NCBI RefSeq assembly: GCF_030053595.1
Contig: NZ_JASGBQ010000009.1
Coordinates: forward strand, 1 to 64,000
Direction: 5' to 3'
DNA from: Fusibacillus kribbianus
GTDB lineage: Bacteria > Bacillota > Clostridia > Lachnospirales > Lachnospiraceae
DNA: 64,000 bases
Position numbers and translations under genes: made by a program. Shown piece by piece: positions 1 through 64,000 of the stretch. How positions within the stretch are numbered: position 1 is the stretch's first letter; every line of letters starts with the position of its first letter. A model generated the notes under the pieces. That model had not been told where the DNA came from. It ran no database searches and worked only from the letters and a program-made list of their open reading frames with translations.

Positions 1-57
1 TGACGCATAGTATAATTAGTACTGGTATTGTTATTTAGTAGCATAATTAATTATACC

Positions 58-94
58 AAAAAATCGCTCAGACCTCACGGTCTGGGCGATTTTT
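58..94 (-). terminator. Intrinsic terminator of the DUF3798/ABC/M24 operon
   Basis: A near-perfect hairpin (stem parts AAATCGC and CAGACC with a TCAC loop) is flanked by A-runs on one side and T-runs on the other, so it can stop transcription from either direction. On the minus strand it lies about 60 bases after the M24 peptidase stop and ends in a run of T, which fits the end of the leftward transport operon. The first 57 bases of the window hold no gene I can recognise. Confidence 0.85.
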
Positions 95-156
95 CTGTCA
101 GGGGAGTTTTTTTACAGCCCCTTCTTTTCACCGTTTTCACGGTTTTCATACATCTA

Positions 157-1266
157 TTATTTAATGATCGTAAGCTCCTTGGGAAGCTGGTGAAGCACTC
201 TTGTCGTTCCATCCTCCTCAATCAGCACCTGATCCTCAATGCGGACACCGAACTCACCCGGCAGATAAATGCCAGGCTCACAGGAGAAGGCCATTCCTGG
301 TCTGATCAGAGTTGTCTCGCCTGCTCCGGCCGAAGGACCCTCATGACAATCAATGCCGATGCCGTGTCCGGTTCTGTGGATGAAATAATCACCGTAACCG
401 GCCTTCTCGATCACTTTTCTTGCTGCAATGTCCACATCCTGAAGCTGATTGCCAACCTTAGCTGCCTCTTCACCGGCCAGATTTGCTTCAAGAACTACAT
501 GATACACTTCTTTGAACTTGTCACTGGGCTCGCCGAAATGATACGTTCTTGTCATATCCGTACAGTAATTTTTATAGGATCCGCCGAAATCAATGAGCAG
601 ACATTTTCCCATTTCAATGACAGTGTCACCGGTATTGTGATGGGGAACTGCTGCATTGGCTCCAACAGCCACGCAGGCACCAGGAGCAGTCAGCCCAAGG
701 CAGGTCATCTCGTAAGCCAGCTCGGCAAGGAAATCCGACTCAGTCTTTCCTACCCAGTAGGTTCCCTTATCCATGCAGCGTTTCAGAGCAATGTCTGCTT
801 TTGCGGTGGATTCGATCATACGATCCATTTCCTGACGGTCCTTATAAACACGCAGAGGCTGTACCAGGGGACTTCCGTTCACAAAACGGGCATCCGGGTA
901 AAGCGCATTCAGCTGCAGAGTAAACAGAGCCGGCATTGCTGCATCCACCGCAATGGTTTTCGGCCGGATCCCGCGTTTTTCAAGCTCTGTTTTTAAAAGA
1001 GAAAAGGGATCCTCTCCGTCAAACCAGTAAGTAAATTCTGTCACCGGTGTCTCCGTCACCTGGAGCTCATACAGAATATTGGCGATGATAAAAGGCTCAT
1101 GGTCCGGTGCCAGCACCAGGGCAAGAAACCGCTCATCTCCTTTGATGGAATACCCGCACAGATATTTCATATCAGAAGAAGGAGTCACAAGAAAGCAGTC
1201 GATCCCTTCCTGTTTCAGAATTTCATTGATCTTTCCCACACGGGAAGCAAATGCAGAATCCTTCAT
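157..1266 (-). CDS. M24 family metallopeptidase (Xaa-Pro aminopeptidase/creatinase type)
   Basis: This 369-residue cytoplasmic protein has the two-domain layout of Xaa-Pro peptidases: an N-terminal creatinase-like domain (about 1-140) and a pita-bread catalytic domain (about 150-360). The five expected metal ligands are visible: D226, D237, H301 (in GHGIG), E330 and E344. The ATG follows a GAGGT ribosome-binding site. It is the last gene of the transport operon, five bases after a permease gene, which suggests it hydrolyses the imported compound, perhaps an N-terminal proline peptide or a creatine-like amidine. The family assignment is firm; the substrate is inference. Confidence 0.92.
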   Translation of the reverse strand: MKDSAFASRVGKINEILKQEGIDCFLVTPSSDMKYLCGYSIKGDERFLALVLAPDHEPFIIANILYELQVTETPVTEFTYWFDGEDPFSLLKTELEKRGIRPKTIAVDAAMPALFTLQLNALYPDARFVNGSPLVQPLRVYKDRQEMDRMIESTAKADIALKRCMDKGTYWVGKTESDFLAELAYEMTCLGLTAPGACVAVGANAAVPHHNTGDTVIEMGKCLLIDFGGSYKNYCTDMTRTYHFGEPSDKFKEVYHVVLEANLAGEEAAKVGNQLQDVDIAARKVIEKAGYGDYFIHRTGHGIGIDCHEGPSAGAGETTLIRPGMAFSCEPGIYLPGEFGVRIEDQVLIEEDGTTRVLHQLPKELTIIK

Positions 1267-1271
1267 GACTT

Positions 1272-2549
1272 TTACCTCTTTTTCATTTTATTTTGCTGAA
1301 CCGCATTCATGGCAAGGGCAACAAAGATGATACCGTATGCCAGGAATACACGGAAATACTCTCCGATCTGGCTGTCAGCAAACAGTGCTGTACCGACCTG
1401 AGGAGATACTGCAAAAATAGCATGGAACAAAATTACACCGATGATCGCGTTCTTGTTGCCAGCCTTCACAACAGAAGCACCGCCCACCAGAAGAGCTGCT
1501 ACGGCCAGCAGAGCGATCTGCTCATGGGCTGAATAGGTATTCATGGTGCCGATATCCTGAAGGCGGATGATCTGTCCCCAGGCAGCAAATACAGTAGAGA
1601 AGATCAGTGCAATGATACGTGTCCGGTCCACATTGATACCGGCTACAGTTGCCACCTGCTGATTCATGCCGACAGCCCGGAAGTCGTGTCCCAGCTTTGT
1701 CTTAAAGATCCAGCCGTTGAACAGACACAAAAGCAGTACGCACACAAGGGCAGACACCGGGAAGGTAACAAACCGAAGTGTAAACTGTGCTTTTTCATTG
1801 AACAGAGAAAGACAGATGAGTATAACACAAAGCACTGTCAGAATTCCGCTTCCCAAAAGGAGGGATGGTTTGATCGGAGTTCCCTTCTGTTTCTTTCTTA
1901 CAACAGCAAGCACAAGGCGGACAACGACCAGCAGAATCACCACAACACCTGCGATCAATATAAAATTGGCCAGATTGGTATTCCAGACATTGGTCAGGGA
2001 ATATTTAAAATTATCCGCAAAGCCCAGGGAACTCTTGATGCCCACACCGTTGTCGTTCATCATCGCTGCATCGGGGAACGGAATCACCGTACCGATCAGA
2101 TACAGGTAGACAAACTGGTAAACACCGTTTGCCAGATAACCGAGGATCATGGAGGTGATCATCTCGTTTCCTTTTGTCTTGTTGAGGACCTTACCCACAA
2201 GAAATCCAAAGAGCACAGCCAGAGGCGTACTTAAAAGAATGCTCACGAGGAAGGAAGGGAATCCAGTGATTCCCCAGGAAACCGTATGAATGATCGCCAT
2301 CTGTCCGGCCATTGCTCCGATTACGATACTGAAGTTCAGACCAAGTCCTGCAATGACAGGGATGATCAGTGCCAGCACCAGGAATGCGTTCCGACAGAAC
2401 CGGGAAGCGATCTCCTGAAGAAATACGGTAGGTGCCACACCGGATACAAAGTAAGCAGCCACCGCAAGAATGATAAAGAAAATCACCACGTTGTATTGTT
2501 TCAGTCCGACTCCCATTGTTTTCAAACGGGATTTCATTGTTTTGTGCAT
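1272..2549 (-). CDS. ABC transporter permease, BPD_transp_2 family (YufQ-like)
   Basis: This 425-residue integral membrane protein has about ten hydrophobic segments, a basic N-terminus and the fold of the branched-chain amino acid/ribose/nucleoside permease family (PF02653). It pairs with the permease gene ending two bases upstream, so the importer probably uses a heterodimeric channel as in BMP-type nucleoside uptake systems. The start has a strong GGGAGG site. The residues around 215-265 between membrane segments are longer than in simple ribose permeases. Substrate is unknown. Confidence 0.9.
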   Translation of the reverse strand: MHKTMKSRLKTMGVGLKQYNVVIFFIILAVAAYFVSGVAPTVFLQEIASRFCRNAFLVLALIIPVIAGLGLNFSIVIGAMAGQMAIIHTVSWGITGFPSFLVSILLSTPLAVLFGFLVGKVLNKTKGNEMITSMILGYLANGVYQFVYLYLIGTVIPFPDAAMMNDNGVGIKSSLGFADNFKYSLTNVWNTNLANFILIAGVVVILLVVVRLVLAVVRKKQKGTPIKPSLLLGSGILTVLCVILICLSLFNEKAQFTLRFVTFPVSALVCVLLLCLFNGWIFKTKLGHDFRAVGMNQQVATVAGINVDRTRIIALIFSTVFAAWGQIIRLQDIGTMNTYSAHEQIALLAVAALLVGGASVVKAGNKNAIIGVILFHAIFAVSPQVGTALFADSQIGEYFRVFLAYGIIFVALAMNAVQQNKMKKR

Positions 2550-2551
2550 AC

Positions 2552-3592
2552 TTACACCTCCCGCTTGATTTTTGTCAGTGCGTAAACGATAATTCCGTTG
2601 CTGACAATGATGCGGACGATCTCAGCCAGGTTGCTGTCCGGAGCCAGTGCATTGGCTACCGGAGTCGAGGTGGCGAGAATTCCGTTGAACAAAAGGCTGC
2701 CGAGAATAACGTTGCCAATGGATGCCCGCCTTGTGGTGGCTCCGCCGATCAGCACTGCTGCCACTGCAAGGAAGCTCATCTTAAGAGGCGCTGTATAAAG
2801 CTGTAAGAATCCGTAGCTTTGTGCATAAAACAGGATACCAATCGCACTCAGCACGGTGGAAAGTACCGTTCCGAGGATCCGGTACCGGTTGACGCTGATG
2901 TCAAGAGCCTGTGCGAATTTTGGATTCTCACCGGCCACCTGCATCATTTTTCCGGTACGGCTGTTGAGGAACAGCTTAAGAACAACGCAGAAGGCCGCAC
3001 ATACAAGCATAAAGCCAACCGGAATCGTGATTCCACCCACTGTCACGGTCAGGAAATCATTGAGGAGATGTCCGAAGGTAGCAGACAGCTCCACATTGAG
3101 ACGAACACCGCCGCCCATAGCCAGTCGCAGCGTATCATTGGTGATCGGAAGGAAGATCCAGACGATACACATCAAAGAGACGAATGCAAATCCCACATAG
3201 GTGGCAATCATCATCTCAGATCCCTTAATATAGTTCAAAAGCTTTCCGTAAATCATGCCGATCACGAGAGCAAAAGCACAGCCTAAAATACATGCCATAA
3301 TCAGGCTTATCACTCCGGTAAAGCCAAACTCGATGGACAATACGCCGCCCAAAAGTCCGCAGGAAATACCGAGTGTTGAAGCAAAGTTCAATCCACAGCC
3401 GGAAAGCACACTGGGCACCATGGCAAGTACCAGAACAAAATTCATGCACCAGCGGATCATTACGTCAGAAACTGTCGTCGTAAAAGACAGATCCAGCACG
3501 AAGGTGACCACGAGAAGTGCCACAAAAAACAGGGAAATGATCAGCCTTGCAGAGCCGAAGCGCTTCAGACTGCCAACGATTTTATCCTTCAT
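2552..3592 (-). CDS. ABC transporter permease, BPD_transp_2 family (YufP-like)
   Basis: This 346-residue polytopic membrane protein is the second permease of the importer. It has eight to ten hydrophobic helices and the small-residue-rich motif GGGVRLNVELS near the middle. Its start overlaps the end of the ATPase gene by about 11 bases, a sign of translational coupling and shared stoichiometry. It resembles the shorter permease partner of sugar/nucleoside importers of the RbsC/YufP group. The function as a channel is secure by family; the substrate cannot be told from the sequence. Confidence 0.9.
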   Translation of the reverse strand: MKDKIVGSLKRFGSARLIISLFFVALLVVTFVLDLSFTTTVSDVMIRWCMNFVLVLAMVPSVLSGCGLNFASTLGISCGLLGGVLSIEFGFTGVISLIMACILGCAFALVIGMIYGKLLNYIKGSEMMIATYVGFAFVSLMCIVWIFLPITNDTLRLAMGGGVRLNVELSATFGHLLNDFLTVTVGGITIPVGFMLVCAAFCVVLKLFLNSRTGKMMQVAGENPKFAQALDISVNRYRILGTVLSTVLSAIGILFYAQSYGFLQLYTAPLKMSFLAVAAVLIGGATTRRASIGNVILGSLLFNGILATSTPVANALAPDSNLAEIVRIIVSNGIIVYALTKIKREV

Positions 3593-5195
3593 GCTCTTCC
3601 ACGCTCCTTCCCTTTTCTCTTGAATAATATCCCATCATTTGAAGACCGTATTCCTTGTCGGAAGCATCCGGTGCAAGGATTCCCTCCACTTTTCCATCAA
3701 AAATAATGGCAATTCTGTCGCAGACAGACCGAAGCTCCGCCAGCTCTGAGGAGGTAATGATGATCGTCATGCCCTTCTCCTGATTGAGCTTCACCAGATA
3801 TTCCATCAGAAGCCGCTTTGCACCGATGTCAATGCCTCTGGTAGGCTCTGAAACCAGCAGAATATCCGGCTCCAGGCTGAGAGCCCTGGCAACGCACACC
3901 TTCTGTTGATTTCCTCCGGACAGACGTCTTGTGTACTGGGACGGCCCGGTACAGCGGATATCCAGCGTCTTGATCATCTCAAGGGCATGTTTTCTGATCC
4001 TGCCTTTATCGGCCTGCGTAAAGAGACCGAAATTCTTCAAATACTTTTTCTGGACCTTCATGGCTGCCACAGAAATATTCTCCTCAATGGAATTATCCAG
4101 GAGAAGGCCGGTCCCCTTTCTGTCCTCGGACACAAAGGCACAGCCCTTTTCCAGAATCTTCTGGGGTGTGATATGCTCAATCTGAGTACCATTTATATAA
4201 AGCTCACCTTCGGAAGGATAAATCCCCATGATTCCGTTGGCGATTGAGATCTTTCCCTGTCCTGCCAGACCTGCCAGACCAAAGATTTCCCCTTTTTTAA
4301 CCTGGATGTTCACATTCTTCGTCCGTTCACCTGGCATATCCACACGGAAATTCCTAAGCTCCAGAGCAAAAGGAGCCTGATCGTCCCCTCCGGACTTTTC
4401 CTTTGCAAAAGGTTCGCCCATTTTGCGGCCGATCATCATTTCCGCGATCTGTTCCGTACTCGTCTCTCCGATGGGCATGCTTCCCACCAGTTCCCCGTCA
4501 CGGAACACGGTAACCTGGTCCGCCACCTTCATCACCTCATCAAGACGGTGGGTAATAAAGATGATCGCGATTCCCGAAGCTGCCAGCTTCTTCATGATAT
4601 CCAAAAGAACCTGTGCTTCGCTTTCTGTAAGAACTGCCGTCGGCTCATCGAATACCAGCAGCTTTACATTCTTTTTATCAATTTCTCTGGAAATCTCCAC
4701 AAACTGCATATGTCCTACCGGGAGACTGTCCATCAGAGTGTTTTCATCCAAATCCATGCCGACCTGACCAAGGGCTTCTCTTGCGTCCCGTCCCATCTGG
4801 TCAAAATCAATAACCGATAAATATTTGCCTCCCAGCTTTCCGCTCAGAGACTTTTTCAAAGGCTCACGGTTCAATTTAATATTTTCCGCAATGGTAAATC
4901 CGGGAATCATCATAAATTCCTGGTGCACCATACCGATTCCTGCTTCCATGGCCTTCATGGGAGTGTCCAGCTGAACCGGCTTTCCCTCCCAGAGAATCTC
5001 TCCCTCAAAACCGCCGCTGTCGTAGATCACCGGCATACCGAACAAAATGTTCATAAGCGTCGATTTTCCTGCTCCGTTCTCTCCCAACAGAGCATGAATT
5101 TCATGGGGCTTTACATGAAGCTCCATGTCCTTGAGAACCGTATTCTCACCATATTTTTTCGTGATGTGCTTCATTTCAAGCAAATAGGTGTCCAT
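3582..5195 (-). CDS. Sugar/nucleoside-type ABC transporter ATP-binding protein, tandem NBD (RbsA/YufO-like)
   Basis: This 537-residue protein carries two nucleotide-binding domains in one chain. The first has Walker A GENGAGKST and a Walker B aspartate (LLVFDEPTA). The second has a weaker P-loop (GLAGQGKIS) and signature SGGNQQK, the usual asymmetry of RbsA-type ATPases. I start it at the ATG at 5195, preceded by GGGGAGGAG; a longer frame reaches 5237 but begins inside an intergenic hairpin. It energises import with the two permeases downstream and the lipoprotein upstream. Confidence 0.93.
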   Translation of the reverse strand: MDTYLLEMKHITKKYGENTVLKDMELHVKPHEIHALLGENGAGKSTLMNILFGMPVIYDSGGFEGEILWEGKPVQLDTPMKAMEAGIGMVHQEFMMIPGFTIAENIKLNREPLKKSLSGKLGGKYLSVIDFDQMGRDAREALGQVGMDLDENTLMDSLPVGHMQFVEISREIDKKNVKLLVFDEPTAVLTESEAQVLLDIMKKLAASGIAIIFITHRLDEVMKVADQVTVFRDGELVGSMPIGETSTEQIAEMMIGRKMGEPFAKEKSGGDDQAPFALELRNFRVDMPGERTKNVNIQVKKGEIFGLAGLAGQGKISIANGIMGIYPSEGELYINGTQIEHITPQKILEKGCAFVSEDRKGTGLLLDNSIEENISVAAMKVQKKYLKNFGLFTQADKGRIRKHALEMIKTLDIRCTGPSQYTRRLSGGNQQKVCVARALSLEPDILLVSEPTRGIDIGAKRLLMEYLVKLNQEKGMTIIITSSELAELRSVCDRIAIIFDGKVEGILAPDASDKEYGLQMMGYYSREKGRSVEEHEG

Positions 5196-5222
5196 GCGTC
5201 TCTCCTCCCCTTTTTCCATAAA

Positions 5223-5264
5223 AGTCATGCAACACAATCTGCCCGCAGATTGTGCTGCATGACT
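5223..5264 (-). promoter_or_regulatory. Strong intergenic hairpin between binding-protein and ATPase genes
   Basis: Two 20-base arms (5223-5242 and 5245-5264) pair with one mismatch around a two-base loop. On the transcribed strand the stem is followed by TTTTATGG, a short T-tract. Position and shape fit a partial terminator or 3'-end stabiliser that lets the binding protein be made in excess over the transporter, as is common in such operons. The lack of a long T-run argues against complete termination. Confidence 0.7.
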
Positions 5265-5313
5265 GCTCAGGGCCGGCTTTTAATTCCGGCTCTCTCTATT
5301 CAGAGATCTGTAA

Positions 5314-6534
5314 TTACAGCATTGCCCACGGCCCAAGTACCAGTGCGAAATTGTCGTACTTCACGCCATTGACATCGTAAATATTGAAGCTGATACCCTC
5401 TTCCGTTCCGGAAGCCTTGATGAGTGCAGCCTTGAATGCATCCATATCAACCTTGCCGTTGGTCTCGCCGTTCATATATGCCAGAGCATATTCTACAGCA
5501 GTGTTCATTTCCATAACAACAGTAGGAATCATACGGGTGGAGAAACGTCCATTGTCGTTGGTCTCCTTAAGCTTTGCCTGGATGGCTTCGATCATCCACA
5601 TGTAATCATTTGTCTTGTCCTCCGGTACGGAAAGACCGAGAGCCTCTGCATAACCGCAGAAAGGAGAAGACTGGCTGGGATTCATGTAGATACCGGCGCC
5701 GGCATCGTATAATGCCTTGATCACTGCGGGAGTGGACATGGTATTGGTATCAAAGAAAGCGGTTTTCTCACCGTACTTTTCAATTTCCTTGGGCACATCC
5801 TCGATTACGAACTGCTGAGTTCCGGCAGTACCTGCGTCAGACTGAGGATCAGGCATGGTCACACGTACAAACTCGATTCCCAGCTCCTTGCAGCGTGCTT
5901 CACACTGATTGCCGCAGTATGCAACCTTCTCATAGCCCTGATGACGGGGGAAGGAATAGTAGATCAGAGTCTCTGCTCCCATTTCCTTTGCTCTGTCTGC
6001 CATCTGTGCGCCTGCGGAATAGTTGTCGTAGTCGATGCAGAGATCTGCAGCGGTACAAGCTACGTCAGGATCCTCATTGGGGCCGCCGTTGATGTAAAGA
6101 ATGTCAGGACGAACTTCCTTTGCCTTTGCAATTGCTGCAGATGCTCCGGGAACACCCTGTACAAAGATAACGACCTTGATATCCGGATCGGAAACCAGAT
6201 TCAGCATATTGGAGATCGTGGTCTCCTCCTCACTCATGAAGTTGTCAGGATAAGTCTGGATCACAACCTTATCCTCACCAAGCTTATTTTTCCAAGCTTC
6301 TGCACTTCTGTACTCTTCCTCGCTGATAGCAACTGTACCGACCATCAAGCCGATCTTGCCTTCGATCTTTTCACCGGAGGCTGCCTGGGTCTCACCACCC
6401 TCAGCCTTCTTGGTCTCAGTGGCTTCAGCCTTCTTGGTCTCGCCGGAATCTTCCTTCTTGCTGCCGCAGCCAGCCAGAGAAAGAACCATCACAAGCACCA
6501 GGACCAGGGAAAGTAACTGTCTCATTTTTTTCAT
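5314..6534 (-). CDS. DUF3798 family lipoprotein, probable ABC substrate-binding protein
   Basis: This 406-residue protein starts at the ATG at 6534 behind AAGGAAGG; two upstream in-frame codons lack that spacing. It has a basic start, a hydrophobic stretch and a lipobox ending LAGC, then a Thr/Glu/Lys-rich linker (about 25-55) and a periplasmic-binding-like domain with Rossmann-type strands (IGLMVGTVAI, IKVVIFVQGV). It matches my recollection of DUF3798 (PF12683). It would present the ligand to the permeases encoded next. The ligand is unknown; gene order and lipobox carry the assignment. Confidence 0.85.
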   Translation of the reverse strand: MKKMRQLLSLVLVLVMVLSLAGCGSKKEDSGETKKAEATETKKAEGGETQAASGEKIEGKIGLMVGTVAISEEEYRSAEAWKNKLGEDKVVIQTYPDNFMSEEETTISNMLNLVSDPDIKVVIFVQGVPGASAAIAKAKEVRPDILYINGGPNEDPDVACTAADLCIDYDNYSAGAQMADRAKEMGAETLIYYSFPRHQGYEKVAYCGNQCEARCKELGIEFVRVTMPDPQSDAGTAGTQQFVIEDVPKEIEKYGEKTAFFDTNTMSTPAVIKALYDAGAGIYMNPSQSSPFCGYAEALGLSVPEDKTNDYMWMIEAIQAKLKETNDNGRFSTRMIPTVVMEMNTAVEYALAYMNGETNGKVDMDAFKAALIKASGTEEGISFNIYDVNGVKYDNFALVLGPWAML

Positions 6535-6543
6535 ACTATACAC

Positions 6544-6938
6544 CTTCCTTTTTTTATTTGGTGTTTAAAACACCAGAAGCCGTTTAAACGGCGTTCTTTC
6601 CACACTTTTTATATCCATGTATATACTAACATAAATCATCCAATTGCACAAGCTGTGAATTCAATCATCACGGTACTATTTGACATACATACCTGTCTTT
6701 TGTCTGTCTTTTGTCTGACTCTTTTCTTCCATTTCCGGATGAGTTAGAGATCATTCTTGTCCTTTTCCGTAATTTCGGCTGGGTAAAAGTAATTAAGTGA
6801 ATATGTGTCTTCAGCATTGTGCATTTTTTATATATAACTACTTGTTTTTGGCCTAAATTCAGTATATCATACAATTATTCATAACAAAAATGAATATTTA
6901 TCATAGCATCAATCACAATTACGAATGGATGAACAATT
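6544..6938. promoter_or_regulatory. Divergent regulatory region between transport operon and mini-LysR gene
   Basis: This AT-rich gap of about 395 bases holds no convincing gene. It contains the two palindromes at 6560-6592, a short direct repeat of TGTCTTTTGTC near 6693-6716, and a 19-base inverted repeat ATTCAT-N7-ATGAAT at 6877-6895 resembling a LysR-type operator. A possible minus-strand promoter has TTGTGC and TAGTAT with 17 bases between them, reading away from about 6650. No ribosome-binding site is evident before the LysR-like ATG at 6939. Confidence 0.5.
6560..6592. promoter_or_regulatory. Two adjacent perfect palindromes (operator-like) before the lipoprotein gene
   Basis: GGTGTTTAAAACACC (6560-6574) and GCCGTTTAAACGGC (6579-6592) are each perfectly self-complementary around a GTTTAAAC-like core, with centres about 19 bases apart. 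They lie 26-58 bases upstream of the lipoprotein ATG, in the leader or promoter of the transport operon. This is the layout of a paired operator for a dimeric repressor. It could also form two small hairpins in the leader RNA. Confidence 0.5.
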
Positions 6939-7493
6939 ATGGATATGAATTTACAAAAATACCTGTCTTTTGTAAAGACCGTGGAATGCGGAAGCTTTAC
7001 AAAGGCAGCGGAAATGATCAATTATACCCAGTCAGGAATCAGCCGTATGATCGCTGACCTGAAGGGTCTGCAGTCCGGCCTGATCCGGATCGGTACGATT
7101 TCCAGTGTTGCTACCCATTGGCTTCCCAACATCATCAAAGAATTTCAAAAGGATTATCCGAATATTGACTACGAACTTTTGCTTGGAGATTATACGGAAA
7201 TTGAAGACTGGATCCAGACAGGAAAGGTCGACTGCGGCTTTTTGATCCTTCCCACACGCCCGGAATTTGAAACGATTTTTTTGATGAAAGATCGATTGAT
7301 GGCTGTTATTCCGGAACTGATCTTAAAACGGATTCCATATCGGATCAGGGCAAAAGAGCTTGACATTCCCGCTTATCGAAACATTGCCTTTGCTCTTAAA
7401 AATTACAAAACCGCTTCCCTCGCCGTCAAACAGTTCATGAAATACCTGCACTACCGCCAGTCCAACACTAAGTCAGACAGTCAAATTCAATAA
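6939..7493 (+). pseudogene. LysR-type regulator with two apparent in-frame internal deletions
   Basis: The 184-residue frame begins with a complete LysR winged-helix DNA-binding domain (about 1-42, with GSFTKAAEMINYTQSGISR), then jumps straight to the start of the effector domain (GLQSGLIRIGTISS). It stops this domain near MAVIPE and resumes at its C-terminal end (LILKRIPYRI). Compared with the usual length of about 300, the linker helix and the second effector subdomain are missing, yet the frame stays open. There is no clear Shine-Dalgarno. It sits divergent to the transport operon, the normal place for its regulator. It is either a decayed gene or a functional miniature form. Confidence 0.75.
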
Positions 7494-7570
7494 TCTCATT
7501 TTCAGTGATATAATTGAGCAGGGCAGTTCGCTCCGATATTCGGAATGACTGCCCTGTCTCTTCTATCAAT

Positions 7571-7738
7571 TCACTTTTTCTCTTTCAGATTCTCAAGCTC
7601 ATTCAATAGAAATAAGCCCATTACTGCAATCGCAAAAATCGCACCTGCGCACGGCCAGTTAAGCAGACTGCCCACCACAGCATCAGCCAGATATCCGACC
7701 AGGACCGTGACAAAAAGTGCTAAAACATATTTTCCCAT
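7571..7738 (-). CDS. Small membrane protein (55 residues) at the end of the folD operon
   Basis: A 55-residue frame runs from the ATG at 7738 to a TGA at 7571. It starts seven bases after the folD stop, and its AGGAG ribosome-binding site overlaps that stop. The translation opens MGKYVLALFVTVLVGYL, has a second hydrophobic segment (CAGAIFAIAVMGLFLLN) and ends in a charged tail (NELENLKEKK), so it should be a two-helix membrane protein with the tail in the cytoplasm. I recognise no family. Coupling to folD suggests co-expression with the C1 genes. Confidence 0.7.
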   Translation of the reverse strand: MGKYVLALFVTVLVGYLADAVVGSLLNWPCAGAIFAIAVMGLFLLNELENLKEKK

Positions 7739-7745
7739 ATGACTC

Positions 7746-8627
7746 CTATTTCACAGTTCTCATGGCAGCTTCTACCACATGGCCAACGAGAACAGATGTG
7801 GTAACAGCGCCTACGCCGCCAGGAACGGGAGTGATTGCCTCAACAATAGGCTCAACCTCGCTGTAAACAGCATCACCGGCGATGGCACCCTTGCCGCCCT
7901 TGCTGTTGGGCTTCTCTGCATCCCAGTTGATGGATACGTCGATTACCACCTGTCCGGGTCTAACATAATCCTTGGTCAGGCTGTTGAGCACACCGGCTGC
8001 AGATACAAGAATGTCTGCATTTTTTGCGATCTCTGCCGTATTAACAGTCTTCGTGTGGCAGATGGTAACGGTAGCATTCTTTGCCATCAGCATCATGGCT
8101 GCAGGCTTTCCGACTACCAGGCTTCTGCCGATGACAACTGCATTTTTGCCCTTGCAGTCAATTCCGTAATAATCCAGGATCTCCATGCAAGCCTGAGGTG
8201 TACAGGGAGGGAATCCAAGAGGTTTTCCGGTGAAAACACCAGACATGGAACCGTCTGTCATGCAGTCCACATCCTTTGCAGGATCCAGTGCGTTTTCAAT
8301 TTCGCTCTGGTCAGCCTTCAGGTGCTTCGGAAGAGGTCTGAACAGCAGAACGCCATGGATGGAGGTATCCTTATTCACCTTATCAATCACTGCAAGAAGC
8401 TCTTCTTTGGTAACTTCCTCAGGGAGCAGGATCTTCTCCACTGCAACACCAAGGGTCTCACATCTCTTTGTTGCACCCTTCTCATAGGAAATATCGCTGG
8501 AGTTTTCACCAACTCTGATGATACAGAGCTTCGGCTCAATTCCCTTTTCTTTCAGTTCTGCTACCTGCCCCATGATCTTTTCATTTAAAGCGGCGGTAAC
8601 TTCTTTTCCAAGCAGCTGCTTTGCCAT
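7746..8627 (-). CDS. folD: Methylenetetrahydrofolate dehydrogenase, FolD family, cyclohydrolase residues altered
   Basis: This 293-residue cytosolic enzyme oxidises 5,10-methylene-THF with NAD(P). The nucleotide site GRSLVVGKP, the DPAKDVD segment and the TPVPGGVGAVT loop are intact. The cyclohydrolase dyad is not: the Tyr is present (Y48), but the Lys four residues later (E. coli Y50/K54) aligns with A52, and the conserved Gln of the VQLPLP loop aligns with F96. Those residues drive methenyl-THF hydrolysis in bifunctional FolD. The adjacent fchA can provide that step, so this is probably a monofunctional dehydrogenase. Third gene of the fhs operon. Confidence 0.93.
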   Translation of the reverse strand: MAKQLLGKEVTAALNEKIMGQVAELKEKGIEPKLCIIRVGENSSDISYEKGATKRCETLGVAVEKILLPEEVTKEELLAVIDKVNKDTSIHGVLLFRPLPKHLKADQSEIENALDPAKDVDCMTDGSMSGVFTGKPLGFPPCTPQACMEILDYYGIDCKGKNAVVIGRSLVVGKPAAMMLMAKNATVTICHTKTVNTAEIAKNADILVSAAGVLNSLTKDYVRPGQVVIDVSINWDAEKPNSKGGKGAIAGDAVYSEVEPIVEAITPVPGGVGAVTTSVLVGHVVEAAMRTVK

Positions 8628-8642
8628 TGATTCATCCTCCTG

Positions 8643-9272
8643 TTATTTCAGTCTTCCAAGTACGCTCTCAAATACTTCGTCAGCGATCTTTGTGTATTTT
8701 TCAAGCATTGCATCAGCCTTCTGATTCAGCTCTTCTGCATACTCCCGGTTTTTCATGGACTTGGTGTTAATGTATACATTCAGGCTGGCACCCTGAAGAG
8801 CTGCTTTGCAGAATACAGCGCCTACACCGGCATCGCTGATGGCCAGAGCAGAACCCTTTGCCGCAAATTCCACGATCAGATCCAGTGCTTCACAGCATTT
8901 CTCCATGATCTCCATGGGAACAGAGCAAGCTTCTTTCAGCACGATCTCCATAACGCGTGCCTTCTCCGCCTTTTCCTCCTCTGTTTCTCTGGGCATACCA
9001 TATGCCCTGGAAAGGGGCTCAAACACTTCCGCATCTCTCTCGATCAGAGTCAGAAGCTCTTTCTGGAGCACATCTGCCTTTCCTTTCAATTCCCACATTT
9101 CCGCCTCAACATCGGCATATTTCTTCTTGCCGACGGTCAGAGAGCCTACCATATTTCCAAGAGCGGTTCCCACTGCGCCTACCAGAGCACTGGCGCCGCC
9201 GCCGCCCGGTACAGGAGCCTTAGAAGCAAGCACTTCTACAAATTCATTGCACGGTACAGTTGAAAAGCCCAT
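8643..9272 (-). CDS. fchA: Methenyltetrahydrofolate cyclohydrolase/cyclodeaminase family protein
   Basis: This 209-residue, mostly helical protein belongs to the formimidotetrahydrofolate cyclodeaminase/FchA family, shown by the N-terminal APVPGGGGASALVGA loop (about 15-30) that contacts folate and by its length. In clostridia, FchA hydrolyses 5,10-methenyl-THF to 10-formyl-THF. It lies between fhs and folD with a 15-base gap to folD, which completes the formate-to-methylene-THF route. A cyclodeaminase role in histidine breakdown is the alternative, but no hut genes are nearby. Confidence 0.9.
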   Translation of the reverse strand: MGFSTVPCNEFVEVLASKAPVPGGGGASALVGAVGTALGNMVGSLTVGKKKYADVEAEMWELKGKADVLQKELLTLIERDAEVFEPLSRAYGMPRETEEEKAEKARVMEIVLKEACSVPMEIMEKCCEALDLIVEFAAKGSALAISDAGVGAVFCKAALQGASLNVYINTKSMKNREYAEELNQKADAMLEKYTKIADEVFESVLGRLK

Positions 9273-9302
9273 TGTTTCATACCTCCGATGTCTTATTAAA
9301 TG

Positions 9303-9327
9303 GGGGACAGCCCGGACGACTGTCCCC
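9303..9327 (-). other. Intergenic hairpin between fhs and fchA
   Basis: Perfect eight-base arms GGGGACAG and CTGTCCCC enclose a nine-base loop between the fhs stop and the fchA start. No T-run follows on the transcribed strand, so it more likely protects or separates the mRNA segments than terminates transcription. Confidence 0.5.
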
Positions 9328-9347
9328 GTATGAATCTCATTTGAAAT

Positions 9348-11036
9348 TTAGAACAGACCTGTGATTCTGCCGTTTTCGTCTACGTCGATCTTTTCAGCAG
9401 CCGGTACCTTGGGAAGGCCGGGCATGGTCATGATTTCACCGGTCAGCGCTACGATGAAGCCTGCGCCTGCAGAGATCTTCAGGTTCCTTACGGTTACCTC
9501 GAAGTCAGTAGGAGCACCAAGCTTGGTCTGATCGTCGGTCAGGCTGTACTGGGTCTTTGCCACGCAGATCGGGCAGTTTCCATAACCCATTGCCTCCAGC
9601 TGTTTTGCCTGCTTCTGAGCGTTTGCAGTCAGGACAGCTCTCTTGCCGCCATATATCTTCTGTACGATCTGGTTTAACTTATCCTCAATGCTGGTTCCTT
9701 CCAGTTCATAGGAGAAGGTGAAGTCATTGGGCTGCTCGCAGAGTCTTACGACCTCTTCTGCCAGAGCCTTGCCGCCCTCGCCGCCCTTTGCCCATACCTG
9801 GGAAAGAACTACGTTTACGCCCAGCTCCTTGCACTTTGCCTCTACCAGAGCAAGCTCTGCCTCGGTATCGGTGGGGAACTCATTGATGGCAACTACGCAG
9901 GGCAGCTTGTATACGTTGGTGATGTTGCTTACATGCTTCAGCAGGTTGGGAAGGCCCTTCTCCAGAGCTTCCAGGTTCTCATTGTTCAGGTCCGCCTTTG
10001 CTACGCCGCCGTTGTACTTGAGAGCTCTTACCGTTGCTACGATCACAACTGCGTTGGGCTTAAGGCCTGCCATACGGCACTTGATATCCAGGAACTTCTC
10101 TGCACCAAGGTCAGCACCGAAGCCTGCCTCGGTTACGGTGTAGTCTGCCAGCTTCAGAGCCATCTTCGTTGCAGTTACAGAGTTGCAGCCGTGAGCGATG
10201 TTTGCGAAGGGGCCGCCGTGTACGATGGCAGGAGTTCCTTCAAGAGTCTGAACCAGGTTGGGCTTCAGAGCATCCTTGAGGAGTGCCGTCATTGCACCTT
10301 CTGCGTGCAGGTCATGCGCGGTAACGGGCTTCTGCTCTGCTACCTTTCCGTAGGTATAACCGATGATGATGCGGCCGAGTCTTGCCTTCAGGTCGTTGAT
10401 GTCGCTTGCCAGACACAGAACTGCCATGATCTCGGAAGCCACGGTGATGTCATAGCCGTCCTCACGGGGCATACCGTTGGTCTTTCCGCCAAGGCCGTCC
10501 ACCACGTTACGCAGCTGTCTGTCGTTCATATCCACGCAGCGTCTCCAGGTGATCTTTCTGGGGTCGATGTTCAGCTCATTGCCCTGGAAGATATGGTTGT
10601 CGATCATGGCTGCCAGCAGGTTGTTTGCTGCACCGATGGCATGGAAATCGCCGGTGAAGTGAAGGTTGATGTCCTCCATGGGAACAACCTGTGCATAGCC
10701 GCCGCCTGCTGCGCCGCCCTTTACACCGAATACCGGTCCGAGGGAGGGCTCACGGAGAGCTACCATTACGTTTTTGCCGATCTTGGAAAGTCCGTCTGCC
10801 AGACCTACGCTGGTGGTCGTCTTGCCCTCACCTGCAGGGGTGGGGTTGATAGCTGTCACCAGGATCAGCTTGCCGTTCTCTTTATCTGTTTCCTTTAATA
10901 AGTTGTAGTCAATCTTTGCTTTGTACTTTCCGTACTGCTCCAGGTATTTGTCATCGATACCTGCCTTTTCAGCGATCTCAGTGATCGGAGCCATTGTGCA
11001 TTCCTGAGCAATTTCAATGTCGCTTTTGAATCCCAT
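9348..11036 (-). CDS. fhs: Formate--tetrahydrofolate ligase
   Basis: This 562-residue cytosolic enzyme makes 10-formyl-THF from formate, THF and ATP. The P-loop [11 protein letters not shown] (65-75) and the neighbouring [11 protein letters not shown] segment are those of the family, and the length is close to the usual 556-560. It heads the C1 operon and sits behind a ZTP riboswitch, which turns expression on when 10-formyl-THF is short. The product feeds purine synthesis and, with FchA and FolD, serine/glycine interconversion or the methyl branch of acetogenesis; no carbonyl-branch genes are in view. Confidence 0.97.
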
Positions 11037-11135
11037 TTTTTTACCCTCCTGTTAGAAAATAATAGTTTTCCTGCCCTTTTTTGCCGCCTTATCCGGAACC
11101 TTCCCAAGACTCGCCGGTCTTATCCGGATGGTAAC

Positions 11136-11170
11136 AAAAAAGGGCAACATTCAGTAACTAAATGTTGCCC
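11136..11170 (-). terminator. Riboswitch expression-platform terminator upstream of fhs
   Basis: The minus-strand stem GGGCAACATT/AATGTTGCCC is followed by six T. Its left arm begins with the GGGCAA that closes the ZTP aptamer, so aptamer and terminator compete for the same bases. Ligand binding should favour read-through into fhs. Confidence 0.85.
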
Positions 11171-11240
11171 AGACGGTCGGCTTTTTATATGGTTCTGATT
11201 CCACTGTGGTACTCCACATTTATCCGTCAGTAATCAGAAC
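11165..11240 (-). promoter_or_regulatory. ZTP (pfl) riboswitch aptamer controlling fhs-fchA-folD
   Basis: Read on the minus strand, the leader has ACTGACGGAT, a small GTGG...CCAC hairpin and, after a variable linker, GCCGACCGTCTGGGCAA. These are the two conserved halves of the pfl/ZTP motif as known from the Fusobacterium example: the CTGACGG strand pairs with CCGTC, and the CCGACCG...TGGGC core forms the ligand pocket. The motif senses ZMP/ZTP, which accumulate when 10-formyl-THF is low, and is known upstream of fhs. The promoter lies about 20 bases before it and a terminator overlaps its end. Confidence 0.92.
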
Positions 11241-11257
11241 TTTTCTTTGATGGCTTA

Positions 11258-11286
11258 ATCATAACTCGTTGTTAAGGATTTGTCAA
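11258..11286 (-). promoter_or_regulatory. Sigma-A promoter of the fhs operon
   Basis: TTGACA (11286-11281) and TATGAT (11263-11258) are separated by exactly 17 bases on the minus strand, close to the vegetative consensus. The predicted start falls just before the ZTP aptamer. The promoter lies in the gap after the proS stop. Confidence 0.85.
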
Positions 11287-11307
11287 GCCTGTTTTTGCAA
11301 AACTTTT

Positions 11308-12747
11308 TTAATATGCCTTGCCCCAGTAAACAAGCTTCTTGGCCGGTCTTCCGCAGACAGGACATACATCCCCGAGCTGCTCCTGCTCAAAGGGCATGCA
11401 GCGGGAGGTTGCCGTCGTATCCTCTTTGATCTTCATTTCGCAGGCCTCATCCCCGCACCACATCATTTTTACAAAGCCCGGCTTATTTGCCACGATATCC
11501 TTAAACTCCTCATACGTATGTGCCTCGTAGGTATGGCTTTCCAGATGTGCTTTGGCTCTGGCCAGCATATCCTGCTGAATGCTCTCGAGGATCTCATTCG
11601 CCTTCTCACCAAGCTCATCCAGAGACACCACGATTTTTTCCCGATTGTCACGGCGCACGATCACAGCCTGATTCTGCTCCATATCCTTGGGGCCGATTTC
11701 CACACGGATCGGAATACCACGCATTTCCTGCTCGCTGAATTTCCAGCCCGGGCTCTTGTCGGAGCCGTCCAGCTTCGCCCGAATTCCTGCTGCGCCCAGT
11801 ACGTCACGAAGCTCAGCTGCTTTTTCCATGACGCCTTCCTTCCTCTGGGAGATCGGGATCACCATGGCCTGAACAGGCGCGATCCTCGGCGGCAGCTTCA
11901 GCCCGCTGTCGTCGCCGTGTACCATGATCAGAGCGCCGATGATGCGGGTGGACATGCCCCAGGAGGTCTGGTGAACATACTGCAGCTGATTCTGATTGTC
12001 GGAATACTGAATACCAAAAGCCTTTGCAAAACCGTCGCCGAAGTTATGGCTGGTTCCCGACTGGAGCGCCTTGCCGTCATGCATCAGTGCCTCAATGGTA
12101 TAGGTGGACTGAGCGCCCGCAAATTTCTCCTTGTCGGTCTTCTTTCCTTTTACCACAGGAATAGCCAGAACCTCCTCGCAGAAATCTGCATAGATATTCA
12201 GCATCTGAATAGTTCTTGCCTCAGCCTCCTCCTCAGTGGCATGGGCAGTATGACCCTCCTGCCACAAAAATTCTGCGGAACGGAGGAAGGGACGGGTCGT
12301 TTTCTCCCAGCGGACAACGGAGCACCACTGATTGTAGAGCTTCGGCAGATCCCGGTGGGACTGGATGATCCTGGAATAAAAATCGCAGAACAGGGTCTCA
12401 GAGGTGGGCCGCACACACAGACGCTCCTGCAGGGTCTCCAGACCGCCCTGGGTCACCCATGCCACCTCAGGGGCAAAGCCCTCCACATGATCTTTTTCCT
12501 TCTGGAGCAGGCTTTCCGGAATAAACATGGGCATATATACATTCTCCACGCCTGTTTCCTTAAACCGTCTGTCCAGCTCCTTCTGGATATTCTCCCAGAT
12601 CGCATAACCATTGGGACGGATGATCATACATCCTTTTACATTGGAATATTCCACCAGCTCTGCTTTTTTCACCACATCTGTGTACCACTGGGCAAAATCT
12701 TCGCTCATGGAGGTGATGGACTCTACCAGTTTCTTTTCCTTTGCCAT
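11308..12747 (-). CDS. proS: Prolyl-tRNA synthetase, short (archaeal/eukaryal-like) type
   Basis: This 479-residue class II synthetase charges tRNA-Pro. It is the compact type without the bacterial editing insertion: class II motifs ([14 protein letters not shown], then [23 protein letters not shown]) are followed by an anticodon-binding domain and a C-terminal zinc-like domain with Cys clusters near the end ([20 protein letters not shown]). It is preceded by a proline T-box whose terminator lies about 290 bases upstream, with a repeat element in between. The ATG is preceded by AAAAGGAGAAAAG. Confidence 0.96.
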
Positions 12748-12798
12748 TTCTTTTCTCCTTTTTTATTTCCTGTGAATTTCCTTTTCGTTGTACCTTTG

Positions 12799-12947
12799 GC
12801 CTGTCGGTCGCGGGCTGGCGCGTTTCGCCTTCTACAAGCCGTGCGTACCTCCAGGCTTTCAGCCTGTCGGTCGCGGGCTGGCGCGTTTCGCCTTCTACAA
12901 GCCGTGCGTACCTCCAGGCTTTCAGCCTGTCGGTCGCGGGCTGGCGC
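12799..12947. repeat. 63-bp tandem repeat, two full copies plus a partial third
   Basis: The unit starting GCCTGTCGGTCGCGGGCTGG recurs at 12799, 12862 and 12925, exactly 63 bases apart. The first two copies are virtually identical and the third keeps about 23 bases before diverging. Each full unit contains ACAAGCCGTGC, whose complement lies at 13014-13024 beyond the array. It sits inside the proS 5' leader. It is GC-richer than the neighbouring genes and shows no credible coding function, although 63 is divisible by three and several frames stay open. Confidence 0.85.
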
Positions 12948-12953
12948 CCTATA

Positions 12954-13024
12954 CCTGCTCGCATCCGATAGCAGCTGCGTGTAAACACGCGCTGCTATCG
13001 GTTGTGAGCAGGTGCACGGCTTGT
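12954..13024. repeat. Long hairpin flanking the 63-bp repeats (REP/BIME-like element)
   Basis: Stem segments CCTGCTC, CCGATAGCAG and GCGTG (12954-12981) pair in order with CACGC, CTGCTATCGG and GAGCAGG (12986-13012) around a TAAA loop. The next bases GCACGGCTTGT (13014-13024) complement the ACAAGCCGTGC of each repeat unit. Together with the tandem array it forms one foldable element of about 230 bases. I infer a dispersed intergenic repeat of this lineage; no mobility gene is present. Confidence 0.75.
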
Positions 13025-13033
13025 AGCTTTCGC

Positions 13034-13067
13034 GAAAGAAAATCCCTTGTTCCGCATGGAACAAGGG
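13034..13067 (-). terminator. T-box terminator upstream of proS
   Basis: CCCTTGTTCC (13053-13044 as read on plus) pairs with GGAACAAGGG (13058-13067) and the stem is followed by ATTTTCTTTC on the minus strand. It lies directly after the T-box sequence and competes with the antiterminator. Confidence 0.85.
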
Positions 13068-13291
13068 ACCGAAGTTTCGGCGGTACCACCCTTATTAACC
13101 GGATGATCCGGTTCTCTCTTTTCCCCGATATCGCCGGGGCTGCGCCATATTTTCATATGGGGCTCCAAGGCAGGTTCAGCAGGCTGTATCAGAAGGGCTT
13201 TCCAGCTTCCGCCCTCTCTCTGGACTGACCGTGACCGCTTACTAATCCTCTTCATCGCCACGTTTTGGCGTATCAAAACGCCTGAACAGAT
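13034..13291 (-). promoter_or_regulatory. Proline-specific T-box riboswitch of proS
   Basis: On the minus strand, AGGGTGGTACCGCCG (13092-13078) is the T-box sequence that pairs with the free CCA end of tRNA. Upstream, GATGAAGAGGATTAGTAAG matches the start of stem I, and GAACCTGCC carries a CCT triplet (13174-13172) in the specifier-loop position, a proline codon that agrees with proS downstream. A terminator follows at 13067-13034. Uncharged tRNA-Pro should therefore permit read-through. Exact 5' end is estimated from the promoter. Confidence 0.92.
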
Positions 13292-13297
13292 ATGGTT

Positions 13298-13326
13298 ATT
13301 CTAGGACACTTGCAGAATTTTGTCAA
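13298..13326 (-). promoter_or_regulatory. Sigma-A promoter of the proS T-box leader
   Basis: TTGACA (13326-13321) and TAGAAT (13303-13298) are 17 bases apart on the minus strand. The -35 overlaps the stop of the upstream gene, so proS is transcribed independently of it. Confidence 0.85.
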
Positions 13327-15158
13327 GCAGCTCTTTCCTTCTCGAAAATCAATACAACTCCGTCCAGATCCATTTGCAGCTTTCCTGAGGTATTGATCGT
13401 AACCGGCTGAGGATCACCGTCCACGATCAGGTTATATTGGGACCCGTCCTGTCCGATCTTCTCCCAGGTTCCGTCTCCAATTTCTCCCAAAAGTTCCACA
13501 TGGAGAGCCCCAGACGCCTGACAATTAAGAATCATCGACATTCCGCTCATTCCCGCATACTCCAGGAATTCATCGATTCCCATCTCATAGCCGTCAACGG
13601 AAACAAGTGTTGCATGCCATACGCCCACAATTGCTGCCTGGGCATTCTCCCGCTCGCTCTTTTCCAGCTGTGCCTGCACATATTCCTCCCGTTTCTCACG
13701 GAACACCTGCTCCACATCCGCATATTCTCCATTGAGCGTGCGGATGGCACTGTCCAGCACCAGGATCGCAGCCTCATAATTCTCATCCGTTCCCAGCGCC
13801 GTCTGAGCCTTCTCCAGAACATCCGCCTTGTATTTCTCACTGTAATCCTTGAGGGCTGCTGTCAGCTTCTCATCATCCGGATTCTCATAGAGCCCTTCCT
13901 GGATCGCAGCCATGGCCTCAAAATAACTCTTCTGTGACGCATATCTCTGTGCCTCATCCAGGGTCTCCTGGACCGCATAAGAAACCTTTGCCGCCTCAAG
14001 AGCCTCCAGACGGCTGGTGAGTTCTCCGTCTCCCGGAAGAAGCTTCAGTGCCTCCTCCACCGTTTTGATCGCCGAATCATAATCCTTGATCTCTTCATAT
14101 GCCGCCGCATCGCTCAAGGATTTTTCTCTGTATTTTGCCTTTGCCGTCTCCAGATTCTCCTGAGCTTTCTCATAATTGGAATCTGATTTTACAACCTCGC
14201 CGTACAGGCGGATCGCTGCGTCATATTCTTCCCGCTGCATGCACTGCTCTGCACTCTCAAAGGCATCCCTGGAATCCTTCAGTTCCCGGATGTCCTCCAG
14301 CGCCTTATCAACGCATTCGTCATCCCAGAACTCATCGATGGCTTTTAAATGCCTCTTTACCGTGGAATAATCCATGGCCCCGGAGGTAAACTCCGACTTG
14401 AGGGATTCCACCTCCTTTTGCAGGATCTCATCAGCCTTTGCTTCCTTCTTTTCATCCCCAAGAAAGCTTTTCTCATACAATGCCTCAACCGTCGTCCAAT
14501 CCCGGTCTCCGATAGCCTTTTTCAGTTTATTCACCGGGCTGGAAATCACAAAGGCAAATACTGCAAGTGCAATGATAAGGGCCGCCGCTGCGCAGGACAG
14601 CGTAATAATCAGCACCTTTTTCTTCTTGTTTTTTGCCGGATTTTTGCCTTCCTTCGGATCCTGTTCCCCGCCTCCATAAGGCGGATGTGCCTGGCCATAA
14701 GGATGAGGAGCCTGGCCGCTCTGCCCATAAGGCGGCGGTGTCTGGCTGCCCTGACCGTAAGGCGCCTGCTCTCCGTGGCCGGAGGCCGCTCTCTGCCCTG
14801 CTCCGTATGTACCGGCATAAAACTGCCCTGTTCCGGCCGCTTCCGGCATTTCCAGGATCAGCTCATCCTCCATATTTTTCATGATTTTCTTTTCCAGATT
14901 GGGGATCGTATCTCCGGTAACGCTGTCTGTCCCTTCCGGCACGGTACCTGCCGGCTCAGAAGTATCACCGGCTGACGCTGCAGGTGCAGAAACCGGAACC
15001 GCACCGCTCTCAGAAAAATCGGAAGCTTCCGAGGCAGAAACATGTTCCCCGTCACCGGGAATTACCGCTGCCGGTTCATCCCAACACACCGGACTCCCGC
15101 AGTACTCACAAAATTTATCATTGTCATCAATTTTCTTTCCGCAGTTACAGCAATACAT
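13323..15158 (-). CDS. Zinc-ribbon, single-pass membrane, TPR-like protein
   Basis: This 611-residue protein starts with a zinc ribbon (C3/C6 and C17/C20), then an acidic low-complexity stretch, a Tyr/Gly/Gln/Pro-rich segment (about 115-165), a lysine patch and one transmembrane helix (about 184-206). The outer part is helical with TPR-like repeats (about 210-510, for example YDAAIRLYGEVVKSDSNYEKA) and ends in a small beta-rich domain (from GVWHATLVSVDGYEMG). This is a common Clostridia layout with unknown role, perhaps envelope stress sensing or protein-complex assembly. The ATG has AAAGGAG ahead. Confidence 0.8.
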   Translation of the reverse strand: MYCCNCGKKIDDNDKFCEYCGSPVCWDEPAAVIPGDGEHVSASEASDFSESGAVPVSAPAASAGDTSEPAGTVPEGTDSVTGDTIPNLEKKIMKNMEDELILEMPEAAGTGQFYAGTYGAGQRAASGHGEQAPYGQGSQTPPPYGQSGQAPHPYGQAHPPYGGGEQDPKEGKNPAKNKKKKVLIITLSCAAAALIIALAVFAFVISSPVNKLKKAIGDRDWTTVEALYEKSFLGDEKKEAKADEILQKEVESLKSEFTSGAMDYSTVKRHLKAIDEFWDDECVDKALEDIRELKDSRDAFESAEQCMQREEYDAAIRLYGEVVKSDSNYEKAQENLETAKAKYREKSLSDAAAYEEIKDYDSAIKTVEEALKLLPGDGELTSRLEALEAAKVSYAVQETLDEAQRYASQKSYFEAMAAIQEGLYENPDDEKLTAALKDYSEKYKADVLEKAQTALGTDENYEAAILVLDSAIRTLNGEYADVEQVFREKREEYVQAQLEKSERENAQAAIVGVWHATLVSVDGYEMGIDEFLEYAGMSGMSMILNCQASGALHVELLGEIGDGTWEKIGQDGSQYNLIVDGDPQPVTINTSGKLQMDLDGVVLIFEKERAA

Positions 15159-15238
15159 ATGGGGCTCCTTTCCGCCAAACGCTGCGATTCATTTATTACT
15201 CTCAGTATACCTTAGATTCTTTCCTGCTGTCAAACAGA

Positions 15239-16291
15239 TTACACGCCGTTTCCGGCATCCGTGTACAGATCCACAAGCTCCCGGATCACCAGAAAACCGA
15301 AGGGGCCGAGAATAAAACCCGCCACGCCGAAAAGAGTCAGGCCGAGATACATGCTGATCAGCATTTCCAGCGGACCGATTCCCATATGACCTCCCATCAT
15401 GCGGGCCTCCAGGATTTCCCGGAGAAAATAGCACAGGACGTAAATCACCAAAAGCTCCGTTGCATAAAAAAGCCTTCCCGTAAGTACGGAAATGATTACC
15501 CAGGGGACAAAAACAGTTCCGGTTCCGAAGACCGGCAGCATATCAAGAAGTCCGATGAGGACTCCCAAGAGGACGGCATACGGGTTTCCCATCAGGGAAA
15601 GCCCCAGGCTGCAGATCAGGCAGGTGAGCGTCATGATCAAAAGCTGGGTCCGGAAAAAAGCCCTGCCGATCCTGCTTAAGCAGCCGGCGACAGCCGCGAT
15701 CTCCTGCCGGAACACGGAAGTATTTCTGTACCGCCGGATCCGGTCCATGGATGTCACCATCAGTACACTTCCGATGGACACTATGGCAAAAACGGCGCCG
15801 CCCCTGACCAGAATCTTTAAAAGTCCCATGGAATGATCCATGACAAAGGCTCCCGTCTGGTTTCCCGCACTGTCCATCACTTTTTGGGACTGGGTATAAA
15901 GGAACTCCATGGACGTGCCTCTGGAAAGGCCAAAGGAATCGTCGCATCTGCAGCACATGTCGTCCAGCCACCTGCAGAAGTAACGGATGTAGACAGGAAA
16001 GCGTTTCACCGCAAGAGCGAGCTGTTCCAAAAACAACTTTCCCAGGTAATAGACGCTTAACAACAGCACCGCAGACAGCAGCGTCACCAGAAGAGACGCC
16101 CAGATCCCCTCCCTCAGTCTCAGTCTTTTGTGAAGCCATTTTGAGGCCGGATGAACCAGAAGAGCCACCCAGTAAGCCAGCAAAAAAGGAATCAAAAGCG
16201 GCAGTATATATTTCAATGAAACATAAACCGCCGCCGTGATTCCTGCGATCAACAGAGCACTTTTCTGTTTTTCCGTAAGTTTTGCTTTCAT
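15239..16291 (-). CDS. AI-2E family transporter (YtvI-like integral membrane protein)
   Basis: This 350-residue polytopic protein has two N-terminal hydrophobic hairpins, a hydrophilic stretch (about 95-150) and a C-terminal block of helices containing GLLDMLPVFGTG and the motif ILGPFGFLVIRE, which are hallmarks of the AI-2E (PF01594) family. In spore formers the YtvI branch is a sporulation membrane protein of unknown substrate; other members export autoinducer-2 or exchange sodium for protons. The neighbours give no clue to substrate. Confidence 0.85.
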   Translation of the reverse strand: MKAKLTEKQKSALLIAGITAAVYVSLKYILPLLIPFLLAYWVALLVHPASKWLHKRLRLREGIWASLLVTLLSAVLLLSVYYLGKLFLEQLALAVKRFPVYIRYFCRWLDDMCCRCDDSFGLSRGTSMEFLYTQSQKVMDSAGNQTGAFVMDHSMGLLKILVRGGAVFAIVSIGSVLMVTSMDRIRRYRNTSVFRQEIAAVAGCLSRIGRAFFRTQLLIMTLTCLICSLGLSLMGNPYAVLLGVLIGLLDMLPVFGTGTVFVPWVIISVLTGRLFYATELLVIYVLCYFLREILEARMMGGHMGIGPLEMLISMYLGLTLFGVAGFILGPFGFLVIRELVDLYTDAGNGV

Positions 16292-16487
16292 ATGACCCCT
16301 GCTTTCCTGCCGTACAGGAAAAGTATGCGCAGGGTCCGGGAATCTATACCGGTGATTCCTGTTTTATGGTGATTCTTCATTTTATCAATCTGAACAGCCG
16401 GCCAGAAACACCCTCCCCGCCAAAAACAGCTCGTTTCCACAATTACACGGCAGCCAGTACATTCAATCAGTACTGCCTCTCACCCCT

Positions 16488-17297
16488 CTATATAAGCAAA
16501 TATTGAATGATACACTGCTCCAGCAGCTTTGTATTCAGCGGTCTTGTCTTCGTCTCATAAGTCAGAATCAGCTTGTCCCCCGGAAATATACCATTTTTCT
16601 GATATTGTTCCAGCTTCTGCACTGCAGCCGCCGCATAATCAGGCTGTTCCATCATGCCCAGATGCTCCCAGTAATACACTTTTCTCTGTTTGGCATTCAG
16701 CACAACAAAATCCGGATAAACAATCCCAAAGCCTTTGAGCGGCAGCGGCACCTCATACTTGTATGGAATTTTCATCGCATACAGCTTATCCGCAATAATT
16801 TTTTCTGATTTTGACCGAACACGTTCTCCGCGTTCCGTATAGATCTCAATGTCCGCAGCAGAAAACCCCTTTCCTGTGTAGGACTCAGCCTCCCAATGTT
16901 TTACAAACAGCTCATCCGGCTCAACAAAAGGCTGAATCAATGCTTTCCTTCCGGGATGAAGCGACTCATAAAGATTTTTCAGCTCATCCGGATCATAATT
17001 CTCCGCCACTTTACAAATCATTCGGTACTGCCGTTCTGTTTCTTCTCTCAATTTCCGCTCGTATTCATACTGCGCCAGCTGGACCGCAAGATGGCGGTCC
17101 TCTTTTTTTATATATTTCCCAAGATACCCCGGTTCTCCTGGTCTTTCTGCTGTTCTGTGATAATATATGTCTTTTCCCCTCCTGCGGGAAACACGTAATT
17201 TACCAACCGGCTGCGGACAATCGCTGTTATTCAATATTGTAATTAATTCTTCCAGTTCCTTCTGTTTTCTGTAAAGAGCAGCTTTTAAATAACTCAT
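16488..17297 (-). CDS. Orphan protein with a C-terminal PD-(D/E)xK nuclease-like domain
   Basis: This 269-residue protein has a basic, helical N-terminal half (1-130, including a coiled-coil-like stretch about 70-95) and a C-terminal domain with a restriction-endonuclease-like motif series: E165 in RSKSEKIIAD, D196 in YPDFVVL and E211 in YYWEHLG. This is the E...PD...ExL pattern of small PD-(D/E)xK nucleases. It stands alone, with no methylase or toxin partner, between long non-coding gaps. I infer nucleic-acid cleavage or repair but cannot name a family. The start has GGGAGG. Confidence 0.7.
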   Translation of the reverse strand: MSYLKAALYRKQKELEELITILNNSDCPQPVGKLRVSRRRGKDIYYHRTAERPGEPGYLGKYIKKEDRHLAVQLAQYEYERKLREETERQYRMICKVAENYDPDELKNLYESLHPGRKALIQPFVEPDELFVKHWEAESYTGKGFSAADIEIYTERGERVRSKSEKIIADKLYAMKIPYKYEVPLPLKGFGIVYPDFVVLNAKQRKVYYWEHLGMMEQPDYAAAAVQKLEQYQKNGIFPGDKLILTYETKTRPLNTKLLEQCIIQYLLI

Positions 17298-17766
17298 GTT
17301 CTTCCTCCCATATCAATACATATCATGATTATGCGATTTCTTAATCTTCTTCTGACAGATCAGATACCCGGGTTCGTTATCTTGTATAACGTCGTACTCT
17401 GTTCGTGGCAGACCAAATCGCTTTGCGTGCTTGTCTGTATAATTCTACGCGGTTTTACGGCAGACTAGATTGACTAGAAAAGCTTGCCTGTGCAACTTCC
17501 CACGGAATTTTGGCAGACATGGGAAACTATCGGACTTTTTTGTGTAACTAACTCTTTTATTAAATGGGGAATCGGACCGAAAAACAGCCATAGATCAGCT
17601 TGGTCCACTGGATTTATTAAAATAGATGAAAACAGATCAAATAATTCTAGAGCCGGCTGCCGCATAGCGCCGGCTGCGCTGCCTCTGCCGCATGGTTATC
17701 CTGTCGCCGCACAATACGACGGCTGGCAGCAGCATGCGGCAGCGTGCCGCCCTCTTTTTCCCATTC
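17298..17766. other. Non-coding gap with diverged direct repeats and a GC-rich inverted repeat
   Basis: The 469-base gap contains no supportable gene. GGCAGAC recurs at 17407, 17459 and 17512 (52 and 53 bases apart), each time followed about 17 bases later by a related CTTG(T/C)CTGT stretch, so three diverged repeat units are visible. Farther right, GCTGCCGCAT (17656-17665) and ATGCGGCAGC (17734-17743) form a long-range hairpin rich in CCGGC and GCCGC. No T-run follows, so it is not a standard terminator of the response-regulator gene. Confidence 0.55.
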
Positions 17767-18456
17767 CTACATCTTAAACCGGTATCCGACGCCCCAGATC
17801 GTCTCGATATACTGGGGTTTTGCCGTATTATACTCGATTTTCTCACGGATCTTCTTGATATGGACCGTGACGGTGGCGATATCTCCCACCGATTCCATAT
17901 CCCAGATCTCCCGGAACAGCTCGTCCTTGGTGAATACATGGTTGGGATTCTGCGCAAGGAAGGTCAGAAGATCAAATTCCTTGGTGGTAAAATTCTTCTC
18001 CTCCCCATTGATATAGACCCGTCTTGCCGTCTTGTCGATCTTCAGGCCCCGGATCTCGATGATCTCATTTTCCGGCATACCGCTTCCGATGAGACGCTCA
18101 TATCTGGCCAGGTGAGCCTTGACCCTGGCGACCAGCTCGCTGGGGCTGAAGGGCTTCGTAATGTAATCGTCCGCGCCCAGGCCAAGCCCCCGGATCTTGT
18201 CAATGTCGTCCTTCTTGGCCGAAACCATCAGGATCGGTGTGTTCCGGACGGCACGGACCTGACGGCAAATCTCAAAGCCATCAGTGCCGGGAAGCATCAG
18301 ATCAAGAATGAACAGATCAAATTCATCCTTGAGTGCCCGCTCAAGCCCCTTTGTCCCGTCGGTCTCTATCTCCACCTCAAAACCGGAAAGCTCCAGATAA
18401 TCCTTTTCCAGCTCCGCAATACTTTCTTCGTCCTCAACAATCAAAATTCTACTCAT
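17767..18456 (-). CDS. OmpR/PhoB-type response regulator
   Basis: This 229-residue regulator has a receiver domain with phospho-acceptor D52 (FILDLMLPG), acidic pocket E8/D9, and lysine K104-type motif ITKPFSPSEL, followed by a winged-helix DNA-binding domain (about 130-229, ending YIETIWGVGYRFKM). Its start overlaps the end of the sensor kinase gene by eight bases, behind AGGAGGTAGTTC, so the two are co-translated. The kinase precedes the regulator, the reverse of the usual order. Targets are unknown. Confidence 0.95.
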   Translation of the reverse strand: MSRILIVEDEESIAELEKDYLELSGFEVEIETDGTKGLERALKDEFDLFILDLMLPGTDGFEICRQVRAVRNTPILMVSAKKDDIDKIRGLGLGADDYITKPFSPSELVARVKAHLARYERLIGSGMPENEIIEIRGLKIDKTARRVYINGEEKNFTTKEFDLLTFLAQNPNHVFTKDELFREIWDMESVGDIATVTVHIKKIREKIEYNTAKPQYIETIWGVGYRFKM

Positions 18457-19936
18457 GAACTACCTCCTGGTACTTTCTAAGAACAATGTGCATAACCGTT
18501 CCGATGGATTCCTTGCTGGTTGCCCAGATTCTTCCGCCGTGATCCTCCACGATCTTTCTGACAATGGACAGGCCGATACCGCTGCCGCCCTTGGAGGAAT
18601 TTCTGGAGGAATCCGTCCGGTAAAACCGGTCGAAAATATTGGGCAGGTCCCTGGCTGCGATCCCCTTTCCGTTATCCTCGATCTCGATCTGCACAAAATC
18701 TCCTTCATCCTTTAAACGGATGTTGATGATGCCCCGCTTTTTATCCAGATATTTCACCGAATTGCTGATAATATTATTGATGACCCGCTTAAGCTGCTCC
18801 ACATCAGCAATGACAGTTACCGGCTCCTCCGTATAATCAAAGAATCCCAGATCGATATTTCTCGATTCCAGCTCCAGGGAAAGCTCCTCCACACAGTCCT
18901 CAAAATAGGAATTGATATTGATCTTTGCAAAGGTATATGGAATCTTGTTGGTGTCGATCTTGGAGTAAAAGGTCAGCTCATCAATGAGCTTGTCCATATC
19001 GTTTGCCTTGTTGTAAATGGTCCGGATATATTTGTCCAGCTTTTCCGGCGAAGATGCCACACCGTCCATGATTCCCTCCACATAGCCCTTGATGGCCGTG
19101 ATGGGCGTTTTCAGATCATGGGAAATATTCCGGATCAGCTCCTTATTCTCCTGTTCATACTGAAGCTTCTCCTCCGCATTGTCCTTGAGCCGCTGACGCA
19201 TTTCCTCAAAATCCATGCAGAGCTGGCCGATCTCGTCCTTCTCCCGGATCTTTAACTCATAATCCAGATTCCCCTCTTTGATCTCGTTGGTCGCCTTTTT
19301 TAACTCACCGATGGGCCTGAGAATCGTTCGGTATATCCAGAGAGCCAGCATCATGGCAATGAGAATCAAAAGCACCAGCATGGCCGTGGTCACGCCCTGG
19401 AACATCTGCTTCACCTGAGGGATCAGCCCGCCTATGGAGGTCACAATAAAAATACTGCCCGGCTCCCCGTCAGAAAAAATCAGATCCTGCTGCTTGATCA
19501 GCCGGCTGCTGTCACTCATGAACACGCCCCCGGCTCCTTCACTGCCGCCCACAAAATCCGGAAGCTCTTTTATGACCTCTTCGGAATTTCCATCGTCAGA
19601 GCCGTCAAAAATGATCTCCGTTCCCTTTCGGATCAGCAGAAACGAGGATTTTCCGCTGAGCTTCCGGTTCAGAGACTCCTGATAAGACGCATCCTGGAAC
19701 CGGTCCGGATCCTCAGCTGCCATCTGAGAAATATCCTGCTGAACGACCATGGTCATGGAATTAAACGCCTTAACCGCCACGCCGGAATACATATCGCCAA
19801 CACCACGGATATCATAGTCGGACTTGAGCGTCCGGACCTGAAAATTCCCCAGCACGGTCAGGCAAAGATACAGCATTGCCATAGGGACGAGAATAACCGT
19901 AAAGAAGGTAATCAAAATTTTTGTTTTTAACTTCAC
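18449..19936 (-). CDS. Membrane sensor histidine kinase
   Basis: This 495-residue kinase has an N-terminal transmembrane helix (about 8-30), an extracytoplasmic sensor region (about 31-175), a second helix (about 176-205), a HAMP linker, the phospho-acceptor His273 in NISHDLKTPITA, and an ATPase domain with N, G1 and G2 boxes (NIISNSVKY, DNGKGI, GGSGIGLSI). It begins at a GTG with GGGAG upstream. It phosphorylates the regulator encoded directly downstream. A GGCGGCTG/CAGCCGCC hairpin lies in its leader (19963-19995). Confidence 0.95.
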   Translation of the reverse strand: MKLKTKILITFFTVILVPMAMLYLCLTVLGNFQVRTLKSDYDIRGVGDMYSGVAVKAFNSMTMVVQQDISQMAAEDPDRFQDASYQESLNRKLSGKSSFLLIRKGTEIIFDGSDDGNSEEVIKELPDFVGGSEGAGGVFMSDSSRLIKQQDLIFSDGEPGSIFIVTSIGGLIPQVKQMFQGVTTAMLVLLILIAMMLALWIYRTILRPIGELKKATNEIKEGNLDYELKIREKDEIGQLCMDFEEMRQRLKDNAEEKLQYEQENKELIRNISHDLKTPITAIKGYVEGIMDGVASSPEKLDKYIRTIYNKANDMDKLIDELTFYSKIDTNKIPYTFAKININSYFEDCVEELSLELESRNIDLGFFDYTEEPVTVIADVEQLKRVINNIISNSVKYLDKKRGIINIRLKDEGDFVQIEIEDNGKGIAARDLPNIFDRFYRTDSSRNSSKGGSGIGLSIVRKIVEDHGGRIWATSKESIGTVMHIVLRKYQEVVHE

Positions 19937-19962
19937 GTACCTTCATCTCCCTTTTGTCGTAA

Positions 19963-19995
19963 GGCGGCTGCAGACATTTCACGCCTTCAGCCGCC
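19963..19995 (-). other. Leader hairpin before the sensor kinase
   Basis: GGCGGCTG and CAGCCGCC form an eight-base stem with a 17-base loop, about 27-60 bases ahead of the kinase GTG. There is no T-run. It may shape translation of the kinase or mark the end of the preceding transcript. Confidence 0.4.
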
Positions 19996-20075
19996 CTCGT
20001 ATCTCATCATAGCATATTCTCAGCCGAAACCGCTAATAAACTACTATAAAAAATCTAAACTTTTCATAAAGCGCC

Positions 20076-20993
20076 CTATTCCCAGAGCTTTTCCGGGTAA
20101 AGTCCCGCTGCCTTCCGCTCCTTTATCGCCGCCATGACAAAAGGCTTATCCTCCTTGTAGGTCACGCCGAACCACCGGTCGTGGGAATGAAGCACCTGCA
20201 CAGTCGCTCTTCCCTCCTCAATGAGATCGCTGACCACCGTGGGAATAAAAAATTCCCCCTTCATGGGATTTTCCCGGAGTGCCTTGTTTAAAAAGGCCGG
20301 GAACCGTTCCGAAAGCTCGGTGAGAATTCCGCGACTGAAGCCCCAGAAATTCATGGACACAAGGGTCCCCTCCGGAATCTCCACCGGCGAAGCGCCCTCC
20401 TCCTCATATACGATCCGGTCATCGCGCCGCTCGATACTGGTCCGCTCAATGATAGACGCAAGCTGCCCCTGATCATCGATGCCGCAGACGCCCCTGGCCA
20501 CGGAGCCGTTCTCTGTCAGGGTATTTTCCACCTGATAGCCCACCATGGCAAAGCGGTATTTCTCATCATCCTCATTGCTCACCAGGTAATCGTACATGAC
20601 CCGGAAGGCCTCTCTTCCGTAATAATCGTCGGCATTGATGACGACAAAGGGTCCATCGATCTCGTCGATGCAGCTCAGGATGGCATGGCCGGTTCCCCAG
20701 GGCTTCACCCGGCCCGCCGGGACCTCAAAACCGGCCGGAATATTGTGAATATCCTGAAACACATAGGCCGTTTCCATCTGACCGGCGATCCTGTCCCCGA
20801 TGGCCGCCTTAAAATCCCCTTCGTTCTCCTTCTTGATGATAAAAACCACCTTCTCAAAGCCCGCCTGCTTTGCGTCATATATGGAAAAATCCATGATAAT
20901 ATTTCCATATTTATCCACCGGATCGATCTGCTTGAGTCCCCCGTAACGGCTTCCCATCCCCGCTGCCATAATTACAAGTACTGGTTTCTTCAT
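20076..20993 (-). CDS. Sugar-phosphate nucleotidyltransferase family protein
   Basis: This 305-residue protein begins VIMAAGMGSRYGGLKQ, the nucleotide-binding loop of NTP transferases, and has the catalytic aspartates in FVVINADDYYG (about 118-128). It would transfer a nucleotidyl group to a sugar or amino-alcohol phosphate, giving an activated precursor for envelope polysaccharide. A UTP or CTP preference cannot be read from the sequence, and a choline-phosphate cytidylyltransferase-like role is possible. It lies between the DUF5711 gene and the two-component genes. AGGGAG precedes the ATG. Confidence 0.85.
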   Translation of the reverse strand: MKKPVLVIMAAGMGSRYGGLKQIDPVDKYGNIIMDFSIYDAKQAGFEKVVFIIKKENEGDFKAAIGDRIAGQMETAYVFQDIHNIPAGFEVPAGRVKPWGTGHAILSCIDEIDGPFVVINADDYYGREAFRVMYDYLVSNEDDEKYRFAMVGYQVENTLTENGSVARGVCGIDDQGQLASIIERTSIERRDDRIVYEEEGASPVEIPEGTLVSMNFWGFSRGILTELSERFPAFLNKALRENPMKGEFFIPTVVSDLIEEGRATVQVLHSHDRWFGVTYKEDKPFVMAAIKERKAAGLYPEKLWE

Positions 20994-21017
20994 CGCTTTT
21001 GTTCTCCCTTTTCTTTA

Positions 21018-22256
21018 TTATTTAAGTTCAATTCCCCGCATTGCCTGTGGACCGATCTGAATATACCTGCTGTCGGACAGGCAGATCAGCTTGTCGATGG
21101 TGCCCTCAAGGCTTCCCTGATATTTCAGGTTTCCCGCCGCGCTGTAGATCCTGCATTCCGTTTCCCGGTAAAGAAGCACATGGGAGCCGGACAGCTCCAC
21201 ATGGTCGTATTCTGTATCAAGCTCCTGGCTGAAGGATTCGCTTCCGTTCTTCCCGTAAAGAGTCATGGTGCGGCTGCCGCTCTCGTCCCTGACAACAGCA
21301 CCGGCATAGCTGCTGGAATAAAAAATACTGGAAATCTCTCCGCTTATGTCGATCTGCTTCACAAGCTCGGGCTTCACCGTATTTTCCAGGGAATAGAAGC
21401 AGATCCTGTCCTCGGCAAAGGCGCAGGCATACGTGTCATCCAGGAAGCGTACCCTTGCGACCATCGAGCTTCCGTATTCCTTGAAGCCGCCCACAAGACG
21501 ATCCTTTATATTCTGCCCTTCCTCATCGAAATTGTAAAAGACCACCTGGTTCTGCATCAGTCCCTCATCCAGATAAACGTAGGAGACCATCAGCATCATA
21601 CCGTCCGGTGAAATGCTCAGATCAATAGGATAACCGTTTCCGGCCAGGGTCGTCTGCACTTCGATCTGCAGCTTCTTGCCCGCCTTGTCATAAAAGGCGA
21701 TGATGTTGCTCTTCGTATCCTCCAGAATCGCCACTGTGATTCCGGTAGACGAAATCGCCACCCGGGAAATGGGCAGTGTCGTCGTCACCACGCCCTGACA
21801 GCCGTTCTTATCACATATATAAATAGAATAACCGTTTCTGTCGGCAATAGCCGCAAAATCTCCACTCACCTCGGCAAAGGGGGATTTCATCTCAAAGGCC
21901 TGGCTCCACACTGCTTCCCCTTTTTTATTGATGTAGGAAGCACCGTCCCTCGTATATTTGATCACATTATCCCCATAGGCTTCATATCCGGAAAAGCTGC
22001 CCCCGGAGATCTCCTTCTCCCAGGTGACCGTCACCTCCGAATATTTGTGGTGGGCACGGTAATAACGATAGCCCAGGACACCCGCTGCCGCAAAGGCAAT
22101 AACCAGCACAATGACGATAGCCCTGGCCTGTCTGTGCTTTCTTCTGTTTTCACGGTAACGGGCAAGCTCTTCTTCATCCGGTACAAAGGTCTCGCTGTCG
22201 ATCATCCGCTCCCTGAGCCTCTGCTTTTTATGTTCTCTGTCTCTTCTGTTTTCCAT
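21018..22256 (-). CDS. DUF5711 family membrane-anchored beta-propeller-like protein
   Basis: The protein (412 residues from the ATG at 22256, which has AAGGA upstream; an in-frame ATG at 22277 is the alternative) has a highly charged cytoplasmic N-terminus, one transmembrane helix (about 45-65) and an extracytoplasmic region with repeated beta-strand blades such as YSIYICDKNGCQGVV. This matches the DUF5711 family of Lachnospiraceae. No enzymatic motif is visible. It follows the LysM protein gene, so an envelope or spore-surface role is likely but unproven. Confidence 0.8.
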   Translation of the reverse strand: MENRRDREHKKQRLRERMIDSETFVPDEEELARYRENRRKHRQARAIVIVLVIAFAAAGVLGYRYYRAHHKYSEVTVTWEKEISGGSFSGYEAYGDNVIKYTRDGASYINKKGEAVWSQAFEMKSPFAEVSGDFAAIADRNGYSIYICDKNGCQGVVTTTLPISRVAISSTGITVAILEDTKSNIIAFYDKAGKKLQIEVQTTLAGNGYPIDLSISPDGMMLMVSYVYLDEGLMQNQVVFYNFDEEGQNIKDRLVGGFKEYGSSMVARVRFLDDTYACAFAEDRICFYSLENTVKPELVKQIDISGEISSIFYSSSYAGAVVRDESGSRTMTLYGKNGSESFSQELDTEYDHVELSGSHVLLYRETECRIYSAAGNLKYQGSLEGTIDKLICLSDSRYIQIGPQAMRGIELK

Positions 22257-22365
22257 GCTGTATTTCCTTATTTCCATAATTCGCCGTTCCAGTGGCGCTT
22301 ACAAACAGTATACACCAACTCACTCAAATTGGCACTACTTATTCTTATGTTTCGCAGAGATTCCC

Positions 22366-23568
22366 TTATTCTGTTTCCGGCAGCTTTAATACCTGGCCCA
22401 CATAAATAAAATCTGCATTGTCCATCCCGTTGATACTGCAGATCTCAGAAAGGAGCTCTTTGCTTCCGCTCCCGTAAAAGGCCTTGCAGATGGTGTACAG
22501 CGTGTCCCCCTTTCTGACGGTGTATTCTTTATAGGAAATGGAAGCTGCCGCCCCTTCGCTTTCCGAAGGCGCTTCCGTTTCCGGGGCCGACTCCCTTTCT
22601 TCTCCGGCGGAGGATACCGTCTCCTCCCGGGATGAAGCCTGGGAAGCTGTTTCCTTCTGCCTCGCGGTCGTAGGATATACATCACCCGCAACCTCCTGAA
22701 TAACAGCCTGTCCCGTTTCACCGAAAGCTCCGCTTCCTCCCGTTCCGTTTCCTGCGCTGTCTTGTTCCACGACTGCCGCTGTCCCGTCCTCTCCGGACAG
22801 AACGGAGACCACCTCTTTCACTCCTCTCATCCCGTCATGTCTGTACCATGCGGCCATCCCAAATCCTGCACCGCATAAAAGGGCCGCCACACTGACCGTC
22901 CTTAACATTTTCGATATGGTGTTTTTCCCCGAAGACCGTTTCCCCTTTTCCTGCTTTTCCTCCATCACAGACCGGAACTGCCTCATCGCCTGATCGGAAA
23001 TTCCCCGCATGGCCGGAGCGATTGCAAACTCCACTGTTCTTTCCGGTTCCCGGGAAATCATATATTCCTGCATCTGTTCATTACGCTCGTAATATATGTA
23101 ATAGCCCTTAAGCCGGTGCGCTCCCTGAGCATCAAACCGATAGACCATTTCTTCGTCCCGGTTTCCGTCATACAGAAACAGCACCTGATTCTGGCTGCGG
23201 AAATTTTCGCTATGGGTCTTCTGCAGATTATAAAGATCCACCATATTGCTGTCTCCGCTGCACAGAAACCACCCGCAGATCTCCACATCCTTAAAACATT
23301 TCTCCGCCCGCTCGTAAACCTCATTCCAGGCTGAGGCCGTCATAAAAATCCGGCCGTCCTCCACCTCATAATTCTCGGCCAGAACGGCCCCTCGGACAAA
23401 CAGACAGGGGCTGTCCTGCTCCTTTGTCTGTCTGCCCAGCAGGATTCCGACGCATTCCCGGTTTTTCCTCCTCATCTTTTCGATGAAGGTCACCACATAA
23501 TCCTCCAAATACAGGCTCAAGTCCCTGTCAATATCCCCAATCTGCCTGATATTTCTGGGTATTTCCAT
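22366..23568 (-). CDS. MPN-like domain, single transmembrane helix, C-terminal LysM protein
   Basis: From the ATG at 23568 the protein has 400 residues. The N-terminal domain (about 15-170) resembles a JAB/MPN fold (ECVGILLGRQ, ICGWFLCSGD, NQVLFLYDG) but lacks the HxH zinc ligands, so it should be inactive. A transmembrane helix follows (about 235-255), then a Ser/Glu-rich linker and a LysM domain (YTVRKGDTLYTICKAFYG) that binds peptidoglycan. The start lies inside the end of yyaC, overlapping by about 40 bases, a sign of translational coupling. It may tether a spore or envelope factor to cell wall. Confidence 0.75.
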   Translation of the reverse strand: MEIPRNIRQIGDIDRDLSLYLEDYVVTFIEKMRRKNRECVGILLGRQTKEQDSPCLFVRGAVLAENYEVEDGRIFMTASAWNEVYERAEKCFKDVEICGWFLCSGDSNMVDLYNLQKTHSENFRSQNQVLFLYDGNRDEEMVYRFDAQGAHRLKGYYIYYERNEQMQEYMISREPERTVEFAIAPAMRGISDQAMRQFRSVMEEKQEKGKRSSGKNTISKMLRTVSVAALLCGAGFGMAAWYRHDGMRGVKEVVSVLSGEDGTAAVVEQDSAGNGTGGSGAFGETGQAVIQEVAGDVYPTTARQKETASQASSREETVSSAGEERESAPETEAPSESEGAAASISYKEYTVRKGDTLYTICKAFYGSGSKELLSEICSINGMDNADFIYVGQVLKLPETE

Positions 23569-24127
23569 AGTCCACATCCCTTTCTGCGTCTGAAGCACAG
23601 CCAATTCCCGCACAAATACAGTCTGCCAGCTCCATAACCACAGAAAGACGGGTGTTCTGCAGCATCGGCTCGAAATTCCCGCCATACCCCACGATTCCCG
23701 TAATAAAGATGTCGCCCACGGACATCAGGTTCTTGCTGACTCCCAGCCCCGGCCGAATGGCTCCGCGCCCCAGTGTAATATATCCCACATGCTCATATCT
23801 GCCCACCGAAGCATCTACGGCCACAATGATGTAATCCCGATAATACTGTTTGATGATTTCCATGGTTTCCCTGAGATTCACTGCGTGGATCGGCTGCATC
23901 AATGTCCCGAATACCCGGTATTCTTCCCCTTTTGTTTTTTGCAGCTTATACCCTACCAGAGGGCCAAGGCTATCCCCGGTAGAGCGGTCGCTCCCTATGC
24001 AAAGAAATAAAATTCTTTCTTTTTTCGTGTTTTTCTTTACTTCAGCAACTAATTTGTTTAACTGGCCTCCGAATAAATCCGGTGAAAACCATTTCCCGGC
24101 TTTATGGTAATAAATCTGTCTGTTCAT
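23528..24127 (-). CDS. yyaC: Spore protease-like protein YyaC
   Basis: This 199-residue protein matches the YyaC family, related in fold to the germination protease GPR. It has the conserved segments LFLCIGSDRSTGDSLGPLVG, GTLMQPIHAVNL, VAVDASVGR and PGLGVSKNLMSVGD. It indicates an endospore former. The activity of YyaC is not well established. The gene overlaps the LysM protein gene downstream, and a perfect seven-base-pair hairpin lies just ahead of its ATG. Confidence 0.9.
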   Translation of the reverse strand: MNRQIYYHKAGKWFSPDLFGGQLNKLVAEVKKNTKKERILFLCIGSDRSTGDSLGPLVGYKLQKTKGEEYRVFGTLMQPIHAVNLRETMEIIKQYYRDYIIVAVDASVGRYEHVGYITLGRGAIRPGLGVSKNLMSVGDIFITGIVGYGGNFEPMLQNTRLSVVMELADCICAGIGCASDAERDVDYGNTQKYQADWGY

Positions 24128-24138
24128 ATGCTCACCAT

Positions 24139-24158
24139 ACTGCCCCCCGGAGGGCAGT
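24139..24158 (-). promoter_or_regulatory. Hairpin immediately upstream of the yyaC start
   Basis: ACTGCCC and GGGCAGT pair around a six-base loop, ending 11 bases before the yyaC ATG. On the minus strand the stem adjoins the weak GGTGAG ribosome-binding site and could hinder initiation. On the plus strand it is followed by TCCTTTT. Confidence 0.4.
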
Positions 24159-24222
24159 TCCTTTTATCCGGAGTATTTCCCACTTTTTTCATTTTTAACC
24201 ATGAAATCACACCGGGCCGCAA

Positions 24223-25341
24223 TTACATCTGCAGGCTGCCGCACCAGAAACCGAAGCCCTCCTCCCGGCTTCCTGCCGCCCGCTTAAATTCAGGGAAGCC
24301 AAACATGGATGCCATAAACTTCTCCTGCGCCTTAAAAATTCCCGGCACGCCCAGTATATACTGAAACTCCGACCGGAACCGTTCCGAATTTTCCCTCCGT
24401 CTTCTGGCCAGGATCAGATAACGATACTGATAATATCCGTGAAGCACAAAACTGTTATTTCCATAAGACCAGTTCTCTCTGGGCAGCCTTCCGATATCCT
24501 GGATGTGGATCTGCAGGACCTCCCAGCCCGCTTCCGTCAAAACCAGTTTTCTGGGGAAGATCTTCCTCAGACAATCCCACAGCGGAAGCTCCGTGAAGCC
24601 CTCCCGGTAATAGAATTCATCCGGCATCCTGCCCCTGACCGCCCCTTCGTCCACGGGCTCTCTCTGCTCCAAAGCTTCCTGATGCTCCAAAGGCGCTTCG
24701 TGATCGGAGGGCGCTTCGTGATCGGAGGGTTCTTCGTGATCGGAAGGCTCTTCGTGATCGGAAGGCTCTTCATAATTTAAAGGCGCTGTTTGATCTGCAG
24801 TGATTCTCTGTATTGTTTCCATCTCCTGAACCATCGCAGCCTCCTGGACAGCAATGCTTTCCGGCTCAGCCTCCGCCGCCTGTAAAACCCTTCCCTCGCT
24901 TCCGGATACACGTTCCGGCCGCTGCTCTTCACCGGCCACTCTGGCCCTGCGCAGTGCTGTGATATGTATAATAGTATCATCCCAGGTAGTCAGATACGCC
25001 TTTCGCGCAGATGCACGGCTCTGCAGATATAAGCCCTTCACAAAGTTCAGGCCATAGCCGCTGCCCCCCAGATTGTCCTCCTGTTTTCCAAAAATTGCTT
25101 CTCCCACTCCGTTTTTCACAGGAATCTTCCCCAACGGTATCAACAGATACTCTCCGTTCTGATATCCGTAACTGTACAGGGAAAGTTCCTGTCCGCTGCA
25201 TTCATAGGCTCCTTTGATACAGATGCTGATCCGGCACTGGCCGTTTCGTGCTTCGACCTTGGCAAAGCCCACATTTTTTGTCCTCATATCGCCTTCATAG
25301 GCATATATATATGAGATAAAACGTCTGTATTCTGCCAACAT
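24223..25341 (-). CDS. DUF6128-type protein with a hexapeptide repeat linker
   Basis: This 372-residue protein has an N-terminal beta-rich domain (about 1-120: YAYEGDMRTKNVGFAKVEAR, GLNFVKGLYLQSRA) and a C-terminal domain (about 245-372, with WEVLQIHIQDIGRLPRENW and LGVPGIFKAQEKFMASMFGF). They are joined by an acidic linker with four or five copies of SDHEEP/SDHEAP. The layout fits what I remember of DUF6128 proteins in Lachnospiraceae. No catalytic motif is seen. GGAAGGAG precedes the ATG. It sits next to yyaC and may be envelope or spore related. Confidence 0.7.
   Translation of the reverse strand: MLAEYRRFISYIYAYEGDMRTKNVGFAKVEARNGQCRISICIKGAYECSGQELSLYSYGYQNGEYLLIPLGKIPVKNGVGEAIFGKQEDNLGGSGYGLNFVKGLYLQSRASARKAYLTTWDDTIIHITALRRARVAGEEQRPERVSGSEGRVLQAAEAEPESIAVQEAAMVQEMETIQRITADQTAPLNYEEPSDHEEPSDHEEPSDHEAPSDHEAPLEHQEALEQREPVDEGAVRGRMPDEFYYREGFTELPLWDCLRKIFPRKLVLTEAGWEVLQIHIQDIGRLPRENWSYGNNSFVLHGYYQYRYLILARRRRENSERFRSEFQYILGVPGIFKAQEKFMASMFGFPEFKRAAGSREEGFGFWCGSLQM
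24701..24772 (-). repeat. 18-bp in-frame tandem repeat, four copies
   Basis: TGATCGGA(A/G)GG(C/T)(G/T)CTTCG repeats at 24701, 24719, 24737 and 24755, with a diverged fifth unit before it. Each unit encodes six residues of the acidic linker. Such arrays vary in copy number between strains by slippage. Confidence 0.85.
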
Positions 25342-25409
25342 TCACCACTCCTTCCTCTCTATTGTATGCGGGAGAAAAAGAGATTAGAACAAATTGGGAA
25401 AAATAGTTT

Positions 25410-25433
25410 AAAAAAATGCTCCCTTCCGGGAGC
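25410..25433 (-). terminator. Intrinsic terminator after rsmA
   Basis: The six-base stem GCTCCC/GGGAGC with a GGAA-type loop is followed on the minus strand by seven or more T. It lies about 20 bases after the rsmA stop and closes the metG-DUF4867-tatD-rsmA transcript. Confidence 0.9.
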
Positions 25434-25453
25434 ACTGCTGTCCTTCTTTTTAT

Positions 25454-26320
25454 TTATTTTTTTCCGCCAAGCCGGTTGGAAAGCTCGGCATACTGTGAAA
25501 GAGTCAGAGTCTCGCCGCGGACTGTCGGTGACAGGCCCATGGCGGCGATCGCTCCGGCGATCTCCTCCTTTGTAAAGGAAAGCTCCGGTGCGTTTCCGAG
25601 ACCGTTTACAAGAGTCTTTCTCCTCTGGTTAAAGGACGCCCGGATCAGCCGGAACATGAGGGCTTCATCGTCCACCTGAACCGGCGGCTCGCTGTGTCGG
25701 GTCAGACGGATCACCGCTGAACCGACCTTGGGCCGGGGCATAAAACAGTTGGGCGGCACATTGGCGACAATATAGGGGTCCGCGTAATACTGGACTGCCA
25801 GCGACAGCGCCCCGTAATCCTTGCTGCCCGGACCGGTCTGCATCCGGTCGGCCACTTCCTTCTGCACCATGATCGTGATATTATCGATGGGCACATGGCT
25901 CTCGAAAAGTCCCATGATGATGGGTGTGGTGATATAGTAGGGCAGATTGGCCACCACTTTAATGGGCCGTCCGCCATTTTCCTCCCGGGCAAGTCGCTCC
26001 ACATCCACCTTCAGAATATCCTCATTGATGACTGTTACATTATCATAACCGGCCAGAGTTTCCGCCAAAATCGGGATCAGATTCCGGTCAATCTCCACGG
26101 CACACACCTTCCCCGCGGCCTCAGCCAGATACTGAGTCATGGTGCCGATGCCAGGGCCGATCTCCAGAACAAAATCCTCCTTCGTTACGCCCGCCGCCCG
26201 GATGATCTTATCCAGCACATGGGTGTCAATAAGAAAATTCTGTCCGAATTTTTTCTGGAAATTGAACTCGTACTTCTGAATGATCTCGATGGTATTCTTG
26301 GGATTCCCCAGATTTGCCAT
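25454..26320 (-). CDS. rsmA: 16S rRNA dimethyladenosine transferase (KsgA)
   Basis: The 288-residue enzyme dimethylates two adjacent adenosines near the 3' end of 16S rRNA. It has the SAM motif VLEIGPGIGTMTQYL, the catalytic NLPYYITTPII motif and a helical C-terminal domain. The ATG at 26320 follows GGAGAG and lies one base after the tatD stop; a longer frame to 26368 is an overlap with tatD. The metG-tatD-rsmA order is widespread in Firmicutes. Confidence 0.96.
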   Translation of the reverse strand: MANLGNPKNTIEIIQKYEFNFQKKFGQNFLIDTHVLDKIIRAAGVTKEDFVLEIGPGIGTMTQYLAEAAGKVCAVEIDRNLIPILAETLAGYDNVTVINEDILKVDVERLAREENGGRPIKVVANLPYYITTPIIMGLFESHVPIDNITIMVQKEVADRMQTGPGSKDYGALSLAVQYYADPYIVANVPPNCFMPRPKVGSAVIRLTRHSEPPVQVDDEALMFRLIRASFNQRRKTLVNGLGNAPELSFTKEEIAGAIAAMGLSPTVRGETLTLSQYAELSNRLGGKK

Positions 26321-26321
26321 T

Positions 26322-27101
26322 TCAACTCTCCTCTCCGGATATTCCGTAAAACCGGCAGGCATTTTCAAAGGTGGCCTGCTCCACCGTTTCCTCCGAAACT
26401 CCCTTTAGCTCCGCCACCATCCTCACCACATGAGGAAGATTCAGAGAAGAGTTCCTCCGGCCCCGGTTGGGCACCGGTGCCAGATAAGGGCAGTCCGTCT
26501 CCAGAAGCATCCTGTCAAGAGGCATATACTGTACCACTTCCTTGAGCTTCCGTCCGTTGGAAAAGGTAACGACACCGCCCACCCCGATATAATGGCCCAT
26601 GTTCAGATATTCTCTGGCCATTTCCACTCCGTAGGAAAAGCAGTGGATCACGGCGCTCATATCTGCCGCACCGCAGGCGCGCATAATCTCAAGGGTGTCC
26701 TGAGCCGCTTCCCGACTGTGAATGACCACCGGCATACGCTTTTCCCTCGCCAGCATAAGCTGCCGTTCAAACCATTTTTTCTGAACCGGCCGCTCCGGCT
26801 CATCCCAATGGTAATCCAGGCCGATCTCCCCCACAGCAACGATTTTCGGCCGCCCAAGAGCTTCCACGACCTGCCGGAAATTCTCATCATTCAACTCTCC
26901 GGTGTCGCTGGGATGGACCCCGGCGGTACCGTACACAAAATCATACTGTTCTGTCAGCGCCACAGTCCTTCTGGTCGTTTCCAGACTGGAACCGATGTTT
27001 ACAACTCGGCTGATGCCGTTTGCCGGAAGGGACGCAAGAAGCGTCCCCCGGTCCTCATCAAATGCCCTGTCATCATAATGGGCATGGCTGTCAAAAATCA
27101 T
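26322..27101 (-). CDS. tatD: TatD family metal-dependent hydrolase
   Basis: The 259-residue TIM-barrel protein starts MIFDSHAHYDD (two metal-binding His) and retains the further ligands in VAVGEIGLDYHW, PVVIHSREA, IHCFSYG and LETDCPYLAP. TatD enzymes act as 3'-5' DNA exonucleases or D-aminoacyl-tRNA-type hydrolases; the exact substrate here is unknown. I use the ATG at 27101 with TGAGGT upstream; a TTG at 27113 is possible. Confidence 0.94.
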   Translation of the reverse strand: MIFDSHAHYDDRAFDEDRGTLLASLPANGISRVVNIGSSLETTRRTVALTEQYDFVYGTAGVHPSDTGELNDENFRQVVEALGRPKIVAVGEIGLDYHWDEPERPVQKKWFERQLMLAREKRMPVVIHSREAAQDTLEIMRACGAADMSAVIHCFSYGVEMAREYLNMGHYIGVGGVVTFSNGRKLKEVVQYMPLDRMLLETDCPYLAPVPNRGRRNSSLNLPHVVRMVAELKGVSEETVEQATFENACRFYGISGEES

Positions 27102-27134
27102 GATGTACCTCAAACTGCAATGCAGGTCCTGATC

Positions 27135-27749
27135 TTATACGGTGATAATATCTCCCTTTAATCCGGGCCAGAACGGTTCGCCGCTGTCGGGATGGGTGAT
27201 AACCCATTTGTTCTTCATGCACAGCAGCTTGTCCTCCTCAGTCTTCTGGATATTTTCCTTCTCGCTGGGATAATTGGTTCCCTGGGGAAGAACGATCACG
27301 CACTGGAATACGCCGTCCCCTACGCTGCAGGGAGCATAGTGGAGGGTGTCGCTGTACAGCATGATTGCTGTGCCGGCCGGCACGAAAAATGCCTCTGCAT
27401 TGGCCAGATCAAAGGAGGTCAGAGAATCCATATCCTTGCGGCTTCCCAGCACCACGATCAGATCCGTTGCTGCAATATCAAGCTCTTCGCCTCTGTGATA
27501 CTCCAGAGTATCGCACCTGTGGTTCTTACCGTTGCAGTATCCGATCTGAATGGGCATCTCCCCGTAAACCTGACGGGTAATGTCCTCACAGATGGGAAGT
27601 GCCTCCGCCTCTGCGATGGAAGGCTCGTATACGACACTGTCCGGTGCGGGCGTCGTTTTTGCCCATGCAAGCAGCTCGGAAAAATCCATTCCTTCAATGA
27701 CTGCACCGTACTTCTGAAATGCTTTGTCTGTTACTCTTTTAATTTCCAT
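27135..27749 (-). CDS. DUF4867 family cupin-like protein
   Basis: This 204-residue protein has a C-terminal half that reads like a cupin barrel: MPIQIGYCNGKNHRCDTLEYHRGEE, then DLIVVLGS and AEAFFVPAGTAIMLYSDTLHYAPC, with His and Glu in metal-ligand positions. It matches my recollection of DUF4867. In related bacteria the family is often found near sugar catabolism genes, but here it is embedded between metG and tatD. Activity unknown. AAAGGAGAAGG precedes the ATG. Confidence 0.8.
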   Translation of the reverse strand: MEIKRVTDKAFQKYGAVIEGMDFSELLAWAKTTPAPDSVVYEPSIAEAEALPICEDITRQVYGEMPIQIGYCNGKNHRCDTLEYHRGEELDIAATDLIVVLGSRKDMDSLTSFDLANAEAFFVPAGTAIMLYSDTLHYAPCSVGDGVFQCVIVLPQGTNYPSEKENIQKTEEDKLLCMKNKWVITHPDSGEPFWPGLKGDIITV

Positions 27750-27770
27750 AATCCTTCTCCTTTCTATGAC

Positions 27771-27802
27771 AAGCCGGGCGCGCTCCCCCTGCTGCCCGGC
27801 TT
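27771..27802 (-). other. Intergenic hairpin between metG and the DUF4867 gene
   Basis: AAGCCGGGC and GCCCGGCTT pair over nine bases around a 14-base loop, 30-60 bases after the metG stop. No T-run follows on the transcribed strand, so read-through into the DUF4867 gene is expected, perhaps at reduced level. Confidence 0.45.
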
Positions 27803-27833
27803 ATTCGCTGTTTCCTTCTTCCTTCCGTCAGGG

Positions 27834-29798
27834 TCAGCAGATCTCGGCTCCCGCAGGCATATCCTTCTCCGGTGTCATCAGGGCCAGATTGCCGTCAGCG
27901 TCCTCCGCGCAGAGGATCATTCCCTCAGAAAGGATCCCGGCCAGCTTGGCAGGCTTTAAGTTGGTGACGACCATCACCTTCTTGCCGACCATCTCCTCCG
28001 GCGTGTAATGGGACTTGATACCGGACACGATCTGACGCACCCGGCTTCCCACCTTCACCTGGGAGCAGAGCAGCTTTTTGGATTTCTTCACCGCCTCGCA
28101 GGCAATGATCTCGCCCACCTGGAACTGAAGCTTTCCGAAATCATCAATAGTGATCTCCGGCTTTGCCTCGATGTCGATGCCGCCATCCTTCTTCTCCTCG
28201 TCAGCTGCCTTCTCCTCGGGCGCTTTCCCGAACCGGGACGCCACATCCTGCAGCACCTCGTTCACATCAAGGCGGGCGAAGAGGATCTCCGGTTTTTCCA
28301 CCACCTTGTTTCCGGAAGGATAAAGACCGAAGTCTTTCATTTCCTCAAGGCTTCTCTTTGTTCCGTTGACCTGAGCCAGAATTTTCTTTGAGGTGGACGG
28401 CATAAAGGACTCCAGAAGGCTGGCTCCCATACAGATCCCCTCCACCAGATTGTAAAGCACCGTGGCCAGGCGGGGCTTCTTCGCCTCATCCTTCGCAAGG
28501 GCCCAGGGCATAGTCTCATCGATATATTTATTGCAGCGCTTAAACAGCGTAAAGATCTCGCTGATAGCATCGGCCACACGAAGCTCGTTCATCTTGGCGT
28601 CTACCTTCTTCACGGTCTCCAGGGCCACCGTCTTAAGCTCCTCATCCACGGGTTCGGTCACGCCTGTATTCTCCACAACGCCGCCGAAATACTTGTTGGA
28701 CATGGAAATGGTCCTGTTGACCAGATTGCCCAGCGTATTGGCCAGATCCGAGTTGAGACGCTCCACCATAAGCTCCCAGGAGATCACGCCGTCGTTGTCG
28801 AAGGGCATCTCATGAAGCACAAAATAACGAACCGCGTCCACACCGAAATAATCCACCAGATCATCGGCGTAAAGCACATTTCCCTTGGACTTGCTCATCT
28901 TGCCGTCCCCCTGCAAAAGCCAGGGATGACCGAATACCTGCCTGGGAAGAGGCAGGCCCAGAGCCATCAGGAAAATGGGCCAGTAAATGGTATGGAACCG
29001 GATGATGTCCTTTCCGATCAGATGCAGATCGGCAGGCCACAGCTTATGAAACTGCTCGCTGCTTTCGCCGTCACAGTCATAGCCGATGCCGGTAATGTAG
29101 TTGGTCAGGGCATCCAGCCATACATAAGTCACATGCTTCGGATCAAAGGACACGGGAATGCCCCACTTGAAGGAGGTTCTGGATACACACAGATCCTGCA
29201 GTCCGGGGAGCAGGAAATTGTTCATCATCTCATTCTTCCTGGACACCGGCTGGATAAACTCCGGATGCTCATTGATGTAATCGATGAGCCTGGGAGCATA
29301 TTTGCTCATTTTGAAGAAATACGCCTCCTCCTTCGCCGGCTGTACCTCCCGTCCGCAGTCGGGACATTTTCCATCCACCAGCTGGGACTCGGTGAAAAAT
29401 GACTCGCAGGGCGTACAGTAAAGGCCCTCATAGTAGCCCTTATAAATGTCTCCCTGATCATAAAGCTTTTTGAAGATCTTCTGTACCTGGGCCTCATGAT
29501 CAGCGTCGGTGGTACGGATAAACTTGTCATAGGAGGTGTCCATCAGATCCCAGATCCGCTTGATCTCTCCGGCCACCTGATCCACGAACTCCTTGGGAGT
29601 CACGCCTGCCTCCGCAGCCTTCAGCTCGATCTTCTGTCCATGCTCATCCGTTCCGGTCTGAAAAAACACATCATAGCCCTGCTCTCTTCTGTAGCGGGCA
29701 ATGCTGTCTGCCAGAACGATCTCGTAGGTGTTGCCGATATGCGGCTTGCCAGAAGTATAGGCAATGGCCGTTGTCATATAATAAGGTTTTTTTGCCAT
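27834..29798 (-). CDS. metG: Methionyl-tRNA synthetase with C-terminal tRNA-binding domain
   Basis: This 654-residue class I synthetase charges tRNA-Met. It has the HIGH-type motif (GKPHIGNTYE), a zinc knuckle with two Cys pairs (CTPC and CPDC, about 128-150), the KMSKS loop (GKMSKSKGN), a helical anticodon domain and a C-terminal OB-fold tRNA-binding domain (about 550-654, LQFQVGEIIACEAV). It has its own promoter and heads the tatD-rsmA operon. GGAGGG precedes the ATG. Confidence 0.97.
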   Translation of the reverse strand: MAKKPYYMTTAIAYTSGKPHIGNTYEIVLADSIARYRREQGYDVFFQTGTDEHGQKIELKAAEAGVTPKEFVDQVAGEIKRIWDLMDTSYDKFIRTTDADHEAQVQKIFKKLYDQGDIYKGYYEGLYCTPCESFFTESQLVDGKCPDCGREVQPAKEEAYFFKMSKYAPRLIDYINEHPEFIQPVSRKNEMMNNFLLPGLQDLCVSRTSFKWGIPVSFDPKHVTYVWLDALTNYITGIGYDCDGESSEQFHKLWPADLHLIGKDIIRFHTIYWPIFLMALGLPLPRQVFGHPWLLQGDGKMSKSKGNVLYADDLVDYFGVDAVRYFVLHEMPFDNDGVISWELMVERLNSDLANTLGNLVNRTISMSNKYFGGVVENTGVTEPVDEELKTVALETVKKVDAKMNELRVADAISEIFTLFKRCNKYIDETMPWALAKDEAKKPRLATVLYNLVEGICMGASLLESFMPSTSKKILAQVNGTKRSLEEMKDFGLYPSGNKVVEKPEILFARLDVNEVLQDVASRFGKAPEEKAADEEKKDGGIDIEAKPEITIDDFGKLQFQVGEIIACEAVKKSKKLLCSQVKVGSRVRQIVSGIKSHYTPEEMVGKKVMVVTNLKPAKLAGILSEGMILCAEDADGNLALMTPEKDMPAGAEIC

Positions 29799-29855
29799 CT
29801 TCGTCCCTCCGTATTTAAAGGATCCCTCTTTCGGGAATTCCGCTTCTAAACCTTG

Positions 29856-29884
29856 ATTATAGTATATTTAATCCCCAAAGTAAA
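29856..29884 (-). promoter_or_regulatory. Sigma-A promoter of metG operon
   Basis: TTTACT (29884-29879) and a perfect TATAAT (29861-29856) with a 17-base spacer read toward metG, 58 bases upstream of its ATG. Confidence 0.75.
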
Positions 29885-29891
29885 GGATAAT

Positions 29892-29920
29892 TGGACATTT
29901 CAGGTGCCATCCTTTATAAT
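29892..29920 (+). promoter_or_regulatory. Sigma-A promoter of the DUF885 lipoprotein gene
   Basis: TGGACA (29892-29897) and a perfect TATAAT (29915-29920) with a 17-base spacer read rightward, 70 bases ahead of the ATG at 29990. It is back-to-back with the metG promoter. Confidence 0.8.
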
Positions 29921-29989
29921 GAAAATAACCGGACTATTCCGTCCGGCCGGCGAATATCTTTACAAAAGCACAATCACGAGGAGGACCTT

Positions 29990-31768
29990 ATGAAAAAACG
30001 ACTCACCCGCCTGCTGGCGCTTTTGATGGCAGTCATACTGTTCCCCGGCGGATGCGGGACGGCTCCAAAAAACCAGGAGGAAAGCGGAGGGCAGGATGAG
30101 CATGCCCGTTTCGAGGAATTTTCAGAGCAATTATTCCGGGATGAGCTTCTGACAAACACCCTCAACCAGCATTATACACTGGCCTATCCGGAAAATTACG
30201 GGATCACCGATTACGAAGTGGCTCTCCCGGCTGTCAGCCTTTCCAACGAACAGGAAAGCATCGAAGAAGCCCGCAGCGTTCTGGAAGAGCTTGCCTCCTT
30301 TGATTACGATGCCCTCACGGAGGACGACAGGCTCACCTACGACGTTTTAAAGGAATATCTGGAGACCGCCCAGGAGCGCGGGGATTTTTATTATCTCTAC
30401 GAACCCTTCTCTCCTATCATGGGCTTTCAGAGCGACATGGCCTTCGCGCTGTCCGAATACACCTTCCGCCGGGAACGGGACGTGCAGGATTATCTGGAGC
30501 TCCTGGAGCTTCTTCCCACCTATATAGAGTCCCTCATTACCCTGGAGAAGGAACGGGCTGCAAGAGGACTGGCCATGCCGGATTCTGTCATTGACGAAGT
30601 CATTGACAGCGTTCAGGAGCTACTAAATTCGGGAACGGATAATATTTATTTCACTTCCTTTGAGGAACGTCTGGAAACACTCAGTGAGCTTTCCGACCAG
30701 CAGAAGCAGGAATATACCGCCCGCAACCGGAAGCTCATTGACGAACAGCTCCTTCCTGCCTACAAGAAGATCGTCCTCTGTCTTAAGGGCGTCCGCGGCA
30801 CCTGCAAAAAGCCTCAGGGCCTCTGCTGCACAGAAAACGGAAATGAATATTACGCATACCTTTTGAAAAGCACGGTCGGCTCCGGTCATTCCCCCGAAGA
30901 ACTTCTCTCTCTTCTGGAGGATCAGATCTCAAAGGAAATGACCGAATTGATGACCCTCCTGACACAAAATCCGGAGCTTCTGGACACCATCGACGACAGC
31001 ATTCCCGAAGACCGTACTCCGGAGGAGATCCTGGATTATCTGAAGGAAGCCATTAAAGAGGATTATCCCGAGCTTCCTGTGGATGCCTCCTACCAGATCA
31101 AATACGTTCCGGAATATATGGAGGAGAGCACAAGCCCGGCCTTTTATATGACACCTCCCATGGATCTGCCCGGGGAAAACACGATCTACATCAACAAGCG
31201 CCAGACCGGCGAAAGTTCCCTGTTCTCGACTCTGGCCCACGAAAGCTATCCGGGACACCTGTATCAGACAGTTTATGCCTCCGCCACTCTGGAAAATCCT
31301 CTTCGGTTCCTGTTAAACTACCTGGGATACTCCGAGGGCTGGGGACTTTATGTGGAGCATGAAGCCTATGCCCTGAACACAAACCTGACAGATCAGTCGG
31401 AGGCCATGGCAGAGTTCTACCGGATCAATTCCTCTATTACCATCGCCATACACGCCCTTCTCGATCTGAAGATTCACTACGAGGGCTGTTCACTGGAAGA
31501 AGCAAGTGAGATCATCGCCATGTATTTCGGTGACCAGGGGGAGGAATTCTGCCAGACCCTTTATAACACGATCGTCAGCGAGCCCGCCTATTATCTCAAA
31601 TATTATGTGGGTTACCTGGAATTTCTCCTGCTCCGGGAAAAGGCGGAGGCAAAGCTGGAAAGCGCCTTTGATCTGAAGGAATTCCACAAATTCCTGCTGG
31701 ATATGGGCCCCTGCTCCTTCCCGATGCTTGACCGCTATATGGAAAAATGGATGGAAGTGCAGAAGTAA
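29990..31768 (+). CDS. DUF885 family metallopeptidase-like lipoprotein
   Basis: From the ATG at 29990, behind GAGGAGGACC, the 592-residue protein has a lipoprotein signal (hydrophobic core, then FPGGCG) and a helical domain of the DUF885 family. The motif HESYPGH (H417-H423) supplies the HExxPGH zinc-binding pattern, with a downstream SEGWGLYVEHEA carrying further ligands. It should be a surface-exposed, zinc-dependent peptidase. A frame extending to 29891 starts upstream of the promoter and is not used. The gene is single, transcribed away from metG. Confidence 0.9.
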   Translation: MKKRLTRLLALLMAVILFPGGCGTAPKNQEESGGQDEHARFEEFSEQLFRDELLTNTLNQHYTLAYPENYGITDYEVALPAVSLSNEQESIEEARSVLEELASFDYDALTEDDRLTYDVLKEYLETAQERGDFYYLYEPFSPIMGFQSDMAFALSEYTFRRERDVQDYLELLELLPTYIESLITLEKERAARGLAMPDSVIDEVIDSVQELLNSGTDNIYFTSFEERLETLSELSDQQKQEYTARNRKLIDEQLLPAYKKIVLCLKGVRGTCKKPQGLCCTENGNEYYAYLLKSTVGSGHSPEELLSLLEDQISKEMTELMTLLTQNPELLDTIDDSIPEDRTPEEILDYLKEAIKEDYPELPVDASYQIKYVPEYMEESTSPAFYMTPPMDLPGENTIYINKRQTGESSLFSTLAHESYPGHLYQTVYASATLENPLRFLLNYLGYSEGWGLYVEHEAYALNTNLTDQSEAMAEFYRINSSITIAIHALLDLKIHYEGCSLEEASEIIAMYFGDQGEEFCQTLYNTIVSEPAYYLKYYVGYLEFLLLREKAEAKLESAFDLKEFHKFLLDMGPCSFPMLDRYMEKWMEVQK

Positions 31769-31817
31769 GCAGCGATCCGCCCGGGAACAAACGATCACAC
31801 CTGTCGTGAAAAAGTCC

Positions 31818-32471
31818 TTAAACACCGACCTTTCTGATTTTCAGAAGAGACTGAACCGTTATGATAATAATGACAGCCAGTATTCCTGCGCTTGTCCACG
31901 CTGATAATGTTTGCATCCGATCATTCATCCCGCCATTTGCGGCAATCAAGGTGTTTTGTAATGTCAAAACTGCGGCCAGGGAATCTATCATGTTTATTGT
32001 CCTGAGTTCGGCTAATACATTTGCATTATGCCTTGATTTCCTATAATGGATGATGCTCATGGCAACGCGATACGTTGTATAAGCTGCCATTGCGATTGCC
32101 GGAATCAGTCCGTATGTGCAGCTTCGTCCGCCGGCGACCATTACCGCAGCAGGGACGACCAGCGATATGTTCATCAGTATCAATACCATGTGTGCAGCAA
32201 AGCAGGCCTTCCGGCGATGTGCCGCACCTCGTTCATGACGGCCGGCAGCTTCTTTTCTGTACAAAGAAACGATGATAACCCGGACCATCGCAAGGAGAAA
32301 GTAATACACACAGATCGAGCCATTCCATAACGAACGGTATACAATTCCGAGCACGCCGTTATATAACGAAAAGGCAAATCCTATCAGTATGGAAAAAACA
32401 GAAAACGTCACTTTTTCAAGCAGGCAGTCTTTCTTCTGTATTCCCATGAACTGCTTTAATTGTTCACGCAT
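31818..32471 (-). CDS. Hypothetical polytopic membrane protein in a TetR cassette
   Basis: This 217-residue protein has five or six hydrophobic segments (for example SVFSILIGFAFSLYNGVLG, HMVLILMNISLVVPAAVMV, AGILAVIIIITVQSLL) and short basic loops. I recognise no family. It follows a TetR-type regulator gene by four bases and is third in a three-gene unit that also carries another small membrane protein, so the regulator may control a small-molecule stress response acting at the membrane. The GGAGAA site supports the ATG. Confidence 0.7.
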   Translation of the reverse strand: MREQLKQFMGIQKKDCLLEKVTFSVFSILIGFAFSLYNGVLGIVYRSLWNGSICVYYFLLAMVRVIIVSLYRKEAAGRHERGAAHRRKACFAAHMVLILMNISLVVPAAVMVAGGRSCTYGLIPAIAMAAYTTYRVAMSIIHYRKSRHNANVLAELRTINMIDSLAAVLTLQNTLIAANGGMNDRMQTLSAWTSAGILAVIIIITVQSLLKIRKVGV

Positions 32472-32475
32472 ATGC

Positions 32476-33087
32476 TTATTCTCCGCATTGCAGATGCCAC
32501 TGTTCCTTGTCGGGTCGTATGCATCGAATCATAACACCTTCAATTTTTTCAATCGGATCCTCGCAGTTTCGCTTTATCCATTCCTGAACGATCGCTTTGC
32601 ATCCGTGAATATAAAAACTGATCCAGTATGATTGCTCCTCCTCCGGGATCTGAAAGCGCTTCATAATAGGCTTAAGCACATACTCGGAAATACCTTCAAG
32701 CTGTTTTTCCGCCTGCATACATACCGGATTCTTAAATGCCGCCCGATAAACCGATTTGTGCTCTTTTATAAAGGAGAGATACGGTCTGAGGTATTCTGGA
32801 TTGATAAGGACAAGTTCGTTCAGAGGCGCGCTGTGAATACTCGGAATAAACTGATCCGGTGCAACAGAAAACTGCTTAAGAAACTGCTCGTTGTAGTATT
32901 CCATTGTTTCCGTTAACAAATCATCTACTGTCTCATAATGCAAATAAAAAGTGGATCTGTTTACACCTGCTTTTGCACATATTTCTTTTACCGTGATGTA
33001 CTCAAAATCCTTAACTTCCAGAAGTTTCATCAGTGCCTCGTCCATGAGAAGGGCAGTATTGAAGTATTTGCTTTCTGACTTATTCAT
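32476..33087 (-). CDS. TetR/AcrR family transcriptional regulator
   Basis: This 203-residue regulator has an N-terminal helix-turn-helix (about 12-58: ITVKEICAKAGVNRSTFYLHYETVDDLL) and a helical ligand/dimer domain of the TetR_C_7/DhaS type (ISFYIHGCKAIVQEWIKRN). It sits between two membrane-protein genes and probably represses the cassette, for which an imperfect palindrome overlaps the predicted start site. Its DNA looks more AT-rich than the flanking genes. Ligand unknown. Confidence 0.88.
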   Translation of the reverse strand: MNKSESKYFNTALLMDEALMKLLEVKDFEYITVKEICAKAGVNRSTFYLHYETVDDLLTETMEYYNEQFLKQFSVAPDQFIPSIHSAPLNELVLINPEYLRPYLSFIKEHKSVYRAAFKNPVCMQAEKQLEGISEYVLKPIMKRFQIPEEEQSYWISFYIHGCKAIVQEWIKRNCEDPIEKIEGVMIRCIRPDKEQWHLQCGE

Positions 33088-33111
33088 TTCCTGAATACCG
33101 CCTTTTTCGTT

Positions 33112-33471
33112 TTATTCTGTGGTTTCGCTGATATCTTTTGCCAGCTCCATGATTTCAAATGCGTATTTCTTCTTGCCGGATTCAAGCAATTTCCTGTAAA
33201 TCGGATAATTGATGCTGACGCCAATGATTCCGATAATGCCCACGATAATACCGACGATCATCATCGAAGTGGAGCCGTTGCCGATAACCTTCATAGAAAG
33301 GCACATTCCTGTTCCCAACACCAGCGACATAATCACTCCAAAAGAATAGGCAAAAATATTCGCCGGGCTTTTCGCCTTCCTGTCCAATTTCTTCAATGCC
33401 ACAACCTTTGACGCCTTTTTGGGTGCATACTCGTTTGCAATTGCTTCTGCAAAAATCTTATCTGTATTCAT
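33112..33471 (-). CDS. Small two-helix membrane protein, first gene of the TetR cassette
   Basis: The 119-residue protein starts at the ATG at 33471 with GGAGG eight bases ahead; an in-frame ATG at 33486 overlaps that site. A soluble basic N-terminal segment (about 1-42, VVALKKLDRKAKSPA) is followed by two hydrophobic helices (about 43-65 and 72-90) and a charged tail. I recall relatives annotated as dihydropteridine reductase, but no Rossmann or catalytic motif is visible, so I treat that name as unsupported. Confidence 0.75.
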   Translation of the reverse strand: MNTDKIFAEAIANEYAPKKASKVVALKKLDRKAKSPANIFAYSFGVIMSLVLGTGMCLSMKVIGNGSTSMMIVGIIVGIIGIIGVSINYPIYRKLLESGKKKYAFEIMELAKDISETTE

Positions 33472-33809
33472 GGTCCGATCCTCCAAATAATTTGTCTTTT
33501 ACCAGATAGGTCATTATGCAGCTGACTTACCTGACAGCTTCATTATAGCGGTCATCAGAAACAAACGGAACGACAGCTTTTTATTCTTGTGTCTATTTCA
33601 GGCTTCGATACACTAAGAGCAGTTTTTGAATTTATGCTGTATTGTTGAGATACCCCCATCACAATAATAAACATAAACCTCCAAACCGAGTAATTTTATC
33701 TTACATCAGTTCAGAGGTTTACGCATTCTGCAATTTGCAGATATCCATTCCCAAAGGCAAATGGGTCATGTTATTCAAAAATAAAGCTCCTGTACCATTA
33801 CCTCCTGCG
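33472..33809. promoter_or_regulatory. Promoter and operator-like region of the TetR cassette; otherwise empty gap
   Basis: On the minus strand TATAAT (33547-33542) lies about 70 bases ahead of the first cassette gene, with only a weak -35. The imperfect 20-base palindrome AGCTGACTTACCTGACAGCT (33520-33539) overlaps the expected start, a suitable place for TetR-family repression. Farther right are a weak AAACCTC/GAGGTTT pair (33675-33720) and CTGCAATTTGCAG. I see no gene. Confidence 0.5.
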
Positions 33810-35969
33810 TTACTGCATCTTCTTTCCTGCTCCCGGAGCCCGCATACCTCCGGAGCCGCCCATTCCTCCGGCTGACGCTGCTCCCGTATCATCGACAACC
33901 GTGACCGTGTCCGTCACGTCAATATCGCAGAGCTTCTCCCGACCGCTGTACAGAGAATACATCTTTCCAGTCTCAATGCCTGCTGCAGAAAAACTGATGC
34001 TCTGATACTCCTTATCAGGTGCCCAGGAAATCACCACATTGCCGTCAGCATCCCGCAAAGAAGCCTCGGTCCCTGCCGCCTGAGTCTGGGAATACAGAAC
34101 GGTCACGCTGTTCTGAGCCGATGAGGAATCCGGAGTCTGAAGCATTCCCTGGTTTCCCGCCAGTACAAGCGTTCCTCCGTCCACCCTGCAGCCGGTTCCA
34201 TAATCAAGGCTGCCGTTCCCGCTGTCTGTCGGCCCGCTCACATAAACCTCACCGCCGGTCATCTCAATGTCTCCGTTGGAATCCAGACCGTCGCCCCGTG
34301 CATTGACGTGGAGCGTTCCGCCGGTTATCACAAGCCTGCATGCTGACATGGTTTCTCCGGCTGCATTGACGCCGTCATCGCTGGCCGTCACTGCTGCCTC
34401 GCCGCCGGAAAGCTCTACCACCTGGCCCTCCAGCCCCTCGTAGCTCTCTTCAATAACAAGGATTCCTCCGCTGATGGAAAGTGTTCCGTCCGCATGAATT
34501 CCGTCATCTCCCGTTTTTATGGTAAAGCTTCCGCCGCTGACGGAAATATCTCCGTTGGAATGGAAGCCGTCATCGGCACTGTCAATGGTTCCTGTACCGC
34601 CCTTCACCTCCAGAAGCAGGCCTGCCTTCATGGCCTTCTTGCTGTCACTTGCGTCCGTATCGGCCTCCACTTCATTTTCCTCTGTTTCCACCGCATCGGT
34701 GTCCGAAGAAATCTCCAATGCAGCCGGCTCCAAATCATCATCTGAAACTTCCGGCATTTCTCCATTTTCCGGCTTCATCAGTATTTCTCCGTTCTCCGGC
34801 ATCTCAGGTACCTCTGCGCCATCCGGCATCGAGGGCACTTCTGCGCCATCCGGCATCGAAGGCATCTCTCCGCCCATCTGACCTCTTCCGCCGAAGTATC
34901 CTTTTCCTCCAAAGCCGTTCGGATCTCTGGCTCCGCTCTTTTCGCCGAAGCCTCCCGCATCTGTATGGGCTGCAGCATTCTCACTTCCTCCTCCGGCCGT
35001 GATCCGGAAAGTCCCGCTTTCTGCCGTCAATACGGTTTCTGCCTGAATGCCGTCTCCCTCCGCCTGAATATCGAAGTCACTCTCCTCCAGATAAATCCAG
35101 CCGCTGTCATTGTCCGTATCGTTGCTGGACTTGATTCCGTCTGAAGCAGCCGTTACCGTACAGCTGCTTCCCAGGATGATCACTGCGTCCTTGCCGCGTA
35201 TGCCGTCATTGGCACTGTTCACCGTGCAGGAAGCGCCTGTGATCACAAGCATATCCTTCGCATTGATCCCGTGATTGAACGAAGCATTGACGGTCAGGCT
35301 TCCGGTCCCGTTGATCACCAGATCATTTTTGCAGAACAGCGCCGCATTGGGCTCTTCCTTTTCCGCATCATCATAGGTGTAGGCGCTTCCGTCAGTCAGA
35401 ATATTTTCACTGCCCTCTGCCAGCGTCACCGTCAGCTTTCCGGCCAGACGTCCGTTTAAGGGTGCACTGTCACTGCAGGTAATCGTTACCCCGTTCAGTA
35501 TCAGGCGGACCTCCGTATCCTTGTCGGTATCCACCACCAGTGTGCCGTCATCCAGACTTCCCTCCACCAGGTACGTTCCCCCCTGGGTAATGGTCACCGT
35601 AGTTTCGTCCACCTGGACGCCCTGACCGTTGACGGAGGCACTGTTTCCGGAAAGGGTGATGCTGGCCGTAAAGGTTTCCTCCGACCAGTCCTTTCCTGCC
35701 TCAAGCTCCACCCGTGCAGCCTCCACCGCTTCGGCGATCACTCCCTGATCGACGGCCTGAGCACTGCCGGCCGTGGTTACGACTCCGGTTCCTCCGCTGC
35801 TTTCGGAGGCTGTGCTGTCCGTTCCCGCTGAACTGCTGCCGCTTCCGGCTTCGGCTGAGCTTCCTCCCGCCGTCGGGCCGCTTCCTGCGCTGCCGCAGCC
35901 GACTGCGCCTGCAAGCATCAGAAGTATCATCAAATAAGCGGCAAAAACCGCTCCTTTTTTCCTTATCAT
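33810..35969 (-). CDS. Cthe_2159-type carbohydrate-binding (DUF4353) beta-helix lipoprotein
   Basis: This 719-residue secreted lipoprotein has a signal ending AGAVGCGS, a Ser/Gly-rich linker, then a parallel beta-helix made of repeating SADDGIxx/NSANDGIRGKDAV-type coils typical of PF14262. The helix is interrupted (about 325-430) by a Gly-rich then Met/Pro/Glu-rich insert with repeats of MPDGAEVPS. It ends in a Gly/Met-rich tail. The founding member binds acidic polysaccharide, so surface glycan binding is plausible. An extended -10 (TGTTATAAT) lies in the leader near 36018, and AAAGGAG precedes the ATG. Confidence 0.85.
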   Translation of the reverse strand: MIRKKGAVFAAYLMILLMLAGAVGCGSAGSGPTAGGSSAEAGSGSSSAGTDSTASESSGGTGVVTTAGSAQAVDQGVIAEAVEAARVELEAGKDWSEETFTASITLSGNSASVNGQGVQVDETTVTITQGGTYLVEGSLDDGTLVVDTDKDTEVRLILNGVTITCSDSAPLNGRLAGKLTVTLAEGSENILTDGSAYTYDDAEKEEPNAALFCKNDLVINGTGSLTVNASFNHGINAKDMLVITGASCTVNSANDGIRGKDAVIILGSSCTVTAASDGIKSSNDTDNDSGWIYLEESDFDIQAEGDGIQAETVLTAESGTFRITAGGGSENAAAHTDAGGFGEKSGARDPNGFGGKGYFGGRGQMGGEMPSMPDGAEVPSMPDGAEVPEMPENGEILMKPENGEMPEVSDDDLEPAALEISSDTDAVETEENEVEADTDASDSKKAMKAGLLLEVKGGTGTIDSADDGFHSNGDISVSGGSFTIKTGDDGIHADGTLSISGGILVIEESYEGLEGQVVELSGGEAAVTASDDGVNAAGETMSACRLVITGGTLHVNARGDGLDSNGDIEMTGGEVYVSGPTDSGNGSLDYGTGCRVDGGTLVLAGNQGMLQTPDSSSAQNSVTVLYSQTQAAGTEASLRDADGNVVISWAPDKEYQSISFSAAGIETGKMYSLYSGREKLCDIDVTDTVTVVDDTGAASAGGMGGSGGMRAPGAGKKMQ

Positions 35970-36163
35970 AAACTCTCCTTTCCGCAGATATCTGCAGCTT
36001 TCTGATTCTGCTGAGAATTATAACAGGAAAACCTTAAATTTCCCTGAAACAGATGCGCAGCCGGCGAAAATATGCTATGATGAAGGCAGCATCGTTGAAC
36101 AGAGGCAGCACGGTCACCTGGTTCACCGACGATAATATCCGTCTGAAAAGAAAGGAGATTCCC

Positions 36164-36574
36164 ATGGAAAAACAGACCAACGAACTTTGGAAAGATCGCA
36201 AGCATTTTTTATGGTTTCCCTTCAGCTTTACCAAATACCGCATTGCAAATAACCGGCTGTACTGTCAGCACGGATTTTTCCGTCAGCAGGAGCATGAATG
36301 TCTTCTGTACCGTATTCTGGACATTTCTCTGACCCGCTCCTTCGGGAACCGGATCTGCGGCACCGGAACCATTACCCTGAGGACCACCGATTCTTCCGAC
36401 CCTCTGCTGCTCTTAAAAAACATCAAGAACAGCCGGGCTGTCAAGGAAATGCTCAGCGATCTCATTGAAGAGGCCCGCACCCAGAAGGGCATTACCGGCC
36501 GTGAGATTCTCGCCAACAACTATGTGGCTGACACAGACGGCGACGGTGATGTGGATATTGATGATTATTTATGA
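36164..36574 (+). CDS. Bacterial PH-domain protein with a C-terminal EF-hand-like loop
   Basis: The 136-residue protein starts at the ATG at 36164 behind AAAGGAGA. Residues 8-105 match the bPH2 fold (FSFTKYRIANNRLYC, LLYRILDISLTRSFGNRI, GTGTITL). The last 15 residues are ADTDGDGDVDIDDYL, which places acidic residues at positions 1, 3, 5, 7, 9 and 12 of an EF-hand/dockerin loop (D123-D134). No signal peptide is seen, so it is probably cytoplasmic. Calcium binding is inference. Divergent from the beta-helix lipoprotein. Confidence 0.8.
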   Translation: MEKQTNELWKDRKHFLWFPFSFTKYRIANNRLYCQHGFFRQQEHECLLYRILDISLTRSFGNRICGTGTITLRTTDSSDPLLLLKNIKNSRAVKEMLSDLIEEARTQKGITGREILANNYVADTDGDGDVDIDDYL

Positions 36575-36593
36575 GGGTATACTAATACAACTG

Positions 36594-36641
36594 AATCCGC
36601 CGCCGGGATCCTCTCCGAAAAAAGGTTCCCGACGGCGGATT
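36594..36641. terminator. Bidirectional terminator between convergent genes
   Basis: AATCCGCCG-C-CGGGA pairs with TCCCG-A-CGGCGGATT around an A-rich loop between the PH-domain gene and the M28 peptidase gene, which converge here. T-tracts flank it on both sides, though they are short. Confidence 0.75.
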
Positions 36642-36674
36642 TATGTTTCTGTCACATAAGTTTCTTTCCTGCAC

Positions 36675-38624
36675 TTATGCCAGGCAGTCCTCCATGAGCA
36701 CAGTCATCTCTTCCAGCAATGCAGCCTCACGCTCCTGCTTTGCAAGAAGCTCTTCTCTCTGCTTTTCCAGTTCCTCCGAAAGCTTTGCGACGACACATTC
36801 CGGAACAGGAGTGCCCTCCGCCCGTGCCTTCAGAAGCACCCGGCAGGTATCGTAAAGATCTGTGATGGTATTTACCTTGCCCACAGCCCAGGTATCCACC
36901 ATGCTGTCGCCGATGACCTGATCCACGAAGAAATCATAGGTCTCGCGGTCGAAGTTATAGGCGTACCAGCAAAGGTCCACGCCTCTCAGATCCTCGTCGA
37001 TGGCCTTATCAAGATCTCCTGCCTCAAGGTCGGCAAGCACTGCCTCCAGAAGCTTCACATTGTTTCTGTTGCGGGCATGGATGAAATCATAATTCTCATA
37101 CCAGTCAAGGCCAAACAGATCGTTTACCACCTTGGCGCACACTCTGGAAAGCTTCGTGTTGAAGGTCCTGGTGTCTTCGCCCAGTCCCTTTAAGGAAGCA
37201 GCCTTCTCGTTGACCTTAACGGCAGCCGCACGGGCCTTTGCGACAGCAGCCTCCAGCTTCTCCGTATCCTTCATATATTCATGCTCAATGGATTCGGTCA
37301 GCTTATCGAGAAGCGCCGTAAAATCAACAGGTCTTGTATCCAGCTTATCAAACTCCTGAAGCAGGGAGCCGTAAAGTACATGGGAGGAGAAGAAGGCCTC
37401 GTCACTGTAATCGTTGGCCTCTCTTGTATCGGCAGTGGAATGATAGGAATCCCAGAAATAAACGCCTTCATATCCGGTCTCAACGGTGGGAATTCCCAGC
37501 ATTGCATACATATAGCTCTCTGTCCAGGTCCATAAGGGGCTCATGGTGCCGAAGGGATAAATGCTTCCCTCGATCTGTTCGCCGATCTTCTGAACGCCGT
37601 CCACCATCTCATAAGAGGTGCGGACCACTGCCTTCGTGGCGGTGCCGCTGATCAGATTTCCATCCATATTGAGAAGCAGGAAGCCGTTTCTCGCCCATTC
37701 GGGATGCTTTCTGATCTCCATGGTGGCGCCTCTCGCCCAGTCATAACGGCTGCCCTCGATGCCCCATTCCTCAGCGCCGTGCATCACGACTCTTATGGTA
37801 CGTCTGGGCTTGTAGCCGCTGGCCAGGAACGCCCTGCAGATGCCGAGGATACAGCCGATGCCGGAAGGGTTGTCGGAGAAGGCGGTAAAATACCCATCGT
37901 AATGGCCGATGAAATAGATCACCTCATCCACCTCTCCGGGAATCTCGCCGACTACATTGTGGGTGATACCATTATTGGTGACCCGCACGTCCGCGTTGAG
38001 CACCGCTTCGATCTCACCGCCGGCGGCCTCCAGCTCCGCTTTCAGACGTTTTGCCTCCCGGACCGACATGGAGAAGGTTGGAAGATCCGCCAGAGTGGAA
38101 ACGTCCTGGACCCCCAGCGTATCCTCCGTATAGGTGGCGTAGCCTCCTACCTGTACCACAATGATACCGGCAGCCTTCTTCGTCCGAGCCTGGCCGACAG
38201 CCCAGTAAATGAACCAGTCCTCCATCATGTCGATGTCCACCAGCACAAATTTGCCGGCCACATCAACGCCTTCATAATCCACATCACGGCCCTTGCCCAC
38301 GTAAACAATCTTAATGTGCTGATCCTCTGCAAGGCAGTTGGCCTGGAAGGCGGACAGAACCACCCGCTTTTTCAGACCGCTTCCCATGGTGTAAGTAAGG
38401 TCCGCATGCTTGAACTCGAAATTATCAACAGTAACCACGTCCTTGTGGACATTCTTCAGACCGATCCGTTTCATTTCCTGATACAGGTAATCAGCCGCCG
38501 CAAATTCCGCTGCGGAACCGGAGGTCCTGTAGCCCAGTTCCGGATTGCTCTGGAACGAGATCAGCTTTTCCATAACACCGAGTGCATAGTTCACATCTAT
38601 ATATTTTGTAAATTCAGCCGCCAT
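36675..38624 (-). CDS. M28 family metallopeptidase
   Basis: This 649-residue protein has no signal peptide. It shows the co-catalytic zinc ligands of M28 peptidases: His in YFIGHYDGYF, Asp in SDNPSGIG, Glu-Glu in HGAEEWG, Asp in LLLNMDGN and His in YHSTADT. A PA-like insert (about 95-180) and a long helical C-terminal region (about 440-649) surround this core. It is last in an operon with an amidohydrolase and an NhaC antiporter, which points to intracellular breakdown of a peptide or acyl-amino acid. Confidence 0.9.
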   Translation of the reverse strand: MAAEFTKYIDVNYALGVMEKLISFQSNPELGYRTSGSAAEFAAADYLYQEMKRIGLKNVHKDVVTVDNFEFKHADLTYTMGSGLKKRVVLSAFQANCLAEDQHIKIVYVGKGRDVDYEGVDVAGKFVLVDIDMMEDWFIYWAVGQARTKKAAGIIVVQVGGYATYTEDTLGVQDVSTLADLPTFSMSVREAKRLKAELEAAGGEIEAVLNADVRVTNNGITHNVVGEIPGEVDEVIYFIGHYDGYFTAFSDNPSGIGCILGICRAFLASGYKPRRTIRVVMHGAEEWGIEGSRYDWARGATMEIRKHPEWARNGFLLLNMDGNLISGTATKAVVRTSYEMVDGVQKIGEQIEGSIYPFGTMSPLWTWTESYMYAMLGIPTVETGYEGVYFWDSYHSTADTREANDYSDEAFFSSHVLYGSLLQEFDKLDTRPVDFTALLDKLTESIEHEYMKDTEKLEAAVAKARAAAVKVNEKAASLKGLGEDTRTFNTKLSRVCAKVVNDLFGLDWYENYDFIHARNRNNVKLLEAVLADLEAGDLDKAIDEDLRGVDLCWYAYNFDRETYDFFVDQVIGDSMVDTWAVGKVNTITDLYDTCRVLLKARAEGTPVPECVVAKLSEELEKQREELLAKQEREAALLEEMTVLMEDCLA

Positions 38625-38639
38625 TTTAACCCTCCAATC

Positions 38640-40250
38640 TTATTCACACTGATAAATCACAGCTCCGTCAAACACGGTGAGAAGCACCTTCGTCTCAGGG
38701 ATCGCCTCCGCCTCCGTGTCAAAAAGATTTCTGTCGAGAACAATGACATCCGCCAGCTTTCCCGGCTCCAGCGTTCCCAGCTCGCCGTCCCTTCCGGACG
38801 CATACTGTCCCGCCCAGGTGTAGGCGCGAAGAGCCTCTGCCATGGTAACGGCCTGCTCCGGATTGACCCCGGTGGGCTTTCCGTCATAGCCGTTTCTTGT
38901 GATGGCATAATAAATGCTCTCAAAAGGATTATACTCCACCACGGGAAAATCCGTGCCGAAGGCCAGGATCCCGCCCGCATCCAGGATCGAGCGGTGGGGC
39001 CATTCCCATCTGCACCGCTCCGGTCCCACTCTGCTGATCTTCTCATTGGCGTCAAGGGGAAGATGCCTGGGCTGCATGGAAGCGACCACATGGAGCTCCT
39101 TAAAACGTGGAATGTCATCGGGATGGATGCTCTCGATGTGCTCAATGGTATTTCTTACATTGGTATTGTCATTGACCTTATTGGAGGCCTCAAACAGATC
39201 CAGCGCCATCCGCACTGCCGCGTCACCGATGCAGTGAAGTCTTGCGCCGAGGCCTTTTCTGTTGGCCGCAATAATGCATTTCTCAAAGTATTCTCTGGGC
39301 GCCGTAGGCGCCCCCGCAGTCTCCGGCCTGTCGGAATAGGGCTCCAGCAGATATCCGGTGAAGGTAGAGGTGACACCGTCCACCACGCCCTTCACTCCCG
39401 TCACCTGCAGAGTCGGGGAATGGTACTGCGCCTTCTGCCGGAGGATCTCCGTCTGCTCCTCATCCGGCTCCATGGCCGGATTCAGGTTGATCCGCACCGT
39501 CAGTCTTCCCGCCTGATCCATCCATTCCAGGGCATCATAATTCGTCCCCTCCAGAATTCCGGAGCAGTCACAGAAGGTGGTGATCCCCAGCCGGTTTAAC
39601 CCTCGCATCAGGTCCGTTTCCACTTCCTCATCAATATCCGGTCCCGGCATCAGTACCTTTCCGGCCGCATAGGCAAACCAGGCCTTTTCCCGCAGAACAC
39701 CGCTGGGCTCTCCGTTGGGCAGAAGCACCACATTGGGCCCCAGCTCCGGGTCATCCTTGTCGGCCCCGCATTCCTTCAGAGCTGCGCTGTTTAACCAGCC
39801 TGTATGGGCATCGGCCGCTGCCAGATAGACGGGCCGGTCGGGAACTGCCGCATCCAGGGATGCCTTTGTGGGAAGAGGTGCGTCATTCCAGTTGGCAGGA
39901 AACCAGCCCTGCCCCAGGATCTGCCGGTGGTCCGGATGGGCATCGGCAAATTCCTTCACCATGGCCACGCATTCCTCCTCCGATCCGGATTCCAGGATCT
40001 TATCGAGGAAATAGTCGCTGGCGTAAAGAGCCCCCCACGGAAAATGGCCGTGGGCCTCGCAGATCCCTGGCATGATCAGATTGTCTCCATAGGAAAACAG
40101 CTCCGTCTCACTGCCCATGTAAGCCTCAAGAGACTCTCTGCTTCCCACAGCCAGAATCTTATTATCTTTGATGGCAACGCCGCCGGGGAAGGGCGCTTCG
40201 CCCTCCCCGGTAAAAACTGCATTGCTCAGTAAAATCTTATCCGCCTTCAT
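38640..40250 (-). CDS. YtcJ-like amidohydrolase
   Basis: The 536-residue protein (ATG at 40250, with AAGGTGG five bases ahead) belongs to the amidohydrolase superfamily, YtcJ subgroup: HGH metal motif in ICEAHGHFPWG, later His in RLHCIGDAA and TIEHIESIHPDD, and the catalytic Asp in FGTDFPVVEYNP. The N- and C-terminal segments form the typical composite beta-sandwich (LGTLEPGKLADVIVLD). Substrates of this group are usually N-acyl or formamide compounds. It lies between the NhaC and M28 genes, suggesting one catabolic pathway. Confidence 0.9.
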   Translation of the reverse strand: MKADKILLSNAVFTGEGEAPFPGGVAIKDNKILAVGSRESLEAYMGSETELFSYGDNLIMPGICEAHGHFPWGALYASDYFLDKILESGSEEECVAMVKEFADAHPDHRQILGQGWFPANWNDAPLPTKASLDAAVPDRPVYLAAADAHTGWLNSAALKECGADKDDPELGPNVVLLPNGEPSGVLREKAWFAYAAGKVLMPGPDIDEEVETDLMRGLNRLGITTFCDCSGILEGTNYDALEWMDQAGRLTVRINLNPAMEPDEEQTEILRQKAQYHSPTLQVTGVKGVVDGVTSTFTGYLLEPYSDRPETAGAPTAPREYFEKCIIAANRKGLGARLHCIGDAAVRMALDLFEASNKVNDNTNVRNTIEHIESIHPDDIPRFKELHVVASMQPRHLPLDANEKISRVGPERCRWEWPHRSILDAGGILAFGTDFPVVEYNPFESIYYAITRNGYDGKPTGVNPEQAVTMAEALRAYTWAGQYASGRDGELGTLEPGKLADVIVLDRNLFDTEAEAIPETKVLLTVFDGAVIYQCE

Positions 40251-40260
40251 AACGGCCACC

Positions 40261-41637
40261 TTAAATGCCCAGGAAGCCGCACACCAGGAAGCAGATCACA
40301 GAACCAACGATACTGATGAGCGCGTAGGGCAGGATCGCCTTCATCAGATAGAAGGGCTTAACCTCCGTAGCCGCAGAGGTGAGCAGCATGGCGTCGCTGG
40401 CCACATACCAGGAGCTGCTGCAGGCCGATGCGGAAACGAGGGCTGCACATACAAGGATCGGATTTACGCCGATGGCATTGGCAATGGGAAGCACGATGGG
40501 AAGGAAGATCATGGAACCATCCCAGCAGCCGCCCACGAAGAAGCTGTAGATCGCGATGAATGCGAACACGATGGCAGGGAACAGGAACGCCGCGCCGGAA
40601 AGGAGCGGGGTAAGGAAACCCACTACGAAGTCGGGCATTCCGGTTGCCGTATTGATCTCAACCAGAGTCAGGGCTACCGCAATGATCATACAGATGGAGA
40701 CCATGCTGCTGGCGCCCTCAAAGGCCGCGTCAAAAATTTCCGTGAGCTTCATTCTTGCGACCAGCATGATCACGATCATGACAGCGATCGCGCCCATGCA
40801 GGCAACCATAACATCCTTGGTGATAATGGTAAGGGCAATGATCACGATCATGGGAAGCAGGAACCGGAGCGGATTTGCCTTTTTGGAGGCTTCGTCGCCG
40901 TCAGCGCCGCCGTCCCTGATATCAGCATCGGTCAGACTGCATTCTGCACGGCAGACAACGCCGCTTTCCAGAGCCAGCTGATTATCCTTCTTCACTGCGC
41001 CGATCAGCGGGAATATGCCGATGGCAACCAGGAAGAGGATCAGAAGCATAATGATCGCGTAAAACAGATGGGGCATTACCTGAAGATACGCACTGAGTCC
41101 GCTTCCGTTGACGGTCACGCCGTTGTCAGCGAAGAAGCCGCTGTAGAACACGCCCCAGGTGGAGATCGGGATCATGACGCAGACCGTTGCCGCCGAACCG
41201 TTTACAAGGAGGCCCAGCAGAGTACGGGGGATCTTGTGCTGATCACAGATCCGTCTCATGGCCGTGCCGAGGGCCATGTTGTGAAGATAATCGTCTACAA
41301 AAAGGAGCCAGCCGATGATATAAGCCAGAACAAGCGCCTTTCTTCTTGTGTTGGCATACTTGCTCACCCAGTTGGCAAACTCCAGGGCTGCGCCTGATTT
41401 GTCAATAAGGGCGATGAGAATACCGAACAGAGCCAGCAGTAAAAACAGATAGCCCAGGGTACCGGCCATGAAAGCCGCCTGTACCTTTTCGAGCCATACG
41501 GAAGCAAAATTAACGCCGCCGATCAGAACAGAACCCACCAGTGTTGCTGCGGTAATGGAGAGCAGTGTTCTTTTTGTTGTAAAGATCAAAACAAACATGA
41601 CAATTACGGGCAATAATGATATAGCACCTAAATTCAT
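40261..41637 (-). CDS. NhaC-family Na+/H+ antiporter-type transporter (copy 1)
   Basis: This 458-residue polytopic protein has about eleven hydrophobic helices and matches the NhaC/C4-dicarboxylate-like ion transporter superfamily. Conserved elements include LFVDDYLHNMALGTAMRR, PRTLLGLLVNGSAATVCVMIP and SFFVGGCWDGSMIF. It is very similar to the protein encoded from 43173. It heads the amidohydrolase-M28 operon, so it may import the substrate or exchange an amino acid-like product for sodium or protons. AAAGGAGAAGGAG precedes the ATG. Confidence 0.88.
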   Translation of the reverse strand: MNLGAISLLPVIVMFVLIFTTKRTLLSITAATLVGSVLIGGVNFASVWLEKVQAAFMAGTLGYLFLLLALFGILIALIDKSGAALEFANWVSKYANTRRKALVLAYIIGWLLFVDDYLHNMALGTAMRRICDQHKIPRTLLGLLVNGSAATVCVMIPISTWGVFYSGFFADNGVTVNGSGLSAYLQVMPHLFYAIIMLLILFLVAIGIFPLIGAVKKDNQLALESGVVCRAECSLTDADIRDGGADGDEASKKANPLRFLLPMIVIIALTIITKDVMVACMGAIAVMIVIMLVARMKLTEIFDAAFEGASSMVSICMIIAVALTLVEINTATGMPDFVVGFLTPLLSGAAFLFPAIVFAFIAIYSFFVGGCWDGSMIFLPIVLPIANAIGVNPILVCAALVSASACSSSWYVASDAMLLTSAATEVKPFYLMKAILPYALISIVGSVICFLVCGFLGI

Positions 41638-41802
41638 ACTCCTTCTCCTTTCTTTTTAACCTTCAGATCTCAAGCAACTTCTTCTGTTCTATATTTTTTA
41701 TAGAGTAATAACCCTACTTAAAACCCCCTTATCATTCCCCGCCTTCCTTCCGAACAAGGATTTCTGCACCGAAGGAACGGCTGCCGTGAAGGGCCGTAAT
41801 TG

Positions 41803-43173
41803 CTAGCACATTACAAAGCCCGTGATCAAAAATGCAACGATAGTAAGCGCGTAGCTGATCAGCGCATAGGGAAACGTCCCCATCATCTGATAGTACGGCT
41901 TTATATCCACAGCCCGGGAAGTGATCATAATGGCGTCGCCCGCCACATATGCGCTACTTCCTGCTGTTGCTGCGCACACAAGGGCCATACAGGGAATCAA
42001 CGGGTTCATGCCGAGGACATGGGCAATGGGAACGACGATGGGCATAAAGATCATGGAGCCGTCCCAGAAGCCGCCGGCAAAAAAGGTGTACAGGGCACAG
42101 AATGCAAATACAAGAGCCGGAAATACCGCACCGGTAAGATACGGGGACACAGCTTCCACCAGATACTCTGCCATTCCTGTGGCATTGTTGATGCCAACCA
42201 GACTGATGGCCACGGCAATGACACAGCAGATCTGGACCATGCTTCCAACGCCCTCAAACATCGCATCAAAGAGTTCGGTCAGCTTCATCTGTTTTCCGAT
42301 CAGAATGATGATGATCGTGACAAGGATGGCGCCCATACAGCCAACCATTACATCATTGGTAATAATCGTAAGGGCGATGATAACCGCCATGGGAATCAGG
42401 AATTTAAAAGGATTTTTCTTATGGGAAGCCTCCTCCTCTGCGTCATCGCAGCGGATTTCCTTCCCGTCCAGGCTGCGCTCCTCCGTACAGACGATCCCTT
42501 CCTCAAGGGCCAGCTTATTGTCCTTCCGGGTAACACCGATGAGAGGAAAAACACCAAGGATCACCAGCAGACAGATGATAAGAAGGATCCATGCATAAAA
42601 CAGGAACGGAATTCCGGCATAATAGGCATTCATTCCGGAGCCGCCGACTGTCACGCCGTGCTGCTCAAACAGGCCTCCGTAAAAGACTGCCCAGGTGGAA
42701 ACCGGGATCAGCACGCAGACCGGAGCTGCCGTACAGTTGACGAGAAAGCCAAACAGGGTACGGGGAATCCTGTGCCTGTCACAGACCCGCTTCATGGCCG
42801 TGGACACTGCCATATTGTTGAGATAATCATCCACGAAAATGATCCAGCCAAGGAAGAAGGTGAGCAGCATGGCTTTTCTTCTTGTGTTGGCATATCTGCT
42901 CAGCCAGTTGGCAAATTCAATGGCTGCACCGGATTTATCCAGCAGACGGATCAGGATTCCGAACAGGGCCAGTAAGAGGAAGAGATACCCTACAGTCCCT
43001 CCCATGAAAGCTGCCTGGATCTGCTCCAGCCATACAGAGGCAAAATTCCATCCGCCCAGCAGGATGGATCCGGCCAGGGATGCGACCGTCAGAGACAAGA
43101 GCATCCGCTTGGTGGTAAAAATCAGGACAAACAACACAACAACCGGTATCAATGACAGAATCCCATAATTCAT
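41803..43173 (-). CDS. NhaC-family Na+/H+ antiporter-type transporter (copy 2)
   Basis: The 456-residue paralogue (ATG at 43173, GGGAGG upstream) shares long near-identical stretches with copy 1, such as LIFTTKR, FASVWLE, LFLLLALFGILI and RYANTRRKA, and has the same helix pattern. It follows the aconitase-like gene after a terminator, and is separated from copy 1 by a 165-base gap without a gene. A tandem duplication with later divergence of substrate is the simplest reading. Confidence 0.87.
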   Translation of the reverse strand: MNYGILSLIPVVVLFVLIFTTKRMLLSLTVASLAGSILLGGWNFASVWLEQIQAAFMGGTVGYLFLLLALFGILIRLLDKSGAAIEFANWLSRYANTRRKAMLLTFFLGWIIFVDDYLNNMAVSTAMKRVCDRHRIPRTLFGFLVNCTAAPVCVLIPVSTWAVFYGGLFEQHGVTVGGSGMNAYYAGIPFLFYAWILLIICLLVILGVFPLIGVTRKDNKLALEEGIVCTEERSLDGKEIRCDDAEEEASHKKNPFKFLIPMAVIIALTIITNDVMVGCMGAILVTIIIILIGKQMKLTELFDAMFEGVGSMVQICCVIAVAISLVGINNATGMAEYLVEAVSPYLTGAVFPALVFAFCALYTFFAGGFWDGSMIFMPIVVPIAHVLGMNPLIPCMALVCAATAGSSAYVAGDAIMITSRAVDIKPYYQMMGTFPYALISYALTIVAFLITGFVMC

Positions 43174-43224
43174 TTCCGTTCCTCCCAGCAATTACTCCAC
43201 TCAACATATTCTATTGCCGATAAC

Positions 43225-43262
43225 GAAAAAAATTGCCAGTGAGTTTTCACCCACCGGCAATT
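43225..43262 (-). terminator. Terminator after the aconitase-like gene
   Basis: AATTGCCGGTG and CAC..GGCAATT pair around GTGAAAACT, followed by seven T on the minus strand. It lies about 15 bases after the aconitase-like stop, so the NhaC gene beyond it needs read-through or its own promoter. Confidence 0.88.
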
Positions 43263-43276
43263 CGTTAATAAGAATC

Positions 43277-45568
43277 CTATTTTGTTGTCCTGTAATAGTT
43301 GATCAGGCAGCCGTCCAGGATGATCTGCCGCTCATCGTCGGTCAGCTCTCCCAGCTTAAGCTCAAACTCCCGCATACCGTCCCCGGCCACAAATGCCGGA
43401 ATGGAAGTCTTTTTCTCCTCCACTGCCTTTCGGATCCCCGGAACGAAGATCCAGTCACCGTTTTTAAAAGGAAGCTCTCCCTCGTCCACCAGGAAAGGAA
43501 GCATGCCCCAGTTGATCAGGTTGGAACGGTAACGCTTGGTGGCATAGCCGTTGGCAATGTTGGCCCAGCCGCCCAGCACCTTCTGGCAGGAAGCCGCCTG
43601 CTCTCTGGCAGAGCCGTCGCCGGGCTTCACCGCAAAGATCGTGCTGCCGATTCCCGTATTGGTCCTGTCAGCCTCCGGATATTTTGTATGTACTGCATCC
43701 ATCGCCTCATGGACCTCGGGAAGCACCTGACAGGGCTTCTCTCCGCTCACCCTTGCCTTCTCTGCAGCCTGAACCGCCTTGGCCCGTCCCACATAGGCCG
43801 GATCCTTCCTTGACAGAGTAAACTCTGCCAGCCCCAGAGGATTGGACCGATAGGAGGAGGTCTCACCGGAAGGGATCAGCTCATCGGTAGTCGTCACCGG
43901 ATCATGGATCTCGGATACCACCTTGAGAAGCAGATGGTCCGTCAGAGACGACATGGCCGGCCAGTCCTTGATGTTTGGACCAAAGTGGATCTCCACGGAG
44001 GGATCTGCCACGCCCTTGCTGTCAAAAACACGGTTTTCGTAAATAGTCTTATCAAAATAATACTTTGGTTTCGTGTAATTCACATCCAGATCCGTTGCCG
44101 GCGTCAAACGGCCCTTGTTGACTGCTGTAGCCGCAATGGAACGGGCGTCCATGAGCGCCACCGAAGCGATCTGTCCGCTCTGGAGTTTGGAGCCTTCTCT
44201 GTTGGGGAAATTCCTGGTGGAATGACGGATGCTGAAGGCATTGTTGGCCGGCGTATCACCTGCGCCGAAGCAGGGACCGCAGAAGGCCGTCTTCATCACG
44301 GCGCCGGTCTGCAGGATCTTTGCCGCCGCCCCGTTCTTAATAAGCTCCATATAAACCGGCATGCTGGCTGGGTATACACTTAAGGTAAAGGCGCCGTTTC
44401 CGATGCTGGCACCGTCCAGAATATCAGCCGCGTCACAGATATTTTCAAATCCGCCGCCTGCGCAGCCTGCGATGATTCCCTGCTCCACATAGAAGCTTCC
44501 GTCACGGACCTTATCCGCCAGAGAGAAATTCACCGCGCCGCCGAGGCTTACCTTCGCCCGCTTCTCCACATCGGCAAGCACGTCGCCCAGGTTTGCGTTG
44601 ACCTCCTCGATGGTATACGTATTGCTGGGGTGGAACGGCATGGCGATCATGGGCTTCACTTTTCCAAGATCCACCTCCACGATGCCGTCGTAATATGCCA
44701 CGGCACCGGGCTTAAGCTCCCTGTACTCCTCCAGGCGGCCGTGAGTCTCATAGAATTCCCGGATTTTTTCATCAGTGGTCCAGATGGAGGAGAGGCAGGT
44801 GGTCTCCGTTGTCATTACGTCCACACCGATCCGGAAATCTGCGCTTAAGTTTGCCACGCCGGGGCCCACAAACTCCATCACCTTATTGTTCACATAGCCG
44901 TTTTTGAACACCGCTCCGATGATGGCCAGCGCCACATCCTGAGGCCCTACGCCCTTCTCCGGCTTTCCGGTCAGATAAATGCCGATCACTCCCGGCATAT
45001 TGATGTCATAGGTCTTGTTTAACAGCTGCTTCACCAGCTCGGGACCGCCCTCGCCCATGGCCATGGTACCCAGGGCACCGTAGCGGGTGTGGCTGTCGGA
45101 GCCCAGGATCATTTTCCCGCAGCCGGCCAGCATCTCTCTGGCATACTGATGGATCACTGCCTGATGAGGAGGCACATACACACCGCCGTACTTTTTTGCA
45201 CAGGTCAGTCCAAACATGTGATCATCCTCATTGATGGTGCCGCCCACCGCACAAAGACTGTTGTGACAGTTGGTCAGCACATAGGGAATCGGAAACTTAT
45301 CCAGTCCACTGGCCCTGGCTGTCTGGATAATTCCCACAAAGGTAATGTCATGGGAAGTCAGTTTATCAAATTTGATCTTCAGCCGGTCCATGGTGCCCGA
45401 GGTATTGTGAGCCGCCAGAATCCCATACGCCATGGTATTTTTCGCCGCTTCCGCCTGATCCGGACATGCTCCCAGCTTTGCCGCAAGCTTCGCTGCACAA
45501 TCCTTGTCATCCTCAACAAGCTCCGTGCCGTTTAACAGGTAAGCGCCATGCTTCCATAATGTAACCAT
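43277..45568 (-). CDS. Aconitase-superfamily hydratase (YbhJ-like)
   Basis: This 763-residue protein has the aconitase layout. Possible Fe-S ligands are the Cys in IIAGCAGGG and the pair in [10 protein letters not shown]; the downstream [14 protein letters not shown] matches the aconitase loop with its substrate Arg. The C-terminal swivelling domain has [10 protein letters not shown] in place of GSSREHAA, and [12 protein letters not shown]. It resembles E. coli YbhJ more than citrate aconitase, so its substrate may be another hydroxy acid. It is transcribed from a good promoter; an NhaC transporter gene follows. Confidence 0.88.
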
Positions 45569-45625
45569 TGTTTGTCCTCCTTGGTGCTGTCAGTTTCGAT
45601 CATGGTTCTGTCTGTTTCTTTCCCC

Positions 45626-45654
45626 ATTATGGTGTAATTTTCCCGGTTAGTCAA
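45626..45654 (-). promoter_or_regulatory. Sigma-A promoter of the aconitase-like gene
   Basis: TTGACT (45654-45649) and CATAAT (45631-45626), one mismatch each from consensus, are 17 bases apart and read toward the aconitase-like start. Confidence 0.75.
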
Positions 45655-45662
45655 GCAGAATG

Positions 45663-48488
45663 TTACTGCGGCTTTTTCTTTAAAAGACCGCTGCTCAGAA
45701 GCTCCTCAATGGCCTCCTGCAGGAATTTTTCCTCCCGGTCCGCCTCGCTCTCATCCATGTCAAAAAACTCCAGATCGTCGTCGGTCTCCACATCTCTTCC
45801 GTCACTCTCTTTTTCTCCGGTGCCTTCAGGCTCGCCGTCTTCCAAAGCCTCCGTCTCCGGCCCGGTGTCGGCCCCGCTGCCATCCTCAATGACAGCCCCG
45901 GTGTTGGCCCCGGTGTCCTCCGGTTCATCCTCCGCCACCTCAAACTGCACCGTCACCTGGAACAGATCCCCGTTCAGATAGATCTCAAAAATACCGTCCT
46001 GAAGCTCTGTCAGACTCTTGGCGATGGAAAGCCCGAGGCCGCTTCCCTCAGTGGTTCGTGAGGCGTCTCCTCTCGTAAAACGCTCCGTCAGTTCCTCCGG
46101 CGTTATGTTGAGCTCTGACTCGGAAATATTTTTCATGGTAAAGGTGGCATAACCGTCGTATTCTCCCACGCTGATATAAACTCTGGTTCCGGGCATCGCA
46201 TATTTCTTTGTATTCTGGAACAAATTTTCCAGGATTCTCCATACCCGCCGCCCGTCGGCGATCACATGAAGAGAATAATCGGGGAAGGAGGTCACGGGAA
46301 TCAGCCCCCGCTCCTCAAACTTCTCGGAGAACTCTCCGCAGGCCTGCTTTACCAGCTCAACGAAATTGATCCGTTCCAGCTGCAGGCTGATATTGCCGGA
46401 GCTGGCCCTCGATGCCTCCACCAGATCCTCCGTCAGATTTTTCAGGCGCTGAGATTTCTGGTCCAGGATCTCCAGATACCGCTTCAGCGTCTCATCCTCA
46501 ATGTTCTCCCTCTTCATCAGATCCACATAATTGATGATGGAAGTCAGCGGGGTCTTAATATCATGGGACACATTGGTGATCAGATCCGCCTTCATCCGTT
46601 CGCTCCTGACTGCCGTATCCACGGCGTCCTGAAGTCCTGCTCCAATGTTGTTGATCGCATCCGCCAGCCGTCTGTCGTCAGCCAGAAGCCCCTGGTCATT
46701 GATCACATAATCAAGGTCGCCGCCGGAGATCCGCTCCACACCGTCCAGGATCCGCTTCCGTCCCAGGACCGCCCACAGAATGATTCCCGCCGCCGTCAGC
46801 TGCGCTGCCACAAAGGCAATGATCCCCGTAACATACAAGAAAAACGATCCCCAGAACCGGTTAATGGTAATAAACATGCAAAGGGGAATGGTAACGATCC
46901 AGTAAAGGACGATGACCCCTGCCACCTTCCCGGTGGCGGGCCAGCCCTTCACAAGCTGCCGGAACCCGTGTCCTGTTTTGATCAGTATTTTTCTCAGAAT
47001 ACTGTTTTTCCAGAGAGTACCGGCCTTCAGCCGTTTCACCAGACTGAAAAATCCCATGAGGCCGATGATCGCCGATACCACAAAGGACAAAATCTGCATG
47101 ACCGTGTAGATCATATTGGAGGTAAAGAAATTCCGGGCAAAGATCTTGGCCAGAATTCCGCACACATAGACAAAGCCCAGGATCCCGCCCACGATCAGAA
47201 GCGCCGCCGGCTCTGTCGGCCACCGGTCAAATTTATCCAGCCAGATCTCGTCATAATCCTCCCGGTGTCCCACCGATGCAATAAGATAGACAAAGGTAAA
47301 GATGCCGCCCAGTCCGCCGACGATTATGGCCAGCAGAGACAGCCACAGGATCGGCCTGCACTGGCTGAAACTTTCCGACATCCACCGGTATTCATCCTCC
47401 ACCGGATACCGGGTGTCCAGTCCCACAGAAAAGGAGGCCCCGGAATCCACGCCGATCAGGGAGGTGGCCAGATATTCCAGGTTCCAGTTCTCCACCGATG
47501 CTTTCTGAAAGTTCGTTGTGATCCTGTGGGTGTTATTGTCGTAGGAAACATATTTTTCCAGCTTATTGATATCTCCTGCCGTGATGGACTCACTGTTGCT
47601 GGAATAAAGCCCGGAGCTTTCCTCATAGATCACATAGCGCAGATTCGTTTCCGCCTCATCCAGCCGGTTACTCAGCGTGTAATACGTATCCAGGTAGCTC
47701 TGTCCCCTTTCACACAGTCTCGGAAGCTCCGCATCCTCCCGCACTGCCTTCTGCTGGAGATAATCATAGGTGACCCGGCAGATCTGCCCCGGATAGATCA
47801 GGATCTCCGCCGTATTGTTGAGCGTAAACCGCTTCGGCCATTCTGCACTTACTACCTTGTCCCACTGGTATTCCTTGATGACCCATTCTTTTTCGGCGGC
47901 AGACATGGAATCCCACCGAAGCTCCGAGTAATAGGTCCCCACCGCCAATTCCTTAAACGGCTCCAGGTACGCATTTTCCCTGTGTTTTTTCCCTGCCTCC
48001 TCCGTACTCCCGGCAGCAGGCTCCTCGACCACTTCCACCTGTACGGAGTCATACGGTTCCAGAATTTCCTCTTCCGCCCCATCATATAACTGGCTCTGCT
48101 GCAGTTCTTCTTCATAGACGCCGTTCTGGGCTTCCCACAGGATCTCATAGATCCCCGAAAGATCCTTCAGACAGATATCATACTCCGTATTATTGATATT
48201 CACCCGATAAAGGGGCGTTTTCTGGTTTTCCTCATCCGACCAGCCAAACACCTGAGACAGGGCTGTATACTCGAAAATGCTCTGCGCATCGTTGAGAATT
48301 TTCCTCTCCAGCGTTTCCGTATCTTCAAACTTTGTGGTTTGAAGAAGCTCTGTCTTGCTGAACAGAAAGTTGCTGAAATTATTGATATAATAGAGGCCCA
48401 GGCCGCCGGACACCGCAATCCCCATGAACAGAATGAATAAAAATAACGCTCCTGCTTTCTTTTTCCGCGTATATTTCCGTTTCTTCAC
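45663..48488 (-). CDS. Very large polytopic sensor histidine kinase
   Basis: This 941-residue kinase begins at a GTG with GGGAGG upstream. It has one N-terminal helix (about 13-34), an extracytoplasmic domain of about 350 residues, five or six further helices (about 385-590), a HAMP-like segment, phospho-acceptor His642 (NVSHDIKTPLTS) and an ATPase domain (NLFQNTKKYA, GSGLGLSIAKS). After this comes an acidic tail of about 75 residues (about 860-941) rich in Asp/Glu. The response regulator gene precedes it by 15 bases. Signal unknown. Confidence 0.93.
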   Translation of the reverse strand: MKKRKYTRKKKAGALFLFILFMGIAVSGGLGLYYINNFSNFLFSKTELLQTTKFEDTETLERKILNDAQSIFEYTALSQVFGWSDEENQKTPLYRVNINNTEYDICLKDLSGIYEILWEAQNGVYEEELQQSQLYDGAEEEILEPYDSVQVEVVEEPAAGSTEEAGKKHRENAYLEPFKELAVGTYYSELRWDSMSAAEKEWVIKEYQWDKVVSAEWPKRFTLNNTAEILIYPGQICRVTYDYLQQKAVREDAELPRLCERGQSYLDTYYTLSNRLDEAETNLRYVIYEESSGLYSSNSESITAGDINKLEKYVSYDNNTHRITTNFQKASVENWNLEYLATSLIGVDSGASFSVGLDTRYPVEDEYRWMSESFSQCRPILWLSLLAIIVGGLGGIFTFVYLIASVGHREDYDEIWLDKFDRWPTEPAALLIVGGILGFVYVCGILAKIFARNFFTSNMIYTVMQILSFVVSAIIGLMGFFSLVKRLKAGTLWKNSILRKILIKTGHGFRQLVKGWPATGKVAGVIVLYWIVTIPLCMFITINRFWGSFFLYVTGIIAFVAAQLTAAGIILWAVLGRKRILDGVERISGGDLDYVINDQGLLADDRRLADAINNIGAGLQDAVDTAVRSERMKADLITNVSHDIKTPLTSIINYVDLMKRENIEDETLKRYLEILDQKSQRLKNLTEDLVEASRASSGNISLQLERINFVELVKQACGEFSEKFEERGLIPVTSFPDYSLHVIADGRRVWRILENLFQNTKKYAMPGTRVYISVGEYDGYATFTMKNISESELNITPEELTERFTRGDASRTTEGSGLGLSIAKSLTELQDGIFEIYLNGDLFQVTVQFEVAEDEPEDTGANTGAVIEDGSGADTGPETEALEDGEPEGTGEKESDGRDVETDDDLEFFDMDESEADREEKFLQEAIEELLSSGLLKKKPQ

Positions 48489-48503
48489 GGCCCACCTCCC
48501 GGT

Positions 48504-49205
48504 TTACAGCTTTTCAACTTTATACCCTACACCCCAGACAACCTTCAGATAAGTAGGATTCTTGGGGTTGATCTCAATTTTTTCCCGAATATGACGGATA
48601 TGGACCGCCACCGTATTGTCCACACCGATGGCCTCCTCATTCCAGATATTCTCATAGATCTGCTCAATGGAAAATACCTTTCCCGCATTCATCACCAGGA
48701 ACCGGAGAATGTTGTATTCCATGGGCGTCAGCTTCACCGGCTCCCCGTCCAGGGTGACCTCCTTGGTATCATCATTGATACAGAGGCCGCCGGTCTTGTG
48801 GATCGTATCGCTGTTTTCCATGGCCATGGTTCCCAGCTTGGTATACCGACGGATGTGGGATTTCACCCGCGCCACCAGCTCCAGAGGATTGAACGGCTTC
48901 GTTATATAATCATCCGCCCCGATATTGAGCCCCAGGATCTTATCCACATCTTCCGATTTGGCCGACAGGATGATGATGGGCACGCTGCTCGTCTCCCGGA
49001 TCCTGAGCGTTGCCCGGATCCCGTCCAGCTTCGGCATCATCACATCAATGAGCAGAAGCTCCACCTTGTTCTCCGAAAGCAGGCGGATCGCCTCCTCGCC
49101 GTCGTAGGCCTTCAGCACCCGGTACCCCTCCTGCCGCAGATATATCTCTATCGCCTCGACAATTTCCCTGTCGTCGTCACATACCAATACCGTAATTTCA
49201 TCCAT
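48504..49205 (-). CDS. OmpR/PhoB-type response regulator
   Basis: The 233-residue regulator has acidic pocket D10-D12, phospho-acceptor D54 (LLIDVMMPKLDG), the lysine motif YITKPFNPLEL and a C-terminal winged helix (about 130-233, ending VWGVGYKVEKL). It resembles the VanR/CiaR branch in overall sequence. The partner kinase lies directly downstream. GGGAGGG precedes the ATG by about 12 bases. Confidence 0.95.
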   Translation of the reverse strand: MDEITVLVCDDDREIVEAIEIYLRQEGYRVLKAYDGEEAIRLLSENKVELLLIDVMMPKLDGIRATLRIRETSSVPIIILSAKSEDVDKILGLNIGADDYITKPFNPLELVARVKSHIRRYTKLGTMAMENSDTIHKTGGLCINDDTKEVTLDGEPVKLTPMEYNILRFLVMNAGKVFSIEQIYENIWNEEAIGVDNTVAVHIRHIREKIEINPKNPTYLKVVWGVGYKVEKL

Positions 49206-49342
49206 TTTGTCGAAATCCCTCCCACTCTTTCACATTTTCTGTCATTTTTCGTATCAAAATCCCACTTCTATCATAACAGGATAATCCTAAAATCCCTGGG
49301 AGATTTTCTTAATTTTTCCTAAATAATCCTTCCGCATACCGG

Positions 49343-50032
49343 TTATCTGCATTCATTTTCCCCGCATATAATCTTCAGGATATCCTCCGCTTTCTCTGCC
49401 AGATAAACCGCACCGTTCTCTCTGAGCTCTCCGAAGCCGCGGAAGCCCCAGCCCACACCGATGGTGTCCATTCCGGCATTCTTTCCCGTTTTCATGTCGG
49501 TGCCGGAATCCCCCACATAGAGAACCTCCTCCGGCTTAAAGCCCATCATCCGGCAAAGCTCCAGCGCCCCTGCGGGATCGGGCTTCTTGGGCACGCCCTG
49601 CCGCTCTCCGAACACGCCCACAAAGGGAATTCGGGAAAACAGCTTGTCTATGAGCTTTTCCGTATAATCCGTCCTCTTATTGGAATTGACGGCAACCTTG
49701 ATTCCCCGTGCCGTCAGCTCATCAAGCAGCCAATCGATGCCGTCATAGGGCACACTCTTATTCTTATATCTTCTGTCATACGCCTCCACAAAATGCACCA
49801 GCATTTCATCGATGACAGCCCCGTCCTGCCGTAGCGGCTCCGGCACACTGTTTTCCATCAGATTACGGAAGCCTCTGCCTACCTTCATTCGGTAATCATC
49901 CACCGGCCAGGTGGGATATCCCATTTTTTCCAGTGCCTCATTGACGCTGTCCGCCAGATCCTCCAATGTATTGATCAGAGTTCCATCCAGATCAAAGATG
50001 ACTCCCCTGTATGTTTTTTTTGCCTGTTCCAC
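49343..50032 (-). CDS. HAD-superfamily phosphatase, phosphoglycolate phosphatase type
   Basis: This 229-residue hydrolase starts at a GTG (AAGGAAGG upstream). It shows HAD motif I DLDGTLINT, a helical cap (about 20-85), motif II VAVNSNKRTD, motif III lysine (PKKPDP) and motif IV YVGDSGTDMKTG. The Gph-like cap suggests small phosphomonoesters such as 2-phosphoglycolate or nucleotide phosphates. It is a single gene between the two-component genes and a terminator-bounded unit. Confidence 0.9.
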   Translation of the reverse strand: MEQAKKTYRGVIFDLDGTLINTLEDLADSVNEALEKMGYPTWPVDDYRMKVGRGFRNLMENSVPEPLRQDGAVIDEMLVHFVEAYDRRYKNKSVPYDGIDWLLDELTARGIKVAVNSNKRTDYTEKLIDKLFSRIPFVGVFGERQGVPKKPDPAGALELCRMMGFKPEEVLYVGDSGTDMKTGKNAGMDTIGVGWGFRGFGELRENGAVYLAEKAEDILKIICGENECR

Positions 50033-50182
50033 AGTCTATCCTTCCTTTCATCCATTCTTCCCCGTAAGTATATCACAGTCTGTTCCATACCGCCACGGCT
50101 TCCGTGGATTTTTGCCTTGGGTTTTGGTGCGTGCCTGCGAAGCTTCTTCCGCGTCAGCTCTCAAAACCAGCAGCATTTACCC

Positions 50183-50219
50183 AAAAACCGCTGTAAGCAA
50201 ACATGCTCACAGCGGTTTT
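50183..50219 (-). terminator. Terminator after the HTH/low-complexity protein gene
   Basis: AAAACCGCTGT-GAGCA and TGCT-TACAGCGGTTTTT form a long stem with a T-run on the minus strand, about 25 bases after the stop. A-runs at the other end make it usable in both directions. Confidence 0.9.
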
Positions 50220-50244
50220 CTCAGAAATTCTTCCTGTTCTTTTA

Positions 50245-52116
50245 TCAGTCCAGATAAACCGGCGGTTCATAATCCTTGCCAAGCATCGCCCGCTTTCGGA
50301 TCTGGAAATTGGTAAAGGCACGCTCTGCCTGTTCCACCCACATATGCTCCTCCTGATCATAAACCAGCAGCATATCCGGTTTTGTGGGGTGGTGCTTCAC
50401 CGTATTGGTCTCGTATTCCTTTCCGGTACGGGGATCAATGTCCGGTACCGGCTTCTTTTTCTCTTCCTCCGCACCGGCCCTGGCTGCCGCTTCCTTTGCG
50501 GCTCTTTTTACTCTGCGTTCCTCCGGTGACATAAGGATCGGCCGTCCCAGCCGCCTCTTCACGGCAGCATCCCAGGAAGCAATCTTCTCTTCCATATCAG
50601 GCTCCTTCGGCACATCGTATTCCTGTACCGTATCTTCCGCATCATCCATCGGACGCTGCGGAAGCTCGTCCAGAGGAATATCCACAAAGAAGCCCTCTTC
50701 TTTCTTTTCTTCCTGTTCCGGCGCCCGCGGGATCACATAGGGAGCCGATGCAAAGGACTCTCCAAAAGGAAGCTCTTCCGCAGAAATTTCCCCGGACTCC
50801 TGCTCTGCTTCGCCCCCCCGGCTTTCCGGCTGTGTCTCCCGGCTCAGAGTATAAGGCCTGGAAACGCCGGAAATATCGCCGCCCTCCAGTTCGTCCAGAT
50901 CAAAAAATTCCAGATCATCCGGTTCCTCCGGAGTATACAAAGCATCCTCCTCTTCGATCGTTTCCAGATCAAGGCGTTCCGGATTGGCCGTTTCCGGATC
51001 AACAGTTTCCAGATCGGCATCCTCCGAAACCACAGGTTTTGCAGCTTCTTCCGAGCCGGTCTTCCGTTCTGTCCCGGAACCTCCTCTCCGCCCGGGATCC
51101 GCTTCCTCACCCGGCACGGTCAGCATCGGCCATACGGAAGGCTTCTGCCGTGCCCAGGAAAGGGAATCCACAGCTTCGTATTCCTCCGATTCCACAGGCT
51201 CCGGCTCCACAAACTCCGGCTCCACGGACTCCGGCTCCGAAATTTCGTCCTCGACAGCAGCCGGCTCCAACAGCCGCTCGGCGTCCTCTCTTCGTTCCAG
51301 CTCATCCTGCTCCTGACTCCAGCGCGCCAGGGCCTCCTCCTGCCATTTCGCATTCACGCGGACAGGCTCCTCCACAGGTGCTTTCCCCGAAGGCGCTTCC
51401 TTCGGGGCTGCCTTCTGTGCCGGTGCTTCTTCCGACGGCACTTCTTCCGCAGGTACTGCCTCTGCCGGTGCTGTCTCTGAAGCTCTGCCGGCACCGCCGT
51501 ACATCTCGTTCTGGATGGATTCCATCAGCGCCAGTTCAATCTCCCTCAGCACATCAGAATCCACGTCATTCTCATCCGCCAGAAAAGCAGCTCCACTGAC
51601 AGGTCCCTTTACAAACGCCGCCGCATTTGCAGGAACCGGCCCATCGGCAGCAGGCACATCTGCAGCGGCTGTTCTTGCGTTAGCTCTCGTCGATGCAGGC
51701 CGCTCTGATAGAAGGCGTCCTGCCCCGCGGCTTCCGGATCCGGCCCTGCCGGCGGCAGTTTTTCCGGATGCTGTCAGCCTCGATGCCTGCCCGGAGGACA
51801 GTCCGGGTACCGTCTGCGCTGCCGCAGCCTTGGATGCTGTCTCCTCTCCTTCCATTCCCTGGGGCATCAGCGCCTGGAGGGATGCAACCGTCGCTTCCAT
51901 GGGATCAATGACGGAAATCTGCACAAAGCATCCCAGAGCCTGCGCGATCTCCTTCATATCCTGCTCCTGAAAATTGTCCCGGTTCAGCTTCTGGGTAAGG
52001 TTCTGCCTGGACATAGGCTTTCCGGTCTGTACCTCGATCATCTCCGCCAGCTGCCGGATGGTCATATTTTTTCTTTTCAGTATAATTTTTATCTGTTCAC
52101 CAAAGGTTAATTCCAT
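50245..52116 (-). CDS. HTH-domain protein with a long low-complexity acidic middle and conserved C-terminus
   Basis: This 623-residue protein has an N-terminal Xre-like helix-turn-helix (about 8-70: MTIRQLAEMIEVQTGKPMSRQNLTQKL). Residues 90-500 are a disordered, Ala/Pro/Glu-rich stretch. The compact C-terminal region (about 540-623) has basic helices (PILMSPEERRVKRAAKEAAAR) and KPDMLLVYDQEEHMWVEQAE. I know similar proteins in Lachnospiraceae only as hypothetical HTH proteins. It may bind DNA at one end and a partner at the other. AAGGAAAGG precedes the ATG. Confidence 0.75.
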   Translation of the reverse strand: MELTFGEQIKIILKRKNMTIRQLAEMIEVQTGKPMSRQNLTQKLNRDNFQEQDMKEIAQALGCFVQISVIDPMEATVASLQALMPQGMEGEETASKAAAAQTVPGLSSGQASRLTASGKTAAGRAGSGSRGAGRLLSERPASTRANARTAAADVPAADGPVPANAAAFVKGPVSGAAFLADENDVDSDVLREIELALMESIQNEMYGGAGRASETAPAEAVPAEEVPSEEAPAQKAAPKEAPSGKAPVEEPVRVNAKWQEEALARWSQEQDELERREDAERLLEPAAVEDEISEPESVEPEFVEPEPVESEEYEAVDSLSWARQKPSVWPMLTVPGEEADPGRRGGSGTERKTGSEEAAKPVVSEDADLETVDPETANPERLDLETIEEEDALYTPEEPDDLEFFDLDELEGGDISGVSRPYTLSRETQPESRGGEAEQESGEISAEELPFGESFASAPYVIPRAPEQEEKKEEGFFVDIPLDELPQRPMDDAEDTVQEYDVPKEPDMEEKIASWDAAVKRRLGRPILMSPEERRVKRAAKEAAARAGAEEEKKKPVPDIDPRTGKEYETNTVKHHPTKPDMLLVYDQEEHMWVEQAERAFTNFQIRKRAMLGKDYEPPVYLD

Positions 52117-52236
52117 ATTGCGGGCCTTTCCTTAAAATCTCTGCTTCTACAGTTCGATTTTAAGGCATTTTCAATAGGTTGTAAACTTAAAAATTTCTGA
52201 ATAAATTATTATCGATCTGTGTATCAGCGGCTGTGC

Positions 52237-53091
52237 TTACAGGCCAAACTCCTTCTTCAGCGTGTCCACCATCACGTCCACCGGCGCCTCCACTCCTGTC
52301 CAGAGGGTAAAGTTGAGGGCGCCCTGGTTCACCAGCATTCCCAGTCCGTTGATGGTATGGGCGCCTCTCTTAGCCGCCTCCTGCAAAAACAGCGTATTGG
52401 GATCATTGAACACCACATCGCTGACTGCCATTCCCGGCTTCACCGTATCATAATCCACATCCGGCTTGCTGTTTACATCGGGATAAAGCCCAATGCAGGT
52501 GGCATTGATGAAAATATCCGTTCCGTCCGCCACCTGATAAGAGGAATTCCATTCCACATACTCGCAGGCTGCTGCCGTTTTATCAGAGATCAGTCCGGCA
52601 AGCTCCTCTCCTCTCTCCCGGTTCCGGTTGACAATGATGATCTTCTTTGCGCCGGCCAGTGCACATTCCACGCCGATGGCTCTTGCCGCACCGCCTGCTC
52701 CCAGGATCACCACCTGTTTTCCTTCCACAGACACGCCTTCATTCTTCAGAGAAATCAGGAAACCCTTACCGTCAGTGTTTTCGCCCCAAAGCTTTCCGTC
52801 CTTATTGACAACCATATTGACTGCACCGATAATGGAGGCCGCCTCCGAAAGCTCATCCAGGTATTTTAAGACATTGACTTTATGGGGGATCGTCAGATTG
52901 ATTCCTTTCATGTTGAAGGCCTTTACCCCGTTCATCGCCGCCTCCAGATCATCCTTTTCCACCTTGACGGTCAGATACCGGAAATTCAGGCCTTTTGCTG
53001 CAAAAGCAGCCTCCTCCATGACTCCCGTAGGATTCTCATCAATGGGATTTCCAAAGGCTCCAACCAGTTCTGCACGATAATTTTTACTCAT
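52237..53091 (-). CDS. Shikimate dehydrogenase-like oxidoreductase (AroE family)
   Basis: The 284-residue protein (ATG at 53091, GGAGG upstream) has the AroE fold: catalytic K71 (LTIPHK), N92 (GAVNMVV), D107 (GENTDGKGF), nucleotide loop VILGAGGAARAIG and the C-terminal MLVNQGALNFTLWTG. The substrate-carboxylate Ser-x-Ser of true shikimate dehydrogenases (HSLSP) is replaced by DENPTG at 18-23. It may therefore act on quinate or another cyclitol-like acid. No other aro gene is near. Cofactor preference is not clear. Confidence 0.85.
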   Translation of the reverse strand: MSKNYRAELVGAFGNPIDENPTGVMEEAAFAAKGLNFRYLTVKVEKDDLEAAMNGVKAFNMKGINLTIPHKVNVLKYLDELSEAASIIGAVNMVVNKDGKLWGENTDGKGFLISLKNEGVSVEGKQVVILGAGGAARAIGVECALAGAKKIIIVNRNRERGEELAGLISDKTAAACEYVEWNSSYQVADGTDIFINATCIGLYPDVNSKPDVDYDTVKPGMAVSDVVFNDPNTLFLQEAAKRGAHTINGLGMLVNQGALNFTLWTGVEAPVDVMVDTLKKEFGL

Positions 53092-53265
53092 TGCGCATTC
53101 CTCCTCTTCATGTCCATTTGATTCATTATAGCATGGCGGACCTGAGATATCCAGTGAGAATATCCCATTGAAAACCACTCAAAAATATGTTATGGTTTGC
53201 AGTGATACAAGCTTTTTCACACCGCTTATTTTTCTTTTATCATATTCCGAAACTTGGAGGTTGTT

Positions 53266-54069
53266 ATGCATTCCTATCAGGCTGTTTTCTGTGATATAGA
53301 CGGTACGCTTCTGACCAGCGATCACCGGATCACTGCAGATACAAAAGAGAAAATCCGGCAGCTTCACCACTCCGGCATTCCGTTTATCCTGGTTTCCGCC
53401 AGGATCCCTGCGGCCATTTATCCCATTCAGGACGAGCTTGGGATCCGGGCACCCATGATCAGCTACGGGGGCGCCCTCGTTCTCGATGAAAACCGGCAGC
53501 CAGTCCTTGACCTGGGGCTTTCCCAGTCCCTTCTGCCTGCTCTGCAGAAAGCTCTGCCGCCGGAAAGCCCTGAGTGCTGCTTCTGCACCTATTCCTACGA
53601 CACCTGGATCGCAGCCGACAAATGCCACCCCCTGGTCCGGCAGGAAGCGGAAATCACCGGTGTACCCGCCGCAGGCGGCTCTGTCTTCGAGCTTTTAGCT
53701 CCCGACGCGCCGATCCATAAGCTTCTCGGCTTTGGTCCCTGCAGCCTTCTGGATGACACTGCCGTCCGGCTGAAAAAACAGTTTCCCCAGTGTGCCGTTT
53801 ACAAATCCGCGCCTCATCTTCTGGAGATCATGGACGGCCGAGCCTCCAAATCCGGAGCTATCCACAGTCTCTGTGAAAAACTGGGGATTTCTCCACAGGA
53901 TACAGTCTCCTTTGGGGATAACTACAACGATATGGACATGCTGCGGGCCACCGGTCACAGCGTAGCCATGGGAAATGCACCCGCTGAGGTAAAAGCCTCC
54001 GCCCGGGAGATCACCGCCGACAATGACCACGAAGGCCTGCTTCAGGCTTTAAACCGTCTGTTTTCCTGA
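53266..54069 (+). CDS. Cof-type HAD hydrolase
   Basis: The 267-residue protein (ATG at 53266 behind TTGGAGG) has HAD motif I FCDIDGTLL, a C2B cap typical of the Cof subfamily, motif III lysine in SKSGAIHSLCEKLG and motif IV SFGDNYNDMDML. Such enzymes dephosphorylate sugar phosphates, FMN or thiamine intermediates. It is co-transcribed with the IclR regulator gene 14 bases downstream, so it may be part of a regulated sugar pathway. Confidence 0.92.
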   Translation: MHSYQAVFCDIDGTLLTSDHRITADTKEKIRQLHHSGIPFILVSARIPAAIYPIQDELGIRAPMISYGGALVLDENRQPVLDLGLSQSLLPALQKALPPESPECCFCTYSYDTWIAADKCHPLVRQEAEITGVPAAGGSVFELLAPDAPIHKLLGFGPCSLLDDTAVRLKKQFPQCAVYKSAPHLLEIMDGRASKSGAIHSLCEKLGISPQDTVSFGDNYNDMDMLRATGHSVAMGNAPAEVKASAREITADNDHEGLLQALNRLFS

Positions 54070-54083
54070 AAGGAGATCGCATT

Positions 54084-54854
54084 TTGAACGAAGAAATCGT
54101 AATCGTTCCCGCTGTCATGCGGGCTCTCAATATAATAGAAGCCCTTTTTTCCGACTCTGAGCCCAAATCCCTGAGCGATCTTTCCAGGGAACTGAACATC
54201 CCGACCGCCTCCCTGTTCCGGATCATGAAAAATCTGGCCAGCAGGGAATATGTGACTGTCCTGGAAGGCAGCCCTCTCCGTTATACCATCGGCCATAAGC
54301 CCTTTCAGCTGGTGACCGATTACCGGAACCGGGTGGATAAAAAAAGCATCATCAAACCGATCATGCAGGAATTGACCACCAGGACAAATCAGACAGCCCA
54401 GTATGCCGTTTTCCAGAACGGTCAGTTCCTCTATATCGAACAGGCACTGTCTGCCGCCGAGCTGAATGTCCTGGCCCAGCTTTACACGCCCCTGGAGATC
54501 AATACAAGTGCCGGGGCAAAGATCCTTTTGGCCAACCTGCCAAAGGACATCAGAGAACAATATCTTTCCGGTGTGACCCTCCGAAAGCGTACCGTCCACA
54601 CCATTGACAGCATGGAGGAACTGAAGGCAGAGCTGGAGCTCTCCAGAAAACGCGGCTACGGCTTTGACAATGAAGAGTTTACCATCGGCATCGGCTGTAT
54701 GGCGGTACCCGTATTTGACAGCGACGGCCAGTGCTGCGGCGCCATCGGTGTCACCGGTTACATTGAAGATTACCGAACCCCCGAAAATTTTGAATATATC
54801 CGGCGATGCCTTTTGGAGGCGTCCACAGAGATCCACAGAAAGCTGACTCTGTAG
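54084..54854 (+). CDS. IclR family transcriptional regulator
   Basis: The 256-residue regulator starts at a TTG with AAAGGAGATCG ahead. It has an N-terminal winged helix (about 8-70: RALNIIEALF, LSDLSRELNIPTASLFRIMKNL) and a C-terminal GAF-like effector domain with GCMAVPVFD and GAIGVTG. IclR proteins usually control catabolic operons in response to a small acid. It follows the Cof hydrolase and may control it or the divergent AroE-like gene. Confidence 0.92.
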   Translation: MNEEIVIVPAVMRALNIIEALFSDSEPKSLSDLSRELNIPTASLFRIMKNLASREYVTVLEGSPLRYTIGHKPFQLVTDYRNRVDKKSIIKPIMQELTTRTNQTAQYAVFQNGQFLYIEQALSAAELNVLAQLYTPLEINTSAGAKILLANLPKDIREQYLSGVTLRKRTVHTIDSMEELKAELELSRKRGYGFDNEEFTIGIGCMAVPVFDSDGQCCGAIGVTGYIEDYRTPENFEYIRRCLLEASTEIHRKLTL

Positions 54855-54885
54855 CCGATTGAAAAATACAACCAATCAGGGGCTG

Positions 54886-55197
54886 TTATCTCCCGTCGGC
54901 TGTCTTTGCGCTCACCCATACCTTGAAGCTGGTTTCACTCAAATCATGGTTCTCCGCAGATACAACACCGTACAGTTCGCCGTTTTCGGTGATCAGTGTA
55001 AGGTCCGAGGCGCCCATTTGTTCAAACTCATAACCGTAAAGGGCATCGGTTGCGCCCTCAGGCAAAGTAATGCTGAATTTGTCAAGCACAATACCGTCTG
55101 AACTCAAATATGTTACATTCCCTGCTTTATCGGTAAGTTTTGCATAAATGATCCATTCGTTATATGGAAGATTCCCCCTTCTCTGGCAATAGTAGAA
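54886..55197 (-). pseudogene. C-terminal relic of a repetitive cell-surface (Ig-like) protein
   Basis: A minus-strand frame is open from 55197 to a stop at 54886 but has no ATG; upstream it is closed by a stop. The translated piece contains YNEWIIYAKLTDKAGNVTY and LSSDGIVLD, which are phrases typical of bacterial Ig-like or cell-wall repeat domains, and ends ...FKVWVSAKTADGR. No promoter, start or anchoring motif is present. I read it as the decayed tail of a former surface protein. The gap on either side (54855-55383) is otherwise empty except for a terminator. Confidence 0.65.
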
Positions 55198-55297
55198 TGG
55201 TCATTTATAATATCCTGTTTTCACTTTGCAATGTCAACAGGATATTGTTCTGATAAGCAGAAAAACAGAAATTGTAGCCATGTATTATAAATAACAA

Positions 55298-55344
55298 TGC
55301 CCCGTTTGCTGAACTGTGCTTCGCGCAGAACAGCAGACAGGGCA
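55298..55344. terminator. Long hairpin terminator after the polyferredoxin gene
   Basis: TGCCCCGTTTGCTGAACTG pairs imperfectly over about 22 bases with its partner across a TTCG loop. On the plus strand a run of six T follows four bases later; on the minus strand a looser T-rich tract follows. It ends the ferredoxin transcript and may also stop the opposite one. Confidence 0.75.
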
Positions 55345-55383
55345 TCGGTTTTTTCAGACAGCAGCTTCTCTGTTTTTATTTTC

Positions 55384-55770
55384 TTAGCTCTCTACAACCT
55401 CAAGAACATCTGCAGGACATGCCTTTGCACAGATACCGCAGGCGATGCACTTGGTAGGGTTGGAAGCACCGGCAGGCATTACCATCACGTGCATAGGACA
55501 TGCCTCCACACATTTGCCGCAGCCTACGCAGGCCTTCTTATCGATCACATATGTACCCTTTGCGTTCTGCTTGATGGCTCCGTGCTCACAGGTTCTCGCG
55601 CACTTCCCGCACTGGATGCAGGTAGCAGGCTTTACAACGCCATTCTTCTCACCGATCCTGATGCAGGATTTGTCCGGATCAAACTCCTTGTAGAATGCCT
55701 CAGAACATGCAATTACACAGCCAAGACAAGCCATGCACTCTGCGCCCTTTTTCACTGTCAGCTTTTTCAT
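55384..55770 (-). CDS. Four-cluster polyferredoxin (CooF/HydN-like electron carrier)
   Basis: The 128-residue protein (ATG at 55770, GGAGG upstream) holds four CxxCxxCxxxC motifs: CMACLGCVIAC, CIQCGKCARTC, CVGCGKCVEAC and CIACGICAKAC. These sixteen cysteines should bind four [4Fe-4S] clusters. The first motif, close to the N-terminus, is typical of CooF/HydN-type subunits that pass electrons between dehydrogenases and hydrogenases. No partner oxidoreductase gene is adjacent. It has its own promoter (55882-55910) and terminator, so it is a single-gene unit. Confidence 0.92.
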   Translation of the reverse strand: MKKLTVKKGAECMACLGCVIACSEAFYKEFDPDKSCIRIGEKNGVVKPATCIQCGKCARTCEHGAIKQNAKGTYVIDKKACVGCGKCVEACPMHVMVMPAGASNPTKCIACGICAKACPADVLEVVES

Positions 55771-55881
55771 GAAATTTCCTCCTATCACATTTTCATTTGT
55801 TTCATATTCTTTTTTCATTACACTTCCGTACCTGCCCGCAGGACATAGATCGAGAACCGCCCCGGGCATAGTTGTAAATAC

Positions 55882-55910
55882 ACTATACCATATTGTTTAA
55901 AAGATAACAA
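55882..55910 (-). promoter_or_regulatory. Sigma-A promoter of the polyferredoxin gene
   Basis: TTGTTA (55910-55905) and TATAGT (55887-55882) are 17 bases apart on the minus strand. The leader of about 105 bases contains no hairpin that I find convincing. Confidence 0.75.
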
Positions 55911-55965
55911 GGAATATTTTCTCTTCTGCCTCTATCCTTAAAACTCTCTCTGTTCCACCAACACT

Positions 55966-56110
55966 CTATAGCAGTCCATCCAAAATAATGTGAGTCGCTA
56001 CCGCCGCAATCTCACTTTTCCGCCTTGCGGCGGTATTCCGCAGTCTATCCTGCGGATCCATGCCTTTTACTAATTTATTCTCATCGCCACTCCAAAATCC
56101 ACTGCATCCG
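55966..56110. repeat. Candidate dispersed intergenic repeat with nested palindromes
   Basis: The gap after rsmI contains TCCGCAG/CTGCGGA and CCGCC/GGCGG hairpins plus CCGCCGCAATCTC, in a compact block. A frame through it would read ...VKGMDPQDRLRNTAARR..., a phrase I remember from many short spurious ORFs in related genomes, which suggests a repeated element rather than a gene. No transposase is present. The recollection is not a search result. Confidence 0.45.
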
Positions 56111-56122
56111 ACGGCAGGCTTC

Positions 56123-56959
56123 TCACAGCAGCCCCTGATACACATCCCGCTTTGAAATCCCTCTGTCCTTGGCAACCATCCGCATGGCCTCTTTTTTGTC
56201 AATACCCTGCCTCAGATAATGGTTCATATGCTCGGAAAGGGTCATGGCCTCCCAGGCCTTAAAGCCCTCCTCCTTAAGCTCCTGCCTGCTTTTTCCCTCA
56301 ATGACAAGCACCTGCTCTCCCCGGGGCACCTCTGCCTGGAACCGGCTCACAGCCTCAGAAAGAGTCATCTGAAACACCTGCTCATAAGTCTTCGTCAGCT
56401 CCTTACAGATGGAGATCCTGCGGTTTCCCAGAGCCCCGTATAACTCCTCCAGGGTCTTTAACAGGTGATGGGGCGCTTCGTAGACGATTATAGTCCGCGT
56501 CTCATTTTTAAGCTCCTCCAGGATCTCCCTCCGTTCCTTTTTATCTGCCGGGAGGAATGCCTCAAAGCAGAATCTCCTGGTGGGAAGCCCGGAAATCGTC
56601 AGAGCCGTCACACAGGCCGCCGGCCCCGGAAGGGAGGTCAGAGGGATCCCCGCCTCATAACACTGGCGCACCAGCTCCTCCCCGGGATCTGAGATCGCCG
56701 GAGTCCCCGCGTCGGTCACCAGTGCCACGGATACTCCCGCCTCCATCTGCTCCACCAGATACCTGGCCTTATCCACCTTGTTGTATTCGTGATAGCTGGT
56801 CATAGGCGTCCTGATATCAAAATGATTCAACAGCTTAATGGTGTTTCTCGTATCCTCCGCTGCGATCAGATCCACCTCTTTTAAGGTGCGCAGCACCCGC
56901 AGCGTAATATCCTCCAGATTCCCGATGGGCGTCGCACAAATGTAAAGCTGACCTGCCAT
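56123..56959 (-). CDS. rsmI: 16S rRNA (cytidine-1402-2'-O)-methyltransferase
   Basis: The 278-residue enzyme methylates the ribose of C1402 of 16S rRNA. It has the tetrapyrrole-methylase fold with LYICATPIGNLEDITLR, the SAM loop VTDAGTPAISDPG and GLPTRRFCFEAFLP, all typical of RsmI. I use the ATG at 56959; GGAAGG lies about 10 bases ahead. It is the last gene of the yaaO-yabC-like cluster, 48 bases after trmN6. Confidence 0.96.
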   Translation of the reverse strand: MAGQLYICATPIGNLEDITLRVLRTLKEVDLIAAEDTRNTIKLLNHFDIRTPMTSYHEYNKVDKARYLVEQMEAGVSVALVTDAGTPAISDPGEELVRQCYEAGIPLTSLPGPAACVTALTISGLPTRRFCFEAFLPADKKERREILEELKNETRTIIVYEAPHHLLKTLEELYGALGNRRISICKELTKTYEQVFQMTLSEAVSRFQAEVPRGEQVLVIEGKSRQELKEEGFKAWEAMTLSEHMNHYLRQGIDKKEAMRMVAKDRGISKRDVYQGLL

Positions 56960-57007
56960 GGTCCCATGACCTTCCTTTCTCAGATTTCCCACTTAAAATC
57001 GTACCGC

Positions 57008-57748
57008 TCAATACCCGTATATCTCATAAATTTCCTTTGTATAAACGCCCGGATGCTCGTAGACGATGACAGGAGCCTCCACCCGCATCTGGGGACGCCC
57101 GCCCCGAAAAGCCTCCACAAGCACCATGTTCGCCTCCTCATGGACGAAAGGATGGACAAATTTCATCCGTTTGGGCTCCAGCTTATACTTTCGCATGGTC
57201 TCAAAAAGCTCCGTCAGACGGTGGGGTCGGTGGACCAGATAAAACCGTCCTCCGGGCACCAGAAGCGCCGCCGCCTCCCTGGCCACGTCGTCAAAGGTAC
57301 ACAGAAGCTCATGGCGGGCAATGGCCTTGGGCTCCTCCGGATTTTTGAGTCCGTGATTCTGATTCATATAAGGCGGATTGCAGGTAACCACATCAAAAGA
57401 AGCCTTTCCGAAAATCTTCGAGGCCTCCTTTAAATCTCCCGCCACAATGGTAATTTTGTCTTCCAGACCATTGAGCGCCACACTGCGCCCGGCCATGTCC
57501 GCCATATCCTCCTGGATCTCCAGTCCGGTAAAATGCTCCCCCTCCGTTTTGGCTTCCATGAGAATGGGAATGATGCCGGTGCCGGTCCCAAGATCCAGCA
57601 CCCTCTCTCCCTTTCCGGCCCTTGCAAAGCCGGACAGAAGCACCGCGTCCATGCCGAAGCAGAATTTTTTCTCATTTTGAATGATCCGGTAACCGTTCCG
57701 CTCCAGATCATCGATGCGTTCGTGTTCTAAAATCTCAATTTGCGCCAA
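57008..57748 (-). CDS. tRNA1(Val) (adenine-37-N6)-methyltransferase-like protein (YabB/YfiC)
   Basis: I start the 246-residue protein at the TTG at 57748, which overlaps the end of the PSP1 gene by 14 bases and has AAGGAAAG ahead; the longer frame beyond it is an overlap. It shows the SAM motif VLDLGTGTGIIPILM and the catalytic VVTCNPPYMN of N6-adenine methylases. The context (yaaT-yabB-yabC order) supports TrmN6/YabB. RNA target is inferred from the family. Confidence 0.9.
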   Translation of the reverse strand: MAQIEILEHERIDDLERNGYRIIQNEKKFCFGMDAVLLSGFARAGKGERVLDLGTGTGIIPILMEAKTEGEHFTGLEIQEDMADMAGRSVALNGLEDKITIVAGDLKEASKIFGKASFDVVTCNPPYMNQNHGLKNPEEPKAIARHELLCTFDDVAREAAALLVPGGRFYLVHRPHRLTELFETMRKYKLEPKRMKFVHPFVHEEANMVLVEAFRGGRPQMRVEAPVIVYEHPGVYTKEIYEIYGY

Positions 57749-58655
57749 GCTTTGACTTTCCTTCCTTTTTCTCCAGAGCCTCCAGCTTCTTAAGCTCCTG
57801 CTCCTCCTTCTTGTCCAGCTTTTCCTTATCCTTCTTTTTGCGGGGGCGGAAACGGAGCTGCTCCGCTTTATACTCCCGGATATCCTTCTCGTCGTTGTCC
57901 AGGAATACAATGACCTTCACCATCTGGCGAAGCACATTGACGCTGGCAACCTCGCCCTTCAGGCCGTCATCGGTGGTCACATGATCCCCCACGTTGGGAA
58001 GCTTGCTGTTGAGATAACGGTAGGTCTCCTCTTCATTCTTCAGACAGCACATGAGCCTGCCGCAGGTGCCGGAGATCTTGGTCGGGTTCAGGGAAAGATT
58101 CTGTTCCTTGGCCATCTTGATGGACACGGGGATAAACTCCGACAGATACGAATGGCAGCAGAGGGCTCTTCCGCAGATCCCCACTCCGCCCAGAATCTTT
58201 GTCTCATCCCGGACACCGATCTGACGCAGCTCGATCCTTGTCTTGAACACCGAGGCCAGATCCTTCACCAGCTCGCGGAAATCGATACGCCCGTCAGCCG
58301 TGAAATAAAACAGCACCTTATTGTTGTCAAAGGTGTATTCCGCGTCGATGAGCTTCATCTCGAGATTGTGCTTTTCGATCTTCTTCTGGCAGATCTTAAA
58401 GGCTTCCCGCTCTTTTTTCCTGTTCTTTTCCTCTATGGCATCGTCCTCTTTCGTTGCGATTCGGAGCACCGGCTTTAAGGGCTGAACGACCTTGTCGTCC
58501 TCCACCTCTTTTTCTCCCATTACCACATAGCCGTATTCCACGCCTCTGGCGGTCTCCACAATGACGTTCTGTCCCTTTTTGATCTTCAGATCGCTGGGAG
58601 CAAAAAAATATATTTTACCTGCCGTGCGGAACCGCACGCCTATTACCTTCGTCAT
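57735..58655 (-). CDS. PSP1-domain protein YaaT/RicT
   Basis: The 306-residue protein contains the PSP1 domain with conserved Cys clusters GVGICGRALCCHSY and ISGTCGRLMCCLKNEE, which hold Fe-S ligands in the RicA-RicF-RicT complex, and a Lys/Glu-rich C-terminal tail (about 265-306). In Bacillus the complex promotes sporulation phosphorelay and mRNA processing through RNase Y. The ATG overlaps the holB stop by four bases. Confidence 0.93.
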   Translation of the reverse strand: MTKVIGVRFRTAGKIYFFAPSDLKIKKGQNVIVETARGVEYGYVVMGEKEVEDDKVVQPLKPVLRIATKEDDAIEEKNRKKEREAFKICQKKIEKHNLEMKLIDAEYTFDNNKVLFYFTADGRIDFRELVKDLASVFKTRIELRQIGVRDETKILGGVGICGRALCCHSYLSEFIPVSIKMAKEQNLSLNPTKISGTCGRLMCCLKNEEETYRYLNSKLPNVGDHVTTDDGLKGEVASVNVLRQMVKVIVFLDNDEKDIREYKAEQLRFRPRKKKDKEKLDKKEEQELKKLEALEKKEGKSKLGAN

Positions 58656-59647
58656 ACAATATTCTCCTTCATTACCAGAAGCATGAGCTCCATGGCCAGT
58701 TCAAAATTCACATTGGCATCCAGCCGCACCTTGACCTTGTCGATGGCCTTCAGGATCTTCTCGATCCCGTCAAAGGAGCTGTGGTCTGCAATCTTCCTGA
58801 TATATTTATATTCATCCTTAAAAATGAACAGCGAAGTATCCTTCGTAGCCTTGAACATCAGAATATCCCGGAACCAGAGCTGCATAAAATCCAGGCAGTC
58901 GTTAATATTCAGATTGGCTTCCTTCATCTCCTTGAGGGCTGCCGCCATTTCATAGACCGGCATATCCATCACATGCTTCAGAAGATGAAGAACGATCTCC
59001 TGCATCTGCACAAATTCCTCTGAGCCGGAAAGGGCAATGGCCCGCCCCAGGTTTCCCCTTGCAAAAGCGGTACAGACATCCGCCTGATGGTCGGACACCT
59101 TCTCATGGTCCTTCAGATACCCCTTGATGACATGGTCATAGAGAGGCTTCAGCTTGAGGATCGTACATCTGGAAAGAACCGTCGGCAGAAATCCCTCCGC
59201 ATTTGTGGTCAGGAAAAATAACACCGCGTATTCCGGCGGCTCCTCAATGGTTTTTAACAGAGCATTCTGTGCCTGTGCCGTCAAAAGCTCCGCCTGATCC
59301 ACGATATAGATCTTGTAGGGGCTGCTGTAAGGCTTAATGGTCACATCGTTGATGATCTGCTCCCGCACATCGTCCACGCCGATGCTGCCGGGCTTCTCAT
59401 GGCGCACATAGACCACATCGGGATGATTTCCGCTCAGAAACTGGCGGCAGGAATGGCACACGCCGCAGGGCTCCGCCGTGCCGCTCTCACACTGAAGAGC
59501 CATGGCAAAGGCATTTGCCAGGGTCTTTCTTCCCATGCCGGCCTCGCCGGTCAGTATATACGCATGGGACACCTGACGACGCTCCAATGCATTCTTAAAA
59601 TATTCTTTTATCTGCTCGTGGCCTAAAATATCCTCAAATCTCAACAT
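58652..59647 (-). CDS. holB: DNA polymerase III delta-prime subunit
   Basis: This 331-residue clamp-loader subunit has the AAA+ fold with a P-loop GEAGMGRKT (34-42), in which the usual GK is GRK, a four-Cys zinc module (C53, C61, C64, C67), and the sensor-1-like LTTNAEGFLPTVLSRC. Delta prime does not need to hydrolyse ATP, so the altered P-loop is acceptable. It is flanked by the kinase-like gene upstream and yaaT downstream, as in Bacillus. Confidence 0.95.
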   Translation of the reverse strand: MLRFEDILGHEQIKEYFKNALERRQVSHAYILTGEAGMGRKTLANAFAMALQCESGTAEPCGVCHSCRQFLSGNHPDVVYVRHEKPGSIGVDDVREQIINDVTIKPYSSPYKIYIVDQAELLTAQAQNALLKTIEEPPEYAVLFFLTTNAEGFLPTVLSRCTILKLKPLYDHVIKGYLKDHEKVSDHQADVCTAFARGNLGRAIALSGSEEFVQMQEIVLHLLKHVMDMPVYEMAAALKEMKEANLNINDCLDFMQLWFRDILMFKATKDTSLFIFKDEYKYIRKIADHSSFDGIEKILKAIDKVKVRLDANVNFELAMELMLLVMKENIV

Positions 59648-59673
59648 CCTGTACGCCCCCTTTGTGTTCTTCC

Positions 59674-60288
59674 TCAGTATAACATACTTTCCTTCTGCTT
59701 TTCAAGAATAACAGCCTTTATCTCTTCCACACAGGATGCAATTTCCACATTTTCAAACACCCGGTCAATTCCCAGCCGTTTAAGATTCTCCTCCCGGAAA
59801 TCCTCGCTGTCCGCAAGGAATCTGCGGCAAAGCTCCGCATAATGGGGTTCAGCCTGAAGCTGCTCCCGTCTCACTGCCCGAAGAAGACGTTCTCCGTCCT
59901 CCACCTCAATATAAAGAGGCACCATGATCCTCTGCCCGCGCGCCTCAAAATATTCCTTCACCGTCTCGTAGGACTCCAGGGTCCCGATCATCAGATAACT
60001 GTGAGAGGCGAGATCGATCTGTCCGTCATCCAGGGTAAAATAACTCCAGGGTCCAAAAACCGTATCGTAGGTCCTGCACTCAATGACCCGGCCCTCCGCC
60101 TTCTTCCCCGCAAGGAACCCGGCATCCCGGAAAAAATATTCCCGGCCTTCCTCCTCACCGCTGCGCATGGGCCTTGTGGTATACATGGTAACTGTTTTAA
60201 GCGCCAGCTCCTGATCGGCTGCCAGCATACGAAAAATGCTGTCCTTGCCGGACGCACTCTTTCCCATAATGTAAAAGATCCTGCCCAA
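59674..60288 (-). CDS. Guanylate kinase-like protein in the tmk position
   Basis: The 204-residue protein begins at a TTG with GGAGGTG ahead. It has the P-loop GKSASGKDS (9-17) and the GMP-binding segment TTRPMRSGEEEGREYFF (37-53) of guanylate kinases, so it should transfer phosphate to GMP or a related nucleotide. In Bacillus this slot of the yaaO-holB cluster holds thymidylate kinase (tmk). It differs from housekeeping Gmk and may be a paralogue with another role. Confidence 0.8.
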   Translation of the reverse strand: MGRIFYIMGKSASGKDSIFRMLAADQELALKTVTMYTTRPMRSGEEEGREYFFRDAGFLAGKKAEGRVIECRTYDTVFGPWSYFTLDDGQIDLASHSYLMIGTLESYETVKEYFEARGQRIMVPLYIEVEDGERLLRAVRREQLQAEPHYAELCRRFLADSEDFREENLKRLGIDRVFENVEIASCVEEIKAVILEKQKESMLY

Positions 60289-60317
60289 GGAGGCACCTCC
60301 TTCTTTATGTTCCTCTG

Positions 60318-61760
60318 TCAGTTGTCTGACAAATGCTCCTCTTCCACCGTCAAAAGCCGGTCTCCATCGGGGCTTTCCGGTCCGAGAATGGAAAGTCCGT
60401 GGTTCCGGTATGCAGAAAGCACCGAAAGTACCTCCCCGGTGATCCGCTCTCCCGGCGCCAGAACCGGGATCCCCGGGGGATAAATATAAGCAAATTCTCC
60501 GGAGATTCTTCCCTCACATTCTGCAATGTCCAGGGAACACAGGCTGCTTTCCATGGCCGCTGCCGGTGTCAGGACCACCTGAGGCTCCGGCAGTGAAACT
60601 GCAAAAAGAGCACGGTCCTCCCCGGAACGCCGCAGTTCTTCGCAAAAACGGTCCAGGTCCGCCAGTGCCCCAAAAAGGCTTTGAAAAGCTTCCTCCTCAT
60701 CGGCCACCGACGTCATCAGGATCACATACGTCTCCGTGCACATTTCCGGCTGAATGCGGTACTGGGTCCGCAGCCTGCCATAGAGCTCCGGTCCCGCAAG
60801 CCCATCGGCACGGATCACCAGCTTGGACGGATCCAGACAAAAAGCTCCTGCCTCCCTGTCCGAAAAAAGCCGGATATGAGACAGGCCTTTGATCTTATTC
60901 CTCAAGCCGCCAAGCGCTTCCTCATAAACCGCCATGGCCCGCTGGCCCTCTTCTCCCGCCATATAGGAAATGCAGGAATCTATGGACGCCAGAAAAACAT
61001 AAGAGGGACTGGAGCTTTGATACACCTGCAGATACCATTCCAGGCGCTTCTCATCCACAAACTCTGATTTTTTATGAAGAACCGCCGTCTGAGTCAGGGA
61101 CGGCAGTGTTTTGTGAAGGCTTTCAATAACAAGATCCGCCCCCATCGAGAGCGCAGACGCCGGAAATGATCCGCGCCCAAACTGAAAATGCGCCCCGTGG
61201 GCCGCATCAATGATCACCGGAATCCCGTACCTGTGGACGATCCGGCAGACTGCTTCCACATCCGAACAGATCCCCTCGTAGGTGGGAGAGGTCAGAAGCA
61301 CCGCTTTGCTATCCGGATTTTTAAGAAGAAGCTCCTCCACAAGCTCAGGAGACACCGGACCGCTCATTCCCCACTGAGGAACGCCGTCCGGACAGAGATA
61401 GACCGGCACAAGACCGCGCAAAATCAGGCCATGGTACACTGACTTGTGGCAGTTTCTGGCCACAAGGATCTTTCCGCCTGCCGGCACACAGGCCGATATG
61501 GCCGCCAGAAGCCCGCAACTGCTGCCGTTTACCAGAAAATAGCTTTTTTCCGATCCGTAAACTGCTGCCGCCTGCTCCATGGACTCCTTCAGGATCCCTT
61601 CCGGATGATGAAGATTGTCAAAGCCGTCTATTTCCGTAATATCAAAGGAATAAGGATTTTCAAAAGAAAACCGCTCCCCTTTTCGTTTATGGCCCGGCAT
61701 ATGGAACGGAATATCCTCTCCGTTCCCATATGCCTTAAGCCTCTCATATAAATTCGCCAT
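60318..61760 (-). CDS. Orn/Lys/Arg decarboxylase-family PLP enzyme (YaaO-like)
   Basis: The 480-residue fold-type I enzyme has the PLP site: D185 and H188 in VIIDAAHGAHF and Schiff-base K217 in ESLHKTLPSLTQ. A smaller C-terminal domain follows (about 385-480). It is the short form without the N-terminal wing domain, like Bacillus YaaO/SpeA. It should decarboxylate arginine, lysine or ornithine to a polyamine. It heads the cluster and begins 9 bases after the C_GCAxxG gene. Confidence 0.92.
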   Translation of the reverse strand: MANLYERLKAYGNGEDIPFHMPGHKRKGERFSFENPYSFDITEIDGFDNLHHPEGILKESMEQAAAVYGSEKSYFLVNGSSCGLLAAISACVPAGGKILVARNCHKSVYHGLILRGLVPVYLCPDGVPQWGMSGPVSPELVEELLLKNPDSKAVLLTSPTYEGICSDVEAVCRIVHRYGIPVIIDAAHGAHFQFGRGSFPASALSMGADLVIESLHKTLPSLTQTAVLHKKSEFVDEKRLEWYLQVYQSSSPSYVFLASIDSCISYMAGEEGQRAMAVYEEALGGLRNKIKGLSHIRLFSDREAGAFCLDPSKLVIRADGLAGPELYGRLRTQYRIQPEMCTETYVILMTSVADEEEAFQSLFGALADLDRFCEELRRSGEDRALFAVSLPEPQVVLTPAAAMESSLCSLDIAECEGRISGEFAYIYPPGIPVLAPGERITGEVLSVLSAYRNHGLSILGPESPDGDRLLTVEEEHLSDN

Positions 61761-61769
61761 GCTGTCCGA

Positions 61770-62183
61770 CTATTCTTTCTCAAGAAGAATTTCTTCCACC
61801 AGCCGGGCTGCATCGAGAATACAACCCTCGCAGGAGCGGAGCGGTTTTTTTGTTTCCACACCCTTTAATTCCGAGCAGACCAGGCTGCCGTTTTTCTTCT
61901 TGAACCGTTCCGTGATCTCCCTGGAAAGCTGATAGGTCTGCGCCTTGCTGACCGGCTTCTCCAGATTTCCGCAGCTGTTTTTCAGCCCTGCCAGAAATAC
62001 GGCTCCGGAAACGGCTCCGCAGGTTCCCTCCATGCCTCCCATTCCGGCACCGAAGGCCTCACATGCCTTAAAGGCCGTCGCCTCATCCATACCGAACTGC
62101 TCACTATAAGTACAGGCCACCGCCTGACAGCAGTTGAAGCCTCTGTCGTGGCGTTCCTTTGTTTCCATCACTTTTGTATTCAT
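61770..62183 (-). CDS. C_GCAxxG_C_C family (putative redox) protein
   Basis: The 137-residue helical protein has the pattern GFNCCQAVACTYSEQFG (about 15-31) and GTCGAVSGAVFLAGL, with further Cys in NSCGN, LVCSE and SCEGCILDA. These cysteines define the C_GCAxxG_C_C family, thought to have a redox or metal role. The ATG shares one base with the stop of the YfcE gene (TAATG), so the two are co-translated. Confidence 0.9.
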   Translation of the reverse strand: MNTKVMETKERHDRGFNCCQAVACTYSEQFGMDEATAFKACEAFGAGMGGMEGTCGAVSGAVFLAGLKNSCGNLEKPVSKAQTYQLSREITERFKKKNGSLVCSELKGVETKKPLRSCEGCILDAARLVEEILLEKE

Positions 62184-62737
62184 TATGCGTCCTCCCTCAA
62201 AGAAAATCTGCGGATTTCTTCCCCTTCCAGATTCTTAATAGTGAATACACCGTCCTCGTAGATCATATAGCTGTTTTCATTGCCGTTTTTCGGAATGGAA
62301 ACGGAGCCGGGATTCAGATAAATATGGCCGCCGCAGTTGTCCATGGCCTGCACGTGGGTGTGGCCGTGGAGAATGATATCGCCCTTTTTGAGGGGAGGCA
62401 GATTGCTTTCATTATGGATATGGCCGTGTGTTGCAAAAATCATCCGGCCGTCCAGATATAAGATCATGTAATCCGCAAGGATCGGGAACTTTAACACCAT
62501 CTGATCCACCTCTGCATCACAGTTTCCCCGGACGCAGAGCAGCTCCTCGCGGTTTTCGTTGAGCATGGCAATGACTGCCTTGGGATCATAATCCCGGGGA
62601 AGTTCATTCCTCGGACCATGGTAGAGCAGGTCGCCCAGGAGCAGAAGCTTTTCTGCCTTCTCCTCCCGGTAACAAGCCAGCATTTTTTCACAATAATATG
62701 CAGAGCCGTGAATATCGGACGCGATCATCAGCTTCAT
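62183..62737 (-). CDS. YfcE-type metallophosphoesterase
   Basis: The 184-residue protein is a small calcineurin-like phosphodiesterase: metal motifs ASDIHGSAYYCEK, LLGDLLYHGPRNE, VRGNCDAEV, ATHGHIHNES and ILHGHTHVQAM are complete. YfcE acts on cyclic or simple phosphodiesters. The start has GGAGGATCGG. It sits between the Mrp ATPase and the C_GCAxxG protein in one unit. Confidence 0.93.
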   Translation of the reverse strand: MKLMIASDIHGSAYYCEKMLACYREEKAEKLLLLGDLLYHGPRNELPRDYDPKAVIAMLNENREELLCVRGNCDAEVDQMVLKFPILADYMILYLDGRMIFATHGHIHNESNLPPLKKGDIILHGHTHVQAMDNCGGHIYLNPGSVSIPKNGNENSYMIYEDGVFTIKNLEGEEIRRFSLREDA

Positions 62738-62738
62738 T

Positions 62739-63572
62739 TTACCGATCCTCCAACATCATAACGGCGTCGTCCATACAGGAGCCTGCAAATTCCTCAATGC
62801 GGCCCTCATCGCAGGCCGCTGCCAGCGCCGGGTCAATGGGGATCCTTGCCAGTACGGGAAGTCCGTATCTTCCGGCCACCTCATCAATATGGCTTTCGCC
62901 GAAGATCTGATAATCCTTTCCGTTGTCCGGACAATGGAAATAAGACATATTTTCCACCAGACCGGCAACGGGAATCTTCATAAGCTCTGCCATTTTTACT
63001 GCCTTTGCCACGATCATGGAGACCAGCTCCTGGGGTGAGGTCACCACCACAATGGCATCCACCGGCAAAGACTGAAATACAGTAAGGGGCACATCTCCGG
63101 TTCCCGGAGGCATATCGATAAACAGATAATCCAGATCTCCCCAGATCACATCCGACCAGAACTGCTTCACCGTATTGGCAATCACCGGGCCTCTCCAGAC
63201 CACCGGATCCGTCTCATTCTGAAGGAGCAGGTTAATGGAGATGATCGGAACGCCGCCTTCGCTGTATACCGGAAGCATAGCCTCGCCATTGGACATGATC
63301 TTGTCCTTCACGCCGAACGCCTTGGGAATGGAAGGGCCAGTAATATCGGCATCAAGGATGCCGCATTTATACCCCTTTTTGCTCATGGTCACCGCCAGAA
63401 GGGAGGTCACCATGGATTTGCCCACGCCGCCCTTGCCGCTGACTACGCCGATCACCTTCTTTATATGACTCATTGCATGAGGCTTCACGGAAAAATCTGT
63501 CTTTGCCTTATCGCAGCCCTCACAGGAGGATTTTCCGCATGAGGTGCTGGAACATTTCTTTTCTTCTGCCAT
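62739..63572 (-). CDS. Mrp/NBP35-type P-loop ATPase (Fe-S carrier) with altered CxxC
   Basis: The 277-residue protein (ATG at 63572) has an N-terminal four-Cys motif (C7, C12, C17, C20), the deviant Walker A GKGGVGKSMVTSLL, DADITGPSIPK and the FIDMPPGTGD motif. It should load [4Fe-4S] clusters onto apoproteins. The usual CxxC that bridges the dimer is present only as C214-P-D-N217, so one ligand Cys is missing. AAGGA precedes the ATG. Confidence 0.92.
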   Translation of the reverse strand: MAEEKKCSSTSCGKSSCEGCDKAKTDFSVKPHAMSHIKKVIGVVSGKGGVGKSMVTSLLAVTMSKKGYKCGILDADITGPSIPKAFGVKDKIMSNGEAMLPVYSEGGVPIISINLLLQNETDPVVWRGPVIANTVKQFWSDVIWGDLDYLFIDMPPGTGDVPLTVFQSLPVDAIVVVTSPQELVSMIVAKAVKMAELMKIPVAGLVENMSYFHCPDNGKDYQIFGESHIDEVAGRYGLPVLARIPIDPALAAACDEGRIEEFAGSCMDDAVMMLEDR

Positions 63573-63612
63573 TTTATTTCCTTCTTTCTGTATCATTCTT
63601 TCATTTGCTCTA

Positions 63613-64000
63613 TTATAGCAGACCTCCCGGAGGTATTTCAAGGGGCACCTCCTCCTTATACGTACGAAAATAAAACCAAACCCCTATTCCAATTGCCGCA
63701 CACCAATAAAGAATCCTCCAAACAGTGAAACGGTACATATCTGCCCCTGTCATCATCGGCAGCAAAGAAACTGACATCTCTCCCGTTAATCCCATAAGAC
63801 AGAGAAAAACCGGCAATTCCAATAATAGCATTGCAATCAAAAGAATATGAATCAGATCGCCGCACTGTCTGGACAGCCACAGGATAAGTCCGACAGCCAC
63901 TAACATTCCCAAATATCGAGACAGCCCTACCAAGCATAGATATACCCAAAGTGGCACATTGAAAGGCACATCTTTAAGAAGCTCAAGACTTCTTAAAGGA
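63613..64000 (-). CDS. C-terminal part of a polytopic membrane protein (cut by window end)
   Basis: The minus-strand frame stays open to the window edge, and the visible 129 residues include four hydrophobic segments (LCLVGLSRYLGMLVAVGLIL, LIHILLIAMLLLELPVFLCL and two more) and a short basic tail. A start at a GTG near 63969 is unlikely since the frame continues upstream. I recognise no family; a membrane transport or signal-transduction protein is possible. Confidence 0.6.
   Translation of the reverse strand, partial: PLRSLELLKDVPFNVPLWVYLCLVGLSRYLGMLVAVGLILWLSRQCGDLIHILLIAMLLLELPVFLCLMGLTGEMSVSLLPMMTGADMYRFTVWRILYWCAAIGIGVWFYFRTYKEEVPLEIPPGGLL

Follow-up and report, generated by a model that had tools for sequence, protein, structure and literature searches.

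A putative BOX-like structured repeat between the T-box terminator and proS of Fusibacillus kribbianus

Described repeats and the proS leader

BOX elements of Streptococcus pneumoniae (boxA-boxB(n)-boxC) combine a hairpin-forming frame with a tandemly amplified module, a layout shared by the element described here; their termini likewise pair in the RNA, and the number of modules varies between close genomes (PMC3049150). In the pneumococcal trp operon, a BOX copy lies between two T-boxes and is co-transcribed, the T-boxes being judged still functional (PMC3049150). BOX insertion causes target-site duplications, and BOX, RUP and SPRITE are enriched between convergent genes (PMC3049150). Other systems share single traits with this element: Correia, ERIC and RUP type MITEs are structured, non-autonomous and affect host mRNAs (PMC3049150), REP/BIME sequences are short, palindromic, co-transcribed intergenic repeats, and Clostridiales-1 RNA (RF01699) is a dispersed multi-copy sequence of the same bacterial family, often of the same genomes.

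The locus lies in a window of 64,000 nucleotides, the whole stretch of DNA analyzed, from the F. kribbianus genome (G000). On the minus strand, the T-box leader is followed by its terminator and U-run, the element and the proS start codon, so that the placement given by the initial annotation, between T-box terminator and coding region, agrees with the coordinates:

13061..13264, minus strand: T-box leader (RF00230), 5' of proS (cmscan, 110.1 bits, E 1.9e-23)
about 13034..13067, minus strand: intrinsic terminator hairpin of the T-box with its U-run, AUUUUCUUUC (from the sequence)
12799..13033, minus strand: whole dispersed element, made of 5' leader, long hairpin and tandem 3' units (235 nt)
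12894..13033, minus strand: core element (P1-P4), matching the covariance model R1 with 126.7 bits, this copy being part of the training set
13014..13020, minus strand: 5' strand of P1, GCCGUGC, prolonged to 13026 with CUACAA
12953..13013, minus strand: P2, long variable hairpin, with a UUUA tip here and CUUG in most copies
12938..12949, minus strand: P3 hairpin, GGGC-GCCA-GCCC, preceded by UAUA
12925..12947, minus strand: 23-nt core, consisting of P3 and the 5' part of P4, common to the metK copy
12911..12933, minus strand: P4 hairpin with tandem GA/GA mismatch (CC-GA-CAGGC...GCCUG-GA-GG)
12901..12907, minus strand: 3' strand of P1, GCACGGC, within the hairpin-proximal unit
12862..12924, minus strand: hairpin-proximal 63-nt unit
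12799..12861, minus strand: the other, identical 63-nt unit, with a second 3' strand of P1 at 12838-12844
about 12756-12761, minus strand: proS Shine-Dalgarno sequence, AAGGAG
11308..12747, minus strand: proS, an essential gene for prolyl-tRNA synthetase (479 aa), 3' of the element, ATG at 12747 (homologues)

Beyond proS, a ZMP/ZTP riboswitch (RF01750, 62.8 bits) was found at 11160-11244 on the minus strand, upstream of a formate-tetrahydrofolate ligase ORF (9348-11036, minus strand).

The first base of the element, 13033, directly follows the terminator and U-run without a gap, its opening letters being GCGAAAGCUACAAGCCGUGC. Two exact 63-base repeats, a partial third and a long hairpin had been described here, and this description was accurate: 12799-12861 equals 12862-12924, and 12925-12947 repeats the unit exactly over 23 nt (tandem repeat score by TRF, 298; 2.4 units), while the hairpin arms (12946-12975 and 12991-13020) are 83% complementary over 30 nt. 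The flank of the hairpin (13014-13026, GCACGGCTTGTAG), proposed to complement every unit, is the exact complement of 12832-12844 and 12895-12907, and thus of both full units; the partial third ends before the complementary segment. The element reached a folding energy of -146.9 kcal/mol, against -97.3 +/- 5.1 for shuffled sequences (z = -9.75), far beyond chance.

From a mechanistic point of view, RNA polymerase would proceed across the element when the T-box is in its read-through state, co-transcription with proS being deduced from the position of the element. The element would then fold mostly by itself, into P1 enclosing P2, P3 and P4. The predicted joint fold of T-box and element, at -247.1 kcal/mol, compares with -235.9 kcal/mol when the two are folded separately and added up, consistent with mostly independent folding. 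P1 may be closed by either of its two 3' strands. Unlike in BOX, the amplified module bears the 3' half of the closing helix, and a single 5' strand is thus contested by several partners. None of the element hairpins has a U-run behind it, and proS should therefore still be made, translation presumably starting from its own Shine-Dalgarno sequence about 40 nt downstream of the element. The element is probably near-neutral for T-box control, riding in the mRNA and leaving the switch intact.

Copies in the genome and in relatives

About eight element loci were found in the F. kribbianus genome, namely proS, metK, pheS and about five more sites. The 63-base unit, taken as the repeat in the initial annotation, occurs entire at proS only; what recurs is its 23-nt core, which has a second occurrence in contig 45, and the element made of hairpin plus unit. 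The metK copy lies behind a SAM riboswitch (RF00162) and has seven 83-nt units, and the pheS copy lies behind a T-box and has one. All three start where the terminator U-run ends and stop short of the Shine-Dalgarno sequence. Around the long hairpin, the proS and metK copies agree at all of 50 flanking positions (100% identity), despite following a T-box and a SAM riboswitch, respectively. P2 is hypervariable among the three copies with their identical or near-identical flanks; inside the hairpin, identity between proS and metK falls to 56%. A recent subfamily has probably landed in this genome directly 3' of the proS, pheS and metK riboswitch terminators.

In ten congeners, no element was found in the proS, metK and pheS leaders wherever the leader was readable (one pheS start and a few genes were unrecovered), and some of these leaders have a short spacer where F. 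kribbianus has the element. R1 was likewise absent from the leaders of 80 other proS loci, one of which carries it directly after the proS stop codon. Together with the eight or so copies in the genome, the element-free congener leaders confirm the suggestion that a dispersed repeat of the lineage had entered this leader, and its absence from these and from the 80 other proS leaders sets it apart from the T-box.

Differences in the presence of R1 and in unit number were seen in another genus. At pfk, genome G329 and its near-identical sister G332 carry R1 four bases 3' of a -10 box, with four and three units, respectively, and nine congeners of G329 retain the host promoter without the element; the -10 box had been considered as a part of the element, an idea dropped for pfk because the element-free congeners keep the same promoter. 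At pncB, most of the R1 copy of G329 is absent in G332. Direct repeats CCGCTTTGCGGGGA bound the region missing in the pncB leader of G332 (L212, L213), a hint that recombination between repeats removed or added it.

The copy between ntpB and ntpD is retained in G329 and five congeners, one of which lacks its 3' part; G336 has kept a remnant, and the site is cleanly empty in G340. The copy is also resident in a second genus, and ten of its pairs changed on both sides (16 cells, against 4.9), which suggests more than a parasite, although gene conversion from other copies could be an alternative source of these compensatory changes. Its 5' border is the ntpB stop codon, and the first 13 positions of the R1 model there are thus host sequence. 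The coding end of ntpB (GGTAAGCAGTAA; L206, L208) resembles the R1 5' consensus (GCGTAAGCAATGA), which could reflect target preference or chance.

Conserved structure and distribution of R1

The R1 covariance model was built from nine copies, from F. kribbianus and other genera, whose alignment has 31 invariant columns. It comprises four helices: P1, GCCRUGC/GCAYGGC; P2, a long variable hairpin with a CUUG or UUUA tip; P3, GGGC-GNNA-GCCC after UAUA; and P4, a hairpin with tandem GA/GA. Cells changed on both sides of a pair numbered 66 in this alignment, against 22.7 in shuffles, and 1074 against 325 among 112 R1 matches, an alignment fitted to the model and so biased towards it, with far lower values in sliding controls. 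Covariation in the four helices is indeed very strong. G-U pairs outnumber A-C pairs (85 to 18), which indicates that the strand that folds, be it RNA or single-stranded DNA, runs in the same sense as the downstream gene. P1 (7 bp) is paired at 96.5% and present in nearly all copies, being longer in a few. The outer borders of R1 are those of the model, and its exact ends are uncertain because of the amplified 3' half and the host coding sequence at ntpB; the true left end may be P1.

R1 matched 170 of 299 genomes of the bacterial family, judged to be Lachnospiraceae by its named nearest relatives. Eight genomes with full counts gave 5 to 29 matches, including extra units of single arrays; similarly, several of the 19 matches in one complete genome are additional units of one array. 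As copies, the numbers ranged from 0 to about 26, the latter in G064, the highest among the fully counted genomes. In a class-level sample, 23 of 391 genomes carried R1, ten of the 23 being outside Lachnospiraceae; R1 thus occurs only rarely in other Clostridia. All matches came from Clostridia samples; the model found no match in the phage and plasmid collections, and the exact core pattern occurred in four viral contigs. None of the Rfam models reached its cut-off on the R1 copies scanned, and a relaxed threshold yielded only miRNA-type chance matches to the hairpin of the proS element. No published description of such a repeat in Lachnospiraceae was found in the openly accessible literature, and R1 is apparently a large undescribed repeat family of these bacteria. 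R1 would be a structured-RNA repeat family common among a major group of gut bacteria. In several cases a copy separates a riboswitch from the gene under its control, and models of T-box and SAM leaders in this group should therefore expect inserted modules.

Insertion position and competing explanations

R1 copies abut transcription signals. A -10-like hexamer lies 3-8 bases upstream of 25 of 101 copies, whereas shifted positions gave 2-5. About a dozen copies adjoin a T-run on their 5' side, and these include four T-box leaders as well as two SAM leaders from different genera. Orientation agrees with that of the downstream gene for 66 of 94 copies (p = 1e-4), or 63 of 82 after removal of a CIRCE-linked group, gene calls following a simple longest-ORF rule; the p values for position and orientation are optimistic, as the counts include related copies within genomes. 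With this orientation, and with terminators and promoters immediately adjacent, the way in which these repeats spread becomes a testable question. The CIRCE-linked subgroup lies beside a CIRCE-like heat-shock operator near hsp20 or clpB in many genera, several of its copies with a tyrosine integrase opposite (L034, L040, L042-L047, L054, L056; also L022, L023, L036, L046).

These features make it probable that the element is a non-autonomous, BOX-like structured intergenic repeat that entered in the sense direction immediately after terminators, -10 boxes and stop codons and is co-transcribed. Like BOX, R1 has many dispersed copies per genome and an internal array of variable module number. 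R1 would thus consist of a fixed hairpin module and a tandemly amplified module, carried in untranslated regions and spread by an enzyme acting in trans; its mobility is deduced from the number of copies, the existence of empty sites and the recent subfamily. No transposase was recognized by eye among the genes near closely spaced R1 pairs (L073, L130/L131). Differences from the described repeats should be noted. Unlike BOX, RUP and SPRITE (PMC3049150), R1 shows a clear sense bias, lies upstream of genes and is not enriched between convergent genes. Unlike BOX and the Correia, ERIC and RUP type MITEs, it shows no target-site duplication: matching 5- and 6-mer flanks were not enriched where the model starts (z 1.9 and 0.7), nor did they peak consistently at other offsets. 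Compared with these MITEs, moreover, most copies appear to have no terminal inverted repeat longer than the 7-bp P1, the true ends being uncertain.

A less probable explanation, which nevertheless deserves consideration, is a cis-regulatory or mRNA-stabilizing leader RNA recruited by the host, adding a second layer of control after the riboswitch through decay, processing or translation. The excess of G-U over A-C pairs, which points to structure on the sense strand, and the orientation towards the downstream gene would fit such a role, as would the starts directly after -10 boxes (many of the 25, however, being related copies in one genome), the repeated occurrence after SAM-metK leaders (two genera) and after T-boxes (four loci), and the compensatory changes at ntpB-ntpD. 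Against this, the same leaders do without the element in all ten congeners, R1 is patchy across genomes with no common gene function, and unit number differs even between near-identical genomes.

More speculatively, and in our view rather improbably, R1 may insert into DNA opened by transcription, just past -10 boxes and stop codons and at terminator U-tracts, with non-template polarity and without target-site duplication, the host then maintaining the RNA as a modular 5' leader. If true, repeat spread would be coupled to transcription bubbles and would supply ready-made leader structures to riboswitch-controlled genes.

It is quite unlikely that the element, for which we favor a BOX-like repeat, is simply Clostridiales-1 RNA. 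Both have a closing helix, a long hairpin with a CUUG tip and two more hairpins, and RF01699 scored 24-39 bits (best 38.6) on several R1 copies, using all four helices. However, every R1 copy scored below the RF01699 gathering cut-off of 48 bits, the R1 model reached at best 15.2 bits on 30 loci of true RF01699 members, and RF01699 gave no match in the F. kribbianus genome at E 10 and none reported for the proS element at E 5. The two also differ in sequence, ends, P3 and P4, and in target-site duplication: RF01699 copies (L171-L200) end in TGATR...YATCA and are flanked by 5-6 bp duplications in 18 of 26 cases, against 7.3 expected. RF01699 members exceeded the cut-off in 86 of 200 genomes, many with at least 13 copies. 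Being dispersed, with defined ends and target-site duplications, Clostridiales-1 has the appearance of a transposable repeat, which suggests that this Rfam "sRNA" is such a repeat and not an ordinary sRNA gene. R1 looks like a sister or convergent family without the duplications.

The REP/BIME-like label proposed initially, with mobilization by a REP-associated tyrosine transposase, is very unlikely to apply. The element is intergenic, palindromic and multi-copy, but its four-helix RNA with a hypervariable long hairpin and an amplified 3' half differs from the REP palindrome, TnpA-REP (NF047646) had no match in the F. kribbianus genome or in the highest-copy genome G064, and its presence was not associated with that of R1 among 200 genomes (42/116 vs 33/84, Fisher p = 0.66). 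Retron, group II intron and self-cleaving ribozyme were dropped on layout, with no reverse transcriptase seen nearby and the wrong helix order. That the element, which adjoins the T-box terminator, is an integral part of the proline T-box leader is hardly credible, given congener T-box proS leaders without it (L149, L150, L151) and its occurrence behind a SAM riboswitch and at loci without riboswitches.

Finally, several congeners have a different hairpin repeat, of the TTTGTTTCATAGGAAACTGCGTTCCTATGAAACAAAAATGCTCCGCAG type, at the very position that the element takes in F. kribbianus, immediately after the riboswitch terminator of proS, metK and pheS leaders (L150, L160, L161, L162, L142, L143). 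In the arms of this TTTGTTTCATAGGAAACTGCGTTCCTATGAAACAAAAATGCTCCGCAG-type repeat, the U-run pairs with an A-run.
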